The notes under the pieces were generated by a model. That model was not told the DNA's origin. It saw nothing but the letters and a program-made list of their open reading frames with translations, and ran no database searches. From Methylophaga thalassica MP (lineage in GTDB: Bacteria; Pseudomonadota; Gammaproteobacteria; Nitrosococcales; Methylophagaceae), in contig NZ_AFIG01000001.1 of NCBI RefSeq assembly GCF_000214595.1, positions 1,468,382-1,532,381 of the forward strand: DNA of 64,000 nucleotides, written 5' to 3'. The position numbers and the translations under genes are program-made. Every line of letters starts with the position of its first letter. Positions within the stretch are counted from its first letter, which is position 1. Positions 1 through 64,000 of this stretch are shown here, one piece after another.

Positions 1-152
1 TGAGCCTTTTTTGCCAGGATCGTTTTACCGTCACGTTCGATAAAACCTAACTGAAGACGGGCATCCCAGCCCGTCATTACGGTATTAAGTTGCGTTCTGT
101 CTATCAATTGGGTCACGCATTCTGTCCTGTTTTCATGCCGTAAAGATAGCAT
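1..152 (-). CDS. ureD: Urease accessory protein UreD, N-terminal part (runs off the left edge)
   Basis: About 50 codons are visible before the edge. The reading frame contains WDARLQLGFIERDGKT followed by LAKK, which matches the conserved N-terminus of UreD/UreH, the chaperone that with UreF and UreG inserts nickel into urease. The start is uncertain. ATG at 152 is the first in-frame start, but its SD-like AGAGG lies inside the hairpin at 160-191. GTG at 116 and ATG at 77 are alternatives. It follows the urea transporter genes on the same strand, which fits a urea uptake and hydrolysis island. Assignment rests on a short segment only. Confidence 0.7.
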   Translation of the reverse strand, partial: MLSLRHENRTECVTQLIDRTQLNTVMTGWDARLQLGFIERDGKTILAKKA

Positions 153-159
153 GACTAAA

Positions 160-191
160 ACATCCTCTTTGCATAAAATCAAAGAGGATGT
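160..191 (-). terminator. Hairpin terminator after urtE
   Basis: A perfect 12-bp inverted repeat (ACATCCTCTTTG / CAAAGAGGATGT) with an 8-nt loop begins 8 nt after the urtE stop. On the minus strand it is followed by a short TTTTAGT tract. It probably ends or attenuates the fmd-urt transcript before ureD. Confidence 0.65.
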
Positions 192-199
192 TGTTGTTT

Positions 200-889
200 T
201 TACACTGTCAGATATTGTTTGATTTTGGCTGCATCCACATTTTCACGCAGATCTTCATGAATCAAATTGCCTTTTTCGATCACCATAATCCGATCAGCAA
301 TATCCATCGTGAAGCTTAGTACCTGTTCTGATACCACAATCGTTATCTCACGCATTTCACGGATTTCATTCAGTACTTTTGCAATATCTTTAATAATAGA
401 AGGCTGAATACCTTCGGTTGGTTCATCCAAAAGCAAGACTTTGGGATTGGTCACCAGGGCACGGGCAATTGCCAGCTGTTGCTGTTGACCACCAGACAAG
501 TTACCGCCTTTACGATGACGCATCTCATGTAACACAGGGAATAAGGAAAAAATATCTTCCGGAATTTTTTTCTGTTTACTGACCTGTAATCCGGTTTCAA
601 TATTTTCCTGCACGGTCAGATTGGGAAAAATCATCCGTCCCTGCGGTACATAAGCTAAGCCACTGGCAACACGTTTATAGCTATCCATACCATCTAAATC
701 AGTGCCTTCTAATTCAACCTTAGTCGCCGAACTTGGCAAGATACCCATTAAGGATTTGAACAGTGTGGTTTTACCCATCCCGTTACGGCCCATAATGGCC
801 AGTGTTTCATTTTTATTCGCTGAAAAGCTGATTTCATGAATCACTTCACTCTGGCCATAGCTGACTTTTAAGTTTTCTACTTCAAACAT
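200..889 (-). CDS. urtE: Urea/short-chain amide ABC transporter ATP-binding protein UrtE
   Basis: A 229-residue ABC ATPase of the LivF/UrtE type, energising urea or amide uptake at the inner membrane. Walker A GRNGMGKT is at residues 34-41, the Q-loop glutamine at 83, the signature LSGGQ at 131-135 and Walker B LLLDEP at 152-157. After Walker B the H-loop position reads SEQ rather than containing histidine, as is usual in LivF/UrtE proteins. A good ribosome site (GAGGAA) precedes the ATG. It is the last gene of the urtABCDE set and pairs with UrtD. Confidence 0.9.
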   Translation of the reverse strand: MFEVENLKVSYGQSEVIHEISFSANKNETLAIMGRNGMGKTTLFKSLMGILPSSATKVELEGTDLDGMDSYKRVASGLAYVPQGRMIFPNLTVQENIETGLQVSKQKKIPEDIFSLFPVLHEMRHRKGGNLSGGQQQQLAIARALVTNPKVLLLDEPTEGIQPSIIKDIAKVLNEIREMREITIVVSEQVLSFTMDIADRIMVIEKGNLIHEDLRENVDAAKIKQYLTV

Positions 890-910
890 ATCAATTTCCT
901 CGCTATTCGC

Positions 911-1657
911 TTAATGGCCTAAGTAAACTTCAACGACTTTCTCGTCTGACTGCACTTTATCCATAGCGCCTTCAGCCAGAATCTTGCCTTGATGTAATAC
1001 GGTGACTTTGTGAGCAATCTTTTTCACAAACTCCATATCATGCTCAATCACAATCACCGAACGGTTTTTGCAGATACGATTCAACAATTCTGCTGTTTCG
1101 TCGCGTTCCTTCGCACTCATACCGGCTACAGGCTCATCGAGCATTAATAGCTCAGGGTCTTGCATCAGTAACATACCTATTTCTAACCATTGTTTCTGAC
1201 CATGACTCAACACAGCTGCTTCCGTATCCAGTTCATCTAATAACTGAATCTCTTCCGCTATTCTTAATACGGTTTCTTTCACCTTTTCGTCAGCTTTGAA
1301 GAACAAGCTACCAAACACGCCACGTCCTTCTGGATAAGACACCTCCAGATTTTCGTAAACCGTTAATGTTTCGTAAATCGATGGTGTCTGAAACTTACGT
1401 CCTACACCGGTACGAACAATTGCGTGCTCTGACAGTTTAGTAAGCTCTGTATTTTTAAACTTGATCGAGCCTGAGCTGGCTTTGGTTTTACCGCAAATCA
1501 AATCCAGTAAGGTCGTTTTGCCGGCCCCGTTTGGGCCGATAACCACACGCAGTTCATTTTTATCGATATACAGATTCAATGAATCTACTGCCTTGAAGCC
1601 ATCAAATGAGACGGTCAAATCTTCAATTGCCAACAGGAAATCAGTTTCAGTACCCAT
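911..1657 (-). CDS. urtD: Urea/short-chain amide ABC transporter ATP-binding protein UrtD
   Basis: A 248-residue LivG-like ABC ATPase. Walker A GPNGAGKTT is at residues 41-49, the signature appears as LSHGQ at 150-154 (H instead of the usual G, as seen in UrtD proteins), Walker B LLMLDEP at 170-176, and the H-loop as IEHDMEF. It forms the nucleotide-binding pair with UrtE below the permeases UrtB and UrtC. The ATG overlaps the urtC stop by one base (TAATG) and has an AAGGAG site, so translation is probably coupled. Confidence 0.9.
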   Translation of the reverse strand: MGTETDFLLAIEDLTVSFDGFKAVDSLNLYIDKNELRVVIGPNGAGKTTLLDLICGKTKASSGSIKFKNTELTKLSEHAIVRTGVGRKFQTPSIYETLTVYENLEVSYPEGRGVFGSLFFKADEKVKETVLRIAEEIQLLDELDTEAAVLSHGQKQWLEIGMLLMQDPELLMLDEPVAGMSAKERDETAELLNRICKNRSVIVIEHDMEFVKKIAHKVTVLHQGKILAEGAMDKVQSDEKVVEVYLGH

Positions 1658-2811
1658 TATTTGGCTCCTTCTAATTCAGCTTTCGCTTCAGTTTTACTAT
1701 CAGACTCTGCTTTTTTCTCGCCCAACAGACGTTGCATGAAAGGCAGCGTTCTGACGTATTTGTCATAAATACCGGCTAATCCATTCGGGAAGAACATCAC
1801 CACAGCGATAAATAAACCACCCATCAAGAATAACCAGACTTCAGGAAACGATTCTGAAAAAGCTGTTTTCCCAGCATTCACTAATAAGGTGCCATACACC
1901 ACACCGATAAGTGACATACGTCCACCCACCGCAGCAAAGATAACCATTTCAATTGAAGGTACGATGCCGACAAATGACGGTGACATAAAGCCAACCTGCA
2001 AAGTAAACATAGCGCCACCAATAGCTGAAATCACCGCGGCCAGACAGAAGATAAAGATTTTAAAGCTGGCTACGTCATAACCAGAGAAGCGAACACGATC
2101 TTCTTTATCTTTCATCGCCAGTAGCAGTCGACCAAATTTACTGGTCAGTACAAAGCGGCTGACACAGATTACTGCCAGTAATAAGACGGCATTGACGAAA
2201 TACAAGACGTACTTCGCTGAATCTGGACGAATACTCCAGCCATTTAAGGTTTTCAGGTCAGTAATACCATTGATACCACCGGTGTAACCTTGTTGACCGA
2301 CAATCAAAATAGTCAAAATCAAAGCGACAACCTGGGTAATGATGGCAAAGTAAACCCCACTTACCCGACGTTTAAACATCGACACCCCGATAAGGTAGGC
2401 AAACGCTGCTGGCACCACAAAAATCGCCAGAATCGCCACCCATAAGTGTTCAAACGGCACCCAGAACCAGGGTAATTCTGTTAATTGATTCCAATCCATA
2501 AAGTCAGGAATGCCCGGTGTAGATTGAATAGCGGTACTTTCCGGATCCGATGCTTCCAGTTTCAAAAACATCGCCATCGCGTAGCCACCGAGGCCAAAAA
2601 ATACTCCTTGCCCTAAACTCAGAATGCCGCCGTATCCCCAAAGTAAAACCAGACTGACCGCGGCAAAGGCGTAAGTCAGGTATTTCCCCACCAGGTTAAG
2701 GCGGAAAATATCCAGTGCCAGCGGCAATACAATCAGAATAAGCAGCGCAAGGATGCCAATACCGATGGCGCCGTTTCTGCCACCCAATAATCTGTCATAG
2801 ACAAAATTCAT
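1657..2811 (-). CDS. urtC: Urea/short-chain amide ABC transporter permease UrtC (FmdF type)
   Basis: A 384-residue, strongly hydrophobic inner-membrane protein of the LivM/UrtC permease family. The GYGGILSLGQGVFFGLGGYA segment near residue 60 is typical of these permeases. The C-terminal 25 residues are a charged cytoplasmic tail rich in Lys and Glu. By gene order it corresponds to FmdF of the Methylophilus methylotrophus amide/urea system. The start is supported by AGGAGATAACC before the ATG. Confidence 0.88.
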   Translation of the reverse strand: MNFVYDRLLGGRNGAIGIGILALLILIVLPLALDIFRLNLVGKYLTYAFAAVSLVLLWGYGGILSLGQGVFFGLGGYAMAMFLKLEASDPESTAIQSTPGIPDFMDWNQLTELPWFWVPFEHLWVAILAIFVVPAAFAYLIGVSMFKRRVSGVYFAIITQVVALILTILIVGQQGYTGGINGITDLKTLNGWSIRPDSAKYVLYFVNAVLLLAVICVSRFVLTSKFGRLLLAMKDKEDRVRFSGYDVASFKIFIFCLAAVISAIGGAMFTLQVGFMSPSFVGIVPSIEMVIFAAVGGRMSLIGVVYGTLLVNAGKTAFSESFPEVWLFLMGGLFIAVVMFFPNGLAGIYDKYVRTLPFMQRLLGEKKAESDSKTEAKAELEGAK

Positions 2812-2829
2812 ATGGTTATCTCCTACTGC

Positions 2830-3753
2830 TTATTTACGAACTTTATTGGCAAACAGACCTTCTGGACGAATCATCAGAATGATAACGATCGTCAGTAATG
2901 TCAGCACTTTTGCCATAGAACCACTGATAAAGAACTCCAGAATCGATTGCGCCTGGGCAATACTGAAGGCTGAAGCTATCGTGCCGAATAAACTTGCAGC
3001 ACCACCGAAAACCACCACCATAAAGGTGTCAACAATATAGAGAGAACCGGTCGTTGGACCTGTTGATGCAATAGTGGTAAATGCCGCACCAGCTACACCG
3101 GCAATGCCACAACCAAGCGCAAAGGTCATACGATCCACTTTTTTGGTATTAATACCCACTGCACCACTCATTACACGGTTTTGGGTGGTGGCACGTACAT
3201 TGAGTCCCCAAGTTGAGCGATACATCAGGATAAAGACGCCAAAGGTCACTAACGCGGTTAAACCCAGTACAAACATACCGTTAATTGGTATGAAGATAGT
3301 ATCTGTTGGCATATATGAGCCCATTAGCCAATCTGGCAGCGTTGGGCTGACTTCACGTGCGCCAAACAGAGACCGGAAAATCTGTTGCATGATCAGACTT
3401 AAGCCCCATGTCGCCAGCAGGGTGTCAAGAGGACGTTTGTATAGATGCCTGATAAGCAGCCACTCAACAAAGTAGCCAATAATGCCTGCCACAAAAAACG
3501 AAGCGACGATGGCAAAAATAAAGTAATAACTCAGAAAATCAGGAAAGTATTTTTCTGTCATGACTGACAATATGTAGGTCGTATATGCCCCTACTGCCAT
3601 AAACTCGCCATGGGCCATGTTAATGACGCCCATCTGCCCGAAAATAATTGCAAGGCCCAGTGCCATTAAAAGTAGAACACTGAATAAACTCAAACCAGCA
3701 AACCCTTGCATGGCCAGAATTGATGTCAATTCTTGTATTGAATAATCGCCCAT
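2830..3753 (-). CDS. urtB: Urea/short-chain amide ABC transporter permease UrtB (FmdE type)
   Basis: A LivH/UrtB-type permease, about 307 residues from the chosen start. The frame is open further upstream to 3882, but that would overlap the end of urtA. The ATG at 3753 has a GGAG site about 7 nt upstream and gives the normal N-terminus (MGDYSIQEL). The motif FGQMGVINMAHGEFM is the family's hallmark. Only the permease core is present; the long periplasmic N-terminal domain of some UrtB proteins is absent. It pairs with UrtC. Confidence 0.88.
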   Translation of the reverse strand: MGDYSIQELTSILAMQGFAGLSLFSVLLLMALGLAIIFGQMGVINMAHGEFMAVGAYTTYILSVMTEKYFPDFLSYYFIFAIVASFFVAGIIGYFVEWLLIRHLYKRPLDTLLATWGLSLIMQQIFRSLFGAREVSPTLPDWLMGSYMPTDTIFIPINGMFVLGLTALVTFGVFILMYRSTWGLNVRATTQNRVMSGAVGINTKKVDRMTFALGCGIAGVAGAAFTTIASTGPTTGSLYIVDTFMVVVFGGAASLFGTIASAFSIAQAQSILEFFISGSMAKVLTLLTIVIILMIRPEGLFANKVRK

Positions 3754-3847
3754 AACGCTACTCCGAAGGTGATCTGAAAAGAGTGATTGAAACGTGTTTA
3801 AGAGAGGGCAAGCTGCGTATGCAGCCTGCCCATCTTGATACTGCGGT

Positions 3848-5101
3848 CTATTGGTAACCTTCTGGGAATGGGTTTGGTTCAATCAGCTCAGGTGATTGGT
3901 AAATCACTTTCGCTTGACCATCTTTTTGCCATTCAGCTACGCGAGTGTAGCTCCACAGATGATGGTTAGGATGAAGCTTCACATAACCTTCAGGTGCCGT
4001 TGTTAACTCAATATCGCCTTCTTCTGAAGCAGCAACTACTTTATCGACATCAAAGCTACCTGCTTTTTCAACAGCCGCTTTCCATAACCAAGGACCAAGG
4101 TAAGCCGCTTGAGTCACGTCACCAATAACGCTGTCATCGCCATGCATTTCTTTAAAGGCTTTAACGAAAGCTTTGTTATTGTCGTTATCCAGACTTTGGA
4201 AATATTTCATAACTGAATAGAAACCGACCAGGTTTTCACCACCGATACCTAAGACTTCGTCTTCAGTAACAGAGATAGTTAACAGTGTTTGTTTATCACC
4301 AGTGATACCGGCAGCATTTAACTGTTTGAACCAAGCAACGTTAGAACCACCTACAACAGCCGCGAAAATAACGTCAGGTTTTTTCAGACGGATTTTGTTA
4401 ATAACCGAACCGAACTGTGTGTCACCTAATGGTTTGTACTCTTCACCAACGACTTTGCCACCTAAGACATTTTCGATATGTTTACGGGCAATTTTCATTG
4501 ATGTACGTGGCCAGATGTAATCAGAGCCAATCAGATAATACGTTTTTGCACCTTTTTCTTTCGCTACCCAATCCAAACCAGCTAAGATTTGTTGAGTCGC
4601 TTCCTGACCGGTGTAAATGACATTATGTGATTGTTCCAGACCTTCGTAGAACGTTGGGTAGTAAAGCAGACCATTTTGCTGTTCGAATACAGGTAATGCC
4701 GCTTTACGTGAAGCAGAAGTCCAGCAACCAAATACGGCAGCAACGTGATCGTTCACTAATAATTTACGTGATTTCTCAGCAAATGTAGGCCAGTCACTCG
4801 CACCATCTTCCTGGATGATTTCAATTTGACGACCTAAAATACCGCCTGATTCATTGATTTGTTTAATCGCCAGTTTTTCAGCTTCTTGAGCACCGGTTTC
4901 ACTGATAGCCATCGTGCCTGTCAATGAGTGCAAAATGCCCACTTTAACGGTGTCATCAGTCACAGCCAGACCGGTCGTGTTCACCGCCGCTGTCGGGTAA
5001 TCTTCAGCCATCGCTGATGTGCTAATGAAGCCTGCCGCTATCATTGCGCCGAGTAAAGCGCCTGTTTTACCTAAGAATTTTCTTCGACTAAAATGTTTCA
5101 T
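3848..5101 (-). CDS. urtA: Urea/short-chain amide ABC transporter substrate-binding protein UrtA (FmdD type)
   Basis: A 417-residue periplasmic binding protein of the Leu/Ile/Val-binding fold. The N-terminus has a twin-arginine-like signal (SRRKFLGK, then a hydrophobic stretch ending in SAMA), so export may be through Tat. The mature part starts with VKVGILHSLTGTMAISE, typical of UrtA/AmiC/FmdD proteins that bind urea or short amides. Its position after formamidase and FmdB matches fmdD of Methylophilus. Urea or formamide specificity cannot be decided from sequence alone. GGAG precedes the ATG. Confidence 0.9.
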   Translation of the reverse strand: MKHFSRRKFLGKTGALLGAMIAAGFISTSAMAEDYPTAAVNTTGLAVTDDTVKVGILHSLTGTMAISETGAQEAEKLAIKQINESGGILGRQIEIIQEDGASDWPTFAEKSRKLLVNDHVAAVFGCWTSASRKAALPVFEQQNGLLYYPTFYEGLEQSHNVIYTGQEATQQILAGLDWVAKEKGAKTYYLIGSDYIWPRTSMKIARKHIENVLGGKVVGEEYKPLGDTQFGSVINKIRLKKPDVIFAAVVGGSNVAWFKQLNAAGITGDKQTLLTISVTEDEVLGIGGENLVGFYSVMKYFQSLDNDNNKAFVKAFKEMHGDDSVIGDVTQAAYLGPWLWKAAVEKAGSFDVDKVVAASEEGDIELTTAPEGYVKLHPNHHLWSYTRVAEWQKDGQAKVIYQSPELIEPNPFPEGYQ

Positions 5102-5137
5102 TGATTAATCTCCAGTTTTAAAACAATGTTTGGTTAC

Positions 5138-5488
5138 TCAGTGACCGAGCATCCAAGGTCGTGCGGTTTTCTTTGTTTGCATCAATAGGCCGTTTCCTTG
5201 TTTATTTTCGTTAGAAGATGAAGTGTCTTTTTGCGATGTCGAGCAAGTGTGCGAGCCTGAACAACCACAGCTGGAACGGCGTGCTTGTCTCGGGGCATGT
5301 GCCGATTTTTCATTACGCTCAAACGCTTTTTTTCTGCCACTGTCCATCAGAGCCAGATTGGGCGCTGAAATAATGCGTGCTGCAGGCTCTCCACAGTTTT
5401 CACACGTGCAGGGCAAGCTGGATTCACTCATTTTGCGTAAGGCCGAAAATTCGCCACATTGCTCACATCGGTAGTCGTAAATAGGCAT
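5138..5488 (-). CDS. fmdB: FmdB zinc-ribbon protein
   Basis: A 116-residue protein. The N-terminal zinc ribbon MPIYDYRCEQCG has Cys8/Cys11 and a second knuckle Cys29/Cys32, as in the FmdB family. The second half is Ser- and Cys-rich (SSCGCSGSHTC near residues 72-82) and polar. In Methylophilus methylotrophus FmdB was proposed to regulate formamidase expression; the biochemical role is not settled. It lies between fmdA and urtA with short gaps, so it is part of the operon. Confidence 0.85.
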   Translation of the reverse strand: MPIYDYRCEQCGEFSALRKMSESSLPCTCENCGEPAARIISAPNLALMDSGRKKAFERNEKSAHAPRQARRSSCGCSGSHTCSTSQKDTSSSNENKQGNGLLMQTKKTARPWMLGH

Positions 5489-5508
5489 CGCACTCTTCCT
5501 CTAATCAA

Positions 5509-6732
5509 TTAAGATGTTTTCGCTGTATCAATACCTGGGGTAACCAGTTCTAAAGGACCGTCTGGATTAGGCATGATGTCGAAATCAAAGATCTCAGTGG
5601 GTAACCACAAGGTCGCACAAGCATTTGGTACATCAACGATGCCGCTGATATGACCTTCAACCGGTGCGGTACCGAGAATGGATACGGCCTGCTGACCGCT
5701 GTAACCAAATTTCTTCATGTACTCAATGGCGTTCAAACACGCTTGTTTGTATGCCACGTTAACGTCGAGGTAATGTTGTTTACCTTGTTCATCAACTGAG
5801 ATACCTTCAAAAATCAGGTAATCACGGTATTTAGGTTCAACCACACTTGGTTTGAACAGTGGGTTTTTGATACCGTATTTCTTAACGCCGCCTTTGATTA
5901 AGTTGACGCGGATATCTAAGTAACCCGCCATCTCAATCGCACCACAGAATGTGATCTCGCCATCACCTTGAGAGAAGTGAAGGTCTCCCATAGAAAGACC
6001 ACCGTCTTTCACATACACAGGGAAATAAATACGAGACCCTTTGGTCAGGTTTTTAATGTCACAGTTACCACCGTGTTCACGTGGTGGCACAGTCCGAGCA
6101 CCGGTTTTAGCTGCAGCAACTGCTTCATCACCTTTCATTCTGCCCATCACCGCAGATTTTTCTTCAGGTGGGCAAGCTAACATCGGTACACGGTCAGGAT
6201 CTGTGGCAATCAAATCAGCTTCACGTTGATTCCATTCCTCAAGCATTTCTTTTGATGGCAAACAACCAATCAAACCAGGATGCATAATGCCGGCAAACTG
6301 CACGTTTGGAATATGACGTGATGTCGTGTAAATACCGTGGAAATCCCATATAGACTTACTTGCATCAGGGAAGTGATCAGTTAAGAAACCACCGCCGTTT
6401 TCTTTAGCAAATAAACCGTTAAAACCCCATTGCTGATCTTCAAACGTGCCGACATCCAGAATATCTACCACCATTAAATCGCCAGGTTCAGCACCTTCAA
6501 CACCAATCGGACCACTTAAGTAGTGAACCTGGGTTAAATCAACATCGCGGATATCATCGGCACTGTCGTTATTGCCAATTTGGCCGCCGGTCCAATCCAT
6601 ACATTCAACACGGAATTCATCACCGGGCTTGACCATCGCGATCATGGGTATATCTGGGTGCCAACGGTTATGGATTTGACCATCCTGCTCCCATGGCTTT
6701 TTATCTAAATCGAGTTTTACTATCGTTTTCAT
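5509..6732 (-). CDS. fmdA: Formamidase FmdA (acetamidase/formamidase family)
   Basis: A 407-residue cytoplasmic hydrolase converting formamide to formate and ammonia. The frame is open upstream to 6852, but the ATG at 6732 (MKTIVKLDLDKKPWEQ) has a perfect AGGAGG site and starts the conserved family sequence, while the longer version would overlap fmdC. The order fmdC-fmdA-fmdB-urtABC equals the Methylophilus fmdCABDEF operon. Formate can enter C1 oxidation and ammonia feeds nitrogen assimilation, which suits a methylotroph. Confidence 0.92.
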   Translation of the reverse strand: MKTIVKLDLDKKPWEQDGQIHNRWHPDIPMIAMVKPGDEFRVECMDWTGGQIGNNDSADDIRDVDLTQVHYLSGPIGVEGAEPGDLMVVDILDVGTFEDQQWGFNGLFAKENGGGFLTDHFPDASKSIWDFHGIYTTSRHIPNVQFAGIMHPGLIGCLPSKEMLEEWNQREADLIATDPDRVPMLACPPEEKSAVMGRMKGDEAVAAAKTGARTVPPREHGGNCDIKNLTKGSRIYFPVYVKDGGLSMGDLHFSQGDGEITFCGAIEMAGYLDIRVNLIKGGVKKYGIKNPLFKPSVVEPKYRDYLIFEGISVDEQGKQHYLDVNVAYKQACLNAIEYMKKFGYSGQQAVSILGTAPVEGHISGIVDVPNACATLWLPTEIFDFDIMPNPDGPLELVTPGIDTAKTS

Positions 6733-6748
6733 TAGGTTCCTCCTTCTA

Positions 6749-7900
6749 CTAGAACTGAAGTTGGGTGCTGATGACAAAAGCGTCATCATCAGATTCGTTG
6801 GTGACTTCAAGATTTCTGTAAACGGCTGTGATTTGAGCGTTGTAGCCATCAATGATGTAGTTCACACCAAAATCGGTGCGTTCTGTTTCAATGTCGTTGT
6901 CTGCATCAAAGTTTTGGTAATGAACAAACGGCATGAACTGACCCCAACCCACTTTTTGGTTGAAGATATAACCAGCGCCTACGGCGTAAGCTTCACCTTG
7001 TTCAGATAAGAAAACATCATCAGTGTCATAGTCGTAATAAGCGGCTTCAAAAGACACTGCACCTGCAGACAGCTTCTTCTCAATCAATAGATCAGCGCCA
7101 TATTGGCTATAGTCACCAATATCAGTCGCAGAGATAGCACCGTCACCTTTAGAACGGCCGAATACCCCAATGGTGAAAATATCTTTTTGTCCCAGGTAGT
7201 TACCTGTTCCGTAGTAACCAGGCTCTTTATCCCAGAAGCTATATTGCAGACGACCGGCATACATCAAATCATCACTAGCACCAGCAGCTGCCCCGGCATC
7301 ACCCTCATTAAATGCTGTTTGAGTCGATGCACCTTCACCTAAGCTGTAGTAAAAGATTTTGTCTGCTTCGAATGCACCAAATGAATAAGCAAGACGTTGG
7401 TCTAAAGTAGTACCAACAATAGCAACACCTTCATCACGACCAATCGTGCCGCCATTCCAGCCATAACGTGCTGCAATGTTTTGCCAATAACCATCACCTG
7501 AAGTGTAATAAGGACCAGCCATATTGGCGCGACTGCTTGGTGATAAGAAACGACCTGCCCAGATAGCTACATCAGGTGTAAATTGAAAAATACCCGCAGC
7601 ATCAATAATTTTCATTGACTCATCGCTGTTCATTTCAGTGTTAAACATACCTTTGATGTATTTATTTAACGAACCCGAAACGTAAAGTCTGGCACTGTCC
7701 AAATTAAAATCATTCGAACGTCCACCGTCAGCTGCACCATCTTCAGCACTGGTGTAGCTGCCACGCATGCCAAAACCAACGCTGACATATTGATCTTCAC
7801 CAAACGTGATCGTGCCAGCTGCTTGTGACACTGTAGGTGCCATCATTGCAGAACTGGCGAGCGCCACTGCATAGGTGAGAGAGTTGAGTTTCATTTTCAT
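6749..7900 (-). CDS. fmdC: Outer-membrane porin FmdC for short-chain amides/urea
   Basis: A 383-residue outer-membrane protein with a signal peptide ending near VSQA (about residue 27) and a C-terminal aromatic residue (STQLQF), as in beta-barrel porins. Alternating hydrophobic strands with acidic loops fill the rest. It is the first gene of the fmd operon, matching fmdC, the amide/urea-induced porin of Methylophilus. A second ATG two codons downstream is possible. Substrate is inferred from the operon. Confidence 0.8.
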   Translation of the reverse strand: MKMKLNSLTYAVALASSAMMAPTVSQAAGTITFGEDQYVSVGFGMRGSYTSAEDGAADGGRSNDFNLDSARLYVSGSLNKYIKGMFNTEMNSDESMKIIDAAGIFQFTPDVAIWAGRFLSPSSRANMAGPYYTSGDGYWQNIAARYGWNGGTIGRDEGVAIVGTTLDQRLAYSFGAFEADKIFYYSLGEGASTQTAFNEGDAGAAAGASDDLMYAGRLQYSFWDKEPGYYGTGNYLGQKDIFTIGVFGRSKGDGAISATDIGDYSQYGADLLIEKKLSAGAVSFEAAYYDYDTDDVFLSEQGEAYAVGAGYIFNQKVGWGQFMPFVHYQNFDADNDIETERTDFGVNYIIDGYNAQITAVYRNLEVTNESDDDAFVISTQLQF

Positions 7901-8075
7901 TCTAATTGCCCCTGTTAGCCATCCAAGAAAAGAAAAAGTCGCAAACGTGCTGTTCGCGTCAGGAGCAATACTAGTGAGCTGGGTCAGAAGCTTGAATACG
8001 TGAAATTGCGTAGAAACAGATCTGACTTGTTCAGGTAATCTGTAGCCATGTTAAAGAGTCATCAAGGAAAGGCGG

Positions 8076-8627
8076 ATGTTTCAAAAACGAAAATTCAATA
8101 AGACGCTTGCCATCACCACGATGGGCATTTTGAGTCTATCGCTCTCCGCATGTGGAGAGTTTAGTTATAAACGCGGCGCATCCGTCCGTGATTTTCAGCA
8201 AGAAAAAAATGTGTGTGCTGCCAGTACAAATACAGAGGTACAAACAAAAAAATGCTTAAAAGAGAATGGCTGGATCGTTTTAGATTTAGATAACAAGGCT
8301 AATGAAGAGGCCGCTAAAACCGGGAGCCCGGCCAATAAAGCTGTGATTCATGGTAGCTATACCAAAAGTTCACCCGACCAATTTATAGCTGAAAAAACAA
8401 CAGATACTGAAATTGAGCCTGCACCTCTGCCTGCTGATCCACTCCAACCGGTCGGTGTCAGCTCGTGGTGGAAAGCGGGTGCAGGTCCTGATCAATTACT
8501 CGCAGAAGGTCAAGTCTGCAAAGATGGTTTAAGTAAAGAGCACCCAATCAACGGTAATTTTAGCCAGGTTACCGTTGGCTTTATTGAGTGTATGGCAGAG
8601 AAAGGCTGGAAAGTCTGGCTTAAATAA
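8076..8627 (+). CDS. Lipoprotein with a duplicated Cys/GW motif
   Basis: An unrecognised 183-residue protein with a lipoprotein signal (lipobox LSAC, Cys26), so probably membrane-anchored. Two short similar segments occur: VCAASTN...KKCLKENGWIVL in the N-terminal half and VCKDGLSKE...IECMAEKGWKVWLK at the C-terminus. Each has two cysteines and a Lys-Gly-Trp-like end, suggesting a duplicated disulfide-bonded unit. A Pro-rich linker (about residues 115-125) joins them. It is divergent from fmdC and followed by a strong terminator. Function unknown. Confidence 0.75.
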   Translation: MFQKRKFNKTLAITTMGILSLSLSACGEFSYKRGASVRDFQQEKNVCAASTNTEVQTKKCLKENGWIVLDLDNKANEEAAKTGSPANKAVIHGSYTKSSPDQFIAEKTTDTEIEPAPLPADPLQPVGVSSWWKAGAGPDQLLAEGQVCKDGLSKEHPINGNFSQVTVGFIECMAEKGWKVWLK

Positions 8628-8644
8628 CTCTCTCGTCCTCGGTA

Positions 8645-8679
8645 CCGCCAGTACACCTTCTAGTACTGGCGGTTTTTTT
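8645..8679 (+). terminator. Rho-independent terminator of the lipoprotein gene
   Basis: A 10-bp perfect stem (CCGCCAGTAC / GTACTGGCGG) with an 8-nt loop is followed by seven T. It just reaches the end of the convergent mtgA. Confidence 0.92.
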
Positions 8680-9376
8680 ATTCTGATATTGGGGCTAACC
8701 AGTTAGTACCACCTAATTTACGTTGCTGTGCCAAGTTCCAGTGCGCCCGGTCAATAAGATGTTGGGCGGGTCTTGCAGGATCATATTTCAACGGACTTGG
8801 CAGGGTTGATGCCAACAGTGCGGCTTGCATATCCGTCAGTTGTGAAGCCTGTTTGGCAAAGTGATATTCACTGGCGGCTTCAATACCAAAAACACCTTTC
8901 CCCCACTCGGCAATATTCAAATACACTTCCAGAATACGTTGCTTGCCCCAGGTCAGTTCGATTAAAGAAGTAAACCAGACTTCCAAACCTTTCCTTATCC
9001 AGCTTCTACCTGTCCACAGGAACATATTTTTAGCGACCTGCTGACTAATGGTGCTGGCACCACGTAACCGTCCGCCATCCTCAGCTTCGTTAAGTGCCTT
9101 CATAATGGCATCAACGTCAAAGCCCTGATGCAGAGGAAAACGCTGATCTTCAGAGGTTATCACCGCAAGCGCCACTTTTTTGGGAATTTGCTCCCAGCTC
9201 AGCCAGCGTTGATGAATCGTATAATCATCATGGGTCAGCCAGCGTTCCACCATCACCATACTGACTGGTGGGTTTAACCAACGAAACGGTAAAACGATAA
9301 GCAGGCTGAACACTAGCCAACCCAGCATGCTGTAGAGTATTAACTTTATAAAAAAACGTCTTATTTTATTCAGCAT
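8678..9376 (-). CDS. mtgA: Monofunctional peptidoglycan glycosyltransferase MtgA
   Basis: A 232-residue GT51 enzyme that polymerises lipid II into glycan strands at the inner membrane. One N-terminal membrane helix (about residues 11-32) is followed by the catalytic domain with SEDQRFPLHQGFD (catalytic Glu), GASTISQQVAKNMFLW and RKGLEVWFT motifs. No transpeptidase domain is present, so it is MtgA rather than a class A PBP. Length is normal. An AAGG site precedes the ATG. Confidence 0.93.
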   Translation of the reverse strand: MLNKIRRFFIKLILYSMLGWLVFSLLIVLPFRWLNPPVSMVMVERWLTHDDYTIHQRWLSWEQIPKKVALAVITSEDQRFPLHQGFDVDAIMKALNEAEDGGRLRGASTISQQVAKNMFLWTGRSWIRKGLEVWFTSLIELTWGKQRILEVYLNIAEWGKGVFGIEAASEYHFAKQASQLTDMQAALLASTLPSPLKYDPARPAQHLIDRAHWNLAQQRKLGGTNWLAPISE

Positions 9377-9466
9377 AATTGCCTTTGCTTTTCCTCAGGC
9401 CTGGTTAATTAGGCACCTTATGATCATCCTGATATTATTTAGCATTGCGATACAAAGCTATACTCC

Positions 9467-10411
9467 ATGCTAAATACTCTTTCTATTTTGTTGCCCATTT
9501 TTGGGCTGATTGCGGCGGGTTTTATCAGTAGAAGAACCGGTGTACTTGGCCCAACTGCCGCCAGTGAATTAAATCGTTATGTCGTCTGGCTTGCCTTACC
9601 TGCCTTGTTGTTCGACATTATGGCACATAGCCACTGGCAGGCTTTATTTCTACCTGCTTTTATAAACGTTTATTTATTGGGTACGGGCATAATCTTTTTA
9701 CTGATTCTTGTCTGGCGACTTTCGCAGGGCAAGCATTTAGCGGATGCCAGTGTTGATGGCGTAGCGGCGGCCTATTCCAATACCGGCTATGTTGGTTTTC
9801 CTTTATTATTTTTGGTGTTCGGTGCATCCAGTCAGATACCCACAACGATTGCGTCCATTATTGTGGTTTGTATCTTATTTTCTATTGCCATCATGTTAAT
9901 CGAAACCGGTTTACAGGCTGAGAAAGCGCTACACTTACGGATAAAAAGTGTGTTATCTGCCGTATTTCGTAATCCATTAGTTGTTTCCCCCATCGCCGGT
10001 GTAATAGTAGCCGCCTCAGGTTTGACCATTCCCGACAGTGTTGAAACATTTCTCCATCTGCTGTCTGACTCTGCTAGCCCATGTGCATTGGTGAGCTTAG
10101 GTTTGTTTCTGGCAAGTAGTCGCAGTGAAAAGCCAAATAATAGTGACAACGAGACACGTGTCGCTTGGGTATTAACCTTTACAAAACTCGCCATACAACC
10201 GCTTCTGGTCGCCGCATTGGCGTTCTGGGTGTTTGATATGGATAGGACATTAGCCATGATGGCTGTCTTACTGGCCGCATTACCGACAGGCACTGGCCCT
10301 TTTATGCTTGCCGAGTTTTACCAACGGAATGCCTTTATCACAGCACAAACTATCATGTTTTCGACCGTTATTTCATTACTGACACTGACGGTATTGTTAA
10401 ATATGCTGTGA
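9467..10411 (+). CDS. AEC-family transporter (auxin efflux carrier-like)
   Basis: A 314-residue inner-membrane protein with about ten hydrophobic helices in two halves. Features typical of the AEC family include the start LSILLPIFGLIAAGFISRR, a Tyr/Asn-rich segment AAYSNTGYVGFPLL in the first half, and AALPTGTGPFMLAEFYQ in the second. Bacterial relatives export or exchange small organic acids such as malate; the substrate here cannot be inferred. It is divergent from mtgA and stands alone. Confidence 0.85.
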   Translation: MLNTLSILLPIFGLIAAGFISRRTGVLGPTAASELNRYVVWLALPALLFDIMAHSHWQALFLPAFINVYLLGTGIIFLLILVWRLSQGKHLADASVDGVAAAYSNTGYVGFPLLFLVFGASSQIPTTIASIIVVCILFSIAIMLIETGLQAEKALHLRIKSVLSAVFRNPLVVSPIAGVIVAASGLTIPDSVETFLHLLSDSASPCALVSLGLFLASSRSEKPNNSDNETRVAWVLTFTKLAIQPLLVAALAFWVFDMDRTLAMMAVLLAALPTGTGPFMLAEFYQRNAFITAQTIMFSTVISLLTLTVLLNML

Positions 10412-10482
10412 AATCACATTAGGCGTTCAAAGCGGTTTTTTGTAGTATAAACAGGCTTATTTACTTTTTACTGGAATCACAT

Positions 10483-10806
10483 ATGAAAAAGATCATCATC
10501 GCAGCACTGCTGGCAACATTACTCGGCTGTACTTCGGCATCCCCAAAGCAGTACTATCGTCCGGCGGGTGCTGAACAACAAGTGGAAGTCTATGGCCGCT
10601 TTGATCAAATAAGCTTTGAACATCAAGTCTTAATTAACGGCAATGTGGTGATTGATGGCCAGCTATCATACAACTACGATGATGGTCATTTTAGTGGTGA
10701 ATATGAAGGCATGACCGTGACTTCAGACTGCAAATGGAAGTTGAAAAAAGATTTGACGTGTTTAGTTAAAATCAATGACGAAATGGCCGCCACGCTGACA
10801 TTTTAG
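10483..10806 (+). CDS. Small lipoprotein of unknown function
   Basis: A 107-residue protein with a lipobox (LLGC, Cys16) after a short signal. The mature part is mostly predicted beta-strand (EVYGRFDQISFEHQVLING and following), with two further cysteines that could form a disulfide. No family recognised. It has its own terminator immediately after. Confidence 0.7.
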   Translation: MKKIIIAALLATLLGCTSASPKQYYRPAGAEQQVEVYGRFDQISFEHQVLINGNVVIDGQLSYNYDDGHFSGEYEGMTVTSDCKWKLKKDLTCLVKINDEMAATLTF

Positions 10807-10815
10807 AAGCTATTG

Positions 10816-10861
10816 AGTAGTTATCACTTGAGGCTTTTGCTCTAGTGATAACTACTTTTTG
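10816..10861 (+). terminator. Rho-independent terminator
   Basis: A perfect 13-bp inverted repeat (AGTAGTTATCACT / AGTGATAACTACT) with a 15-nt loop is followed by five T. It serves the small lipoprotein gene and contains the stop codon of the convergent HD-GYP gene. Confidence 0.9.
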
Positions 10862-11967
10862 TCGTCAGACAGTTCCTTCATTACCTTTTCAAACTCTGCT
10901 TTATTTTCTCTAACAGCAGCAACACACTCTGCATCTAGTTTATTCGCCTGTTGCATTTTTTCCAGTTCAGCTATGGCATCGTCTAAAGGCCACGGTTTTT
11001 TGTAGGGACGCTGACAAGTCAGCGCATCAAAGATGTCTGCCACGGTTGCAATTCTGGCTTCCAGAGGAATCTCATCCCCTTTCAGACCTTTTGGATAGCC
11101 TGAACCATCGATATATTCATGATGACAGGCAACGATATTACGCATCATATCGGTATCACGCATATCTACCAGATTGTAGTCATTAAGTACTTGCTCAAGC
11201 ATATCTATCCCCTTGATAACATGCGTTTTCATAATGCTACGTTCATCATCATCTAATCGCCCTGGTTTATTAAGAATAGTGTCAGAGATACCGATTTTGC
11301 CAATATCGTGCAAGCGGGCAAACAGATACACATGTTCAATAAACTCATCACTTAAGCGATGCTTCTTAGCCAAGTGCGTGGCAATAATCCTGGCATAACA
11401 GGCCATACGATCAAGATGTAAGCCCGTTTCAAAATCTCTGAAGTCAGTGAAATCTCTGGCTGCCCTGACTGTCGCCAAGAGCGTATTAACCAGTGATAAT
11501 TCTTCATTGATCATCATGGATATAAACTGACCGTACAAACTCAAGGTAATCTTCGCAGGATCGGTCAGGTTATCAGGCGAAGACACCATCTCAAAACAAA
11601 CAAAACCAATGAATCTTTGTCCTTGTTTTATGGGGATAATGAACGCCGCGTGACTTTGTGGATCTTGTTTAAAATGTTGCCAAACCGGTTCGTCAGCATC
11701 GAAAAATACGAGCTTACCTTCTTCTTGTTGACATAGTGTAAACAAAGCCTGATTCGGCTTTAAACGAAGACTGTCTTCATATCCATCATTAGTGAAGTGA
11801 TGACTACTCAGAAATTTTTTCAGTGAATCTGTTTTCTCATCATAGAGCAGGCAAGATGAATGCGTTATTTGAGGCAAACTCTGTCGCAAACATTCATGAA
11901 GGACTTGCAAGCGACCATTGAGCGTATCTGGTTTATTGGCCAGAAGCGATATTACTTTTGCATCCAT
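10852..11967 (-). CDS. GAF-HD-GYP domain protein, probable c-di-GMP phosphodiesterase
   Basis: A 371-residue soluble protein from the ATG at 11967, chosen for its GAGGAGG site; the frame is open to 12015. The N-terminal 150 residues resemble a GAF sensory domain. The rest is an HD-GYP domain with LHDIGKIG, CHHEYIDGSGYPKGL and VADIFDALTCQRPYK, all key metal and GYP residues intact. It would hydrolyse cyclic di-GMP, opposing the diguanylate cyclases elsewhere in this window. Confidence 0.9.
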   Translation of the reverse strand: MDAKVISLLANKPDTLNGRLQVLHECLRQSLPQITHSSCLLYDEKTDSLKKFLSSHHFTNDGYEDSLRLKPNQALFTLCQQEEGKLVFFDADEPVWQHFKQDPQSHAAFIIPIKQGQRFIGFVCFEMVSSPDNLTDPAKITLSLYGQFISMMINEELSLVNTLLATVRAARDFTDFRDFETGLHLDRMACYARIIATHLAKKHRLSDEFIEHVYLFARLHDIGKIGISDTILNKPGRLDDDERSIMKTHVIKGIDMLEQVLNDYNLVDMRDTDMMRNIVACHHEYIDGSGYPKGLKGDEIPLEARIATVADIFDALTCQRPYKKPWPLDDAIAELEKMQQANKLDAECVAAVRENKAEFEKVMKELSDDKK

Positions 11968-12143
11968 TTTACGCCTCCTCAACACTGCACTTTCCATTAA
12001 GAACAGTGTTATCAATCAATTAATGAGTGCGACAAGAATCCGTCTTGTTAGTTGCTTTCTGTTATTATTCGCATGCCTTTGTGGCAATACGGCTTACTCA
12101 ATTGTGAGATTGAGCTATCAACATTGATATTTTAGAGATCACT

Positions 12144-12419
12144 ATGCCTGAAATTATAATTGAAAAAAACCCAAGTGAAGCGCGTTTGCAAGAGTTAGGC
12201 GTTGCTGGTTGGGAAATCTGGGATTGTCCTGTTACTGAATTCAGATTGGACTTCGACGAAACTGAAAAAGCCTACATTTTAGAAGGCGAAATCGTTGTCA
12301 CTCCAGATGGTGAAGCACCTGTTACTGTTGTTGCTGGTGACTACGTTGAATTTCCAGCTGGTTTAAAAAGCTTCTGGAAAGTCACAAAAACATTACGTAA
12401 ACACTACAGTTACGATTAG
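12144..12419 (+). CDS. Small cupin-domain protein
   Basis: A 91-residue single-domain cupin of the cupin_3 (DUF861/EutQ-like) type: WEIWDCPVTEFRLDF, EKAYILEGEIVVTP and GDYVEFPAGLKSFWKV, ending KHYSYD. Such proteins often accompany metabolic genes but have no single function. Spacing suggests its own transcript, closed by the terminator that follows. Divergent from the HD-GYP gene. Confidence 0.82.
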   Translation: MPEIIIEKNPSEARLQELGVAGWEIWDCPVTEFRLDFDETEKAYILEGEIVVTPDGEAPVTVVAGDYVEFPAGLKSFWKVTKTLRKHYSYD

Positions 12420-12430
12420 TTTTTCTGATA

Positions 12431-12458
12431 AAGGCATCCATGGATGCCTTTTCTTTTT
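12431..12458 (+). terminator. Terminator between the cupin gene and ackA
   Basis: A gapless 20-bp palindrome (AAGGCATCCA/TGGATGCCTT) is followed by TTCTTTTT. It serves the cupin gene and reaches the end of the convergent ackA. Confidence 0.85.
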
Positions 12459-13674
12459 AATGCTTTAAATATTCAGCGATATTATGAGCGATCTGTTTTT
12501 CTTCATTGGTTTGTATCACCAGAATCGGAATTTGACTCCTGACATGATGAATCGCTGAAGTAGCCTTTTTAATCTGTTTATTTTCTGTAGAGTTGATTAC
12601 CAAGCCGTACCGCCCTAGTTCATCACAGGCTAGTTCTCGAATCATTGAGGCGTTTTCACCTATCCCCCCCGTAAATACAAGGGCATCGACTCGTCCTAGA
12701 CTAATCATGTAAGCCCCGATATAACGTCGGAGTTGGTAGACATACATTTGAATCGCTAAACTCGCTTGTTTATCGCCCTGCTCAGCTCGATGCTGAATCT
12801 CGGCCATATCATGTGTGCCAGTGATAGCCACTAAACCGGATTCAAAATTAAGCTGTTGCTCTAGCTGTTCTGCAGAAATGCCGGTCTGCTCTTGTATATA
12901 CAAAGGTACCGCAGCATCCAGATCGCCACTGCGGTTTCCCATCATAAGGCCCTGCAGTGGAGTAAACCCCATAGAGGTATCAAAACTCTGACCATTTTTG
13001 ATAGCACAGGCACTAGCCCCATTGCCCAGATGTAGGGTAATTAAATTAAGTTCACTCAGTGGTTTGTCAAGATAACACGCTGCCTGCTGAGCGACATATT
13101 GATGAGATAGGCCATGAAATCCATAGCGGCGTACACCATGATTTTCGTACCAGTTATTTGGTACTGCATAACGATAAATATGCTCAGGAATGCTCTGATG
13201 GAAGTCAGTATCAAACACGGCAAATTGCCTGACATCAGAAAAGAGTTCCTGACAGGTTTTTATGCCGGCAATATTACCGGGTAAATGCTGTGGTGCCAGA
13301 TGTTGGTAGGATTCAATAGTCGTCAAAACCTCTTGGTTCAACTCAACAGGTGCGAAAAAAATAGCACCACCATGCACAACCCGATGGCCGATGAGATTTA
13401 ACTGTATGCCTGATGACTGCTCAAAAAAGCGCTGCATATCATCTGCAATGATTTGAAAAGCGGCTTGATGATCGTTTATTTCAATCCTAGCTTGAGGCTG
13501 AGTGAAATTATCAGCAAATCGCTCATCCACACTAATAGAATGTTTAGCTAATGACTCACCAATGCCTTGGATGCTGCCTTCTAATAAAACAGCGTCATCC
13601 TTGAGCTGTATTAATTTATATTTAACAGATGAGCTACCACTGTTAAGCACCAGAATGACAGGTTGTGTTGTCAT
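12457..13674 (-). CDS. ackA: Acetate kinase
   Basis: A 405-residue ASKHA-fold kinase making ATP and acetate from acetyl phosphate and ADP. Motifs include LVLNSGSSSVKYKL at the N-terminus, HLGNGASACAIKNG, and FTGGIGENAS near residue 330. It lies 4 nt behind the phosphoketolase gene on the same strand, so the two form an operon: phosphoketolase makes acetyl phosphate and AckA uses it. Length is normal. Confidence 0.95.
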   Translation of the reverse strand: MTTQPVILVLNSGSSSVKYKLIQLKDDAVLLEGSIQGIGESLAKHSISVDERFADNFTQPQARIEINDHQAAFQIIADDMQRFFEQSSGIQLNLIGHRVVHGGAIFFAPVELNQEVLTTIESYQHLAPQHLPGNIAGIKTCQELFSDVRQFAVFDTDFHQSIPEHIYRYAVPNNWYENHGVRRYGFHGLSHQYVAQQAACYLDKPLSELNLITLHLGNGASACAIKNGQSFDTSMGFTPLQGLMMGNRSGDLDAAVPLYIQEQTGISAEQLEQQLNFESGLVAITGTHDMAEIQHRAEQGDKQASLAIQMYVYQLRRYIGAYMISLGRVDALVFTGGIGENASMIRELACDELGRYGLVINSTENKQIKKATSAIHHVRSQIPILVIQTNEEKQIAHNIAEYLKH

Positions 13675-13678
13675 AACC

Positions 13679-16075
13679 TTATTCTTTTATCGCAGACATA
13701 TCACCCCACTTCCAATCACCGAATTCAGGCTTATCAACGCCATACTCATAGGCATATAAACTACAGCTTATCTGATGATCGCGTAATTGCTGTTTGGCAT
13801 GGGCACCTATGCCTTGCAAACGGTCTACTCTATCAATGATGTCCATGGCGATCGTAAACCGATCAATCTGATTACGAATGGCTAACTCCAGTGGTGTATT
13901 GATATTGCCTTTTTCGTTATAGCCATGAACGTGGAAATTAGTATGGTTAGTCCGACGATAAATCAAGCGATGAATCAACCATGGATAGCCATGGAAGTTA
14001 AATATTACCGGTTTATCTTTAGTGAATAAGCTATCAAAGTCTTTATCACTCAGACCGTGCGGATGCTCACTATCCGAGATGAGTTTGAATAAATCGACGA
14101 CGTTAATGAACCGAATCTTCAGATCATCAAAGTACTGATGAATCAGATCGATAGCAGCCAAAGCCTCTTGGGTTGGAATATCACCACACCCCACGACAAC
14201 AGCATCGGGTTCAAAACCGTCATCTGAACTTGCCCACTCCCAAATGCCGACGCCTTTCGTGCAGTGTTTCACAGCCTCATCGACATCAAGGTACTGGAAA
14301 TGTTTTTGTTTGTCGGCCACAATCACATTCACGTAATTTTTGGCTTTCAGACAATGGTCAGCAACAGATAATAAGGTATTCACATCAGGTGGCAGATATA
14401 TACGACAGACTTTTGGGCTCTTGTTTAGGACTAAGTCTAAAAAACCGGGATCCTGGTGAGTAAAGCCATTATGATCCTGGCGCCATACTGTAGAGGTAAT
14501 CAATAAATTGAGAGAGGATATTGGTGCTCGCCACGACACGTTGTTACAGATATCCAGCCATTTTGCATGCTGATTAAACATGGAATCAATCACATGAATA
14601 AAGGCTTCATAACTGGCAAAAAAGCCGTGTCGCCCGGTTAACAAATAGCCTTCCAGCCAACCTTCCAGCGTATGTTCGGATAACATTTCCATGACGCGAC
14701 CATCGCGAGCCAATTCTCCACCATCCTGATCTTCTGGTAACAAGTCGGCCATCCATGTTTTTTTACTCACTTCATAGATATTATCCAGCTTATTCGAGCT
14801 GTTCTCATCTGGACCGAAAACCCGAAAATTAGACATATTTTTCTTCATGATATCGCGAAGGAACTGACCTAAAGGCCGGGTATTTTCCACCAGACACTGA
14901 CCTGGTTTTTCGATGGAAACAGCATAATCACGAAAATCAGGCATCTTAAGTGATTTTCTGAGTAAGCCACCGTTGGCATGCAGGCTGGCACTCATCCGTT
15001 TATTACCTTTTGGTGCCAGTGCTTTTAATTCTGGTTGCAGTTGTCCAGCTTCCGTAAATAGTTTTTCAGGCTCATAACTTCTGAGCCAGCTTTCCAACTG
15101 AGCAAGATGTTCAGGGTTGTCTTTCACACCGCCCAGAGGCACTTGGTGAGCACGCCAGAAACCTTCCACTTTGTGACCATCGACCTCTTTTGGCCCAGTC
15201 CAGCCTTTGGGTGTACGTAAAATGATCATCGGCCAGCGTGGTCTCTCATCACTACCAGATGCTCTGATACGTTGTTGTGTTTCACGAATGTCTACAATGC
15301 ACTCTTCCATCACTTTTGCCATGGTTTGATGCATCACTTCAGGATCATCGCCTTCGACAAAATGTGGTGTCCAACCATAACCACGGAATAACTGCTCTAT
15401 TTCTTCATGTGAAATACGAGACAAAATTGTCGGATTATTTATTTTGTAACCATTTAAATTGAGAATGGGTAAAACAGCGCCATCTGTTTTGGGATTGAGA
15501 AATTTATTTGAATGCCAAGAGGTTGCTAATGGGCCGGTTTCTGATTCACCATCACCGACCATCACCGCTACAACTAAATTCGGGTTGTCATAAGCCGCCC
15601 CAAACGCATGAGAAACACTATAGCCGAGCTCTCCCCCTTCATGAATCGAGCCTGGCGTTTCAGGGGTGCAGTGACTGCCGATGCCACCTGGAAAAGAAAA
15701 TGATTTAAAAAAGTGTTTGAGGCCGTCAATGTCTTCACTTTTATTAGGATAAACCTCTGCATAAGTTCCTTCGAGATAGACTGGGGCCAATACACCTGGT
15801 GCACCATGACCAGGACCAGCCAGAAAAATCGCATCCAGATCGTATTTATTAATCAATCTATTCAGGTGAACATAAGTAAAACTTAATGCGGGACTGGCCC
15901 CCCAATGCCCCAATAATCGATTTTTAATATGTTCGGGTTTAAGTGGTTCACGCAGTAGAGGGTTGTCTTGCAGATAAATCATGCCAGCAGCAAGGTAGTT
16001 GCAGGCTCGCCAGTAAGCATCAATGTTAGTCAGGTCGTTTGCATCAAGAGGTGTAGCAGACAATGTGCTATTCAT
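13679..16075 (-). CDS. xfp: Xylulose-5-phosphate/fructose-6-phosphate phosphoketolase
   Basis: A 798-residue thiamine-diphosphate enzyme cleaving xylulose 5-phosphate (and often fructose 6-phosphate) with phosphate to acetyl phosphate and glyceraldehyde 3-phosphate or erythrose 4-phosphate. [28 protein letters not shown] and [20 protein letters not shown] are family signatures; full length. AAGGAG precedes the ATG. The following ackA completes a short route to acetate and ATP. In methanotrophs with the ribulose-monophosphate cycle this pair gives an efficient C2 supply; the same role here is an inference. Confidence 0.95.
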
Positions 16076-16254
16076 AGAGTACTCCTTGCTTTATATATCA
16101 GTGCAGACTAGCTAAGTAAGATGACAATGGTTTGACTTACTCAAGCTGACATTTGATAAAAATGATAGTGTCTATCAGCCTACTCTTATTGCGAGGCGTC
16201 ATAAAGGGGAATAGCGATTAAAATTGATGGGGATCAAGAAAGCATGACAAAGTT

Positions 16255-16280
16255 GAGCCCCTGCTGCTCAGCAGGGGCTC
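16255..16280 (-). terminator. GC-rich hairpin, terminator of the TonB receptor gene
   Basis: A 12-bp inverted repeat (GAGCCCCTGCTG / CAGCAGGGGCTC) with a 2-nt centre lies 14 nt after the receptor stop codon on the minus strand. The T tract is weak (AACTTTGT). The rest of 16081-16254, upstream of xfp, shows no gene. Confidence 0.65.
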
Positions 16281-16293
16281 ATACATAGTTACA

Positions 16294-18471
16294 TTAATAG
16301 AAATCTACCGTTGCACTGATAGAAACAGTTCTTGGGGCACCGAGTGTGATTTGTCCGCTATCATTTGCTGAGCTCCAGTAATCACGATCAAATAGATTAT
16401 CAACTCGCGCTCTCAGAGTCAGGTCTTGATTACCCATATTAATTAGGTAACGAGCACCAATACCAACCGTTGTCCAATCATCTAGTTTTAGGGTGTTAGT
16501 TGCATTGGCATAGCGTGAGCTGACGTAGTGAATTTGTCCATCCAGAGCCAACCCTTTTATTTCTGGCACTTCCCATTCGGCTCCCATAACAGCCATCCAC
16601 TCCGCTACACCAATCGCGCGCTTACCTTCTGTAGTAGCATTACCCGTGCCTTTTTGTTTAGCATCAAGCCATGTAAGGCCACCCAGTAATTTCAAATTAT
16701 CTGTAGCCTTACCGTATAAAGTAAGCTCAACACCTTGGTGTTCATTTTCCCCTGATTCGCGAAAAATGTTGTCATCGCCTGTAAGCGTTCTTGGTTCATC
16801 GGTGGTGAAATAGGCTAATCCCGTTCCGAATTTCTCCGTTTCATATTTCAACCCGACTTCTCTTTGTTCTGACACATAAGGTGATAATGCTTCACCAAAA
16901 TTCAGTGCTGTGGAAGGTGCACTATCACCAGCTACCAAACTCTCAATATAGTTTGTATATACTGAGACTTGGTCAGTTAACTTGTATACGGCTCCTAGAG
17001 CGGGTGTTATTTTGCTATCTTCATATGAAGTTCTAACACCTGTGTTCACGGCGTAATTATCCACTTTTATTGCCTGATGACGAGCCCCAATAGTTACTTG
17101 TAGTTTGTCATCCATAAAAGATAATGTATCACCAATGGCAAAACTGTTAAATTTGGTACGCGTATTTAAGGATGGAGAGTCAAAATTGTTTCCTGAAACG
17201 GCAGTGGAAGTAAATGCTGGTTTGGAAACATACTGAGGTTGATAAATATTGGTATTTGTTCGGGTTCCTGAAACATCATATGTGAACCCATTTTTGGTTT
17301 CTAACTGAAAGTATGAATAGGCTACGACCCAGTCATGGCCAACAAGACCTGTATCAAAATCCCCTCTCAATCCCATTTCACCTGTATCAACCCGGTCTTC
17401 ACGGGCGTTGTCGAATCGATAAAATGTACCAGCACCTGTATTAGCATTAGTCAAAGTAAAGTTTGCCAGTGAGTTTTCTTCTTCAGAGCGTCGCATACCA
17501 TAGGCAGCCCATGCAGTGACTTCATCAGTTAGGTCATATTCGGCTCTAAATGTCCCAAACTTATCTTCCTCGTTTGAGTAAGACCATGGTTGAGCCCAAT
17601 TTTTGCTCGCATCAGGTTCTGAAGGCACACTGTTTACACCTGAAAGTCTTACATTAGTCCTTGTCTGATCTAATTGATTATTTTGATATCCGATATCAGC
17701 AGAGAGTCTTAAACGTTCACCTTGATAATCCAACCCAATATTGAATAAGTTTAATTCGGCTTGCTCATCATCGATTGACGTTCCACCGTTATGATGTGCG
17801 GCATTGACCCTGACACCAAATTCATCATTGTCACCAAAGCGCCGTGCTATGTCTGCTGAGATATTGCGTTTATCATTCATAGACGCACCAAGTGTAACGC
17901 GGTTCAGATCATAGTTAGGAGCACGTTTAGGTAAAAGATTGATTGAACCGCCAATAGCACCACCTAAAGGATTGGCACCTGTTAGAAATGCCGATGCGCC
18001 ACGAAGTACTTCTACTCGCTCAAATAATTCTGTCGCGATATATTGTCTAGGCAGGAGATTATAGAGTCCGTTATAAGCAACCGCATCAGATGAAGTCGTG
18101 AAACCACGAATCATATAGGCTTCCTGAAAATTTCCGAAACCACGTGTCACTTGCACAGTCGGGTCATATCGTAAAACATCCCCAACACTTTGTGCTTGTC
18201 TATCCTGAATAAATTCATTGGTATAACTGGTTATACTGAATGGTGTATCTAAATTATCTTTCGTGCCTAATATCCCTGCTCTCCCACCTTCAGCGACTTG
18301 TCCACCAGCAAAGGCTGGAGAGAGTCCTTCAGCACTGGCATCAGCACTTGCTGTAACCGATAAGGTATCTAATTCTAGAGTGCTGGTATTTGACGTTTCT
18401 TCATCTGCTAACGACACCTGCATACCACCCATTATCAGTGCCATCATCACACAAGTTGATTTCATTCTCAT
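16294..18471 (-). CDS. TonB-dependent siderophore receptor
   Basis: A 725-residue outer-membrane receptor with a signal peptide (cleavage after about SLA, residue 22). The plug domain starts near residue 55 (DTPFSITSYTNEFIQDRQAQ, then VGDVLRYDPTVQV and YMIRGF). The 22-strand barrel ends in the terminal aromatic TVDFY. The plug sequence resembles ferric-siderophore receptors of the FhuE/FpvA/FoxA type. A Fur-like box lies upstream. No siderophore synthesis genes are near, so it may take up foreign siderophores. The ligand is unknown. Confidence 0.88.
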   Translation of the reverse strand: MRMKSTCVMMALIMGGMQVSLADEETSNTSTLELDTLSVTASADASAEGLSPAFAGGQVAEGGRAGILGTKDNLDTPFSITSYTNEFIQDRQAQSVGDVLRYDPTVQVTRGFGNFQEAYMIRGFTTSSDAVAYNGLYNLLPRQYIATELFERVEVLRGASAFLTGANPLGGAIGGSINLLPKRAPNYDLNRVTLGASMNDKRNISADIARRFGDNDEFGVRVNAAHHNGGTSIDDEQAELNLFNIGLDYQGERLRLSADIGYQNNQLDQTRTNVRLSGVNSVPSEPDASKNWAQPWSYSNEEDKFGTFRAEYDLTDEVTAWAAYGMRRSEEENSLANFTLTNANTGAGTFYRFDNAREDRVDTGEMGLRGDFDTGLVGHDWVVAYSYFQLETKNGFTYDVSGTRTNTNIYQPQYVSKPAFTSTAVSGNNFDSPSLNTRTKFNSFAIGDTLSFMDDKLQVTIGARHQAIKVDNYAVNTGVRTSYEDSKITPALGAVYKLTDQVSVYTNYIESLVAGDSAPSTALNFGEALSPYVSEQREVGLKYETEKFGTGLAYFTTDEPRTLTGDDNIFRESGENEHQGVELTLYGKATDNLKLLGGLTWLDAKQKGTGNATTEGKRAIGVAEWMAVMGAEWEVPEIKGLALDGQIHYVSSRYANATNTLKLDDWTTVGIGARYLINMGNQDLTLRARVDNLFDRDYWSSANDSGQITLGAPRTVSISATVDFY

Positions 18472-18500
18472 TTATTAATCCTGTTAAATTTTACTGAATC

Positions 18501-18525
18501 TTACATTGAATAAATTTCAATGTAA
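18501..18525. repeat. Inverted repeat upstream of the TonB receptor gene
   Basis: A perfect 10-bp inverted repeat TTACATTGAA / TTCAATGTAA with a 5-nt spacer lies 30 nt before the receptor start. It could be a regulator site or a leader hairpin. Its right end touches the Fur-like box. Confidence 0.5.
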
Positions 18526-18541
18526 ATGAGAATGATTTATG
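18523..18541 (-). promoter_or_regulatory. Putative Fur box of the TonB receptor gene
   Basis: GTAAATGAGAATGATTTAT matches the 19-bp Fur consensus at about 12 positions, including the AATGA-AAT-ATT core. Its place before a siderophore receptor supports iron repression. Confidence 0.55.
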
Positions 18542-18636
18542 TTTGTAAGTGAATTTTATCAATAAAAATCATAAAATTGACTATGCTTTGAGTGATAAGT
18601 TGATGTAGTCTTTAGCTATTGACACAAGGATTGAAT

Positions 18637-19641
18637 GTGACAAGTAAACTCTCTAAACATCCACACATCTCCTCTGATTTATTAAATCAATGGCAAACTA
18701 TTATGGATATTCTATCCGTGATCATGGATGTACCCATCGCTTTAATTATGAGGTATCAAACAGCTCACTTTAGCGTATATGTCAAAAATGACGATCAAGG
18801 TAATCCATTTGACATAGGCGAGATTGTTGAAAACGGCACTGGAAGCTATTGTGAATCTGTCATAAACGACGATAATCCGATACTTATTCCAAATGCATTG
18901 TTAGATGAAAAGTGGGTAAACGCACCTGAAATTGAGATGGGACTGATTAATTATCTCGGCTTCCCGCTTCGATGGCCTAACGGAGATGCTTTTGGCACCA
19001 TTTGCATTCTGAACACAGAGGCTGTTTCTTATTCTGAGAAGCAACAGCAACTCATGCTTCAAATCAAAAACATTGTGGAGTCTAATTTAGAATTGCTTGA
19101 GAAAAATCAGCAATTAGAAGTCCTTTCAAATAATTTGCAATACCTCGCTAATACCGATGACTTGACCGGGATCTGGAACAGAAGAGCCTTCATACACGAA
19201 AGTAATAAAGAGTTACAACGTACAATGAGAAGTAACCATAATACTTGTCTGTTGATGATGGATATTGATGACTTCAAAGTTATCAACGATGCCTTTGGAC
19301 ATGAAGTGGGTGATGAAGTCCTTAAATTATTTAGTCATTCGATTCAGGCGGCAAAAAGACCTTACGACGTTTTTGGACGTATTGGTGGTGAAGAGTTTGC
19401 TGTTTTACTTCCTGAAACGACACTGAAACAAGCCATGTTGTTAGCTGAACGTTTACGTAAAAAAGTGGCCGCCATTTTTTACTACACTGGAGGGAACGAC
19501 ATCAGTATTACGGTCAGCATTGGTGCTTATGAACTCAAAGATGATGAGACCAATATCTTAGTCGCACTAAATAAAGCAGATAAATTACTTTACGCTGCCA
19601 AACACGCGGGGAAAAATACCGTTATGGCAGAGGCATTATGA
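18637..19641 (+). CDS. GAF-GGDEF diguanylate cyclase
   Basis: About 334 residues from the GTG at 18637, chosen because AAGGA lies 6 nt upstream; a TTG at 18619 is also in frame. The N-terminal GAF-like domain (about residues 15-150) is soluble. A short coiled linker leads to the GGDEF domain, with active-site GGEEF and an RPYD inhibitory site five residues before it. It should make cyclic di-GMP and be product-inhibited. The last 6 bases overlap the convergent DUF3080 gene. Confidence 0.88.
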   Translation: MTSKLSKHPHISSDLLNQWQTIMDILSVIMDVPIALIMRYQTAHFSVYVKNDDQGNPFDIGEIVENGTGSYCESVINDDNPILIPNALLDEKWVNAPEIEMGLINYLGFPLRWPNGDAFGTICILNTEAVSYSEKQQQLMLQIKNIVESNLELLEKNQQLEVLSNNLQYLANTDDLTGIWNRRAFIHESNKELQRTMRSNHNTCLLMMDIDDFKVINDAFGHEVGDEVLKLFSHSIQAAKRPYDVFGRIGGEEFAVLLPETTLKQAMLLAERLRKKVAAIFYYTGGNDISITVSIGAYELKDDETNILVALNKADKLLYAAKHAGKNTVMAEAL

Positions 19642-20709
19642 ATTAACGCCTGGCTGCATGCCACACTGTTTCAGCAAGTGCTGCCAGGATTTAGTGTGCA
19701 ACTGAATTGCTGTCTGTAACTTTTGCCAGATGCCGGAGCTTGACTGAGTATCAAGATACGTCCGTTGATAGTGTTGGAATTCATCAGATGCCTTACTCTC
19801 ACCCTGTAGAACAGCCAACTTATCCAGTAGAGGGAAAATAGATTCCCCCTGCTGACTCACGCTCGCCAGATATGGTTGGACTTTTGCGATATAAATATTG
19901 AAGAAGAATGAACGTAGGATCTCGGCTTGAGGAGTAACTCGCTGCTTATAACAAAGAGGTTTTTGTATCAGCCTTTTATCGATAATGCGTGTTGCCTCAT
20001 TTAACCTAAGCGTCAACAACTGGGCACTTTTTAACAGCTTCCCTGCAACATGTGAATATAGCCATTGCTGTTGTATCGTTCCTAAATGATCCAGATTGAT
20101 GTCGAATTTTTTATTATCTATCTGTTTTTTTATATCCACCAGAGCCTGCAGTCCCGTTCTTATTGTATTAATCGAGTTCGCATCAACGGGTAAATAACCT
20201 TTTGAATACGTCATCAACTGCTCTATTTCTTCTGTCGACCATATTGCATTCCAGAAAACGGCCGGTAATACAGCACTTTTCTTTGCTATGGCTTGCTGAA
20301 GAATATGAGTTGTTTTTTTATCATCAGTAGTCGCCAGGCATTGTTTGGCAGACTCTATAAACCGCACCTCATAACGGAGACGGTTTATAGGTAGCATCAC
20401 ACGACCTAAAATTGAGTTGCGTTCAGCCACTACAACCTGTAACTCACATCCATAAAAAGATAAAAATTCCAGCATGTTTACATCTATCTCTGGAATGCTC
20501 AGTGTTCTTTCTTTTTTGTCAGGTAACTTTGTTAACACTGGTGCTGCTGGAGCAGGCAGATCTTGCTCTAATACTCTGGCGAGCCGAACCAGATATTCAT
20601 CCATCATTGATTCTGGTTGACTGAATGGATCACACGAAGTCAGTAAAAAAACCAGCGCCAAGACAAATACACACTTTATGCTCAACATAGGAAACCGTAA
20701 TGCAATCAT
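19636..20709 (-). CDS. DUF3080-like lipoprotein
   Basis: A 357-residue protein with a lipoprotein signal (lipobox LTSC, Cys26). The segment MLEFLSFYGCELQVVVAERN and following GRVM resembles the DUF3080 family of gammaproteobacterial lipoproteins of unknown role; this assignment is from memory of the motif. The rest is helical. AAGGG precedes the ATG. It follows the sensor gene with 55 nt between, so co-transcription is possible. Confidence 0.72.
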   Translation of the reverse strand: MIALRFPMLSIKCVFVLALVFLLTSCDPFSQPESMMDEYLVRLARVLEQDLPAPAAPVLTKLPDKKERTLSIPEIDVNMLEFLSFYGCELQVVVAERNSILGRVMLPINRLRYEVRFIESAKQCLATTDDKKTTHILQQAIAKKSAVLPAVFWNAIWSTEEIEQLMTYSKGYLPVDANSINTIRTGLQALVDIKKQIDNKKFDINLDHLGTIQQQWLYSHVAGKLLKSAQLLTLRLNEATRIIDKRLIQKPLCYKQRVTPQAEILRSFFFNIYIAKVQPYLASVSQQGESIFPLLDKLAVLQGESKASDEFQHYQRTYLDTQSSSGIWQKLQTAIQLHTKSWQHLLKQCGMQPGVNS

Positions 20710-20764
20710 TCAATACCCTTGTATGGGGAGTAATGATGCTAAGAAAGTCAATTAATAGCGTAAA

Positions 20765-22585
20765 TTACTCAGTGATATCCTGATGCGTACCAAACATCAG
20801 AAGAGGCAAACCTTCATCCGTTCTGGAAAATAACTTTCCTCTGCTGAAGATATATCTCCACGAACCATTTCGATGACGCATGCGTGTTGTCATTTCAAAA
20901 TAATCTGTCTCACCTTTAAAGTGCCGTTGTAACTCTTCTTCTACAGCAAGACTATCATCTGGATGGCAGAAATTTCTCCAGGTATCAATCGTGGTAGGCA
21001 TTAACTCGGATAATTTATAACCAATCATCTCTGACCAGCGCTCGTTGTATATGGCATCACCTGTTTGAATATTCCACTCCCAACTACCCAACCTAGCACC
21101 TTCTAACAGATTTTCTAAACGCCAGATTTTTTCACGTAATTGCAGATCAACATCATGCCGCTCTGTCACATCAGCCGAGAATCCAATCATACTTAGTGGA
21201 TTATCCAATGCATCCCGTTCCACTGAAAAGCTGGAGTGAATATGACGAATATGATTATTTACAACGATTTTAAATACGAGCTCAAACCTTTCTTCAAATT
21301 GAGCAGCCTTGGCTAATGCCAGCAATACACGCTCACGATCATCTTCATGTAGGATCTGCTGCCATTCTGAATATGTTCCATGAAATTTATCCGGCTCTAA
21401 TCCATAAATAGAAAGCATTCTTTTATCCAGATAGACTTTATCAGTATTTAGATCCCACTCCATCAGTCCCAGATTAGCAGCATTAGCAGCTAGCTCTAAG
21501 TGTTGCATTAGTGTTTTCTTTTGCTGATTTGCTTTAACAGCTTCTCGTTGAGCATAACCACGCTCTCTTGATAAAAAAGAGATGAAATAGAAAAGAAATC
21601 CACCGAAAAGGGTGAGGATGATAGCAATAAAAATAGGAAGAAAACGTTCTGATAAAGTCTGAAAGCCAACGTGGCTATACACAACAAGCTGCCATGGCCT
21701 ACCAGCCACATTTAAATCGTACGTATGCTTGAATCCTCTGTAGTTAGCATCCACCGAAAGAAATGACTGTTGACTTGCTGAATTGCTATAAAGTAATCCA
21801 CCATCATTCTCACCCACATCATAGATTTCAAAACCAAGTTGCTTCTGTCCCAGGCCTAAAATACCCTGCATCAGATCATCGACTCTAAAACTGCCGAATA
21901 CGAACCCTTTCAATGCTTGTTTACGATCCGCTAGAGTACTCAGCGTTTTATTCTGCTGATAAATAGGTATATACATTTGAAAACCAAACTGAGCAGCTTG
22001 ATTTGTCTGATGCGCCACAGTCACTCTTCCGGTAGTTACGGCCTGATTAATATCTACTGCTAACTCCATGGCTCTTCGATGCGCAGGCTCGGATAACAGA
22101 TCAAAACCTAAGGCAAGTTTATTGCGCCAGTCAAAAGGTTCTATATATACGATAGGACTATATTGTTTATGCTGCCCCTGAGTTTTGATACTGTAGTTTG
22201 GAATACCTTGTGAACGTATCATTTGAATATGTTCCGAAAAGGACTCTGAAGGCACTATCTCACAATAGCCAAGCGCTTGAATCCCAGGAAAATATATTTG
22301 TAGCTGAATCGTATCAGCAAAATGTCTCCAATCATTCCTTGTCACTTCATCACTTGCATCAAACAATGCCTTGGCACTTTGAAGTGCTAAGGCATAATCA
22401 TGCATCCGTTCTGAAATCGCATTGGCAAGATCGCGTGATTCATAAGTAAAACGTTGTATTGCTTGATTATGGAAGAAAGAGAAAGAAAGATAGCAGGCAG
22501 AGACACTAAGAATAAACCACAAAAATAATGCGACCCATGCTGATGATGGGTGCTTTTTTGTGTATTTGGAAAAAAGGTTTTCCAT
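20765..22585 (-). CDS. Membrane CHASE-PAS-PAS sensor protein without an output domain
   Basis: A 606-residue protein: membrane helix (about 16-38), periplasmic CHASE domain (about 70-280, with FPGIQALGYCEIVP), second helix (about 318-338), then two cytoplasmic PAS/PAC modules. It stops directly after the second PAC motif (GTHQDITE), where such proteins normally continue into a GGDEF, EAL or kinase domain. Only 55 nt separate its end from the next gene, so no hidden output domain follows. It may signal through a partner or be a truncated cyclase. The SD-like GGAG lies 14 nt before the ATG. Confidence 0.82.
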   Translation of the reverse strand: MENLFSKYTKKHPSSAWVALFLWFILSVSACYLSFSFFHNQAIQRFTYESRDLANAISERMHDYALALQSAKALFDASDEVTRNDWRHFADTIQLQIYFPGIQALGYCEIVPSESFSEHIQMIRSQGIPNYSIKTQGQHKQYSPIVYIEPFDWRNKLALGFDLLSEPAHRRAMELAVDINQAVTTGRVTVAHQTNQAAQFGFQMYIPIYQQNKTLSTLADRKQALKGFVFGSFRVDDLMQGILGLGQKQLGFEIYDVGENDGGLLYSNSASQQSFLSVDANYRGFKHTYDLNVAGRPWQLVVYSHVGFQTLSERFLPIFIAIILTLFGGFLFYFISFLSRERGYAQREAVKANQQKKTLMQHLELAANAANLGLMEWDLNTDKVYLDKRMLSIYGLEPDKFHGTYSEWQQILHEDDRERVLLALAKAAQFEERFELVFKIVVNNHIRHIHSSFSVERDALDNPLSMIGFSADVTERHDVDLQLREKIWRLENLLEGARLGSWEWNIQTGDAIYNERWSEMIGYKLSELMPTTIDTWRNFCHPDDSLAVEEELQRHFKGETDYFEMTTRMRHRNGSWRYIFSRGKLFSRTDEGLPLLMFGTHQDITE

Positions 22586-22854
22586 TACTGGGAGTCAACT
22601 CCTTAAAGCGAAACATGTAAAGTCAAGCTTCGTCCCTATAAAAATCAAGTTAATACATCAACTTACAGCTTCTACGTCAATTGATAATAGCACACGAGCC
22701 AGTGTTGAAGGATATTCCCTGAATTAAGCTCAACATTTTCATCATTCTGTCATACACCGGAGCATAAACTACAAGTGACAGTTATGACCGTGTCTTTTGC
22801 TTTGCCGTTAGAATGATCAGTATCCGCTTATTATCTTGACAGATGAAAATATTT
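22586..22854. other. Intergenic region before the cold-shock gene, no gene seen
   Basis: This stretch between the sensor gene and the csp promoter is AT-rich and contains no convincing coding frame, RNA gene or repeat. A second TTGACA at 22836 has no matching -10 element. Confidence 0.5.
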
Positions 22855-22883
22855 TTGACACGGCCCTATATTGTCTATACATT
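22855..22883 (+). promoter_or_regulatory. Putative sigma-70 promoter of the cold-shock gene
   Basis: TTGACA (22855-22860), a 17-bp spacer and TACATT (22878-22883). It would give an untranslated leader of roughly 150 nt, similar to the long leaders of cspA-type mRNAs. A small hairpin (22995-23013, AAGTCTC/GGGACTT) lies in the leader. Confidence 0.55.
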
Positions 22884-23043
22884 GAACATAGCTTGAAAGT
22901 TGATCTGAATATTTATTTTTCATTTCGAAGCATTACCATCAGTAGCTCGTCCTGTTTGTTAATAAGTACTCTGCACACTTCCAGCTATACCAAAAAGTCT
23001 CAATTTGGGACTTCAATTATTTATTAAGAAATTAGGATTATTT

Positions 23044-23250
23044 ATGTCTACAACTACTGGTACTGTTAAATGGTTTAACGAAGCTAAAGGTTTTGGTTTT
23101 ATTGAACAAGAGTCTGGCCCAGACGTTTTTGCTCATTTCAGCCAAATCAAAGGTGACGGTTTCAGAACCCTGAATGAAGGTCAACGTGTTGAGTTCACTG
23201 TAACTCAAGGTGCTAAAGGCCCTCAAGCAGAAAACATTACTGCTCTGTAA
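23044..23250 (+). CDS. Cold-shock domain protein (CspA family)
   Basis: A 68-residue single cold-shock domain binding single-stranded RNA/DNA. RNP1 is KGFGFIE and RNP2 VFAHF; WFN and the C-terminal GPQAENI are conserved. The frame is open upstream to 23005, but the ATG at 23044 gives the standard N-terminus ([12 protein letters not shown]). The long leader suggests post-transcriptional control by temperature, as known for cspA. A strong terminator follows. Confidence 0.95.
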
Positions 23251-23273
23251 GACATTTGTTTACAGAAAAGAAG

Positions 23274-23304
23274 AAAAGCCTCGTTTTTACGAGGCTTTTT
23301 TTTT
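23274..23304 (+). terminator. Rho-independent terminator of the cold-shock gene
   Basis: A 10-bp stem AAAAGCCTCG / CGAGGCTTTT with a 6-nt loop and a run of T. It may also act for the convergent SDR gene because of the A run on its left side. Confidence 0.93.
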
Positions 23305-23313
23305 GCCTGCTCT

Positions 23314-24048
23314 TTAGATAGTCTCAATCACATTTCTGGCAAAACTCTCGTACTCAGCCCAAAGTTGTTGTGCTTTACTATCTGGAAACACATGAGGTTC
23401 ACCCACCTCTAAAGCATTGATAATAGCCTCAGCAACAACAGTTGCAGGTTCAGCATCTACTAGTCCTATTGACTTTGCCATATCAGTAGCCACAGGACCA
23501 GGATGTACACTTAATACAACCGTTTTTTGCTTACTCAATTCATGTCTTATGGCTTGAGTTAATGAATAGGCCGCCGCTTTTGAAGCGGCATAAGTCGCAA
23601 ACTCGGGAACACTTCTCAAAGACGCAATTGAATTTAGTTGCACGAATGCACCGCCACCATTTTGCTTAAGCAATGGGGCGAACGCCTGAGCCATTCTGAC
23701 TAATCCAAACACATTAATATCAAACTCGTGTTGCAGTGAATCAATAGCTGACATGGCCAGAGGATTTGAGCCATTCAAAATCCCAGCATTATTAATAACT
23801 AAGTCTACGTCTTGTGCATTGGCGGCAGCAGCAAAAATAGAATTAGGTTCGTTGAGATCGAGAAATATAGGCGTTACTCGGTCAATAAACCGTGTTTCTA
23901 AATCAGCTACTGTGCTGAGGTCTCTAACAGCAAGATAGACTTTCTCTACACCATAATTGAGTAATGTTTCAGCAATAGCTTTGCCAATACCTCTGTTTGC
24001 TCCGGTGATAAAGACGACTCGATGTTTCAGTGTAAATGGGCTATTCAT
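23314..24048 (-). CDS. Short-chain dehydrogenase/reductase
   Basis: A 244-residue classical SDR. The cofactor motif TGANRGIGKA is at the N-terminus, NNAG in the middle, and the catalytic Ser, Tyr and Lys are visible in NSIAS and YAASK. An Arg in the glycine motif and after the second strand (AVRDL) suggests NADPH use. Substrate unknown. It is a single gene with TAGGAA before the ATG. Confidence 0.88.
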   Translation of the reverse strand: MNSPFTLKHRVVFITGANRGIGKAIAETLLNYGVEKVYLAVRDLSTVADLETRFIDRVTPIFLDLNEPNSIFAAAANAQDVDLVINNAGILNGSNPLAMSAIDSLQHEFDINVFGLVRMAQAFAPLLKQNGGGAFVQLNSIASLRSVPEFATYAASKAAAYSLTQAIRHELSKQKTVVLSVHPGPVATDMAKSIGLVDAEPATVVAEAIINALEVGEPHVFPDSKAQQLWAEYESFARNVIETI

Positions 24049-24174
24049 GTGGTATTCCTAGAGTGAATTATTCACTTTGCTGACTGATATAAACGAGTAA
24101 AGTTCAGCATCTAAATTTGCCTTATTAAAAGCAGTCAAATACATTGTGTCCGAGATAATTAACAAAGGCATCAC

Positions 24175-25473
24175 ATGGATATCGAGCATTATCAAACAGT
24201 CATAGAGCAATTCTTAACCCAGCTAATGCACTGGTTAAGCAGTCCAAAATTCTATTCACAAATCGGCTTGATTGTATTGGCAATACTCATCGGGTTATCG
24301 ATTAATCGATTTTTACGCAATCTGTCACCACTACTCAGACAAATGCCTACCGAAGGTCCTATTCTCCAATTGAGGCAAGGAATTTATAGGCTGAGAGAAT
24401 TGATCTTGCCGCTTATGCTGGTGCTCTCACTATCAGTAGCCAACGATATCAGCATGGCTGTTGTTGGTCAGGCTTGGTTAGTTAAGCTTAGCTTGAGTTT
24501 AGCGGTCATCTTTATGCTCTATACCATCATTACGCGATTTGTAGAAAAACAACTTTTTAGAAAGCTAGCGCTCTGGTTTATTTTACCCATTGCCGTGTTA
24601 CACATATTCGGCTGGTTAGATGAGGTAGTGGCTTATCTCGAAACCATCTCATTACAAATTGGTAACTTTGAAATCTCAGCCTATGGTGTTGCCAGGGTAC
24701 TGATTTTTGGTTCAGTCCTATTCTGGTTAGGACGCCTTTCCAATAATGCTGGTCAACAGATCATTCGAAACCAGCATGATCTGGATATAGGCACAAGAGA
24801 GGTCTTCGCCAAACTGTTTCAGGTGGCTCTATTCTTTGTGGTTTTCCTGTTACTACTTCAAATAATGGGAATTAATCTGACGGCGCTTGCTGTGTTTGGT
24901 GGTGCGCTTGGTGTCGGACTTGGCTTTGGATTACAGGCCATAGCATCAAATTTTATTTCCGGAATCATCCTTCTTTTGGATCGCTCACTTAGTGTAGGTG
25001 ATTTTGTTGAAATGGAAGATGGTCGTCGTGGCACTATCCGTGAACTTAATATGCGATCAACTACACTGGAAACCTATGATGGTAAAGATATTATGGTGCC
25101 AAATGAGCAATTCATCACTACTAGCTTTACTAACTGGACACATAAAAACATCAAGCAACGCTACTCTTTAGAATTCCAAGTTGCCTATAAGACGGATCTC
25201 CACCTGTTGTTTGATCTCGTTCGTGGCATAGTCGCCAGCCATCCTCAAGTTATCAGCGGTGATGATATCCCACTGGAAGAAAGACCAGATGCCGAAATAA
25301 AAGGCTTTGCTGACTCAGGTATCGATATTCTGGTTGAGTTCTGGATGGAAGGGATTGATGATGGACCTAACCGGGTCGGTGCAGATTTACTATTGATGAT
25401 CTGGGATACTCTCAGACAGAACAATATAGAAATTCCGTTCCCACAACGTGAAATTAAAATTATCAATAACTAA
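24175..25473 (+). CDS. MscS-family mechanosensitive ion channel
   Basis: A 432-residue inner-membrane protein. Four to five N-terminal helices precede the pore helix (GGALGVGLGFGLQAIASNFI, about residues 242-261), which has the Gly/Ala packing pattern of MscS TM3. The beta domain follows with FVEMEDGRRGTI and VPNEQFI, and a C-terminal alpha/beta cap. Such channels release solutes on hypo-osmotic shock, relevant for an ectoine-using halophile. It is larger than E. coli MscS. Confidence 0.92.
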   Translation: MDIEHYQTVIEQFLTQLMHWLSSPKFYSQIGLIVLAILIGLSINRFLRNLSPLLRQMPTEGPILQLRQGIYRLRELILPLMLVLSLSVANDISMAVVGQAWLVKLSLSLAVIFMLYTIITRFVEKQLFRKLALWFILPIAVLHIFGWLDEVVAYLETISLQIGNFEISAYGVARVLIFGSVLFWLGRLSNNAGQQIIRNQHDLDIGTREVFAKLFQVALFFVVFLLLLQIMGINLTALAVFGGALGVGLGFGLQAIASNFISGIILLLDRSLSVGDFVEMEDGRRGTIRELNMRSTTLETYDGKDIMVPNEQFITTSFTNWTHKNIKQRYSLEFQVAYKTDLHLLFDLVRGIVASHPQVISGDDIPLEERPDAEIKGFADSGIDILVEFWMEGIDDGPNRVGADLLLMIWDTLRQNNIEIPFPQREIKIINN

Positions 25474-25490
25474 ACATCAATAACATTTCC

Positions 25491-25526
25491 AACACCAAAA
25501 TGCTTGCGCGCAAGCATTTTAGTGTT
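25491..25526 (+). terminator. Palindromic hairpin after the MscS gene
   Basis: A nearly perfect palindrome centred on GCTTGCGCGCAAGC, extending to AACAC/GTGTT, with one non-Watson-Crick position. The T tract after it is weak, so it is a probable terminator only. Confidence 0.6.
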
Positions 25527-25580
25527 ACTATTTTGCTATGGATTATCTAATCACTGAATCGCTTTTTTTGGGAGGTATTT

Positions 25581-25967
25581 ATGAAATATACAGCTATCAT
25601 TGCTCCCTTGATCGTCATTACGGTTATCCTATTGAATCAAACCTTTGCTGAAGATGGGCAACTACATAGCGAAGCGAATTTTACCAAGCCTGCAGAAAAA
25701 TTAGCTGAAAGTTGTTACCAGCACTGGCTAACGTTAAACTGGACGCTGACAAATTCTGAAGTGTTAGCAAGCAATAATAAATCCTTCAATGACGGCATAA
25801 AAAAAGTCTGTCAGGCCAGAGCCGAACTTTTTTTCGAAGGCTATGAGATAAAGCCATTTATCTCAGCTGATGCTCAACACGAAGTATTCCCACTGGTTTT
25901 TCGCCCCAATGTTGATGAGATCAAGTCGCAAATTCGTATCAATCTTCCGAAACTCAGATTAATATAA
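25581..25967 (+). CDS. Small secreted protein of unknown function
   Basis: A 128-residue protein with a signal peptide (cleavage near TFA, residue 23). The mature part is mainly helical with two cysteines (in ESCYQHW and KKVCQAR) that could pair. No family recognised. A strong GGGAGG site precedes the ATG. The 220 nt after it contain no gene. Confidence 0.68.
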   Translation: MKYTAIIAPLIVITVILLNQTFAEDGQLHSEANFTKPAEKLAESCYQHWLTLNWTLTNSEVLASNNKSFNDGIKKVCQARAELFFEGYEIKPFISADAQHEVFPLVFRPNVDEIKSQIRINLPKLRLI

Positions 25968-26187
25968 TTAGTCTAAGATACTATATATCGTTTATTATCA
26001 TTTATTCACTTTTTCGAGCGTCATTAGAGACAACAGAACTGAGAATAAATCCGATTTGCGTTACTCGAGTTACACTCTATAATTGACGCAATTGATAAAA
26101 CAATAAACAACACTTTAACCGTACTGCGAATGTACCTCTATTGCATCGTAGCAAAGGTAATAAGCAAAAAAATTAAGGAATCAACGA

Positions 26188-26649
26188 ATGTCAAATTTTG
26201 ATAACTTGAGACTCGATAATCAGCTGTGTTTTGCTTTGTACACTGCTACCAATAGCATCACACGTTTTTATCGCAGCTTGTTGAACGACTATGACCTGAC
26301 TTATCCCCAATACCTTGTTCTGGTCGTATTATGGGAAAAAGATGGTATCGCTATCAAGGATGTTATGCGACAACTCAAATTAGACTCTGGCACATTATCA
26401 CCCATAATTAAACGTCTTCAATCAGCAGAGTTGGTGGAAAAAGTTCGCACCGATGAAGATGAACGAGTTGTTCGTTTATTTCTAACAGATAAAGCTAAGC
26501 AGCTAGAGCCACTCATTGCAGAGGTTCAAACTAAAGTCGCTTGTAAAACAGATCTTTCATCGTCTGAGTTTTTTGAGCTGCTGAGCACGCTTAACGAATT
26601 AACTAACAGTCTTAATAAGCGTGAAGAAGCAGCAGAGAAAGTGCTTTAA
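26188..26649 (+). CDS. ohrR: OhrR-type MarR-family peroxide-sensing repressor
   Basis: A 153-residue winged-helix regulator. The N-terminal LDNQLCFALYTATNSITRFY with Cys14, plus Tyr28 and Tyr39, matches the peroxide-sensing site of OhrR. A second cysteine, Cys119 (VACKTD), sits where two-Cys OhrR proteins have the resolving cysteine. The DNA-binding wing contains DEDERVV. OhrR normally represses the organic hydroperoxide reductase gene ohr, but no ohr is next to it here. The target is therefore unknown. Confidence 0.82.
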   Translation: MSNFDNLRLDNQLCFALYTATNSITRFYRSLLNDYDLTYPQYLVLVVLWEKDGIAIKDVMRQLKLDSGTLSPIIKRLQSAELVEKVRTDEDERVVRLFLTDKAKQLEPLIAEVQTKVACKTDLSSSEFFELLSTLNELTNSLNKREEAAEKVL

Positions 26650-26653
26650 ACTC

Positions 26654-27436
26654 TTATTTAATTAACGCTTTTGTCAGTTTAGATAATAGCCAAAGCGTTA
26701 ACAACGGCATCAATAACATCAATAAAACAAATTCAGCAAGTAGATACACGGCTGCATGGACAGCACGATCTGCTTGCTGTCTTATTTGCTGAAGCTTTGA
26801 TTCAATATCCAATTTACCTTTTAAGCTATCAAACCAGCCTTTAGGTTGTTCTTGCTCACGATTCGTTAAAGTCTCTACCTCATTCTGAGTAGTCTGCAAT
26901 ACCATGACAGCCTCATCTCTTTGTGACTGCATTAATCCCTGAAGTGTACCGCTGAACATAACAGACACTGGAATCAATAAGCGTAGAACAGATAAAAACA
27001 ACACCGTTTTTAATAAAATGCGTTTTTGTTTAACCCCCACCATCGATGACAATGTTGCTATTGCTGCAATCAACACCAACACGATGATTCCGACCCGGAA
27101 ACCCCATTGATCAGATAGAAACAAAATTATCTGCTGAATACCTAATGAGGCTGAGGCGGTTAATAAAATAGTGGAAAACTGCTCTATTAGATCATTCAAT
27201 GGGTCCAGAATTTGTCCTGGTGCAAGAGTCAATCCCACCCCCATAGGTTCAATAGAAACTTCTGTACCCTGAGCTACCGATATCACCCCATTTAAACCAC
27301 GAGCGATGGCATATACACTAAGTGTCACTGCCATCATCTGTTTGATTTGATGGTCAGTAGACAGTGTAACGGGAAAGCAAGCCAATCCTAAACAAATAAA
27401 CAGCATCAGAAATGTATAGCGATATTTGTTTAGCAT
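26654..27436 (-). CDS. Membrane protein of unknown function
   Basis: About 260 residues from the ATG at 27436, chosen because GTGAG lies 7 nt upstream; a GTG at 27448 is also in frame. There are roughly five to six hydrophobic helices. A polar, Gln/Glu-rich, probably coiled segment (about residues 180-220) precedes the last helix pair. No family recognised. It starts right after the diguanylate cyclase gene, so the two are likely co-transcribed. Confidence 0.7.
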   Translation of the reverse strand: MLNKYRYTFLMLFICLGLACFPVTLSTDHQIKQMMAVTLSVYAIARGLNGVISVAQGTEVSIEPMGVGLTLAPGQILDPLNDLIEQFSTILLTASASLGIQQIILFLSDQWGFRVGIIVLVLIAAIATLSSMVGVKQKRILLKTVLFLSVLRLLIPVSVMFSGTLQGLMQSQRDEAVMVLQTTQNEVETLTNREQEQPKGWFDSLKGKLDIESKLQQIRQQADRAVHAAVYLLAEFVLLMLLMPLLTLWLLSKLTKALIK

Positions 27437-27451
27437 CAGCAATCTCACTTA

Positions 27452-28885
27452 TTAACGAACACAGTTGCGTCCATCATTTTTGGCCTGATAGAGGGATATG
27501 TCAGCCCGAGCAATCAGCTGGTTCATTGCTTCTGATTGCTGGTACTCGGCCACACCTGCACTAACCGTAATTTGAAGCTTTTTACCAGTATAATCAAAAT
27601 GATGAATTGCTATCGCTTCACGAAGATTATTCACTACCCTGATGGCCTCATTTTTACTGCAGTCCTGTAGCATCAATAAAAACTCTTCGCCTCCCCATCG
27701 ACATAAAACATCTTCTTCACGGATATGCTGATTCATAATGCCAGCCACTGTCGTTAATACATAATCACCATATTGATGACCATAATTGTCGTTAACCTGT
27801 TTAAAGTGATCGATATCAATCAAAACAACCGATAATGATTCATTACGTCGCTTAGATCTCGCCACAGCCTGTGTAAAGAAAGAATCAAACATTTGTCGAT
27901 TCGTCGCGCCTGTCAGTTTATCTTTTGTTGCCATCGTTTCCAGACGTCCCTGGTAACCACGAGAAGCAAGATGCAGTATGAACAACACTACAAGACTGAT
28001 CGCAGACGACACCAGAATGTTGATAATCAGAGCGTTTTCCACTTTTTCAGTAGCCGGATCATTTACCTGCTCAACAATCAAATACCAATCAAACTCAGGA
28101 ACTAAACGACTGTTCAGGTAAATGGTACTGCCATTGATCGTGTCAAATGAAAAAGATGAGCTGGGCGTAGTCAAAATACGTAAAAATACTTTATCGAGCC
28201 CTTCTTTATTTTGTATGTGCAGTTCTTTGCTGTACTTACTGCTTTGCAACATGACTTGTCCCTGCCGGTCAATAAAATAAATTTCGCGACCATAGCGCTG
28301 CTGATAATTTTCAATCAACTCTTCCACGACAAGTAGCGATAAACCAACGCCAATCACACCAATAAAATTACCCTTTTTATCAATTACACGATAGTTAACA
28401 AAAATACTCAGACGGCTGGGTTCTGCTGTATCACGATCAATATTGATTTGATAGGGTTGATTAGAATTCTTTGCTTGAAAGTACCAGGCATCAGCTTTGT
28501 TATCTTCAGAGACCTGTTTCAGCACCCCCGATGGATGGTAATAATTTTTTGTTTTATTAGAGACAAAAAACGCTGTAATTGTATTGTATTTTTTCTGAAT
28601 TTGACTAAGGTAGCTTTCCATTTTTTCTGGCTCTTTTTCACCATCATTTACCCAATCAAACACAAAAACATCATTTGCCATCAGTGATGAGATGACAAGT
28701 GGATGGAGTAAGTCTCGCTGAATTTCAGAGTAAATATTATCGCTGGTCAGCGGCAGCATCTCCTGTTGAAGACGCTGTGAAATAGACGTTCTGGCAACAA
28801 AATACCCGATGAGACTTGTCGCTAAAAACCCTATTAAAACGATAATGCTGATGATGACTGTATAGAGACGCTTACGATTTTTCAA
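27452..28885 (-). CDS. Cache-domain membrane diguanylate cyclase
   Basis: A 477-residue protein: membrane helix (about 10-30), periplasmic dCache-like sensor (about 35-270), second helix (about 285-305), cytoplasmic GGDEF domain. The active site reads GGEEF with an REED inhibitory site five residues before it, so it should be an active, product-inhibited cyclic di-GMP synthase. An extracellular small-molecule signal is likely; its identity is unknown. Downstream is an unknown membrane protein gene. Confidence 0.9.
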   Translation of the reverse strand: MKNRKRLYTVIISIIVLIGFLATSLIGYFVARTSISQRLQQEMLPLTSDNIYSEIQRDLLHPLVISSLMANDVFVFDWVNDGEKEPEKMESYLSQIQKKYNTITAFFVSNKTKNYYHPSGVLKQVSEDNKADAWYFQAKNSNQPYQINIDRDTAEPSRLSIFVNYRVIDKKGNFIGVIGVGLSLLVVEELIENYQQRYGREIYFIDRQGQVMLQSSKYSKELHIQNKEGLDKVFLRILTTPSSSFSFDTINGSTIYLNSRLVPEFDWYLIVEQVNDPATEKVENALIINILVSSAISLVVLFILHLASRGYQGRLETMATKDKLTGATNRQMFDSFFTQAVARSKRRNESLSVVLIDIDHFKQVNDNYGHQYGDYVLTTVAGIMNQHIREEDVLCRWGGEEFLLMLQDCSKNEAIRVVNNLREAIAIHHFDYTGKKLQITVSAGVAEYQQSEAMNQLIARADISLYQAKNDGRNCVR

Positions 28886-28945
28886 AGAAAATACACCACA
28901 AATAAACCGTTAATGATATTGAAGCAGTAACAGAATTTCCATTTT

Positions 28946-29260
28946 TTAGTCTAGATCAAAAGGATATTCACGTTCATCCTCTTGTTTCTGTCCGGCTATC
29001 TTCTTGTGATGCTTGACCCCTAGAGCAAAACAAACAATAAGTAATATATAGAAAACATCCAGGTCATCATCTTTAAACAGGCTCAAAACAGCCCATACTG
29101 GCGGAACATAAAAAACAACACTGGATAACAATGAAGCCCAAACGGGTAATTCCCGTCGGGCAGCAAGATAAACATAATGACTGAACAGCCCGGATAAAAA
29201 CCCACCGAAAACGGCCAGGCAGAGATATAGAATCATCCCAATAGTATTAACGTGTGACAT
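28946..29260 (-). CDS. Small membrane protein of unknown function
   Basis: A 104-residue protein with about three hydrophobic helices and a charged C-terminal tail (KHHKKIAGQKQEDERE). No family recognised. GTAGG precedes the ATG. It lies between a diguanylate cyclase gene and nsrR on the same strand. Confidence 0.62.
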   Translation of the reverse strand: MSHVNTIGMILYLCLAVFGGFLSGLFSHYVYLAARRELPVWASLLSSVVFYVPPVWAVLSLFKDDDLDVFYILLIVCFALGVKHHKKIAGQKQEDEREYPFDLD

Positions 29261-29352
29261 AGCCTACTCAACCATAATTCAGGTTTAGTCGAATGGTATT
29301 AACCAACCCGTTGACAATACACCTATCCGACCGAATAAAGCGATGTCTAATC

Positions 29353-29790
29353 TTATACAGCCTTAGCCAGGGATAAGCTTTGCTGTAATTTATGTTTGTT
29401 TTTAACCACATCAGCGAGTGTGTATTCATCCAGAACATTAAAAAAAGCTTGCTGAGCTTTCCTTAAAGCACTAAACAACATGCATACAGATTCAATCGGA
29501 CAGGAACAATTCTTACCAAAACACTCCAACAATTCTGGATTTTCTATTTTTCGAATCAGATAACCAATGTTAATTTGTTCGGCTGGCATTGCTAATGATA
29601 AACCACCGCCACGACCACGCTGACTATTGATGATTTTTTCCTGAACAAGACGCTGAGCTACCTTCGCCAAATGGTTGGTAGAAATGCCATAACGCTCAGA
29701 AGCATCTTTAACCGTCGCAGGCTTATCAGGCGCATGAATCGCCAGATATATTAGTAGCCTTAAGGCATAATCTGAATGTGAAGTCAGCTG
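29353..29790 (-). CDS. nsrR: NsrR-like Rrf2-family iron-sulfur regulator
   Basis: About 145 residues from the ATG at 29790, which gives the standard NsrR N-terminus (MQLTSHSDYALRLLIYLA); the frame is open to 29862. The winged helix is followed by Cys91, Cys96 and Cys104 (with Cys98 between), close to the [2Fe-2S]/[4Fe-4S] ligands of NsrR. NsrR senses nitric oxide and represses NO-detoxification genes. No such gene is adjacent, so its targets lie elsewhere. Confidence 0.83.
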   Translation of the reverse strand, partial: QLTSHSDYALRLLIYLAIHAPDKPATVKDASERYGISTNHLAKVAQRLVQEKIINSQRGRGGGLSLAMPAEQINIGYLIRKIENPELLECFGKNCSCPIESVCMLFSALRKAQQAFFNVLDEYTLADVVKNKHKLQQSLSLAKAV

Positions 29791-30118
29791 CATTACACCG
29801 TCCCCAAAAACATTCTTACATTCATCCCAGTTTCCTTGATCAAAGTGTTCATTAAACATCATCGAGAAGCAATTTCTCAGCCATCAATGTATCGCGCTAG
29901 CAAAGGAAATGCTATCAGCAGATATACGCATCGTAACGGCTCTATAACGACTATTCCATGTCAGAAATACTGGCAGTACAACAAATACACTACCTCTTTT
30001 TGAGGTCCGTTCTTGGCGACAAATCGCACTTAAACAGTGCACGTGATTCAAATACGTGCTTCACAGCAAATTCACGATACACAATTAATCATAGACTGTA
30101 AAAGTCAAGGTGAGTGAT
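29791..30118. other. Intergenic region, no gene seen
   Basis: The space between the divergent nsrR and lipocalin genes probably holds both promoters. I see no clear operator, repeat or RNA gene in it. Confidence 0.5.
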
Positions 30119-30670
30119 ATGCAACGTTTTGGTCTTCCAGGAATAATTGTCATGGCGATATTTTTAAGCGGGTGTCAGACTAATCATTCGCCTATACAAC
30201 CTGTTTCTTATGTCGATATAGATCGGTTTATGGGAGATTGGTATGTTATCGCTAACATTCCCACTTATATTGAAAAAGGTGCGCACAATGCCATCGAGTC
30301 CTATGAGCTAAAGCCAGATGGCAGTATTCAAACGACGTTTACGTTTCATGAAGATAGTTATGATGGTGAGTTAAAAACGTATCATCCAACAGGATTTATC
30401 ACCGACAAGAGAACCAATGCTATATGGGGGATGCAGTTCATCTGGCCAATAAAAGCCGATTACCGAATCATGTATCTGACTGAAGATTATTCACAAACAA
30501 TTATCGCTCGTAATAAGCGTGATTATGTATGGATCATGGCCCGCACACCAACCATTCCTGAATCTGACTACCAGCACATGCTCAGTCTGATTAAACAAGT
30601 TGGCTACGATATCAGTGAAATTCAGCGTGTTCCCCAGGACTGGTCTGGACAACCACCAAAAGCAAGATAA
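30119..30670 (+). CDS. blc: Outer-membrane lipoprotein lipocalin (Blc-like)
   Basis: About 183 residues with a lipobox (LSGC). The lipocalin start motif FMGDWYVIANIPTYIEKG has the conserved G-W, and the family sequences NAIWGMQFIWPIKADY and VWIMARTPTIPE follow. Blc binds lysophospholipids or fatty acids and is made under membrane stress. The ATG at 30119 has GGTGAG at good spacing; a GTG at 30110 is also in frame. Confidence 0.9.
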   Translation: MQRFGLPGIIVMAIFLSGCQTNHSPIQPVSYVDIDRFMGDWYVIANIPTYIEKGAHNAIESYELKPDGSIQTTFTFHEDSYDGELKTYHPTGFITDKRTNAIWGMQFIWPIKADYRIMYLTEDYSQTIIARNKRDYVWIMARTPTIPESDYQHMLSLIKQVGYDISEIQRVPQDWSGQPPKAR

Positions 30671-30689
30671 TTGCTATTCAACATATACA

Positions 30690-31292
30690 CTAGCGAATCG
30701 CATCTATCGGTATGTCATCTACGCGATCAACAACAACGGCATATAAATCCTCAGTAGCTGCCAAAGTGACCTCTTGAACTTGTTCAGCAGATAGTTTCTT
30801 GCCATTATTCATGCATAAGGCCCTAGTCGCTGTTGCTTCTGCAACAATCGTCACATGATATCCACGATTAAACCCACCATGCGCGGTTGAGTTGACACAC
30901 ATATGTGTCATAAAACCGGCAAGGATAATATTCTCAATACCACGTTTCCTGAGCGCTTCGTCTAAAGATGTCTGGATAAAGGAATTAGGAAAACTTTTTA
31001 CGATGACATATTCACCATCGATGGGAGCGACTTCATCTGCAATGGCGCCGAGCCGACTATTTAAGTCATATGGCGAGCCTTTGCCCCCATCATGTTGTAT
31101 ATGGAAAACGGGGATACCATGCTCACGGGCCAATTCAAGTAATTTTTTAACGTTTTGCAGAGCCGCTTCAACGTTATCTAACTTCATCACACCTTCCCTG
31201 TAGGTATTCTGGCAATCAATAAGGATTAACGCAGATTCACTTAGTGCTGAAGCCTGATGCCCTATTCCAACGATATCACGTAATGTCGTCAT
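30690..31292 (-). CDS. Isochorismatase-family cysteine hydrolase
   Basis: A 200-residue hydrolase with the catalytic triad visible: Asp in LILIDCQNTY, Lys in VIVKSFPNSF and Cys in GFMTHMCVNSTA. The family includes nicotinamidase, N-carbamoylsarcosine amidase and isochorismatase; the substrate cannot be told. AAGGAGAG precedes the ATG. It is convergent with the lipocalin gene and 20 nt from it. Confidence 0.87.
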   Translation of the reverse strand: MTTLRDIVGIGHQASALSESALILIDCQNTYREGVMKLDNVEAALQNVKKLLELAREHGIPVFHIQHDGGKGSPYDLNSRLGAIADEVAPIDGEYVIVKSFPNSFIQTSLDEALRKRGIENIILAGFMTHMCVNSTAHGGFNRGYHVTIVAEATATRALCMNNGKKLSAEQVQEVTLAATEDLYAVVVDRVDDIPIDAIR

Positions 31293-31426
31293 AACCGCTC
31301 TCCTTTAATGGCAAAAATTGACAATACCATATATCCCTTACTCAGATAATGTTCTGACTTGCATAAATTTTTGCAGTCGCTATTATTCCGCAGCAAGCCA
31401 AGATATATCATTAAACAGGAGAAAAA

Positions 31427-32239
31427 ATGGCCTCATCTCTTACCCAAAAGACAAATCGTTTTGCGGCTGTTTTTCTTAACATAAAACAAAATAAATTATT
31501 TGAATCGATTGTTGTCGCTGTCATCCTTTTTTCAGCGCTAATGATCGGGGCAAAAACCTATAATATCCCGTCCAACCTTCTGACTATGATTGTCTGGTTG
31601 GATTACGCTATCACCGTGTTTTTTCTTATTGAGATTAGTATTCGCTTTTTTGCCGAAACCAGGAAAATCGCGTTTTTTAAAAGTGGTTGGAATATTTTTG
31701 ACACCATTATCGTCGTTGTCAGCCTTATCCCGATAGAGGACAGTGAGCTGGCTCTGGTTGGTCGCTTAATCCGAATATTTCGCGTGTTACGGATGGTATC
31801 TGTGATACCCGAATTACGGACGCTACTGAACTCCTTGCTACGTGCTCTGCCACAATTAGGGTATGTCGCCCTTCTGATGTTTATCATTGTTTATATTTAT
31901 GCGGCTGTAGGAACCACTTTTTTCGCCAGCGTCAATAAAACCTTATGGGGAGATATTGCTATTTCGATGCTGACGCTGTTCCGTATCATGACATTTGAGG
32001 ACTGGACAGATGTGATGTACGAAACGATGACAGTCTATCCATTAAGTTGGATTTTCTATATCAGTTTTATCTTCCTAAACGCCTTTGCTTTTCTGAATAT
32101 GCTTATCGGCATCGTGGTCAACGTGATGGAAAAAGAGAACGCCGAACAGTGGCAAAGAGAGCATGCCGGTGAAACGACTATTCAAGACTTATCTGATCAA
32201 ATAGAAGAGTTAAAGCAACTTATCACTAAGCAGAAATAA
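31427..32239 (+). CDS. Single-domain voltage-gated cation channel (NaChBac-like)
   Basis: A 270-residue six-helix channel subunit that should assemble as a tetramer. S4 carries Arg113, 116, 119 and 122 at three-residue steps. The pore selectivity filter TFEDWTD is at residues 189-195, and the C-terminal part (about 245-270) is a coiled coil. Sodium channels such as NaChBac and NavAb read TLESW; the extra acidic residues here recall calcium-channel filters. An AGGAG site precedes the ATG and a terminator follows. Confidence 0.9.
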   Translation: MASSLTQKTNRFAAVFLNIKQNKLFESIVVAVILFSALMIGAKTYNIPSNLLTMIVWLDYAITVFFLIEISIRFFAETRKIAFFKSGWNIFDTIIVVVSLIPIEDSELALVGRLIRIFRVLRMVSVIPELRTLLNSLLRALPQLGYVALLMFIIVYIYAAVGTTFFASVNKTLWGDIAISMLTLFRIMTFEDWTDVMYETMTVYPLSWIFYISFIFLNAFAFLNMLIGIVVNVMEKENAEQWQREHAGETTIQDLSDQIEELKQLITKQK

Positions 32240-32268
32240 AAAAGGGAGCTTTCGCTCCCTTTTTATAA
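32238..32268 (+). terminator. Rho-independent terminator of the cation channel gene
   Basis: Stem AAAAAGGGAGC / GCTCCCTTTTT with a TTTC loop, beginning at the channel stop codon. It may also serve the convergent dps gene. Confidence 0.9.
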
Positions 32269-32280
32269 TCTTGAATACAA

Positions 32281-32751
32281 CTAGGCTTTAAGTGCACGTA
32301 ACATCCATGCTGTTTTTTCATGAACACGCATGCGGTCAGACACCAGCGATGCAGAAGATTCATCATCTGCTTCTTGGGCAAGCTTTAATACTTTACGGCA
32401 AGTTTTAACAACCTGCTCATGACCATGAGTCAAAAGACCGACCATTTCTTTTGCTTCTGGCACGCCTTCCACTTCTTTAATTGAACTCAGTTCAGCGAAC
32501 GATTTATAGGTGCCTGGCGCGGCAACATCCAACGTACGGATCCGCTCAGCAATGTCATCCACGGCTACAGCAAGTTCTGTGTATTGTTCTTCGAACATCA
32601 GATGTAATTCACGAAATTGTGGTCCAGTGACATTCCAGTGGAAGTTATGTGTTTGTAAATAAAGAGTGTATGAATCTGCCAACAGGTTTTTTAAACCTTC
32701 AGCAATATCTTGTCTATCCTGCTTATTGATACCGATATCAATGGTACTCAT
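32281..32751 (-). CDS. dps: Dps ferritin-like DNA-protection protein
   Basis: A 156-residue Dps/ferritin-like protein forming a 12-subunit cage that oxidises and stores iron and protects DNA. The ferroxidase ligands are visible in [11 protein letters not shown] (His) and VDDIAERI (Asp, Glu). AAGGAGG precedes the ATG. A Fur-like box lies upstream, but it is closer to the divergent DUF2061 gene. Confidence 0.94.
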
Positions 32752-32959
32752 TAATGAGCCTCCTTATTATTTAGTGGACATATATAGTCACTATGAACGC
32801 TGATTCGTTCATATCGATTAAATATAATTACATCATAATGATTGTATAAGAAATGTGAAACAGTTTATTTCCATGAAAATGATAGAGAAAAACGATGGTT
32901 AAATTATCGACTTTTCCAATCAATGTCATTTAACTAAGTTGTTGTACAAAGCTGCATAG

Positions 32960-32978
32960 GTTAATGATAATCATTCGC
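32960..32978 (+). promoter_or_regulatory. Strong Fur box before the DUF2061-chrA genes
   Basis: The 19-mer matches the Fur consensus at about 16 positions, including all of the central AATGATAATCATT. It lies 21 nt before the DUF2061 start, in the dps/DUF2061 divergent region, so it could control either side. Confidence 0.72.
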
Positions 32979-32998
32979 AACTAAACAGGAGAATGATC

Positions 32999-33199
32999 AT
33001 GACTAAAACGTTAAGCTTTGCGGTTGTCCATTTCAGCGTTGCATTTACCGTTGGTTATGTAATGACGGGTAGCGTATTAGTTGGCGGCACAATGGCGTTA
33101 ATTGAACCCGCAATCAATACTGTTGCTTTCTATATGCATGAAAAAGTATGGACAGCCATTAAGCAAGATAGTGCAGAGAGAAACCCAGTCATTCAATAG
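32999..33199 (+). CDS. DUF2061 membrane protein
   Basis: A 66-residue protein with two hydrophobic helices. The pattern VHFSVAFTVGYVMTGS followed by LIEPAINTVAFYMHEKVW fits the DUF2061 family, whose function is unknown. The ATG at 32999 has AGGAG 7 nt upstream; the ATG at 32993 is too close to it. The Fur box just upstream suggests iron control. chrA follows 45 nt later. Confidence 0.85.
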   Translation: MTKTLSFAVVHFSVAFTVGYVMTGSVLVGGTMALIEPAINTVAFYMHEKVWTAIKQDSAERNPVIQ

Positions 33200-33244
33200 T
33201 CAGAGAAAGACGACTATATCGTCAACATACTTAAAGGCCTATAT

Positions 33245-34423
33245 GTGAAGCTTCAACTTCATACGGATATTTTTAAAGCGTTTTTCACACTTGGATTGAC
33301 GGCATTTGGTGGCCCGGTAGCGCATATCGCTTATTTTCGACAGGCTTTTGTTGAAAATAGGCGCTGGCTGTCTGATGAAGACTTCACCCAACTGCTTGCT
33401 GTCAGTCAAACGTTACCTGGGCCAGCGAGTAGTCAGTTGGGGTTTGCCATTGGTCTGTATCGTGGTGGCATATTAGGCGCTATCAATGCCTTTATCGCAT
33501 TTACTTTACCCTCAGCATTAGCGTTGATTCTGTTTGCAACGTATGTCGTTGCAATAGCATCGCCACTAAAAGATACCGTATTACATGGTTTGCAACTTGT
33601 GGCGCTTCCAGTTGTGGCCGACGCCGTCTGGAAAATGTCACGTCAACTTTGTCCAGATTTAAATAGAAGAATCATAGCCGGTCTCAGCCTGCTATTTTTA
33701 TTGCTGATGCCTTTCAGTTTTAGCCAGTTCATTGTCATGGGATTCGGTGCTATCGCCGGTTTATATCTGCTTCAACCCAATACAACAAGTCAAACGTTTT
33801 CACTAAACCTACCCTACGGAAAAAAAACGGCTAGTCTCTTTTTCACCTTGTTTCTTATGCTGTTTTTTATACCCTTCTTGAATATTGACCAGCCGTTATT
33901 TCATTTTATTACTATTTTTTATCAGGCAGGTGCCACTGTTTTCGGCGGCGGCCATGTGGTACTGCCATTATTAGAAAACAAAATTGTTTTTACCGGTTTG
34001 ATTTCATCAGAACAATTTCTAGCAGGCTACGGTGCTGCACAAGCTGTACCCGGTCCATTGTTTACTATTTCGGCATATCTCGGAGCATTGTTGCCGGGAG
34101 AAAGTGGTGGTGTCACTGGCGCTATTGTTTCCTTGTGCACATTATTTCTGCCAGGGTTTTTATTAATTCTGGCAGTGCTGCCTTTCTGGCAGTCTCTACA
34201 AAATAACGCCGTCATACAAAAGTCGCTGTTAGGTATCAATGCAGCTATGGTTGGTTTATTGGCAGCTGCACTCTATCAACCAATATGGCAACATGTTATT
34301 AATTCCTATGCCGATATCATTATCGCTTTAACGGGCTTTATTTTATTAAATGTTTTTCGTTTATCGCCCGTTGTGATTGTTTTATGGTGCCTGGCTGGCA
34401 GTATTATCACGAGTTTATTATGA
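33245..34423 (+). CDS. chrA: Chromate transporter (ChrA/CHR family)
   Basis: A 392-residue inner-membrane protein made of two homologous halves, each with the CHR motif: GLTAFGGPVAHIAYFRQ and LPGPASSQLG in the first, GATVFGGGHVVLPLLE and VPGPLFTISAYLG in the second. CHR proteins export chromate, probably by proton antiport. The start is GTG at 33245 with AAAGG upstream. The downstream acetyltransferase gene overlaps by 4 nt. Confidence 0.92.
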   Translation: MKLQLHTDIFKAFFTLGLTAFGGPVAHIAYFRQAFVENRRWLSDEDFTQLLAVSQTLPGPASSQLGFAIGLYRGGILGAINAFIAFTLPSALALILFATYVVAIASPLKDTVLHGLQLVALPVVADAVWKMSRQLCPDLNRRIIAGLSLLFLLLMPFSFSQFIVMGFGAIAGLYLLQPNTTSQTFSLNLPYGKKTASLFFTLFLMLFFIPFLNIDQPLFHFITIFYQAGATVFGGGHVVLPLLENKIVFTGLISSEQFLAGYGAAQAVPGPLFTISAYLGALLPGESGGVTGAIVSLCTLFLPGFLLILAVLPFWQSLQNNAVIQKSLLGINAAMVGLLAAALYQPIWQHVINSYADIIIALTGFILLNVFRLSPVVIVLWCLAGSIITSLL

Positions 34424-34920
34424 ATTCACCTCACATCAGAAAAGCTGAGCAAAAAGACATCAGCAATATCACTGATTTACTCATCCGCTGTGCTATCGAT
34501 ATGCAGCAACAAGGGATGTCACACTGGCTTGGCGTTTATGACAATGAGGCAGTTAAACAGAACCTGTTAACAAAGCAGGTCTATGTGCTGGAAAAAGATG
34601 AACAGATTCTGGGCTGTATTGCTATGGGCACAGAAAAAGCCAGCTATTATGATGACTGTTGGCCAGAAGCTCCGGACGCAGAGATCTATATTACTCAACT
34701 AGCCGTTTCACCTGACATGCAGAGAACAGGCTATGGCAAACAGCTGCTAAAGTTTTGCCTTGAGCAAGTTCAGGATAAAACAGTGCAATTAGATGCGGTC
34801 GATCATTATCCTGCCTTACTCAAGTTCTATAAAAATCTGGGGTTTCAGATCATTGCCACAGGTGTGGGCTTAGGTGATAAACGTCATTTGTTTACCTACT
34901 CAGCAAACGCAACGACCTAA
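34420..34920 (+). CDS. GNAT-family N-acetyltransferase
   Basis: A 166-residue GNAT enzyme from the ATG at 34420, which overlaps the chrA stop in ATGA; the frame is open further upstream into chrA. The acetyl-CoA binding segment is ITQLAVSPDMQRTGYGKQLL. The substrate is unknown. Coupled translation with chrA suggests shared expression rather than a shared pathway. Confidence 0.85.
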   Translation: MNSPHIRKAEQKDISNITDLLIRCAIDMQQQGMSHWLGVYDNEAVKQNLLTKQVYVLEKDEQILGCIAMGTEKASYYDDCWPEAPDAEIYITQLAVSPDMQRTGYGKQLLKFCLEQVQDKTVQLDAVDHYPALLKFYKNLGFQIIATGVGLGDKRHLFTYSANATT

Positions 34921-34977
34921 ACTGGAACTCCTACACTGAATCTCAGTCATTCAACTAAACGATGATGGAGGAAGAAA

Positions 34978-35169
34978 ATGGTCTACGCGCTACAAGAACA
35001 TACTGTGTCATGCCCTTACTGTGGTGAAATTATTTCGGTGGTTATTGATGGCTCTGTCGAGTCGCAAGAGTATATCGAGGACTGTGAAGTATGCTGTCGT
35101 CCCATTACATTTAATGTGGAAGTGGATCAAACAGGTATTTATGTGCAGACCGCACATGAGAATGAATAA
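34978..35169 (+). CDS. CPXCG-motif cysteine-rich protein
   Basis: A 63-residue protein with two Cys pairs, CPYCGE at the N-terminus and CEVCCRPI in the middle, forming a probable zinc ribbon as in the CPXCG family. Function unknown. GGAGGAAG precedes the ATG. Confidence 0.85.
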   Translation: MVYALQEHTVSCPYCGEIISVVIDGSVESQEYIEDCEVCCRPITFNVEVDQTGIYVQTAHENE

Positions 35170-35316
35170 TCACTGTTAGCACTCAAGCTAAATAATAACA
35201 AACCTTATTTGATATTCATTCTTACCTGAACTAACATGCTGACTTAGCCTCCAAGGCAAGTCAGATGTCGTTTCACTTATCCTTAACTGCAATCAAACAA
35301 AGACCATAGCTTCTTC

Positions 35317-36426
35317 ATGCGAAAATTCTGGATTGAGTTTCACCGAATCAGTGGTCTGATTTTATTTATTCCGCTATTTTTACAAAGCGTTAGTGGCGCC
35401 ATTATTGTGTTTGATCACGCCATTGATGAATGGTTAAATCCACAGCTGGTGCTAGACGACGGCATATCAGGCCCTCCCGCCTCCATTGCTGAAGTGATGT
35501 ATGCAGCTTTACATGCCTTGCCAGATGTAGCCCATATCAATTCACTACGGACCCCACGCAATGATAAGGCCATGTACACCGCTTTTGTGGAGATGAATTC
35601 ACAATCCCCTCTTCATGGAAAAACCATCGAAGTCATGATTAATCCGTACACGGCTGATGTGGTCAGTGTACGGGAATGGGGAAGCTACTTTACCTCAATG
35701 ATCTACCTGTTTCACTTTACGTTTTTGCTAGGCGACAACATGGAGTTAGTATTAGGTTTACTGGCTATGCTGATGCTAGTCAATGTTATTGTGGGTGTTT
35801 ATTATGGCTGGCCCCGTAGTAAAAAAGCTTGGAACTGGTTACTGGCTCGCACACAAAAATCAAGCTCAACAATTGCACGTTTGCGTCGTACCCACATTGC
35901 TTTAGGGCTGATTTCACTGCCCGTGTTTATTATCTTGATTATCACTGGCATCAGTTTGATCTTCCCGGATCAGACAAAGTGGTTGCTCAACCGTCCAGCA
36001 AAAGCCTCGCCTGACGTAGACTGGCTGAGTAATCATCCTATTCAGCCTGATAATTGGCTCATCAGTGCCAAACAGTATTGGCCAGAGAAACAATGGCAAC
36101 GAATTATTCCACCAAGCAGTCAGAGCCCGAGTGTTGAAATCCGCTTAAATGCAGATAATGACCCACGAAAAACCTCAGGAAGTTTCGTCTTGTGGCTGAA
36201 CCCACAAACCAATCAGATACTCGCCGAGCAAAGCTATGACACGATGAGTCTCAGACAAAAAACCGCCTTCTGGTTATTCCCTTTACACAGCGGTGAGGCC
36301 TTTGATTTGACGGGTCGTATTATTGTCTTCATCACCGGTATCTTCACCGCCGTGTTAAGTGTTGCTGGCGGCGGCTTATGGTACCGACGTAAATTTAAAC
36401 GCCAGCACCAAAAACGCTTTATTTAA
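35317..36426 (+). CDS. PepSY-associated membrane protein
   Basis: A 369-residue inner-membrane protein of the PepSY_TM (PiuB-like) group. The first helix region FHRISGLILFIPLFLQSVSG, a PepSY-like periplasmic part, the helix pair with RLRRTHIALGLISLPVFI, and the last helix at the C-terminus with GGGLWYRRKF are typical. Relatives are linked to iron uptake and ferric-siderophore reduction. Its last 8 bases overlap the convergent doeC gene. Confidence 0.85.
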   Translation: MRKFWIEFHRISGLILFIPLFLQSVSGAIIVFDHAIDEWLNPQLVLDDGISGPPASIAEVMYAALHALPDVAHINSLRTPRNDKAMYTAFVEMNSQSPLHGKTIEVMINPYTADVVSVREWGSYFTSMIYLFHFTFLLGDNMELVLGLLAMLMLVNVIVGVYYGWPRSKKAWNWLLARTQKSSSTIARLRRTHIALGLISLPVFIILIITGISLIFPDQTKWLLNRPAKASPDVDWLSNHPIQPDNWLISAKQYWPEKQWQRIIPPSSQSPSVEIRLNADNDPRKTSGSFVLWLNPQTNQILAEQSYDTMSLRQKTAFWLFPLHSGEAFDLTGRIIVFITGIFTAVLSVAGGGLWYRRKFKRQHQKRFI

Positions 36427-37780
36427 TCCAGACTTGTTTAGTATTCACAAACTCTTTAATACCATGTGGCCCAAGCTCACGCCCATAACCAGACTTCTTA
36501 ATGCCACCACTCGGTAAACGAGGATCCGTCTTCACAATACCATTTATGGCTACCTGTCCTGCATTAATCTTCATGGCAAGATCTTTCGCCAGTTCAATGT
36601 TATCAGTCCAGATACCCGCACCAAGACCGAACTCCGTGTCATTCGCAAGCACTAGGGCATGTTCAGCGGACTCCGCCTTAATGGCACACATGACCGGACC
36701 AAATGTTTCTTCTCTGAAGGCCGTCATATCCGCTGTGACATCCGCCAGAAAAGTGACCGGATAGGCAAAACCATTCCCATCTGGTATCTCACCACCTAAT
36801 AGGCAACTAGCACCGGCATTAATGGTTTCAGTGACTTGACGATGCAAATTATCCCTTAAATCAGCACGTGCTATCGGCCCTATGTCCGTTGATTCTTCTA
36901 AAGGGTCCCCCATGGTTAATTTTTGCAAACGTGTTTTTAATTTATCAATAAACTCGTCATAAACAGGGGCTTCAATAATAATGCGCTTAGCAGCGATACA
37001 GGACTGTCCAGCATTAATAATACGCGACAGAGTCGCCACGTCTGCGGCGGTATCCAAGTCAGCATCCGCCAGCACAATCAAAGGATCACTTCCCCCAAGT
37101 TCAAGCACGGAGGGTTTAATTTCAGAAGCTGCCATTGAAGCGACTTTAGCCCCTGCTCCTGCCGATCCCGTAAACGAAATAGCCACAATATCAGGATGAC
37201 GAATGGCTTTTTCTACTAAGGGTGTCTCAACCGGCAAATTCACCATCACCCCTACTGGAGCACCGGCTTCCTCAAATACCTGCTCGATTGCCTGTGCACA
37301 GCCCGGTACATTCGGATCATGTTTCATCACACAAGTATTGCCGGCCATCAAGGCAGGAGCGAGATAGCGGAAAGCTAACCAAAGAGGGGCATTCCACGGT
37401 AAGATGCCCAACAAGGTGCCAAGTGGCTGATAACAAACATAGCTCTCAGATGCATCAGATGGCAGTTTTTCATCACTTAAATACGCCTCAGCATGTTCAG
37501 CGTAATATTCTGCACACCAGGCTGCTTTTTCCACTTCCGGCCCACCTTCTTTTACCGGCTTGCCCATTTCTTCTGCCATCAGTTTACTGAGTAATGGCTT
37601 ATTTTTACGCAGTGAAGCAGCGACTGATTTTAAAATCTCTGCCCGTTGCTGAATAGGCATAGTGTGCCAGGAGTCAAAGGCATTGACCGCTTTGGCTATC
37701 GTGATATTAACGCCTTGTTCATTTAACGCTTCGTACTTAAGAATCTCTTGTCCAGTATATGGATTCGTTGCAGTTAACAT
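36419..37780 (-). CDS. doeC: Aldehyde dehydrogenase, probable aspartate-semialdehyde dehydrogenase DoeC
   Basis: A 453-residue NAD(P)-dependent aldehyde dehydrogenase, near succinate-semialdehyde dehydrogenases. Catalytic Glu227 (LELGGSDP) and Cys261 (NAGQSCIAAKR) are present. The ATG at 37780 (AGGTGGAG upstream) gives a normal N-terminus; the frame is open to 37849 inside doeA. In ectoine breakdown DoeC oxidises aspartate semialdehyde to aspartate. That role is inferred from the operon; the sequence alone would allow succinate semialdehyde. Confidence 0.82.
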   Translation of the reverse strand: MLTATNPYTGQEILKYEALNEQGVNITIAKAVNAFDSWHTMPIQQRAEILKSVAASLRKNKPLLSKLMAEEMGKPVKEGGPEVEKAAWCAEYYAEHAEAYLSDEKLPSDASESYVCYQPLGTLLGILPWNAPLWLAFRYLAPALMAGNTCVMKHDPNVPGCAQAIEQVFEEAGAPVGVMVNLPVETPLVEKAIRHPDIVAISFTGSAGAGAKVASMAASEIKPSVLELGGSDPLIVLADADLDTAADVATLSRIINAGQSCIAAKRIIIEAPVYDEFIDKLKTRLQKLTMGDPLEESTDIGPIARADLRDNLHRQVTETINAGASCLLGGEIPDGNGFAYPVTFLADVTADMTAFREETFGPVMCAIKAESAEHALVLANDTEFGLGAGIWTDNIELAKDLAMKINAGQVAINGIVKTDPRLPSGGIKKSGYGRELGPHGIKEFVNTKQVWIK

Positions 37781-37787
37781 CTCCACC

Positions 37788-39041
37788 TCATTTCGATTGT
37801 TTAGCTTTGGGTTTTGCTTTATCGCTTGTCTCAGCCTGACGTGCCTCACTGATATCCACTAAAGTTTTATCAGCTTGTTCAGGGTTAACGGTGAAATCGC
37901 GATCCATGGTAAAAAAGGATTTACAGCCATCTTCGGTCACATAGATCGTGTCAGATATGCCACAGGTTTTATCGCCATCCACACCCCACATCCATGGAAT
38001 GATATGAAAGGTCATTCCCTCTTCCAGAATGGCAGATTCCCCTTGCTTCAGACTGCAGATATAACCTTCATCCCAGCTTGGAGGAAAAGCAATGCCAATG
38101 GAATAACCTGAACGCGTGATGAGACGGGCACCAATATCATTGTCTGAAATAATATTACGTACCATATTGTCGACATCAGACACGGTCATGCCTGGCTGCA
38201 CAGTTTCATGTACAGCACTTAACGCTTTTTTCATGATTTCCTGCGCTTTGTACATCGAGTCCGATAATTCGCCCAGCACCACGGTTCGCATCATCGCCGT
38301 ATGGTAGCGTCGATAACAGCCACCAACTTCAAGAAAGACATGTTCTCCAGGCTTCACTGTGCGGCCTTCCCATGTGGCATGACCAATCATCGTACGTGGT
38401 CCCGATGTGACATAAGGCATGACTGCCGGTGGTTCGCCTCCCGCTTTAAACATGGCTGAACTGATAGCCGCACCAATATCATTTTCGGTGACACCCGCTT
38501 TAGCCGCCTCCAAACCAGCTTTCATGCCAGCCTCAGTGGCTTTAGCGGCACGATGCATTAACTCAATCTCTGCTGCAGATTTTCTGATGCGCCCCTGCTC
38601 CACAATGCCAAAACAATCCAGTAATTTGCCATCGGTTAATGTGGTATGAATAAAGTCCTGTTGGTAAGCAGGAAAGAAGTAACTGTTACGCTCATAGCCA
38701 ATGCGTTTGTCTGACAAACCAAACTCTCGCAGGGCATCTACCAGCATTTGAATGGCATCTCCGGTGTCAGGATAAGGCCGGGTCCGTTCTACCCACGTGC
38801 GGGCAATAATATTGGACTCTTCCATCGCCCGGGTAATCATAAAAGGTTCCTGCTCTAACGGCACGACTAAGGCTTGAAAGAAAGAATACCCAGTGGTCTG
38901 ATAATCCGTCATATACATAATATTTTCCGGATCAGTAATCACCACGGCATCTAAGTGGCGTTGAGCAATTCTGACGCGTAAATCACTCAGGCGACGTTCA
39001 TATTCATCAAAGGGAAAGGTCATATCATCACGTTGTCTCAT
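37788..39041 (-). CDS. doeA: Ectoine hydrolase DoeA (M24 peptidase fold)
   Basis: A 417-residue M24 creatinase/aminopeptidase-P-fold enzyme. The N-terminus (ITDPENIMYMTDYQTTGYSF) and ERNSYFFPAYQQDF are characteristic of DoeA/EutD, which opens ectoine to N-acetyl-diaminobutyrate. The ATG overlaps the doeD stop by 4 nt, so the genes are translationally coupled. Ectoine is a compatible solute of halophiles, and this operon lets the cell use it for carbon and nitrogen. Confidence 0.88.
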   Translation of the reverse strand: MRQRDDMTFPFDEYERRLSDLRVRIAQRHLDAVVITDPENIMYMTDYQTTGYSFFQALVVPLEQEPFMITRAMEESNIIARTWVERTRPYPDTGDAIQMLVDALREFGLSDKRIGYERNSYFFPAYQQDFIHTTLTDGKLLDCFGIVEQGRIRKSAAEIELMHRAAKATEAGMKAGLEAAKAGVTENDIGAAISSAMFKAGGEPPAVMPYVTSGPRTMIGHATWEGRTVKPGEHVFLEVGGCYRRYHTAMMRTVVLGELSDSMYKAQEIMKKALSAVHETVQPGMTVSDVDNMVRNIISDNDIGARLITRSGYSIGIAFPPSWDEGYICSLKQGESAILEEGMTFHIIPWMWGVDGDKTCGISDTIYVTEDGCKSFFTMDRDFTVNPEQADKTLVDISEARQAETSDKAKPKAKQSK

Positions 39042-40312
39042 GCTGTTTCCTCCATCACTTTGTATGTGGTCTGTACCAGAACATCTAAACCAGCCTGCAA
39101 GTCCTCTTCAGGTATGGTTAAAGGAGGAATAAGCTTGACTACACGTCCGCCAGTGCCACAACTGGCAATCAGTAATCCGGCTTTGAAGCATTCATCAACA
39201 ATTGCTTTGGCACGTTCACCCGTCGTCACATCCAGACCGATAATCATGCCTTTACCACGTATCTGCACCTGCTCGAATTTTTCTTCCAGCGGAGCCAGAG
39301 CCTGATTCATTTTCTCAGCTTTTTGTTTGACCTCAGCCATCAAATCGTCATTTTCAAAATAGGTCAGCGCTTCCTTACCGGCAACAAAAGACAGGCTCTG
39401 ACCACGGAAGGTGCCAGTATGCTCACCCGGTGCCCAATATTCATCCGCTTCTGGCTTTATGAGATTCATCGCCATCGGCGTTCCCATGCCGCCAAGTCCT
39501 TTCGCCATACAAATGATGTCAGGATCGATATCCATATCATCAAAACTAAAGAAAGACCCGGTTCGGCCCATGCCAACCTGTATATCATCAATAATCAGCA
39601 GAGAACCTACTTCCCTAGCTAGTTTTGCTAACTCCTGAAGCCATTCTTTGGAGGCAACATTGACACCACCTTCCGCCTGAATCGTTTCAAGTAAAAATGC
39701 CGCAGGCGGTGTCACACCACTCGATGTATCCAGATACAGCGAACGCAAGTGTTCTAACACCGACATGCCACAGCCTGATTCACAGCCTTGACATGTCTTT
39801 TCACAGCCAAAGGGATAATGTGAGACGTGATTTAACGGAACACCGGCAGCACCACGAAAATAACGATTTGCCGTTGCGGCCAGAGAGCCCAATGTCATGC
39901 CATGAAAGCCACGAGTAAAAGCGACTATTTCCTGCCGTGAAGTTACGCGTCTTGCCAGCTTCATGGCTGCTTCCACCGCATTGGTGCCGGTAGGCCCAAC
40001 AAACTGCATTTTGTGAGTCATACCCCGTGGTTTAAGAATCGTCTTTTCGAACTTCTCCATAAACTCACGTTTTGCTGTTGTTTGCATATCCAGCGCGTGA
40101 GTCACGCCGCCCGATTGAATATAGTCCACCACAGCCGAAGTCATCCGCTCATTATTGTGACCAAAATTCAAGACACCGGCACCGGCAAAGAAATCGATAT
40201 ATTCATTCCCCTCTTCGTCGGTTTGCCTAGCATTACTGGCTTTATCAAAAACCACAGGATAAACACGACAATACGCACGGATACCGGACTCACGTTGTTC
40301 AAATATACTCAT
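39038..40312 (-). CDS. doeD: Diaminobutyrate aminotransferase DoeD (EctB-like)
   Basis: A 424-residue class III PLP aminotransferase with EctB/DoeD features: IDFFAGAGVLNFGHNN, GPTGTNAVEAAMKLAR, and the PLP lysine Lys271 in CMAKGLGG. EctB makes diaminobutyrate and DoeD consumes it; the doe neighbours favour DoeD. An unusual Cys170-x3-Cys174-x2-Cys177-x3-Cys181 cluster occurs where other EctB-like proteins are, as far as I recall, not cysteine-rich. AGGAGG precedes the ATG. Confidence 0.85.
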   Translation of the reverse strand: MSIFEQRESGIRAYCRVYPVVFDKASNARQTDEEGNEYIDFFAGAGVLNFGHNNERMTSAVVDYIQSGGVTHALDMQTTAKREFMEKFEKTILKPRGMTHKMQFVGPTGTNAVEAAMKLARRVTSRQEIVAFTRGFHGMTLGSLAATANRYFRGAAGVPLNHVSHYPFGCEKTCQGCESGCGMSVLEHLRSLYLDTSSGVTPPAAFLLETIQAEGGVNVASKEWLQELAKLAREVGSLLIIDDIQVGMGRTGSFFSFDDMDIDPDIICMAKGLGGMGTPMAMNLIKPEADEYWAPGEHTGTFRGQSLSFVAGKEALTYFENDDLMAEVKQKAEKMNQALAPLEEKFEQVQIRGKGMIIGLDVTTGERAKAIVDECFKAGLLIASCGTGGRVVKLIPPLTIPEEDLQAGLDVLVQTTYKVMEETA

Positions 40313-40367
40313 TCATTACCTCCTGGTTAGTGATATCCACTGCTATAACAGCGAATGATGTAGTCAG

Positions 40368-41531
40368 TTATTCAGGCAAAGGCGCACCGACCAAACGCGC
40401 ATAAAGACGGGTAACTAAAGGAATTAGTTGATCATTAAAGTCATATAAAGGACTGTGACATACCGATTGATGATCAGGACCATCATCCGCACCAATCAAG
40501 GCAAATGCGCCAGGAATTTCATTCAGGTAATAGCTGAAGTCCTCAGATGCCATAATCGGCACTAAGGTGTCTGTATCCATTCCAGCCAGCCCATGCTCCG
40601 CCTGCCACTGGGCACGCAGATTCGAAGCCTGATGAGCATGATTGATAGTGGCTTCATATCGGGGATAGATATTGACCTCACAGTCCACCCCATAACTTGC
40701 AGCTGTCTGTTGGCTTATCTCGGTAATTAAACGATTGATCAGATCACGCGTTTTTTGGTCAGGAACGCGAATACTTCCACCTAATACCGCCTTATCAGGG
40801 ATCACGGTGGCCGCACTCGGAGCTTCGATAGATGAGACATTGACCACCGCTGCCTGTTGCGGTGAAAGATGACGACTAATAATCTGCTGAAGTGCCATAG
40901 TGACGGCACTGGCTGCCAACACAGGATCACGACAAAGTTCAGGCTGACTGGCATGTCCACCTTTACCAGTTAAAGTAATACTAAACGTACCATTCCCACA
41001 CATGACGATGTCATCTGGGCAAATAAGCTTGCCAAAAGACATCGCAGGCCAGTTATGCCAGCCATAAATTTCATCAATGCCCTGCAAAGCGCCGTCATCG
41101 ATCATCTTTTTGGCGCCATGGCCGCCCTCTTCTGCTGGCTGAAACAGTAAGGTCACTGGACCTGGTAATTTATCTTCTACCGACTTTAACCAGGCGGCTG
41201 TTGCCAGTAATGTTGCTGTGTGACCATCATGACCACAGGCATGCATGCAACCTGTATTCTGAGATACCCAACTATGCTGTGTTTTTTCTGTAATAGGCAG
41301 CGCATCCATGTCAGCGCGCAGTGCGATATGCGGTTTGCTATCACCGTGAGGGTTCAGTCTTGCTAAAGTGCCCAGCTCAGCACAAGACTCCCAGGGAATA
41401 CCCAGTAAATCTAATTGTTTGCGGATCAATTCAGCTGTTTGCACTTCTTGCCAACCCAGCTCCGGTTGACTGTGCAAGTGTCGACGCAGTTGCTGCGCAT
41501 GACTGATCGCTTGTTGCCAGATGGTAGCCAT
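40368..41531 (-). CDS. doeB2: M20 amidohydrolase, probable N-acetyl-diaminobutyrate deacetylase DoeB2
   Basis: A 387-residue M20D peptidase of the hippurate/indole-acetyl-amino-acid hydrolase type. Metal ligands are visible in GCMHACGHDGHTA and PAEEGGHGA, and in WHNWPAM. Ectoine hydrolysis gives N-acetyl-diaminobutyrate, which must be deacetylated before transamination. An M20 enzyme called DoeB2 can do this in operons that lack the aspartoacylase-like DoeB. It is the first gene of the operon. Substrate is inferred from context. Confidence 0.8.
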   Translation of the reverse strand: MATIWQQAISHAQQLRRHLHSQPELGWQEVQTAELIRKQLDLLGIPWESCAELGTLARLNPHGDSKPHIALRADMDALPITEKTQHSWVSQNTGCMHACGHDGHTATLLATAAWLKSVEDKLPGPVTLLFQPAEEGGHGAKKMIDDGALQGIDEIYGWHNWPAMSFGKLICPDDIVMCGNGTFSITLTGKGGHASQPELCRDPVLAASAVTMALQQIISRHLSPQQAAVVNVSSIEAPSAATVIPDKAVLGGSIRVPDQKTRDLINRLITEISQQTAASYGVDCEVNIYPRYEATINHAHQASNLRAQWQAEHGLAGMDTDTLVPIMASEDFSYYLNEIPGAFALIGADDGPDHQSVCHSPLYDFNDQLIPLVTRLYARLVGAPLPE

Positions 41532-41712
41532 CTTGCTCCTTTGCGTTTTTTATTGACTCAAAACAGTGCATGTTCTGATGAAACGAAAGTATCTAAGCAC
41601 CTGAATAGGTAATTTATGCTGTCAATTACAATACTTTCAAACTCTGACAAAGATAAAGCAAGCGTTGTTCCAATATTTCCAATAACGCTTTTTATCTGAA
41701 TTCAACACAAAC

Positions 41713-41727
41713 TAGACGACTGGTCTA
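41713..41727 (+). promoter_or_regulatory. Putative NemR operator before nemR
   Basis: TAGAC-N5-GTCTA inverted repeat within TAGACGACTGGTCTA. The 17-nt stretch at 41714-41730 recurs exactly at 42387-42403 before the next gene, which supports a regulator site for autorepression. Confidence 0.7.
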
Positions 41728-41736
41728 ATATATGAA

Positions 41737-42363
41737 ATGATAATAGCCATGACACAGACAAATAAAACACGAACTACAGACACAAGACAACAGATCTTAA
41801 CGACAGCACAGCAGATTATCCTTGGGAAAGGCTTTTCTGCCGTGGGTCTGAATGAAATATTAAAAGCCGCTAATGTGCCAAAGGGATCGTTTTATCACTA
41901 TTTCGAATCCAAGGAACAGTTTGGTAACGCGCTGCTAGAGCATTATTTTGCTCAATATATAACGACCGTGGATAAACAGTTAAAAACGGATAAGCGTCCT
42001 GCTGTTGAACGTCTGCTCGCCTACTTTGAGCAGTGGAAAGCCAATCAATGTGATGACACCAGCATGGACCGATGCCTTGTGGTGAAGTTAAGTGGTGAAG
42101 TAACAGATCTATCAGAAGCGATGCGGTTAACACTTAAACAAGGCACGCAACAGGTCATTGAACGACTCTCCGTTTGTGTTCAGGAAGCGATAGATAAACG
42201 CGAAATCAATGCTAATTATGATGCTAAAACAGTCACACAAGAGATCTATTATCTATGGGTAGGCGCGACGCTGATGACTAAAGTCAATCACACACCCGCT
42301 GCGCTTGAAATCGCTATGAAAGCGACACAAAACAGACTGGGTTTGACTGACAATAACGAGTGA
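41737..42363 (+). CDS. nemR: NemR-like TetR-family repressor of electrophile defence
   Basis: A 208-residue TetR regulator. The helix-turn-helix region ends in VPKGSFYHYFESKEQFG, and the segment CLVVKLSGEVTDLSEAMR closely follows E. coli NemR around its redox-sensing Cys106 (Cys113 here). NemR senses electrophiles and hypochlorite and represses nemA. The gene is followed by an alcohol dehydrogenase, a quinone-oxidoreductase-like gene and nemA, so it should control them. ATG at 41749 is an equally possible start; neither has a clear ribosome site. Confidence 0.85.
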   Translation: MIIAMTQTNKTRTTDTRQQILTTAQQIILGKGFSAVGLNEILKAANVPKGSFYHYFESKEQFGNALLEHYFAQYITTVDKQLKTDKRPAVERLLAYFEQWKANQCDDTSMDRCLVVKLSGEVTDLSEAMRLTLKQGTQQVIERLSVCVQEAIDKREINANYDAKTVTQEIYYLWVGATLMTKVNHTPAALEIAMKATQNRLGLTDNNE

Positions 42364-42385
42364 CCTGCTCTATTTATCCAAAATA

Positions 42386-42400
42386 AAGACGACTGGTCTA
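42386..42400 (+). promoter_or_regulatory. Second putative NemR operator before the yqhD-like gene
   Basis: AAGACGACTGGTCTA repeats the nemR operator with one base changed in the left arm. It lies 28 nt before the dehydrogenase ATG, a repressor-like position. Confidence 0.7.
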
Positions 42401-42427
42401 ATAAACTATTTTTAAGGTGGTACGGCA

Positions 42428-43588
42428 ATGAATAATTTTAATTTTTATAATCCGACACGTATTGTTTTTGGTGAAGGTCAGGTTGCACAACTCGATGAGC
42501 TTGTGCCGAAAGATGCGCGTGTTTTAGTGTTGTTTGGTGGACAAAGTGCACGAAAAAACGGCACCCTAGACGAAGTCATTACTGCCCTTGGTAATCGTCA
42601 TATAGAAGAGTTTGGCGGTATCGAAGCTAATCCTGGTTACAGTACCTTGATGCGTGCGGTTGAGCAGATTCGTCAAAATAAGTTGGATTATCTGTTAGCT
42701 GTTGGGGGTGGTTCTGTCATAGATGGCACCAAGTTTGTTGCTGCAGCTGTGCAGTGTGATGGTGACCCATGGCAGGAAATCTTAGTGAATCACGCCACAA
42801 ATATTCGCCAGGCATTACCGTTTGGTTCAGTGCTTACCCTCCCCGCTACTGGCTCAGAAATGAATGCCAACTCCGTGATCACACGTTACGAAACACAAGA
42901 AAAACTGGCATTCAGCAGTAAGCTCGTCTATCCAGTATTTTCTATTTTAGATCCGACCAAAGCCTATACTTTGCCACCACGACAACTGGCGAATGGTGTA
43001 GTGGATGCCTTCACGCACATCATGGAGCAATATCTGACTTATCCGGTTAATGCCATGGTGCAGGATCGATTCGCAGAGGGATTATTGCAGACACTCATTG
43101 AGATTGGTCCTAAGCTGCTTGAGTCGCCTAATGATTACGATCTGCAGGCCAATTTCATGTGGACAGCGACATTAGCGTTAAACGGCTTGATTGGTGCCGG
43201 AGTTCCTCAGGATTGGGCAACTCACATGATCGGTCATGAAATCACCGCACTACATGGGCTGGATCACGCACAAACATTGGCGATTTTATTGCCCACAGTA
43301 CTGCAGGAACAACGCGAGAAAAAATCCGCCAAATTACTACAGTATGCCGAGCGTGTCTGGGGACTCAACGAAGGCACTGACGACACTAAAATAAACATGG
43401 CGATCACAAAAACTCGCGATTTTTTTGAACGAATGGGTGTGAAAACACATCTGAGTGATTACCAGATTAATGCTGATGCTATTCCAGTGATGATCAAACA
43501 ACTGGCTGAACATGGTCTGACCCAGCTTGGCGAACATAATGATATCGACCTCAAAAAAAGCCAACAAATTCTGCAAGCAAGCCTATAA
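42428..43588 (+). CDS. Iron-containing alcohol dehydrogenase, YqhD-like
   Basis: A 386-residue group III alcohol dehydrogenase resembling YqhD, an NADPH aldehyde reductase. The cofactor loop is VGGGSVIDGTKF, and the metal site includes Asp in VVDAFTHIMEQYL and His in HMIGHEITALHGLDHAQ. It probably reduces toxic aldehydes such as glyoxal or methylglyoxal. It is the first gene behind the second operator. Confidence 0.9.
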   Translation: MNNFNFYNPTRIVFGEGQVAQLDELVPKDARVLVLFGGQSARKNGTLDEVITALGNRHIEEFGGIEANPGYSTLMRAVEQIRQNKLDYLLAVGGGSVIDGTKFVAAAVQCDGDPWQEILVNHATNIRQALPFGSVLTLPATGSEMNANSVITRYETQEKLAFSSKLVYPVFSILDPTKAYTLPPRQLANGVVDAFTHIMEQYLTYPVNAMVQDRFAEGLLQTLIEIGPKLLESPNDYDLQANFMWTATLALNGLIGAGVPQDWATHMIGHEITALHGLDHAQTLAILLPTVLQEQREKKSAKLLQYAERVWGLNEGTDDTKINMAITKTRDFFERMGVKTHLSDYQINADAIPVMIKQLAEHGLTQLGEHNDIDLKKSQQILQASL

Positions 43589-43603
43589 ATAAAGGAGCGC
43601 TTT

Positions 43604-44593
43604 ATGACAAAAACAGTTCAATTTTCTCAGGTAGGTGAACCATCCGTTTTATCAATTATTGATGAAACCGTCCCAGCCCCTTCTGCTGATGAAGTACAGA
43701 TCCAAGTCCATGCTATTGGTCTTAACCGTGCTGAGGCAATGTTCCGCCGTGGCCAATATCTTGAAACACCTGAACTCCCTGCCCGTATAGGCTATGAATG
43801 TTCAGGAACCGTTACTGCCGTCGGTGACAACGTCAAACATATCAAAGTTGGTGATGCCGTCAGTACCATTCCCAACTTTTCAATGAACCAATATGGTGCT
43901 TATGCAGAAGTCACCAATATGCCAGTTACCGCTGTCACTCATCACCCGGAGAATTTAAGCTGGCAGCAAGCGACATCAGTGTGGATGCAATATTTAACAG
44001 CGTATGGTGCCTTGATTGATATTGCCAAAATGCAAGCCAGTGATTATGTATTAATCCCAGCCGCGTCCAGTAGTGTCGGCATTGCTGCCATACAATTATG
44101 TAACCTGATTGGTGCCACACCTATTGCGATGACCCGAACAGCTGAAAAGGTAGAACAACTCCATCAGTTAGGGGCTAAACACGTGATTATCAGTGAACAA
44201 GATGATGTGGTAGATGCGGTGATGGCGATCACTGAAGGCCGTGGTGTCAATATCGTTTTCGATCCTGTTGCCGGCCCGATGTTAAACACCTTAGCTGAAG
44301 CCTGCGCACCATTAGCGATGATCTTTCAATATGGCGCATTAAGTGCTGACCCCACCCCTTATCCGCTGTTCCCCGCATTACAGAAAGGGCTCACAATTCG
44401 GGGGTACACGCTATTTGAATTCACCAGCGCCCCAGAACGTTTAAACAAAGCTAAAGAAAAAATCTTTGACTGGTTGAAGCATTCGCAGCTAAGCCCGGTT
44501 ATCGCTAAAACATTTGAATTTGACGATATTGTCGCGGCCCATAGCTATCTGGAAGCCAATAATCAGTTAGGCAAAATTGTTATTACACTTTGA
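43604..44593 (+). CDS. Zinc-independent quinone oxidoreductase-like protein (MDR family)
   Basis: A 329-residue medium-chain reductase. The N-terminal GroES-like part (YECSGTVTAVGDNV) is followed by the Rossmann motif IPAASSSVGIAAIQLC. The cysteine ligands of zinc alcohol dehydrogenases are missing, which points to the quinone reductase/enoyl reductase branch. NADPH use and an electrophile substrate are likely from the operon. AAGGAG lies before the ATG, 16 nt after the previous gene. Confidence 0.87.
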   Translation: MTKTVQFSQVGEPSVLSIIDETVPAPSADEVQIQVHAIGLNRAEAMFRRGQYLETPELPARIGYECSGTVTAVGDNVKHIKVGDAVSTIPNFSMNQYGAYAEVTNMPVTAVTHHPENLSWQQATSVWMQYLTAYGALIDIAKMQASDYVLIPAASSSVGIAAIQLCNLIGATPIAMTRTAEKVEQLHQLGAKHVIISEQDDVVDAVMAITEGRGVNIVFDPVAGPMLNTLAEACAPLAMIFQYGALSADPTPYPLFPALQKGLTIRGYTLFEFTSAPERLNKAKEKIFDWLKHSQLSPVIAKTFEFDDIVAAHSYLEANNQLGKIVITL

Positions 44594-44608
44594 ACTTAGG
44601 GATGCACT

Positions 44609-45712
44609 ATGACAGCAATGAATCAACAAACTCAGTCGCTTTTATCACCTATTGAACTGGGTTCCATCAGCTTGAAAAACCGCGTGATAATGGCACCGCT
44701 TACGCGTAACCGTGCAGGTGAAGGTTTAGCCCCCACAGATATGAATGTTGAGTATTACCGTCAGCGAGCTTCGGCGGGGCTAATTATCACTGAAGCCACA
44801 TTAATCTCGGCTCAAGGTATTGGTTATCCGAATACACCAGGCATATACAGCAAAGCCCAGATTGAAGGCTGGAAAAAAGTCACCAAGGCAGTCCATGCAG
44901 AAGGTGGCAAGATTGTCTTGCAAATATGGCACTGTGGTCGAGTCTCACATTCATCTATGTTGCCCGGTGGTATGAAACCACAAGCCCCATCAGCCATTAA
45001 ACCTGCTGGTGAAGTGTATACCTACGAGGGTATAAAACCTTATGAAACACCACAGGAAATGACAAAGGATGAAATCAAGCAGACAATCGATGATTTCAGA
45101 ACCGCCGCTTATAACGCCTTAACGGCAGGCTTTGATGGTGTCGAAGTGCATTCTGCCAATGGCTATCTGCTTGACCAATTTTTACGTGATGGCAGTAATC
45201 AGCGAACGGATGAATATGGTGGCAGTATTGAAAACCGCGCCCGTCTGACCCTAGAAGTCGTTGATGAAGTTTGCAAAATCTGGGGTTCAGACCGTGTTGG
45301 TATTCGTTTGTCTCCGTTGCAACCTTTTAATGATATGAAAGACAGTCAGCCCGAAAAAACCTTTGAGTACCTTATCAAGGCGCTAAACAAGTTTAACCTG
45401 GCGTATTTACATATCACTGAAATGGGCGCTGAAAATCCAGGCGCTGCGGGCCCCGAGTTTGACTTAGGCCTATGTCGTGAGTGGTATCAGGGAACGTATA
45501 TGACAAACAGTGAATATAATTTCGATACCGCCAATGTAGCGATTCAAAGTGGCGATGCTGACTGTATATCCTTCGGTAAGTTATTCATTGCCAACCCGGA
45601 TTTAGTTGAACGTTTCTCTACTCGCGCCCCATTGAATACACCTGACAGCGATAGCTTTTATGGTGGTGATGAACATGGTTATATCGATTATCCCTTTCTC
45701 ACTGAAAAATAA
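44609..45712 (+). CDS. nemA: Old Yellow Enzyme-family alkene reductase, NemA-like
   Basis: A 367-residue FMN enzyme reducing activated C=C bonds and related electrophiles. Signatures: APLTRNRAGEGLAPTDMN at the N-terminus, IWHCGRVSH, and HSANGYLLDQFLRDGSNQR followed by DEYGGSIENR. AGGGA precedes the ATG 15 nt after the preceding gene. Its presence behind the NemR-like repressor fits the nemRA pairing of E. coli, with two extra reductases inserted. Confidence 0.92.
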   Translation: MTAMNQQTQSLLSPIELGSISLKNRVIMAPLTRNRAGEGLAPTDMNVEYYRQRASAGLIITEATLISAQGIGYPNTPGIYSKAQIEGWKKVTKAVHAEGGKIVLQIWHCGRVSHSSMLPGGMKPQAPSAIKPAGEVYTYEGIKPYETPQEMTKDEIKQTIDDFRTAAYNALTAGFDGVEVHSANGYLLDQFLRDGSNQRTDEYGGSIENRARLTLEVVDEVCKIWGSDRVGIRLSPLQPFNDMKDSQPEKTFEYLIKALNKFNLAYLHITEMGAENPGAAGPEFDLGLCREWYQGTYMTNSEYNFDTANVAIQSGDADCISFGKLFIANPDLVERFSTRAPLNTPDSDSFYGGDEHGYIDYPFLTEK

Positions 45713-45759
45713 CGATATGTAGAAACCAGCACAAACCCCGTTTTATTAGGCAAGCACCA

Positions 45760-45839
45760 TGAGTATCAGTGACGTATCGTGTCCTGATACCACTCAAGCA
45801 GCGTATCGATTCTCTGTGATTCAATAATCGATACGCTGC
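45760..45839. repeat. Two successive inverted repeats between nemA and the dehydrogenase gene
   Basis: TGAGTATCAG (45760-45769) pairs with CTGATACCACTCA (45784-45796), allowing a 2-nt bulge. Directly after, a perfect 14-bp repeat GCAGCGTATCGATT / AATCGATACGCTGC (45798-45811 and 45826-45839) encloses a 14-nt loop. No T tract follows. It could end the nemA transcript or control the next gene. Confidence 0.6.
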
Positions 45840-45871
45840 ACAGCAGGAAAATACATACTAAAGGAGGATGT

Positions 45872-47809
45872 ATGACACTTAAGACAATAACACAGCTTAT
45901 GCTAGCCGGTTCGTTAGGACTGATGGGACAGGCTGCATTTGCTGACCGAGCCGATGCGGAAGAAAATCTACACAAGCTCAAGCTGCCAGAAGGCTTTCAT
46001 ATTAATGTTTATGCCGAAGTCGAAGGTGCGCGTCAAATGGCCTTAGGCCAGTCAACAGGCACAGTATTTGTTGGCACACGCGGTAATAATGTCTTTGCGG
46101 TAGTCGATAAAAACAAAGATCGTAAAGCCGATAAAGTGGTGAAGATTCTTGATGATTTAAAAGTCGGTAATGGTGTAGCGGTGCATCAAGGCAACCTTTA
46201 TGTTGCTGAGCAAAACCGTATTGCCATTTACCCCGCTCCGGGTTTCGATCTCAACTTACCATTTAAACAAATGCGTGAGGTTATTTACGATAAGCTACCG
46301 GATAAAGCACACCATGGCTGGCGCTATATTGCTTTTGGCCCTGATAACAAGCTTTATGTCACCGTAGGTGCCCCCTGTAATATCTGTAATCCTCAGGGTA
46401 TTGAAGCCAGCATTATTCGCATGAATGCCGATGGCAGTGATGCTGAAATATATGCCAAAGGTATCAGAAACTCAGTGGGTATGGACTTCCAGCCCGACAC
46501 TGGCACCCTGTATTTCACTGATAATAACGTCGATATGATGGGTGATGATAATCCACCGGGTGAACTCAATGCCGCACCTAAAGCCGGTATGCACTTTGGT
46601 TTCCCTTATTATGCGGGTGGCAAAGCGCAACATCCTGACTGGAAAGACAAACAAGCACCACAAGACGTCACGTTCCCTGTCCAGGAATTCCAGGCACATA
46701 CCGCAAGTCTGGGTCTCAAATTCTATACAGGTGATATGTTTCCAGCTGACTACAAAGGCGATGCCATTATTGCTCAGCATGGTTCATGGAATAGAACGAG
46801 TCCTGTGGGTTACCAGTTAATGCGTGTCACATTTGATGATAATCATCAGGTGACAGGTCATGAAGTCTTTATCGATGGTTGGTTGCAGAATGGTGAGGCC
46901 TGGGGACGTCCGACCGATGTATTACAACTTGCCGATGGTTCCTTACTGATTTCTGATGATTATAACGATGTGATTTACCGTGTTAGTTATGGCGATGACA
47001 ACGCATCTTCAACTGATGCCACGTCTCAATCAAATAGCAAAACAATCACTGATCTGCAGATGCCTGAATCAGCCATTGCAGCACCAGATGGTCGTGTATT
47101 TGTCACTGAAATTGGTGAGTTTGGTAAAGCCGGTGACGGTAAAGTCACGGTTATCGATAAGTCCGGACAAAAAACAACGCTGGCTACAGGCTTAAATGAT
47201 CCCAAAGGCATCGATTTATGGAATAACGAACTGTATATCGCTGATGTCGATCATGTCGTTAAAGTAGATATGAAAGGTGATATCACAGTTATCGCCAAAG
47301 CCAAGGATTTTCCCGGAAAACCTGTCTTTCTGAATGATATGGAAATTGATGGTAACGGTACCTTATATGTCTCTGATAGCGGCACTGATGATGGAGAAAA
47401 TGCCGGCATTTATCAAATTACTCAAGCAGGTAAAGTGAGCGAAATTTTGGATGATAAATCGGCTATTAAACGTCCTAATGGGTTGCTGATGGACGGTAAT
47501 GACACGCTGTTAGTTGCTGACTTTGGCACAGGTGACTTGTATCGTGCGAATATCAGCTCGGGTAAAACTGAAGCACTGAACAAAGGCTTTGGTGGTGCTG
47601 ATGGTCTGGTCAGAGACAGCAAAGGCTATCTGTATGTGAGTGATTGGCAAAATGGTAAGGTGTGGCAATTAGTTGAACCTAAAGCAACACCACAATTACT
47701 CAGTGATGACTTTGTCTCTGCTGCTGACATTAGTCTCTCAGCAGATGGTCAGTACCTGATGGTGCCGGATATGAAAGGCAGTAAGTTAGTCTATTTACCA
47801 ATACAGTAA
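45872..47809 (+). CDS. Exported two-propeller protein: sorbosone-dehydrogenase-like plus SMP-30/NHL-like domain
   Basis: A 645-residue periplasmic protein with a signal peptide (cleavage after AAFA, about residue 24). Residues 30-370 resemble PQQ-dependent sugar/sorbosone dehydrogenases (HHGWRYIAFGPDNKLYVTVG, QHGSWNRTSPVGY). A Ser/Thr-rich linker (about 378-392) leads to a second propeller of SMP-30/NHL type. PQQ dependence is inferred. A very strong AAAGGAGG site precedes the ATG. Confidence 0.82.
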   Translation: MTLKTITQLMLAGSLGLMGQAAFADRADAEENLHKLKLPEGFHINVYAEVEGARQMALGQSTGTVFVGTRGNNVFAVVDKNKDRKADKVVKILDDLKVGNGVAVHQGNLYVAEQNRIAIYPAPGFDLNLPFKQMREVIYDKLPDKAHHGWRYIAFGPDNKLYVTVGAPCNICNPQGIEASIIRMNADGSDAEIYAKGIRNSVGMDFQPDTGTLYFTDNNVDMMGDDNPPGELNAAPKAGMHFGFPYYAGGKAQHPDWKDKQAPQDVTFPVQEFQAHTASLGLKFYTGDMFPADYKGDAIIAQHGSWNRTSPVGYQLMRVTFDDNHQVTGHEVFIDGWLQNGEAWGRPTDVLQLADGSLLISDDYNDVIYRVSYGDDNASSTDATSQSNSKTITDLQMPESAIAAPDGRVFVTEIGEFGKAGDGKVTVIDKSGQKTTLATGLNDPKGIDLWNNELYIADVDHVVKVDMKGDITVIAKAKDFPGKPVFLNDMEIDGNGTLYVSDSGTDDGENAGIYQITQAGKVSEILDDKSAIKRPNGLLMDGNDTLLVADFGTGDLYRANISSGKTEALNKGFGGADGLVRDSKGYLYVSDWQNGKVWQLVEPKATPQLLSDDFVSAADISLSADGQYLMVPDMKGSKLVYLPIQ

Positions 47810-47817
47810 TACAATAG

Positions 47818-47850
47818 AAAATGCCCGGTGTTATTCACCGGGCATTCTAA
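47818..47850 (-). terminator. Shared terminator between the dehydrogenase and GGDEF genes
   Basis: An 11-bp perfect stem AATGCCCGGTG / CACCGGGCATT with a 5-nt loop. On the minus strand it is followed by TTTTCTATT; the plus-strand T tract is poor. It ends the diguanylate cyclase transcript and perhaps both. Confidence 0.82.
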
Positions 47851-49469
47851 AATCCGGTGATCACACTTTGTGTCTCTGACGTCTTGAATGTGGGTTGTTT
47901 GAAAAAGTTATAACTGTTTTTGTTGTGTGATTTGACTTCATACATCGCAAGATCAGCGTACTTGAGTAATGTCTCAATATTATCAGCATTGAATGGATAG
48001 AGCGCGATACCAATGCTAGCACTGATAGTCACACTCATATCAGACTGACATTCTATTGGTTGCTGTAATATATTTAACAGTTTTTCTGCAATACTGCTCG
48101 CTTCTGATAAATCCGTGGTTAATCTGGCAAAAACAACAAATTCATCGCCTCCCCAACGTATCGCAATATCTTCAGCACGAATTGAACCTAATAATCGATT
48201 TGCAACCGCTATAAGCACTCTGTCTCCTGCTTCATGGCCAAATTGATCATTAACAGGTTTAAACCCATCCAAATCAATCATAAACAGGCCATATGAAAAC
48301 CGCTTAGAGTCCGAAGATGAGATAAGTTGTTCAATTTTATTCTCACCTGCACCGCGATTATACAAATTGGTTAAGGCATCGACTTCAGCCTGCCCCTTTA
48401 ACTTTTCTTCCCGATTGCGACGCTCTGAAATATCTTGCAAGACAATTTCAAAAGACGACGTCTTATCATCGTCTGTCATGACCGAAATAAGGCAGTATAA
48501 CCACCTCGTTTGTGACCCCTCCTCAACTTTTATATCAACTGCTCGTGACTCACCACTCGATAAAACTTCAGCGGCAGCTGATTCCAAGCGACTTTTTTCT
48601 TCATCAAATAGTGCAAAAAAGGAAAGGGAGTCTTGCTTTGAAATCTTCTGAAAACATTCATCACCAATAATCTGTTTGAAAGACGGGTTATGTAGCCTCA
48701 TTTTGCCATCAATATCGACAATGGCGATACCGTGACTGGACTGTTCGAAAATATCTCTGAATCGGTTTTCTAACTCTTCCACTTCAAGTCGAAGCGTTCT
48801 TTCAAGATTAATATTCTCCTCGACCGAATTTAATAACTCATTTATATCGTGAGTTAATAAACCAATTTCATCGTATTGGTGAGACTGAGTTGGAATAATT
48901 CGCTCTTCACTACCAATCCGAATACCATGCAAACGACTGGCAAGCCGTTTTATTTCAGTTATCAACTGTGTATTCAATAAGAAAATAATAAGTGTGATCA
49001 AAACAAACGTCTGAACAGAAATTAATATAACGTGATTGATAGCGGCCTTTCTCGCATCCGACTTAATCAAAGCGACATTCGGCACAAGGTTTAATTTACC
49101 AACCATTTCACCGCTTGAAAAAGGAGATTCCAAATCAAACTTCATTGTCTCAGCGTCATCAGGTACGGTACCACGTAAAGCTAGCGATTCCTGAGTTGAC
49201 TTTAACTCCACAGCTTTGACTAAATCACTGCCTGCAATCCCCTCAACGACTTCTTTAGCCAGTGTCAGATCATCTAAATAAGCAGCGATTGCAGCTGTAT
49301 GGGATACAGCATGAGCGAGTTGTCGGATATTTTTCTGACTTTGAGCAAACTCTTTTGAATAGGTATAACTGTAAAACAAATATCCTGTTGATAACGCAGA
49401 CACAACACCAGCCAGGATCAATATGAATGCTAATCGAGTGGCAATACTTGTGCGAAGCTTAGTCAACAT
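47847..49469 (-). CDS. Membrane HAMP-PAS-GGDEF diguanylate cyclase
   Basis: A 540-residue protein: helix (about 12-32), periplasmic sensor (about 35-145), helix (about 147-165), HAMP, PAS (about 230-345) and GGDEF. The active site is GGDEF with an RAED inhibitory site before it. It should make cyclic di-GMP. Its start lies 11 nt inside the upstream binding-protein gene, so the two are coupled and a ligand-loaded binding protein may be its signal. Confidence 0.9.
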   Translation of the reverse strand: MLTKLRTSIATRLAFILILAGVVSALSTGYLFYSYTYSKEFAQSQKNIRQLAHAVSHTAAIAAYLDDLTLAKEVVEGIAGSDLVKAVELKSTQESLALRGTVPDDAETMKFDLESPFSSGEMVGKLNLVPNVALIKSDARKAAINHVILISVQTFVLITLIIFLLNTQLITEIKRLASRLHGIRIGSEERIIPTQSHQYDEIGLLTHDINELLNSVEENINLERTLRLEVEELENRFRDIFEQSSHGIAIVDIDGKMRLHNPSFKQIIGDECFQKISKQDSLSFFALFDEEKSRLESAAAEVLSSGESRAVDIKVEEGSQTRWLYCLISVMTDDDKTSSFEIVLQDISERRNREEKLKGQAEVDALTNLYNRGAGENKIEQLISSSDSKRFSYGLFMIDLDGFKPVNDQFGHEAGDRVLIAVANRLLGSIRAEDIAIRWGGDEFVVFARLTTDLSEASSIAEKLLNILQQPIECQSDMSVTISASIGIALYPFNADNIETLLKYADLAMYEVKSHNKNSYNFFKQPTFKTSETQSVITGF

Positions 49470-49881
49470 AACCCAGGACTTTTAATGAGTCATTCACCTT
49501 ATCAGCCTCAATATAGCCGATTGCATTAGAATCTTTTTCTAACCACTTTATCATCTCATCATCACTGACTTCTTTAGGTAAAGCAAATCGACCAGAAAAT
49601 AAGAGTCGGGCGCGGTAGGAATTGATTTCATTGAGTGTTTTATTAACCAGATTTTGATAAAAATCTCTTCTCGCTGGAGACGCAATCTCCTGATCTAGTA
49701 ACACTATTCTCTGTCCGGTCGAATAAAATTTTGTCCGCCCCATAAAAATATCAACAATCTGCTGCTTACTCAGCGCGGCTAGTGGATTATTTTTATTTGC
49801 GACCACAGCAATCTCTCCTGAGGCCGCTAAGGATGGCACCAGCGATAAACACAATATTGCTAATACTAATATCGTCTTCAT
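49459..49881 (-). CDS. Small PstS-like periplasmic binding protein
   Basis: A 140-residue protein with a signal peptide (cleavage near LAA, about residue 20). The sequence VVANKNNPLAALSKQQIVDIFMG, interrupted by RTKFYSTG, and the end SNAIGYIEADKV resemble phosphate-binding-like domains, but only half the usual length is present. Transport is unlikely because no permease is near. It overlaps both neighbours (porin stop/ATG as TGATG, and the cyclase), indicating a ligand-sensing unit. Confidence 0.82.
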   Translation of the reverse strand: MKTILVLAILCLSLVPSLAASGEIAVVANKNNPLAALSKQQIVDIFMGRTKFYSTGQRIVLLDQEIASPARRDFYQNLVNKTLNEINSYRARLLFSGRFALPKEVSDDEMIKWLEKDSNAIGYIEADKVNDSLKVLGYVD

Positions 49882-51140
49882 CAGAATATAAAATCCACGG
49901 TCAGACTGAATACGTTAAAAATATGCTGTTTATCTATTTGGTTTTTTTGTTCAAAGATAAAGTCGCCATACTTCTCAACCCAAGTACGATCCCATTGCGC
50001 TTTTAATGAAACCGTTTGCGAAACATCCCAACGAGCGCCGATACCAAGCGTACTTTGGTCAGCATAAATGCCATTTGACGCAGCCTGAGCGATTGATTGT
50101 AATCGTTGATATGATGTAATGAATGCAGGTGCAGGTGGTATGGTTTCTCGACTACCCAGCGTGGTAAATTTACTGACAATAAAATAGGGTGTCACAGCAC
50201 CAAACCGATGCCCCACACTCAAATAAGCTGAAGCATATTTATCATGCGTACTTGTTTCTGCCTTAACGACGCTCAATTCACTTTGAACAAGCCAGTCGTC
50301 TTTATCATAGCTGAGTCCCGCGGTAACGTATCTCAGCCAGGTATCATTAATCGAAAAACCCGCGATAGAAGCCGCTTCAGGCCAGCCAAACTTGGATGCT
50401 TGTATTAACGCATCGTCAAATGCAGCGGCAGGATCGTCTTTGTCATTAATTCTGGCTTGTGAGTAAAGAAGTCTTAATAACCAGGTCTGATTTTCCCAGC
50501 GCAGCCCTGCCCCAAAGTTCGGCTCAAACTTTATCTTTTTTGCCTCACCATTACTGTCATAAGGAAAGTTGCTTCGACCCGCCCATACAGACGAGGTCAA
50601 CACACCATCTCCTAATCTGAGGTGATGGCTTAATTTTGCGCCATCGTAGGATTCACCCGCTAGCTGGCCATAAAACGCGACGGGTAAATGTGTCCATAAA
50701 CGAGCAAAACCAACATTTTTATATTCTGATGACATAAAGACATCATTCGGTAAACGACCCAACCCAATTTCAAAACGATTATCAAAATGATAGGTAAAAA
50801 AGGCTGATTTAAGGGTGTTGTTAAATGACTGCTCAGGTCTGTCTATAAAAACAAATTGTGTGGTGAAATTTAACTGCTGGTTGAAAATGTAATCAATTTG
50901 CAGGCCAAGGTTAGACTCGGTTGCTGAATCAAATCCATGCCCACTGCCCTCTTGTTCGATGGAGTTGCGATAGAGAATATTATCGCTGTCATTGTAGATG
51001 AGGCCTAATGTGCCGTAACCATTCACAGACAAGCCCTCAATACCCGTATCTAAGGCCTCACATCGAAATGGTAACGTCAATAACAATCCGATTAATAAAA
51101 AACTGTGTTTAACATTTAGCAAGCCAACACCCACGCTCAT
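49881..51140 (-). CDS. Outer-membrane porin-like protein
   Basis: About 419 residues from the ATG at 51140; a start at 51179 is also open. A hydrophobic signal (about residues 12-28) precedes a beta-rich part with many aromatic strand ends and a terminal Phe (LTVDFIF), as in barrel proteins. Specific substrate unknown. It is the first gene of a coupled operon with a binding protein and a diguanylate cyclase. Confidence 0.75.
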   Translation of the reverse strand: MSVGVGLLNVKHSFLLIGLLLTLPFRCEALDTGIEGLSVNGYGTLGLIYNDSDNILYRNSIEQEGSGHGFDSATESNLGLQIDYIFNQQLNFTTQFVFIDRPEQSFNNTLKSAFFTYHFDNRFEIGLGRLPNDVFMSSEYKNVGFARLWTHLPVAFYGQLAGESYDGAKLSHHLRLGDGVLTSSVWAGRSNFPYDSNGEAKKIKFEPNFGAGLRWENQTWLLRLLYSQARINDKDDPAAAFDDALIQASKFGWPEAASIAGFSINDTWLRYVTAGLSYDKDDWLVQSELSVVKAETSTHDKYASAYLSVGHRFGAVTPYFIVSKFTTLGSRETIPPAPAFITSYQRLQSIAQAASNGIYADQSTLGIGARWDVSQTVSLKAQWDRTWVEKYGDFIFEQKNQIDKQHIFNVFSLTVDFIF

Positions 51141-51219
51141 GACAAAATCCACATGGATTATATAGATATTTTCCTGCATTTTGTTGTTCTTAAATGAATT
51201 ATCCCCCTTTATTCAGGCG

Positions 51220-51698
51220 TTTCGCACTTACTCACAGTTTCTGTGGAAAACAATGTGGATAACTTTCTGGTAAATCTGTAAGTGATTCTTTTACGACAAA
51301 CTTTACATGATGGTTAATTTTTAACCATTGCAAAAAAAGCGTGAAGATTGTTGATATACCTACATCTATAAAATTCATAAATCTCATCGTCAATCTAAAG
51401 TTTTATTCACTTTACTCACAAAAACGGTGGATAAGCATGTGGATAAGTTTCTGGTAAAGCTGTAAGTGACTCTTTTATGACAAGCTTTATGACATGGTTA
51501 AATTTTAACCAAGAGCCAGTTTTCGGATGATGAGAGAAAAGACAAAAGCTTTATGAATGATACGAAGATAATTATCTCGAATAATTTATACACATTACCC
51601 ACAATTTCAGTGGATAAGCATGTGGATAAGTTTCTGGTAAATCTGTAAGTGACTCTTTTCTGACGAGCTTTAAATGGTGGTCAATATTTAACCACTGC
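51220..51698. repeat. Three tandem modules with DnaA-box clusters (origin-like or DnaA-titration locus)
   Basis: A gene-free stretch with three imperfect copies starting at 51220, 51403 and 51586. Each begins with a TTATNCACA-like site and TTACYCACA, then two facing GTGGATAA-type sites, ending in TGTGGATAA (51254, 51438, 51621). A nearly invariant 29-nt core (51264-51292, 51448-51476, 51631-51659) follows, then the palindrome TGGTTAA-N3-TTAACCA (51311-51327, 51495-51511, 51678-51694; one mismatch in the third). The 70-75 nt between modules are not conserved. TTATACACA (51586) and the three TGTGGATAA are perfect DnaA boxes. Confidence 0.85.
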
Positions 51699-51749
51699 TA
51701 TCGAATAAAAGCTTGACAAACCCTGTAAAGCAGACAAAAAAAGACAAGA

Positions 51750-52253
51750 TCAAACTGTCAACAAGGCCTTTTCACGACCCAATAAAATTTGTTTACGTTC
51801 TACACCCCATCGATAGCCTGACAGCGTGCCGTTTTTATTAACAATCCGATGACAAGGTACCAGCAAAGCCAATGAATTTGCGGCACAAGCATTGGCGACA
51901 GCTCTCACAGCCGAGGGTTTTCCCAGCATGTTTGCCAGCTCGGTATAGGTTCTGGTTTGCCCAACAGGAACTTGCTGTAAGGTCATCCATACTGATTTTT
52001 GAAACGTCGTTCCTTCCATTTCAATCGGTAAATCTAACTCACCTTTTGGTGACTCGATATAGTTTAATATCCGGATTAAATAGCTGGTTAGTAAAGTATC
52101 ATTTTGCTGTTGTTTTGCATGTGGATATTTTTCTTGGAGATGCTCAACCAAAAGGTCGGGGTCATCAGCCAATGCAACAAAGCATATAGCTCTGTTATTT
52201 CTAGCCACCAGTAGACAACCTAGGCTGGAAATCCCTAATTCATAAAACACCAT
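51750..52253 (-). CDS. ogt: Methylated-DNA-protein-cysteine methyltransferase
   Basis: A 167-residue suicide repair enzyme moving alkyl groups from O6-methylguanine to its own cysteine. The active site is VPCHRIV (Cys134), with the helix-turn-helix QVPVGQTRTYTELA and GYRWG. The ATG at 52253 has GGGAGGA upstream; the frame is open to 52286. It follows the single-domain Ogt/Ada-C type. DNA alkylation defence is plausible for a cell that makes C1 intermediates. Confidence 0.92.
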   Translation of the reverse strand: MVFYELGISSLGCLLVARNNRAICFVALADDPDLLVEHLQEKYPHAKQQQNDTLLTSYLIRILNYIESPKGELDLPIEMEGTTFQKSVWMTLQQVPVGQTRTYTELANMLGKPSAVRAVANACAANSLALLVPCHRIVNKNGTLSGYRWGVERKQILLGREKALLTV

Positions 52254-52359
52254 GAACTTGTCCTCCCTACTGAATGCATTTTTCATATACCATATAAACG
52301 ATTGAACTTAATCGTATTCAAAACTGCCAAAAGTTAATTGAATACTGAGGAGTAAACCA

Positions 52360-52764
52360 TTGAGAACCTTTCGCCTCTTGTCGTTATTATTTTTATGCCC
52401 TGCTGTATTTGCTGGCAACATCAGCTCTCAATATAGCGGAGACAGTTTACAAAAATTATATGCTGAGCTTCATTATTTACGTGAAGTAGGTATCGAAATT
52501 CATCAAAAATATGATCTCAAAAAAAATCCGGATCAACTCCGTTTTTGTAAAGGTGAGTATGGCTATATTTCTACACGGGCCAAGTCCACAATAGGCATTG
52601 CCAACCGCTTACCCAGTCCGCATAAAGAAGAATATATTGCTGCTGGCTGGAAAGCATATGAATGTAGTCAGTGTACTGGTAACATTGAAGCTTGTGACGC
52701 CGTCCCACCTGCACTGGAAACCATAAAAGCAGAATTTAAAGAAAAACAAAACGCGACTGAATAA
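52360..52764 (+). CDS. Secreted protein of unknown function
   Basis: A 134-residue protein starting with TTG at 52360 (GAGGAG 8 nt upstream). The signal peptide ends near VFA (about residue 18). Four cysteines occur, including ECSQC and EACD near residues 101-112. No family recognised. It is closely followed by a His/Cys-rich gene and the cus operon, so a role in metal handling is possible. Confidence 0.65.
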   Translation: MRTFRLLSLLFLCPAVFAGNISSQYSGDSLQKLYAELHYLREVGIEIHQKYDLKKNPDQLRFCKGEYGYISTRAKSTIGIANRLPSPHKEEYIAAGWKAYECSQCTGNIEACDAVPPALETIKAEFKEKQNATE

Positions 52765-52768
52765 ACTA

Positions 52769-53134
52769 GTGAAAACATTAACGACACATTTGCTACTGCT
52801 TTGCATGACACTGATGATGACATTGTCATCATGGTCAGCGCACGCAGACAAAGCAGAAATGCGTTCAGATATGTCTCACTCTTCGTCGCATCATGTTCAA
52901 TCTTCTGATACTCAGAAACACTGTGCAGAAACGTCATCAAAAGAGTGTCCGCATTGTATGAATATGGATCATTGTCAATCCAGTCATCACAGCTGTTTCA
53001 ACACTGTCACACTGCCAACGAAGTCTTATCTTTCCATTAATCAGCCTCTTTTTATTCTGCTGACCATGAGTCAGATTGAAGCAAAACCAACAGAGCAACA
53101 CAGCTCCCTGTTCAGGCCCCCCATAAGCTTATAA
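52769..53134 (+). CDS. Small exported His/Cys-rich protein, possible metal binder
   Basis: A 121-residue protein with a signal peptide (cleavage near AHA, about residue 26). The mature part is rich in His, Cys and Met: MSHSSSHHVQ, CPHCMNMDHCQSSHHSCF. This suggests binding of Cu(I), Ag(I) or similar ions. It starts with GTG four nt after the preceding gene, without a strong ribosome site. It precedes cusCBA. No family recognised. Confidence 0.68.
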   Translation: MKTLTTHLLLLCMTLMMTLSSWSAHADKAEMRSDMSHSSSHHVQSSDTQKHCAETSSKECPHCMNMDHCQSSHHSCFNTVTLPTKSYLSINQPLFILLTMSQIEAKPTEQHSSLFRPPISL

Positions 53135-53206
53135 CACCTATCTCCTCATTTCCGTGAGGCCACAGCACATCTGTGCTTATATCATTATTAATGATTGGTG
53201 AAGCTT

Positions 53207-54535
53207 ATGAAGCAATGGAATACAACCATTACCGCGTGGTTAATTTTTTTACCACTGATTTTCCTCATACCATCCGCTTATGCGGCTGAAGATACCAAAG
53301 AGCGCGTTGAGCAGGTACACGCTGTTTTAACGCTGGATACAGCCATAGCCTTGGCTGAGCAGTCCAACCCAGGTCTTGCCCAGCGTCAGGCTCAGGCTGA
53401 AGCAATGTCTGCGCTGCCCTCACAGCTTGGCAGCCTGCCGGATCCCATGATCAGTATGGGCCTGGTTAACCTGCCTACGGATAGCCTGAACACATCACAA
53501 GAATCTATGACGCAATGGCAGTTAGGCATTAGTCAGGAGATTCCATTTCCCGGCAAGTTAGCACTGAAACAACAAGCGGCCACTGAACGCGCTAATGCCA
53601 GTGCCTTGATGACGACAGAGTATAAACAGCAGCTAATCCAATATGTAACAAGCTACTGGTGGCAACTGTTTTATCTGGAAAAAACGCTGGCCATTATTTC
53701 CACCAATAAAACGCTACTTAAGCAGTTTATCGATATTGCTGAAACAAAATACCGTGTCGGGCATGGTCTGCAACAGGATGTCTTACTTGCTCAACTGGAG
53801 TTATCCAAACTCCTGAACCGTGAGATTGAATTAAACAGTGAACGCGAACAGGTGGTCATCAGGCTTAACACCTTACTTAGTCGCCCAACGAACACGGCGA
53901 TTCAGCTTCCGGCATTTCAGCATATTGATACCACGCTACCAGAGATTAAACCTGTTGATGAAGTTCTCGATATTGCCGAACAGAGCAGACCTTTTCTGCT
54001 GCAACAAAAACACCTTATTGCCGCCGCCTCAGAAGATAAAGCTTTAGCTGAAAAAGACCTATTACCTGATTTCAAAATCTCAGCGGCTTATGGTGTAAGA
54101 CAAGGTCATAATCTGGATGGCTCAGATCGGAGTGACATGTTGTCACTGCAAGTCGGGATTAACGTGCCGTTATTTGCCGATCGAAAACAAAAAATGGCCA
54201 TTTCACAAAAAAACAGTGAATTAAAACAACAACAATTCGCTTATCAGGATAGCTGGAACCAGGTTCAATCTGAGATTGCTAACTACATTACCCAGTATCA
54301 ACAGGCGCGTCAGCAATACAGCTTATTGGATACAGGCATCCTGCCTCAGGCCAGACAAACCATAGCGTCCATGTTATCGGGGTATCAAGTGAATAAAGTC
54401 GATTTTCTTAACCTAGTTCGAGCACAAATCACACTTTATGACTACGAAACACAATTATGGCTTAGCGTAAAAACCGCAAAAACGGCATTAGCGAATCTCG
54501 AGGCCAGTGTAGGTAAGGACACTTTTTATGAATAA
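53207..54535 (+). CDS. cusC: Outer-membrane efflux protein CusC (TolC family)
   Basis: About 442 residues from the ATG at 53207 (GGTGA upstream); a TTG at 53195 is also in frame. Signal peptide, then two TolC-type repeats with long helices (LDTAIALAEQSNPGLAQRQ and the KVDFLNLVRAQITLYDYE region near the end). It forms the outer-membrane duct of a heavy-metal RND pump. The end overlaps cusB by 8 nt. Confidence 0.85.
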   Translation: MKQWNTTITAWLIFLPLIFLIPSAYAAEDTKERVEQVHAVLTLDTAIALAEQSNPGLAQRQAQAEAMSALPSQLGSLPDPMISMGLVNLPTDSLNTSQESMTQWQLGISQEIPFPGKLALKQQAATERANASALMTTEYKQQLIQYVTSYWWQLFYLEKTLAIISTNKTLLKQFIDIAETKYRVGHGLQQDVLLAQLELSKLLNREIELNSEREQVVIRLNTLLSRPTNTAIQLPAFQHIDTTLPEIKPVDEVLDIAEQSRPFLLQQKHLIAAASEDKALAEKDLLPDFKISAAYGVRQGHNLDGSDRSDMLSLQVGINVPLFADRKQKMAISQKNSELKQQQFAYQDSWNQVQSEIANYITQYQQARQQYSLLDTGILPQARQTIASMLSGYQVNKVDFLNLVRAQITLYDYETQLWLSVKTAKTALANLEASVGKDTFYE

Positions 54536-55910
54536 AACAACGTCTATATTTATCAGTTTAATCAGCGGCTTACTCATTGGCACTGGCGGTTTAATGGCAT
54601 ATCAGCACTTGACCAGCCCATCAGCCGTGACAGCAGAAACCACACAGAAACCGGCCAAACCATTGTATTACCGTAATCCAATGAACCCGGAAGTCACCTC
54701 GCCTGTTCCTGCTAGAGACCACATGGGAATGGACTATATACCGGTTTATGAGGACGAGGCCTCTGCACCAGAAAAAGCTGGTACGGTTAAAATTGATCCG
54801 GTCACCGAACAGAATATTGGTGTTCGTACCGCAACGGCCAAACTTTCCAGCTTATCTCACCTTATTCGTACAGTCGGTAAGGTGACCTATGATGAAGAGC
54901 GCATATCTAAACTTCATCCCAAAACTGAGGGATGGGTTGAAAAGCTTTTTGTTGATAAGACCGGTACTCAGGTCAATAAAAACACGATGTTATTGAGTGT
55001 CTATTCGCCACAACTGGTCACTAGCTCACAGGAATATCTGCTGGCGATCAGCAGTGCAAAAACGCTGGAAAACAGTCCTTTCGATGATATCCGTCGCAGT
55101 GCGGAGCAAATGGTCGCTTCAGCACGCGAACGCCTGGCATTGCTGGATGTGCCAGAGCATCAGATTCGCGATATGGTGAAAACCGGCAATATCCCCAAGG
55201 CGCTTCATATCCATTCCCCATTCACAGGTACAGTGATTAATATCGGCGCACGTGAGGGTCAATATGTCACACCACAAACCGAGTTATATATGCTGGCTGA
55301 TCTCAGTAAAGTCTGGGTGATAGCACAGGTCTATGAGTCAGATCTGCCTTGGGTCAATGAGAATGATACGGTTGACATGCAATTAACTGCCATTCCAGGA
55401 AAAACCTTTAAAGGCACACTTTCTTATATATATCCCTATGCTGAAGCTGCAACCAGAACCATTAAAGTGCGTATGGCATTTGATAATCCGGATTTGCTAT
55501 TAAAACCGGACATGTTTGCCAATGTCACCATTCATACCAAAAATCAGCCTGAAGCCATTACGGTACCGACTGAAGCCATTATTCGCTCAGGTGATAAAGA
55601 GCAGGTATTTATTATGAGAGCAGCGGGTCAGTTTGAACCGCGTAAGGTCACTACCGGATTAAGTGCCGATGGCAGGACGCAAATCCTGAACGGAGTGAAA
55701 GTGGGTGACGAGGTGGTAACGTCTAGTCAGTTCTTGATTGATTCTGAGTCTAAACTTAATGAAACGACTGAGAAAATGCGGGCAATTGACGCCCCCGCTT
55801 CTGAAGAAATGCAAGATCATCAACAAAACATGCTCGGACAGGACATGCTAGCACCCGCATCATCTTCGTCAATGAACATGCCAGAGATGGAGCATCATCA
55901 CCATGATTAA
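54528..55910 (+). CDS. cusB: Efflux RND periplasmic adaptor CusB with heavy-metal-binding domain
   Basis: A 460-residue membrane-fusion protein. After an N-terminal anchor, residues 40-75 hold a heavy-metal-binding motif ([13 protein letters not shown], then [12 protein letters not shown]), typical of CusB-like adaptors. The HlyD-like core follows, and the last residues are Met- and His-rich ([12 protein letters not shown]). It links CusA to CusC and takes up periplasmic Cu(I)/Ag(I). It overlaps both neighbours by 8 nt. Confidence 0.92.
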
Positions 55911-57450
55911 GTCCATCATCGATCTGGCATTACGTGAAAAGCTACTGGTTTTACTGGCAGCAAGCTTTCTGGTCGCCGCCGGTATCTGGAGTCTGAAAAA
56001 TGTTTCTCTGGATGCCATTCCGGACCTGTCTGATGTTCAGGTGATTGTCTTTACACAATATCCGGGACAAGCACCACAAGTCGTTGAGGATCAAGTGACA
56101 TATCCTTTAACGACAGCCATGTTAGCCGTGCCTAAAGCAAAGTCTGTACGCGGCTATTCCTTTTTTGGTCTGTCGTTTGTTTACATTATTTTTGAAGACA
56201 ATACTGATATGTATTGGGCTAGGTCACGGGTACTGGAATATCTGAATTATGTCAGTAACCGCCTGCCAGAAGGTGTATCGCCAAGTCTTGGACCCGATGC
56301 AACCGGAGTTGGCTGGGTGTATGAATATGCGTTAGTCGATACAAGTGGTCGTCATGACTTAGCACAACTGCGTTCCATACAGGACTGGTATTTACGTTAT
56401 CCACTGCAAACCGTAGATGGCGTGGCAGAAGTGGCTTCGATTGGCGGTTATGTCAAACAATATCAAATCGAAGTGGATCCCAATGCCCTGCTGAATTACC
56501 ACATTCCATTATCCAAAGTGAAAACAGCCATCCAGCGTTCGAATAGTGATGTTGGCGGTAAATTAATTGAAATGGCAGAAACCGAATATATGGTGCGTGG
56601 ATTGGGTTACATCCAGTCACTTGATGATATTCGCTCAATTGCCGTCAGTGTGACTGAAGATGGCACCCCAATTCGTCTGGCCGATATTGCTAATATTCAC
56701 TACGGGCCTGACTTACGTCGTGGACTTGCCGAGCTGAATGGTGAAGGTGAAGTCGCCGGCGGTATTGTGGTCATGCGTTATGGCGAAAATGCACTCAGCA
56801 CCATTAATAACGTGAAGAAGAAGCTTAAGGAACTGGAAAAAAGTCTGCCAGAAGGTGTTGAAATACAGGCGGTTTATGACCGCAGTGATTTGATTCATCG
56901 TGGTGTGAATAATCTGAAACATAAGCTGCTGGAAGAATCGCTGATTGTCAGCTTGATTTGTATTGTTTTTCTGTTCCATGCCCGCTCAGCACTGGTCGCG
57001 ATTGTTACCTTACCTATTGGCATATTGATGGCATTTATTGTGATGCACTGGCAAGGCATTAATGCCAATATCATGTCACTTGGCGGCATTGCGATTGCGA
57101 TAGGTGCGATGATTGATGGTGCCATCGTGATGATTGAAAATGCACACAAACATCTGGAAAAAGCCGCAACTGACTTAGGCAGAAAACTCTCTTCTTCTGA
57201 ACGCTGGCAAGCAATAGCGGATGCTTCTAAAGAAGTAGGACCGGCTTTATTTTTCTCGCTTCTGATTATCACGGTGTCCTTTCTGCCGGTATTCACACTT
57301 CAGGCCCAGGAAGGTCGTTTATTCAGCCCATTGGCTTTCACCAAAACCTATGCGATGGCAGCAGCAGCTCTATTGGCCATTAGTTTAGTACCCGTTCTAA
57401 TGGGCTTACTCATTCGCGGTAATATTCTTGCCGAAGAAAAAACCCTTTAA
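55903..57450 (+). pseudogene. cusA: Heavy-metal RND efflux pump CusA, N-terminal half (frameshifted)
   Basis: A 515-residue open frame covering the first half of a CusA/CzcA pump: [18 protein letters not shown], the porter domain, and helices with [18 protein letters not shown]. It stops at TAA after EEKTL, exactly where intact CusA proteins continue. Adding one A to the A6 run at about 57436-57442 joins it in frame to the downstream half as [20 protein letters not shown]. The two halves total the normal length of about 1040 residues. Confidence 0.85.
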
Positions 57451-57479
57451 ATCGCTTATTACATGGACTGCATCGGCCG

Positions 57480-59042
57480 GTGCTGAAGTTTTGCATTCGT
57501 TACCGCTTTGCCGTACTGCTCATCACAGCACTGCTGTTAGCTGTCAGTATCATTCCGATACAACGAACAGGTAGCGAGTTTATGCCACCACTCGATGAAG
57601 GTGATATTTTGTATATGCCGACGACCTACCCCGGCCTGTCCATCTCTAAAGCGCGGGAGTTAGTTCAGCAAACGGATAAGATTCTCACTACCTTTCCCGA
57701 AGTGGCGTCGGTATTTGGCAAAGCAGGTCGCGCTGAAACCGCCACAGATCCTGCCCCGTTATCCATGTTCGAAACGACTATTCGTTTAAAACCCCGTGAA
57801 CAATGGCCTGATCCGGCGAAAACCACGCGTGAGCTGATGAATGAGATGGATGACGCCATCCAGTTTCCAGGACTGACCAACAGCTGGACAATGCCCATTA
57901 AAACACGGCTGGATATGTTATCTACCGGCATTAAAACCCCCGTCGGTATTAAAATCAGTGGCCCCAGTTTAACCGAGCTCAATACACTGACTGCCCAAGT
58001 TGAACAGCTGGTTAAGACCTTACCGGAGACCTTATCTGCATTTGGAGATAAAGCCACGGGGGGATATTTTGTTGATATCAACATCAACAGAGATGAAATT
58101 GCGCGTTATGGATTGCATATTGCCGATGTACAAGATGTTATCCAGACTGCCATCGGCGGCATGAATGTGACATCTACGGTTGAAGGCCTGGAGCGTTACC
58201 CTGTCAATTTGCGTTATCCACGGGATATGCGTGACAACTTGAATGAGCTTAAACGCACCCTGATATCAGCACCAACAGGTGCTCAGATTCCATTATCACA
58301 ACTGGCCGATTTAAGTCTTAAACGAGGTGCGCCGGTCATCAAGACAGAAAACTCCCGGCCCAATGCCTGGGTATATATTGATATCAAATCTGATGATATC
58401 GGCGGTTATGTCGAAAAAGCACGTCAATTGATTGATGAGAAGGTATCGCTGCCACCGGGTTATACCCTTAGCTGGTCGGGACAGTTTGAGTATATGCAAC
58501 GTGCCGCAGAGCGTCTCAAACTGGTGATTCCTTTGACGCTTTTACTCATCTTTTTATTGTTATATCTCAACTTCCGTAATATTCGCTCCCCGCTCGTCGT
58601 CATGCTGTCGATTCCGTTTGCCAGTATTGGCGGTCTATGGCTGCTGTATTGGTTGGGGTTTAACTTCTCTGTTGCTGTTGCCGTCGGCTTTATTGCACTG
58701 GCCGGGGTTGCCGCGGAGATCGGCGTGTTAATTCTGACCTTTATCGATCAGAAAATTGATGCAGTGAGACAACAGAACTCACAACAAAAACTAAGCAAAG
58801 AGGCTATCTGGCAAGCCGTTTTTTCAGGAAGCGCAGAAAGAGTCCGTCCGGTTGCCATGACCGCCATCGCCATTACTGCTGGTCTGCTGCCGATTTTATG
58901 GAGCAATGGCACTGGCAGTGATGTAATGCAGCGTATTGCCGCGCCGATGGTCGGTGGAATGATTTCCGTTACGCTATTAGCGCTGTTTGTTTTACCGCTA
59001 ATTTATGGTCTGGTATTACAGTTTATTGAGAGCAGAAAGTAG
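57480..59042 (+). pseudogene. cusA: Heavy-metal RND efflux pump CusA, C-terminal half (frameshifted)
   Basis: A 520-residue frame with the second half of the pump (GSEFMPPLDEGDILYMPTTY, FGKAGRAETATDPAPLSMFE, final helix block). The first usable start is GTG at 57480, but no ribosome site precedes it and the same frame is homologous back to about 57440. Whether any product is made alone is doubtful. Sequence quality is otherwise excellent, so the break looks recent or artificial. Confidence 0.85.
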
Positions 59043-59062
59043 ATGTGTCATAGCCCACCGCA

Positions 59063-59458
59063 TCAGACATTAAACGCCGCCAGTATTGCACAAGGTTTGC
59101 TTTCGCCGCCTGCGGCACAGTTACCCGCCAGGCGTTTAAGACTGTCACGGGCTTGCTGCATTTCGGCTATTTTGGCATCCAACTCATGTAATCGTCGCAT
59201 GGCGAGCTGGAAGGCACGATGATGGTCTTGTGTCGAGTCGAGCCCGATCAGCTCTTTAATTTCACGCAAAGTAAACCCGGCTTCCTGGGCTTTGCGAATG
59301 AATTTAAGGCGGCGAAGATCCTGCATGCCATATCGTCGAATACCTCCATTAGCTACAGGTATATCAAGCAGACCTTTACGTTGATAATAACGGACGGTTT
59401 CCACCGTCACATCGACTTGTTTAGCGAATTGTCCAATGGTCCAACTGTCTTTTTTCAT
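59063..59458 (-). CDS. MerR-family metal-responsive regulator
   Basis: A 131-residue MerR regulator: winged helix WTIGQFAKQVDVTVETVRYY, coiled dimer helix, C-terminal metal loop with Cys114 and Cys123 at the same nine-residue spacing as MerR Cys117/Cys126. The position of MerR's Cys82 is His79 here, so mercury specificity is doubtful. It lies divergent from the P-type ATPase and convergent with cusA, and probably activates the MerR-type promoter at 59466. Confidence 0.88.
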   Translation of the reverse strand: MKKDSWTIGQFAKQVDVTVETVRYYQRKGLLDIPVANGGIRRYGMQDLRRLKFIRKAQEAGFTLREIKELIGLDSTQDHHRAFQLAMRRLHELDAKIAEMQQARDSLKRLAGNCAAGGESKPCAILAAFNV

Positions 59459-59465
59459 AAGGCTC

Positions 59466-59497
59466 TTGACTCTGTACTATGGTACGTACTCTATAGT
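59466..59497 (+). promoter_or_regulatory. MerR-type promoter/operator of the P-type ATPase gene
   Basis: TTGACT (59466-59471) and TATAGT (59492-59497) are separated by 20 bp, longer than the usual 17 and typical of MerR-activated promoters. The spacer contains GTAC-TATG-GTAC. Confidence 0.78.
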
Positions 59498-59594
59498 CTA
59501 AACAACTCAATCATCATAATCACTACAGTGATAAACCATTGGGTGAATAACAGCGTTATCATATTGATAAAGCAAACTATTTCAGGAGAAGACA

Positions 59595-62051
59595 ATGACG
59601 ACTGATCCCGTATGCGGTATGCAGGTTGATGAAAAAACAGCGAAATACCAAACCAGCCATAAGCATAAAAATTACGTCTTTTGTTCTCAACACTGCTTAA
59701 ATAATTTTAAGGCTGACCCACAGTTTTATCTTAATAAACCTGAAACAGATTCAGCTAAAAGCTGTTGCAGTGGCAAACATGATCATCAGCCTAATCCTGA
59801 TAATCACCCGCATGCTCAATCCGGCGCTAAAGGCGACTATATTTGCCCTATGTGTGAAGGTGTACGTAATGATGGTCCCGGCAGCTGCCCGAAATGTGGC
59901 ATGGCTTTAGAACCTGAAAATCCCGTTTCTTCTAGTCAAAAAACCCAATACACCTGCCCTATGCATCCAGAAATCCAACAAGATGAGCCGGGGGATTGTC
60001 CAATCTGTGGTATGGCACTGGAAGCAACAACAGTTGAAGTCGAACCGGATAACAGCGAATACAAAGACATGCTGAAACGCTTCATCGTTGGTGGTTTATT
60101 AGCGTTACCTGTGTTTTTTATTGCCATGTTACTAGAGATGGCACCATCACTGTTTCCAGTAGATACCAGTATCCAACAATGGCATTGGGCAGAATTCATA
60201 CTCGCCACACCTGTTGTTTTCTGGGCTGGCTGGCCATTTCTAGTTCGTGCCGTGCAATCGGTGAAAACGGGTCACTTAAATATGTTCACCCTTATCGGAC
60301 TCGGCGTCAGTGTCGCCTGGACATATAGTGTCATTGCATTACTCTTTCCCGGCGTATTTCCAGCCAGTATGCAACACGACGGTGTGGTAGCCGTTTACTT
60401 TGAAGCCGCAGCAGTCATCACGGTGTTGGTATTACTGGGGCAAGTATTAGAATTACGGGCTCGCAGCCAAACCAATACTGCCATCAAACTATTAATGGGC
60501 TTGGCCCCGAAAACTGCACGTAAAGTCACAGATTGTGGCCATGAAAAAGATATTCCGCTGGATCAGGTCAAAGTCGGTGACACATTACGTATCCGTCCCG
60601 GTGAGAAAATTCCTGTTGATGGCTTGGTCATCGAAGGTGAAAGTCACATTGATGAATCTATGGTCACAGGCGAACCCATGCCTGTGAATAAAAAAGTCGA
60701 TGACAAATTAGTCGGTGGTACGGTCAATGGCACTGGCAGTCTGTTAATGCAGGCTGAAAAAGTGGGTAGTGACACCCTACTCTCACAAATCGTGAAAATG
60801 GTGGCTGAAGCACAACGTTCTCGTGCCCCGATACAAAAACTGGTTGATAAAGTTGCGGCTTATTTTGTCCCTATCGTTATCGCGGTGGCCATTATGACCT
60901 TTATTATCTGGTTTGTAGCCGGCCCCGATCCAAAACTGGCACATGCGTTAATCAATGCCGTGGCGGTATTAATTATTGCCTGCCCTTGTGCCCTAGGCTT
61001 AGCTACACCCATGTCAATTATGGTGGGTACTGGCCGTGGTGCAGCTCATGGTGTGTTAATCAAAAATGCAGAAGCATTAGAAAGCATGGAAAAAATCGAC
61101 ACGCTTGTGGTCGATAAAACCGGCACCTTAACTCAAGGTAAACCGGAGCTTTCTACCATTGAAGCCACTCAGGGCTTTGAAAAAAATGCTTTATTGCAGT
61201 GGGCTGCCAGCCTGGAGCAACATAGCGAACACCCGCTGGCAACCGCATTAATTGCAGCAGCAAAAAAACAAAATCTCTCACTTGCCGAAGCTAAACAATT
61301 CCAGTCACATACAGGTCAGGGAATCAGCGGCAGCGTTGATGGTAAATCGATTTTGTTTGGCAATAAAGCCTTAATGCAAGCGAATAAAATTGATGTCAGC
61401 GCTATCGAAGATCGAGGTGACAAATTACGCCAGCAAGGCGATAGCGTCATGTTATTAGCTGTCGATAATACCGTTGCCGGCTTAGTGGCAGTGGCTGATC
61501 CTATCAAGGAAACAAGCAAGGCAGCGATTGATGCTCTACACAAAGAAGGTATCCGTATTGTGATGCTCACCGGTGACAATCATGTCACAGCCAATGCCGT
61601 GGCAAAACAATTGAACATTGATGAAGTCCATGCCGATGTACAACCAGAACAGAAAAATCAGCATATTAAAGACTTGCAACATCAGGGGCGTATTGTCGCC
61701 ATGGCGGGAGATGGCATTAACGATGCGCCAGCACTTGCTCAGGCAAACATCGGGATCGCGATGGGAACAGGCACCGATGTCGCCGTCGAAAGCGCAGGTA
61801 TGACATTAATGAAAGGTGACTTAACCGGTATTCATCAGGCCTTAGTCCTCAGTCGGGCGACCATGAAAAATATCCGACAAAATCTGTTCTTTGCTTTTAT
61901 CTATAACTCGCTGGGTGTGCCTGTGGCCGCTGGGATTTTATATCCTTTCTTTGGATTATTGCTCTCGCCAATGGTGGCAGCCGCCGCAATGAGCCTCAGT
62001 TCAGTGTCAGTCATTGGTAACGCCTTACGCCTACGTAGGCTGAAGTTATAA
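59595..62051 (+). CDS. Copper/silver-translocating P-type ATPase with YHS and two heavy-metal-binding domains
   Basis: An 818-residue P1B-ATPase. It starts with a YHS domain ([16 protein letters not shown]; about residues 1-45), then two Cys-rich modules (CPMCEGV...CPKCGMALE and CPMHPEI...CPICGMALE, about 77-150). Eight helices follow with the metal-path motif CPC at 463-465, the phosphorylated Asp507 in DKTGT, HP in SEHPLA and GDGIND. It probably exports Cu(I)/Ag(I). Control by the divergent MerR-type gene is likely. Confidence 0.93.
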
Positions 62052-62084
62052 GCTGATCAAATAGTTAAATTCGAACTCACTCCA

Positions 62085-62127
62085 AGCAGAGTCAAAACAG
62101 CATTCGTCTGTTGACTCTGCTTTTTTA
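62085..62127 (+). terminator. Rho-independent terminator of the P-type ATPase gene
   Basis: An 11-bp stem AGCAGAGTCAA / TTGACTCTGCT with a 15-nt loop and six or more T. Confidence 0.9.
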
Positions 62128-62237
62128 TCTCATGCACGACCAATTCTCTCTTACCGTGCTCTCTCATGTTAATCTCTCCAGTGTAGATAAGCTTAATAAC
62201 AATAAAACAATACAACTCAGCACCTATGGAGAGAACT

Positions 62238-63508
62238 ATGCGATTAGAATCACTCGCCTTACATCACGGCTATGAATCTGAACCCACCACTAAGTCGGCT
62301 GCGTTCCGATTTACCAGACAACTTCTTACACTTTTGATAATACTCAGCATGGTGCAGATCTATTTGATCTGAAAGTCCCCGGTAATATTTACACACGTAT
62401 CATGAACCCAACCAATGACGTGCTGGAAAAACGTCTGGCTGAAATGGAAGGTGGTATTGCTGGTCTGGCGGTAGCATCCGGTATGTCAGCTATTACTTAT
62501 GCCATTCAGGCTATCGCTGAAGCAGGTGACAACATTGTTAGCAGCACCCAGCTTTACGGCGGCAGCTACAATTTGTTCGCTCATACCTGCCCACGACAAG
62601 GTATTACAGTGCGCATGGCATCGTTTGATGACTATGACAAAATCGAAAGCCTGATTGACGATAAAACCAAAGCCTTATTCTGTGAATCTATCGGTAACCC
62701 TGCCGGTAATATTGTTGATATACAACGTTGGGCAGAGATTGCTCACCGACATGGTGTGCCATTAATTGTTGATAATACGGTCGCCACACCTTACCTATGT
62801 CGTGTCTTTGACCATGGTGCGGATATCGTGGTGCATTCATTAACTAAATATATCGGCGGTCATGGCACAACGGTTGGCGGCATGATTGTCGATTCAGGCC
62901 GCTTTGACTGGGTAGCCAATAAAGAACGTTTCCCGATGCTAAACGAACCGGATCCTTCCTACCATGGCGTGATCTACACGGAGGCGTTAGGACCTGCCGC
63001 CTATATTGGTCGTTGTCGTGTTATTCCTCTGCGTAATACGGGTTCAGCCTTGTCTCCTCACAGTGCATTTTTATTAATGCAAGGTCTGGAAACCTTAGGC
63101 TTGCGTATGGAACGTCACTGTGAGAATGCATTGAAAGTGGCTAACTATTTACAACAGCACCCTAAAGTGGAATGGGTGAACTACGCCGCCTTGGAGAATA
63201 GCCCCTATCACGAAGTCTGTCAGAAAATCACCAAAGGTCAGGCCTCAGGCATTCTCAGCTTCGGTATCACTGGTGGCAAAGAAGCGGGTGCACGCTTTAT
63301 TGATGCCTTGCAGATGATTTTACGCTTGGTCAATATTGGTGATGCAAAATCACTGGCCTGCCACCCCGCAACCACTACACATCGACAATTAAGTCCGGAA
63401 GAGCTGGCAACCGCAGGCGTATCAGAAGACTTAGTGCGGATTTCGGTGGGTATTGAGCATATTGACGACATTATTGCCGACATTGCTCAAGCACTGGAAA
63501 AAGCATAA
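62238..63508 (+). pseudogene. metY: O-acetylhomoserine sulfhydrylase MetY, broken by a frameshift
   Basis: The ATG at 62238 (GGAGAG upstream) begins a normal MetY N-terminus (MRLESLALHHGYESEPTTKSAA). One G appears to be missing near 62303 (GCGTTCCG for GCGGTTCCG). The correct frame then continues (IYQTTSYTFDNTQHGADLFD) to the stop at 63508. The PLP lysine lies in HSLTKYIGGHG. As written, translation from the real start ends early; only a shortened protein from about 62402 is open. MetY makes homocysteine from O-acetylhomoserine and sulfide. Confidence 0.85.
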
Positions 63509-63528
63509 ACACAGTCTTGATTGATCTA

Positions 63529-63558
63529 TCTCAACCTGATCTCACGGTCAGGTTGAGA
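63529..63558 (+). terminator. Hairpin after metY
   Basis: An 11-bp inverted repeat TCTCAACCTGA / TCAGGTTGAGA with an 8-nt loop; the T tract after it is weak (AGATTCATTT). Confidence 0.55.
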
Positions 63559-63624
63559 AGATTCATTTCCTCTACCACCTCCCAAGACTTATAATGGCAC
63601 CTCTTCAAACTGAGTACGTTCTCC

Positions 63625-64000
63625 GTGTCATCACCCAATTCCCATCAAAAAACGGCTGAACGTTCACCTCAGAAACGTTTACACCCAAGAAATCATCATA
63701 ATCAGGGGTATGACTTTCCGAGCTTGATAGCGAGCCACCCAACATTAGCACCATTTGTTTTTAACAATGCTTTTGGCAATCTGTCTATCGACTATAGCCA
63801 TGCTGAAGCCGTCAAGCACTTAAATGCAGCTTTATTGACATACCATTATCAAATCCAAGGCTGGGATATCCCCGAAGGAGCTCTCTGCCCACCGATTCCA
63901 GGGCGTGTTGACTACATCCATCACATTGCCGATTTATTAGGCGTTTCAGACCAAAATAACAATATCCGCATGCTGGATATCGGTATTGGCGCCAGTGGCA
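63625..64000 (+). CDS. rlmF: 23S rRNA adenine-1618 N6-methyltransferase RlmF, N-terminal part
   Basis: About 125 codons before the right edge. LHPRNHHNQGYDFPSLIASH, APFVFNNAFGNLSIDY, WDIPEGALCPPIPGRVDYIH and the SAM-binding start MLDIGIGAS are characteristic of RlmF, which methylates A1618 in the 50S subunit. The start is GTG at 63625; the in-frame stop at about 63596 lies upstream and no ATG is available. The C-terminal half is outside the window. Confidence 0.88.
   Translation, partial: MSSPNSHQKTAERSPQKRLHPRNHHNQGYDFPSLIASHPTLAPFVFNNAFGNLSIDYSHAEAVKHLNAALLTYHYQIQGWDIPEGALCPPIPGRVDYIHHIADLLGVSDQNNNIRMLDIGIGASG

Follow-up and report, generated by a model that had tools for sequence, protein, structure and literature searches.

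The closest described counterparts of the locus considered here are the two DnaA-reactivating sequences (DARS) of Escherichia coli, which recharge the initiator protein DnaA for a further round of replication and of which DARS1 lies in the intergenic region between bioD and uvrB and DARS2 near mutH. In the portions of the literature available to us, DARS1 and DARS2 are described as sharing equal box spacing with box I opposing boxes II and III, and as sitting between oriC and terC (PMC5742627); boxes I and II, facing each other, lead to a head-to-head interaction of ADP-DnaA (PMC8682772). Residues R227 and L290 of DnaA have been tied to DARS activity (PMC4245941) and D269 to that of DARS1 (PMC5742627), and the position and dosage of DARS matter in E. 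coli (PMC5010248). DARS2 is conserved in seven E. coli relatives (PMC8682772), and conserved sequences resembling DARS1 and DARS2 are known already from many species of proteobacteria (PMC10380432). In the part of the literature that was searched, DARS have been studied in E. coli and homologues noted in other proteobacteria; neither a DARS in tandem triplicate nor a Methylophaga DARS nor a core-Fis-IHF layout is described there, the founding DARS paper and a possible earlier account of the flank lying outside it and "triplicated" not being a search word.

The locus that we compare with these systems lies in a 64-kb stretch of a 3.26-Mb Methylophaga genome in three contigs (G000:C3:1468382-1532381, hereafter the window, whose positions we use). 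At 51228-51694 are three direct tandem modules with a start-to-start period of 184 and then 183 bp, in agreement with a preliminary description of a module triplicated at about 183 bp. They are intergenic, between two ORFs on the minus strand, one of which (49881-51179) encodes a porin-like beta-barrel with a Pfam match under the family cut-off and the other (51750-52286) an O6-methylguanine DNA methyltransferase, called ogt here. Repeat alignment, a core-pattern scan and counts of Fis and IHF offsets place the modules, from box I through the end of a palindrome, at 51228..51327, 51412..51511 and 51595..51694 on the plus strand; the conserved unit begins at about 51226, so that the locus was correctly located in the preliminary description while its start at 51220 needs correction. 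Over the 110 nt compared, identity to module 2 is 76% for module 1 and 84% for module 3. Every module has the order of elements first reported, namely one or more forward boxes, two reverse boxes, a 29-nt conserved core on the plus strand (51264..51292, 51448..51476 and 51631..51659) and a TGGTTAA/TTAACCA-like palindrome, and each 29-nt core contains TAAGT (51279-51283, at +52 from box I, in module 1; 51463-51467 and 51646-51650 in modules 2 and 3). A search of the whole genome with the DNA of the locus found this one place only, a plasmid search with the locus gave no match, and nothing at the locus reached Rfam gathering scores; elsewhere in the window, 22993-23303 is a cspA thermoregulator RNA (RF01766, 84 bits). 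The gene dnaA is on the same contig at G000:C3:149525, 1.37 Mb from the locus, as expected from the statement that it is not nearby.

The four perfect DnaA boxes previously counted in the locus are there (exact TTATNCACA at 51254, 51438, 51586 and 51621), and the roughly eight near matches become seven further 9-mers at one mismatch, giving eleven with at most one mismatch in 0.5 kb. Taken alone, the total of seven exact boxes in the 64-kb window is weak evidence, 3.5 being expected and 7 of 100 shuffles reaching it. Rather, it is the arrangement that is significant: in all three modules, a forward box I is followed by reverse boxes II and III at start-to-start distances of 14 and 12 bp, and this tight pattern, with three mismatches allowed, has three matches in the window versus none in 100 shuffles. 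The cores so defined, named on the plus strand, are 51228..51262 (box I 51228-51236, II 51242-51250, III 51254-51262), 51412..51446 (51412-51420, 51426-51434, 51438-51446) and 51595..51629 (51595-51603, 51609-51617, 51621-51629). Additional forward boxes abut box I on its upstream side in module 2 (51403..51411, one mismatch) and module 3 (51586..51594, exact).

Box orientation and the 14/12 spacing are identical in E. coli K-12 DARS1 (L089, 2108/2122/2134) and DARS2 (L088, 1636/1650/1662). A looser scan for this geometry, with at most five mismatches in total, returned the three module sites in the window (1, 2 and 2 mismatches) and, in E. coli, both DARS plus a weak second set near DARS2. 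It returned none in the E. coli datA or oriC regions, in the stretch with a candidate oriC of a related genome (G022) or in the dnaA region of G000, and gave 0, 0, 2, 0, 0, 0, 0 and 0 matches in eight simulated 64-kb windows. The second E. coli set (L088 1952-1986; 3, 0 and 2 mismatches) is 0.3 kb from the DARS2 core, and in its flank it departs from the class profile described below, its score there being reached by 2030 of 5000 shuffles.

The palindrome, which had been left unexplained, now fits a Fis consensus. The 15-mers at 51312..51326, 51496..51510 and 51679..51693 match both GnnYAnnnnnTRnnC and a stricter consensus, which we scored in what we take to be its usual form. Because this stricter consensus is loose, with 23 matches in the 64-kb window, it is the constant offset of +85 in all three modules that carries weight in predicting Fis binding there. 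The more general consensus is that given in the available text of PMC4245941. The palindrome could instead serve some other dimeric protein. Only one weak IHF-like 13-mer was found at one mismatch in 51181-51760, past module 3 on the minus strand (51706..51718). Overlapping it at 51712-51719 is CTTGACAA, which recurs there and shortly after the single or last module in several loci of the type A described next.

A strict core expression, which misses degenerate copies, picked out 94 distinct modules in the loci examined; 15 of these carry TAAGTG.YTCTTTT (type A), and the remaining 79 we call type B. Type A modules all adjoin ogt and have an exact Fis consensus at +85 (15/15); none has a forward IHF consensus (at most one mismatch, +100 to +135), and two have a reverse one, module 3 of the window being one of them. 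Among type B modules, 77 of 79 match Fis with at most one mismatch, 62 of them exactly, and 65 have a forward IHF match, mostly at +120 or +121; the clpA and ttcA modules of the window's own genome match the IHF consensus exactly. A fourth box abutting box I upstream (at most one mismatch) occurs in 9 of the 15 type A and 3 of the 79 type B modules. A Fis homologue at G000:C3:118299 is 48% identical to E. coli Fis, the Fis search gave a match in all ten genomes searched, and the genome has Hda (TIGR03420, 255 bits) and a DnaA in which R227, L290 and D269 are conserved and which shares 245 of 377 aligned residues with a fragment of E. coli DnaA (residue 78 onward).

Further modules in the same genome are found at C3:874215 (clpA/cobO), C3:2080740 (ttcA/glyoxalase-like) and, in degenerate form, C2:125305, these neighbours being what we take the genes to be from their translations. 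A sequence model, R1, built with the flank included from 31 modules, among them the window's three and none from E. coli, matches 55 of 57 Methylophagaceae genomes and detects both E. coli cores, at 20.8 and 15.7 bits. An exact-pattern scan of contigs found 67 stretches, 48 of them titled Methylophaga and others, for example, Sulfuriferula and Pelagibacterium MAGs. Three module neighbourhoods recur, namely ttcA/glyoxalase (often with two modules), clpA/cobO and ogt; a minority, among them the stretches L113, L134, L146, L154 and L208, have none of the neighbour genes queried. In L134 and L146, from MAGs labelled Proteobacteria and Sulfuriferula, there is an exact match to the core plus TAAGT with no query gene adjoining.

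The ogt site holds the triple in at least five genomes (G000, G079, G013, G008 and G022) and a single module in at least five (G003, G005, G006, G014 and G015), both counts being minima because loci were taken for best matches only. Thus a search of related genomes with attention to synteny, as suggested in the preliminary description, found the modules conserved. On the far side of the single-copy sites is gdhPQQ in four of five, G015 having no query gene there, and in the triple genomes porin occupies the side where the single-copy relatives have gdhPQQ. Across species, identity between copies at corresponding positions is 85-94% (99-100% between G008 and G022, which have nearly the same sequence), a range that overlaps the 79-89% identity of copies within one genome. 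Despite this overlap, the common spacing, order and gene context suggest that the triplication probably predates these species. In four triple genomes, 85, 88 and 85% of the positions in the modules are invariant versus 51 and 35% in the linkers, as would be expected on the view that selection maintains the modules. A separate cluster, on G026:C16, is a local spread of DARS modules, with five similar copies on one strand in about 6 kb between unrelated ORFs (L210 1657-7884); a sixth module of different make lies about 11 kb beyond the five (L211 2341-2441).

Beyond the family, R1 matches 237 of 321 gammaproteobacterial genomes, three of them from the window's own family. Because R1 includes the flank, and is hence biased, we used a core-only pattern, which matches 156 of 369 genomes of the class versus zero in control columns; it finds no match in the window's own genome or three other family members drawn, as their box I differs (TTACTCACA or TTACCCACA in the own genome). 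Applied to a phylum-wide draw, the core-only pattern finds matches in 8 of the 51 genomes that belong to the class and in 13 of the 149 from other classes, and the latter rule out that the geometry is strictly gammaproteobacterial. Judged by these patterns, then, the DARS core is neither universal in Gammaproteobacteria nor confined to them. Within the class, the share in this draw (8 of 51) is much lower than in the class draw (156 of 369), so that core frequency varies with the sample, and for this reason we speak of many Gammaproteobacteria and not of most. Several genomes of the class sample (G242, G349, G198, G293, G366 and G102) have several DARS cores each, and all of these except G102 also have tandem core pairs about 340-600 bp apart. 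When 20 other loci were picked for high R1 score, 16 had no overlap with ATG-initiated ORFs of at least 100 aa.

The flanks of these cores were compared in 40 hand-picked loci, one per genome and chosen by stepping down the listed matches, which comprise 41 cores from 33 families other than the window's own by their handles, a few of them related; the alignment, free of gaps, was anchored on box I. Positions downstream of the cores are conserved as well: T38 G39, AAAGCC at about 54-59, a Fis-like stretch that begins with G87 and ends with C101, and, at about 120-133, an IHF-like AAATCA..TT. Upstream, conservation averages 0.09 bits and peaks at 0.49. Counting matches, not rows, with at most one mismatch over the 41 cores, the Fis consensus has 31 at offsets 86-88, 11 of them exact, and forward IHF has 25 at offsets 120-123, while in the 100 nt upstream no offset exceeds 3 for Fis or 1 for IHF. 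Leave-one-out z scores range from 0.7 to 8.3, and 7 of the 41 are below 2, a poor fit. Against 5000 shuffles each, which preserve base composition only, E. coli DARS1 scores above all of them (z 4.1, positions 36-134) and the own-genome clpA module, with a 1-nt gap placed by hand, is reached by none, while the flank of E. coli DARS2 is reached by 460. The flanks of the window's modules are reached by 32, 2 and 15 of 5000, a moderate fit that is obtained only with a 2-nt gap placed by hand to bring the Fis site into register.

It may be that many Gammaproteobacteria share one DARS design of about 134 bp, consisting of the core, a TAAG-like element at about +54, a Fis site at about +87 and an IHF site at about +121, although we are evenly divided on whether this is so. 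E. coli DARS1 would then be a decayed version, DARS2 a rearranged one and the Methylophaga triple an IHF-free one, and copy number together with the accessory sites retained would set the strength and timing of recharging.

Clustered DnaA boxes are also what a replication origin would offer, and a secondary origin had been proposed, but we think it very improbable that the locus is either a secondary or the main one. GC skew sampled over the genome G000 stays below zero across the whole window (-0.07 to -0.03) as well as in its neighbours (-0.07 at 1.44 Mb, -0.01 at 1.56 Mb), with neither the minimum that an origin would lead one to look for nor any switch at the locus; the sampled switches are at 0.26-0.48 Mb (minus to plus) and 1.22-1.32 Mb (plus to minus). 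A dif-like site with three mismatches, at 1191005, lies just ahead of the latter, and such sites, scored against a 24-mer that we take to represent dif, were found in seven of nine genomes. In G022, which has the same triple, the 20-kb stretch around it has a near-zero skew (-0.006; halves -0.023 and +0.010) that might favour an origin, but the stretches to either side (190 kb and 310 kb) have skews of -0.060 and -0.083 and the triple's own stretch has an excess of forward genes, so we read this value as local noise. The minus-to-plus switch of that genome is at 1.42-1.44 Mb, away from the triple, and coincides with three exact boxes at 1438734-1438776, the sole group of three consensus boxes within 500 bp among the stretches scanned. 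This site (L285 18680-18960; G022:C1, about 1438.7 kb), about 218 kb from dnaA and flanked by what are presumably dihydrofolate-reductase-like and PriA-like ORFs according to their translations, is likely the oriC of that Methylophaga. The triple is about 1.20 Mb from it along an arm that measures about 1.59 Mb, which places it 76% of the way toward the dif-like site, and so lies between the oriC candidate and dif as expected for DARS; the ttcA module is at 41% of the same arm and the clpA module at 79% of the other. Dispersed copies of the module within one genome likewise speak against an origin.

Two other readings deserve more weight. DnaA and Fis also act as transcription factors, and a distance of 49 bp separates the beginning of module 1 from the start of the ORF, at 51179, as might be expected of a DnaA/Fis-controlled promoter region for the porin-PBP-GGDEF operon. 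However, all five single-copy relatives have their module by ogt, with gdhPQQ opposite in four and no porin match in the stretches examined, and no sigma-70-like site was found on the minus strand; the numbers of predicted sigma-70 promoters and terminators at the locus (3 and 0) are not above those of shuffles. The proposed control of a porin-cyclase operon thus seems quite unlikely as the main function, although a double role, as DARS and in operon control, is possible. Slightly less unlikely is a passive, datA- or DBC-like cluster that merely soaks up DnaA, for which the eleven 9-mers within one mismatch of the DnaA box in 0.5 kb speak; DARS boxes have themselves been counted among DnaA-titrating sites, in the available text of PMC12371093. 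Titration, though, calls for a number of boxes and would not require a constant 14/12 geometry that recurs in each module together with a Fis-like site in register, and the E. coli datA region does not have this geometry. In contrast to the origin and the operon promoter, the mention of DARS among the known loci to which the modules were first likened has held up.

We therefore consider it quite likely, judging from the exact core geometry, the Fis-consensus palindrome in register and the conservation of both modules and setting, that the locus is a triplicated DARS of a Methylophaga species. If it works as in E. coli, ADP-DnaA would assemble on each core, bound head to head at boxes I and II with support from box III; the pair so formed would release ADP, and apo-DnaA would depart and bind ATP. 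Fis may aid the assembly or reshaping of the DnaA complex, which would couple recharging to growth, and three copies would provide greater local recharging capacity. Lacking the +120 IHF site of other Methylophaga modules, the locus probably depends less on IHF timed by the cell cycle and may supply ATP-DnaA more steadily, as is thought for E. coli DARS1, while the IHF-bearing single modules might act in timed bursts like DARS2. The triplication is not accounted for by low gene dosage, since single-copy relatives are equally near dif: G014 and G005 have their modules about 246 and 242 kb from the dif-like site versus about 329 and 386 kb for the triples of G000 and G022, which weakens compensation for dosage at the terminus as its cause.

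Fixed positions of Fis and IHF sites beside the core in distant Gammaproteobacteria would give DARS a general definition. Such a common layout would also provide an explanation for the flank of DARS1, which is poorly understood, and make DARS findable in other genomes. In addition, loci that by nature carry one, two or three modules, some with an IHF site and some lacking it, let the need for DnaA recharging and its timing by accessory proteins be probed.

Among the known systems, datA is like the locus in being a non-coding cluster of DnaA boxes that acts on the nucleotide state of DnaA, according to the text available of PMC5742627, but it lacks the 14/12 core geometry and is described as IHF-dependent (PMC4585315, in part); its box layout differs from that of our locus, where no forward IHF site is found at one mismatch. 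DARS2 is closer, as the core geometry is shared and DARS2 is controlled by Fis (PMC4245941, in part), for which the triplicated locus has predicted sites. Yet DARS2 needs IHF, for which the triplicated locus has no forward site, and its order is core, IHF-like sites (+94 and +110) and Fis (+146), unlike the core and Fis (+85) of the triplicated modules, and it does not fit the class layout. DARS1 does fit that layout, with AAGC (55-58) and AATTGG (83-88) at the positions of the class consensus; it differs in being a single copy instead of three and in having no Fis-consensus match at one mismatch near +87. Its function, in the available text of PMC4585315, needs no protein factor, which parallels the missing IHF site of the triplicated locus.
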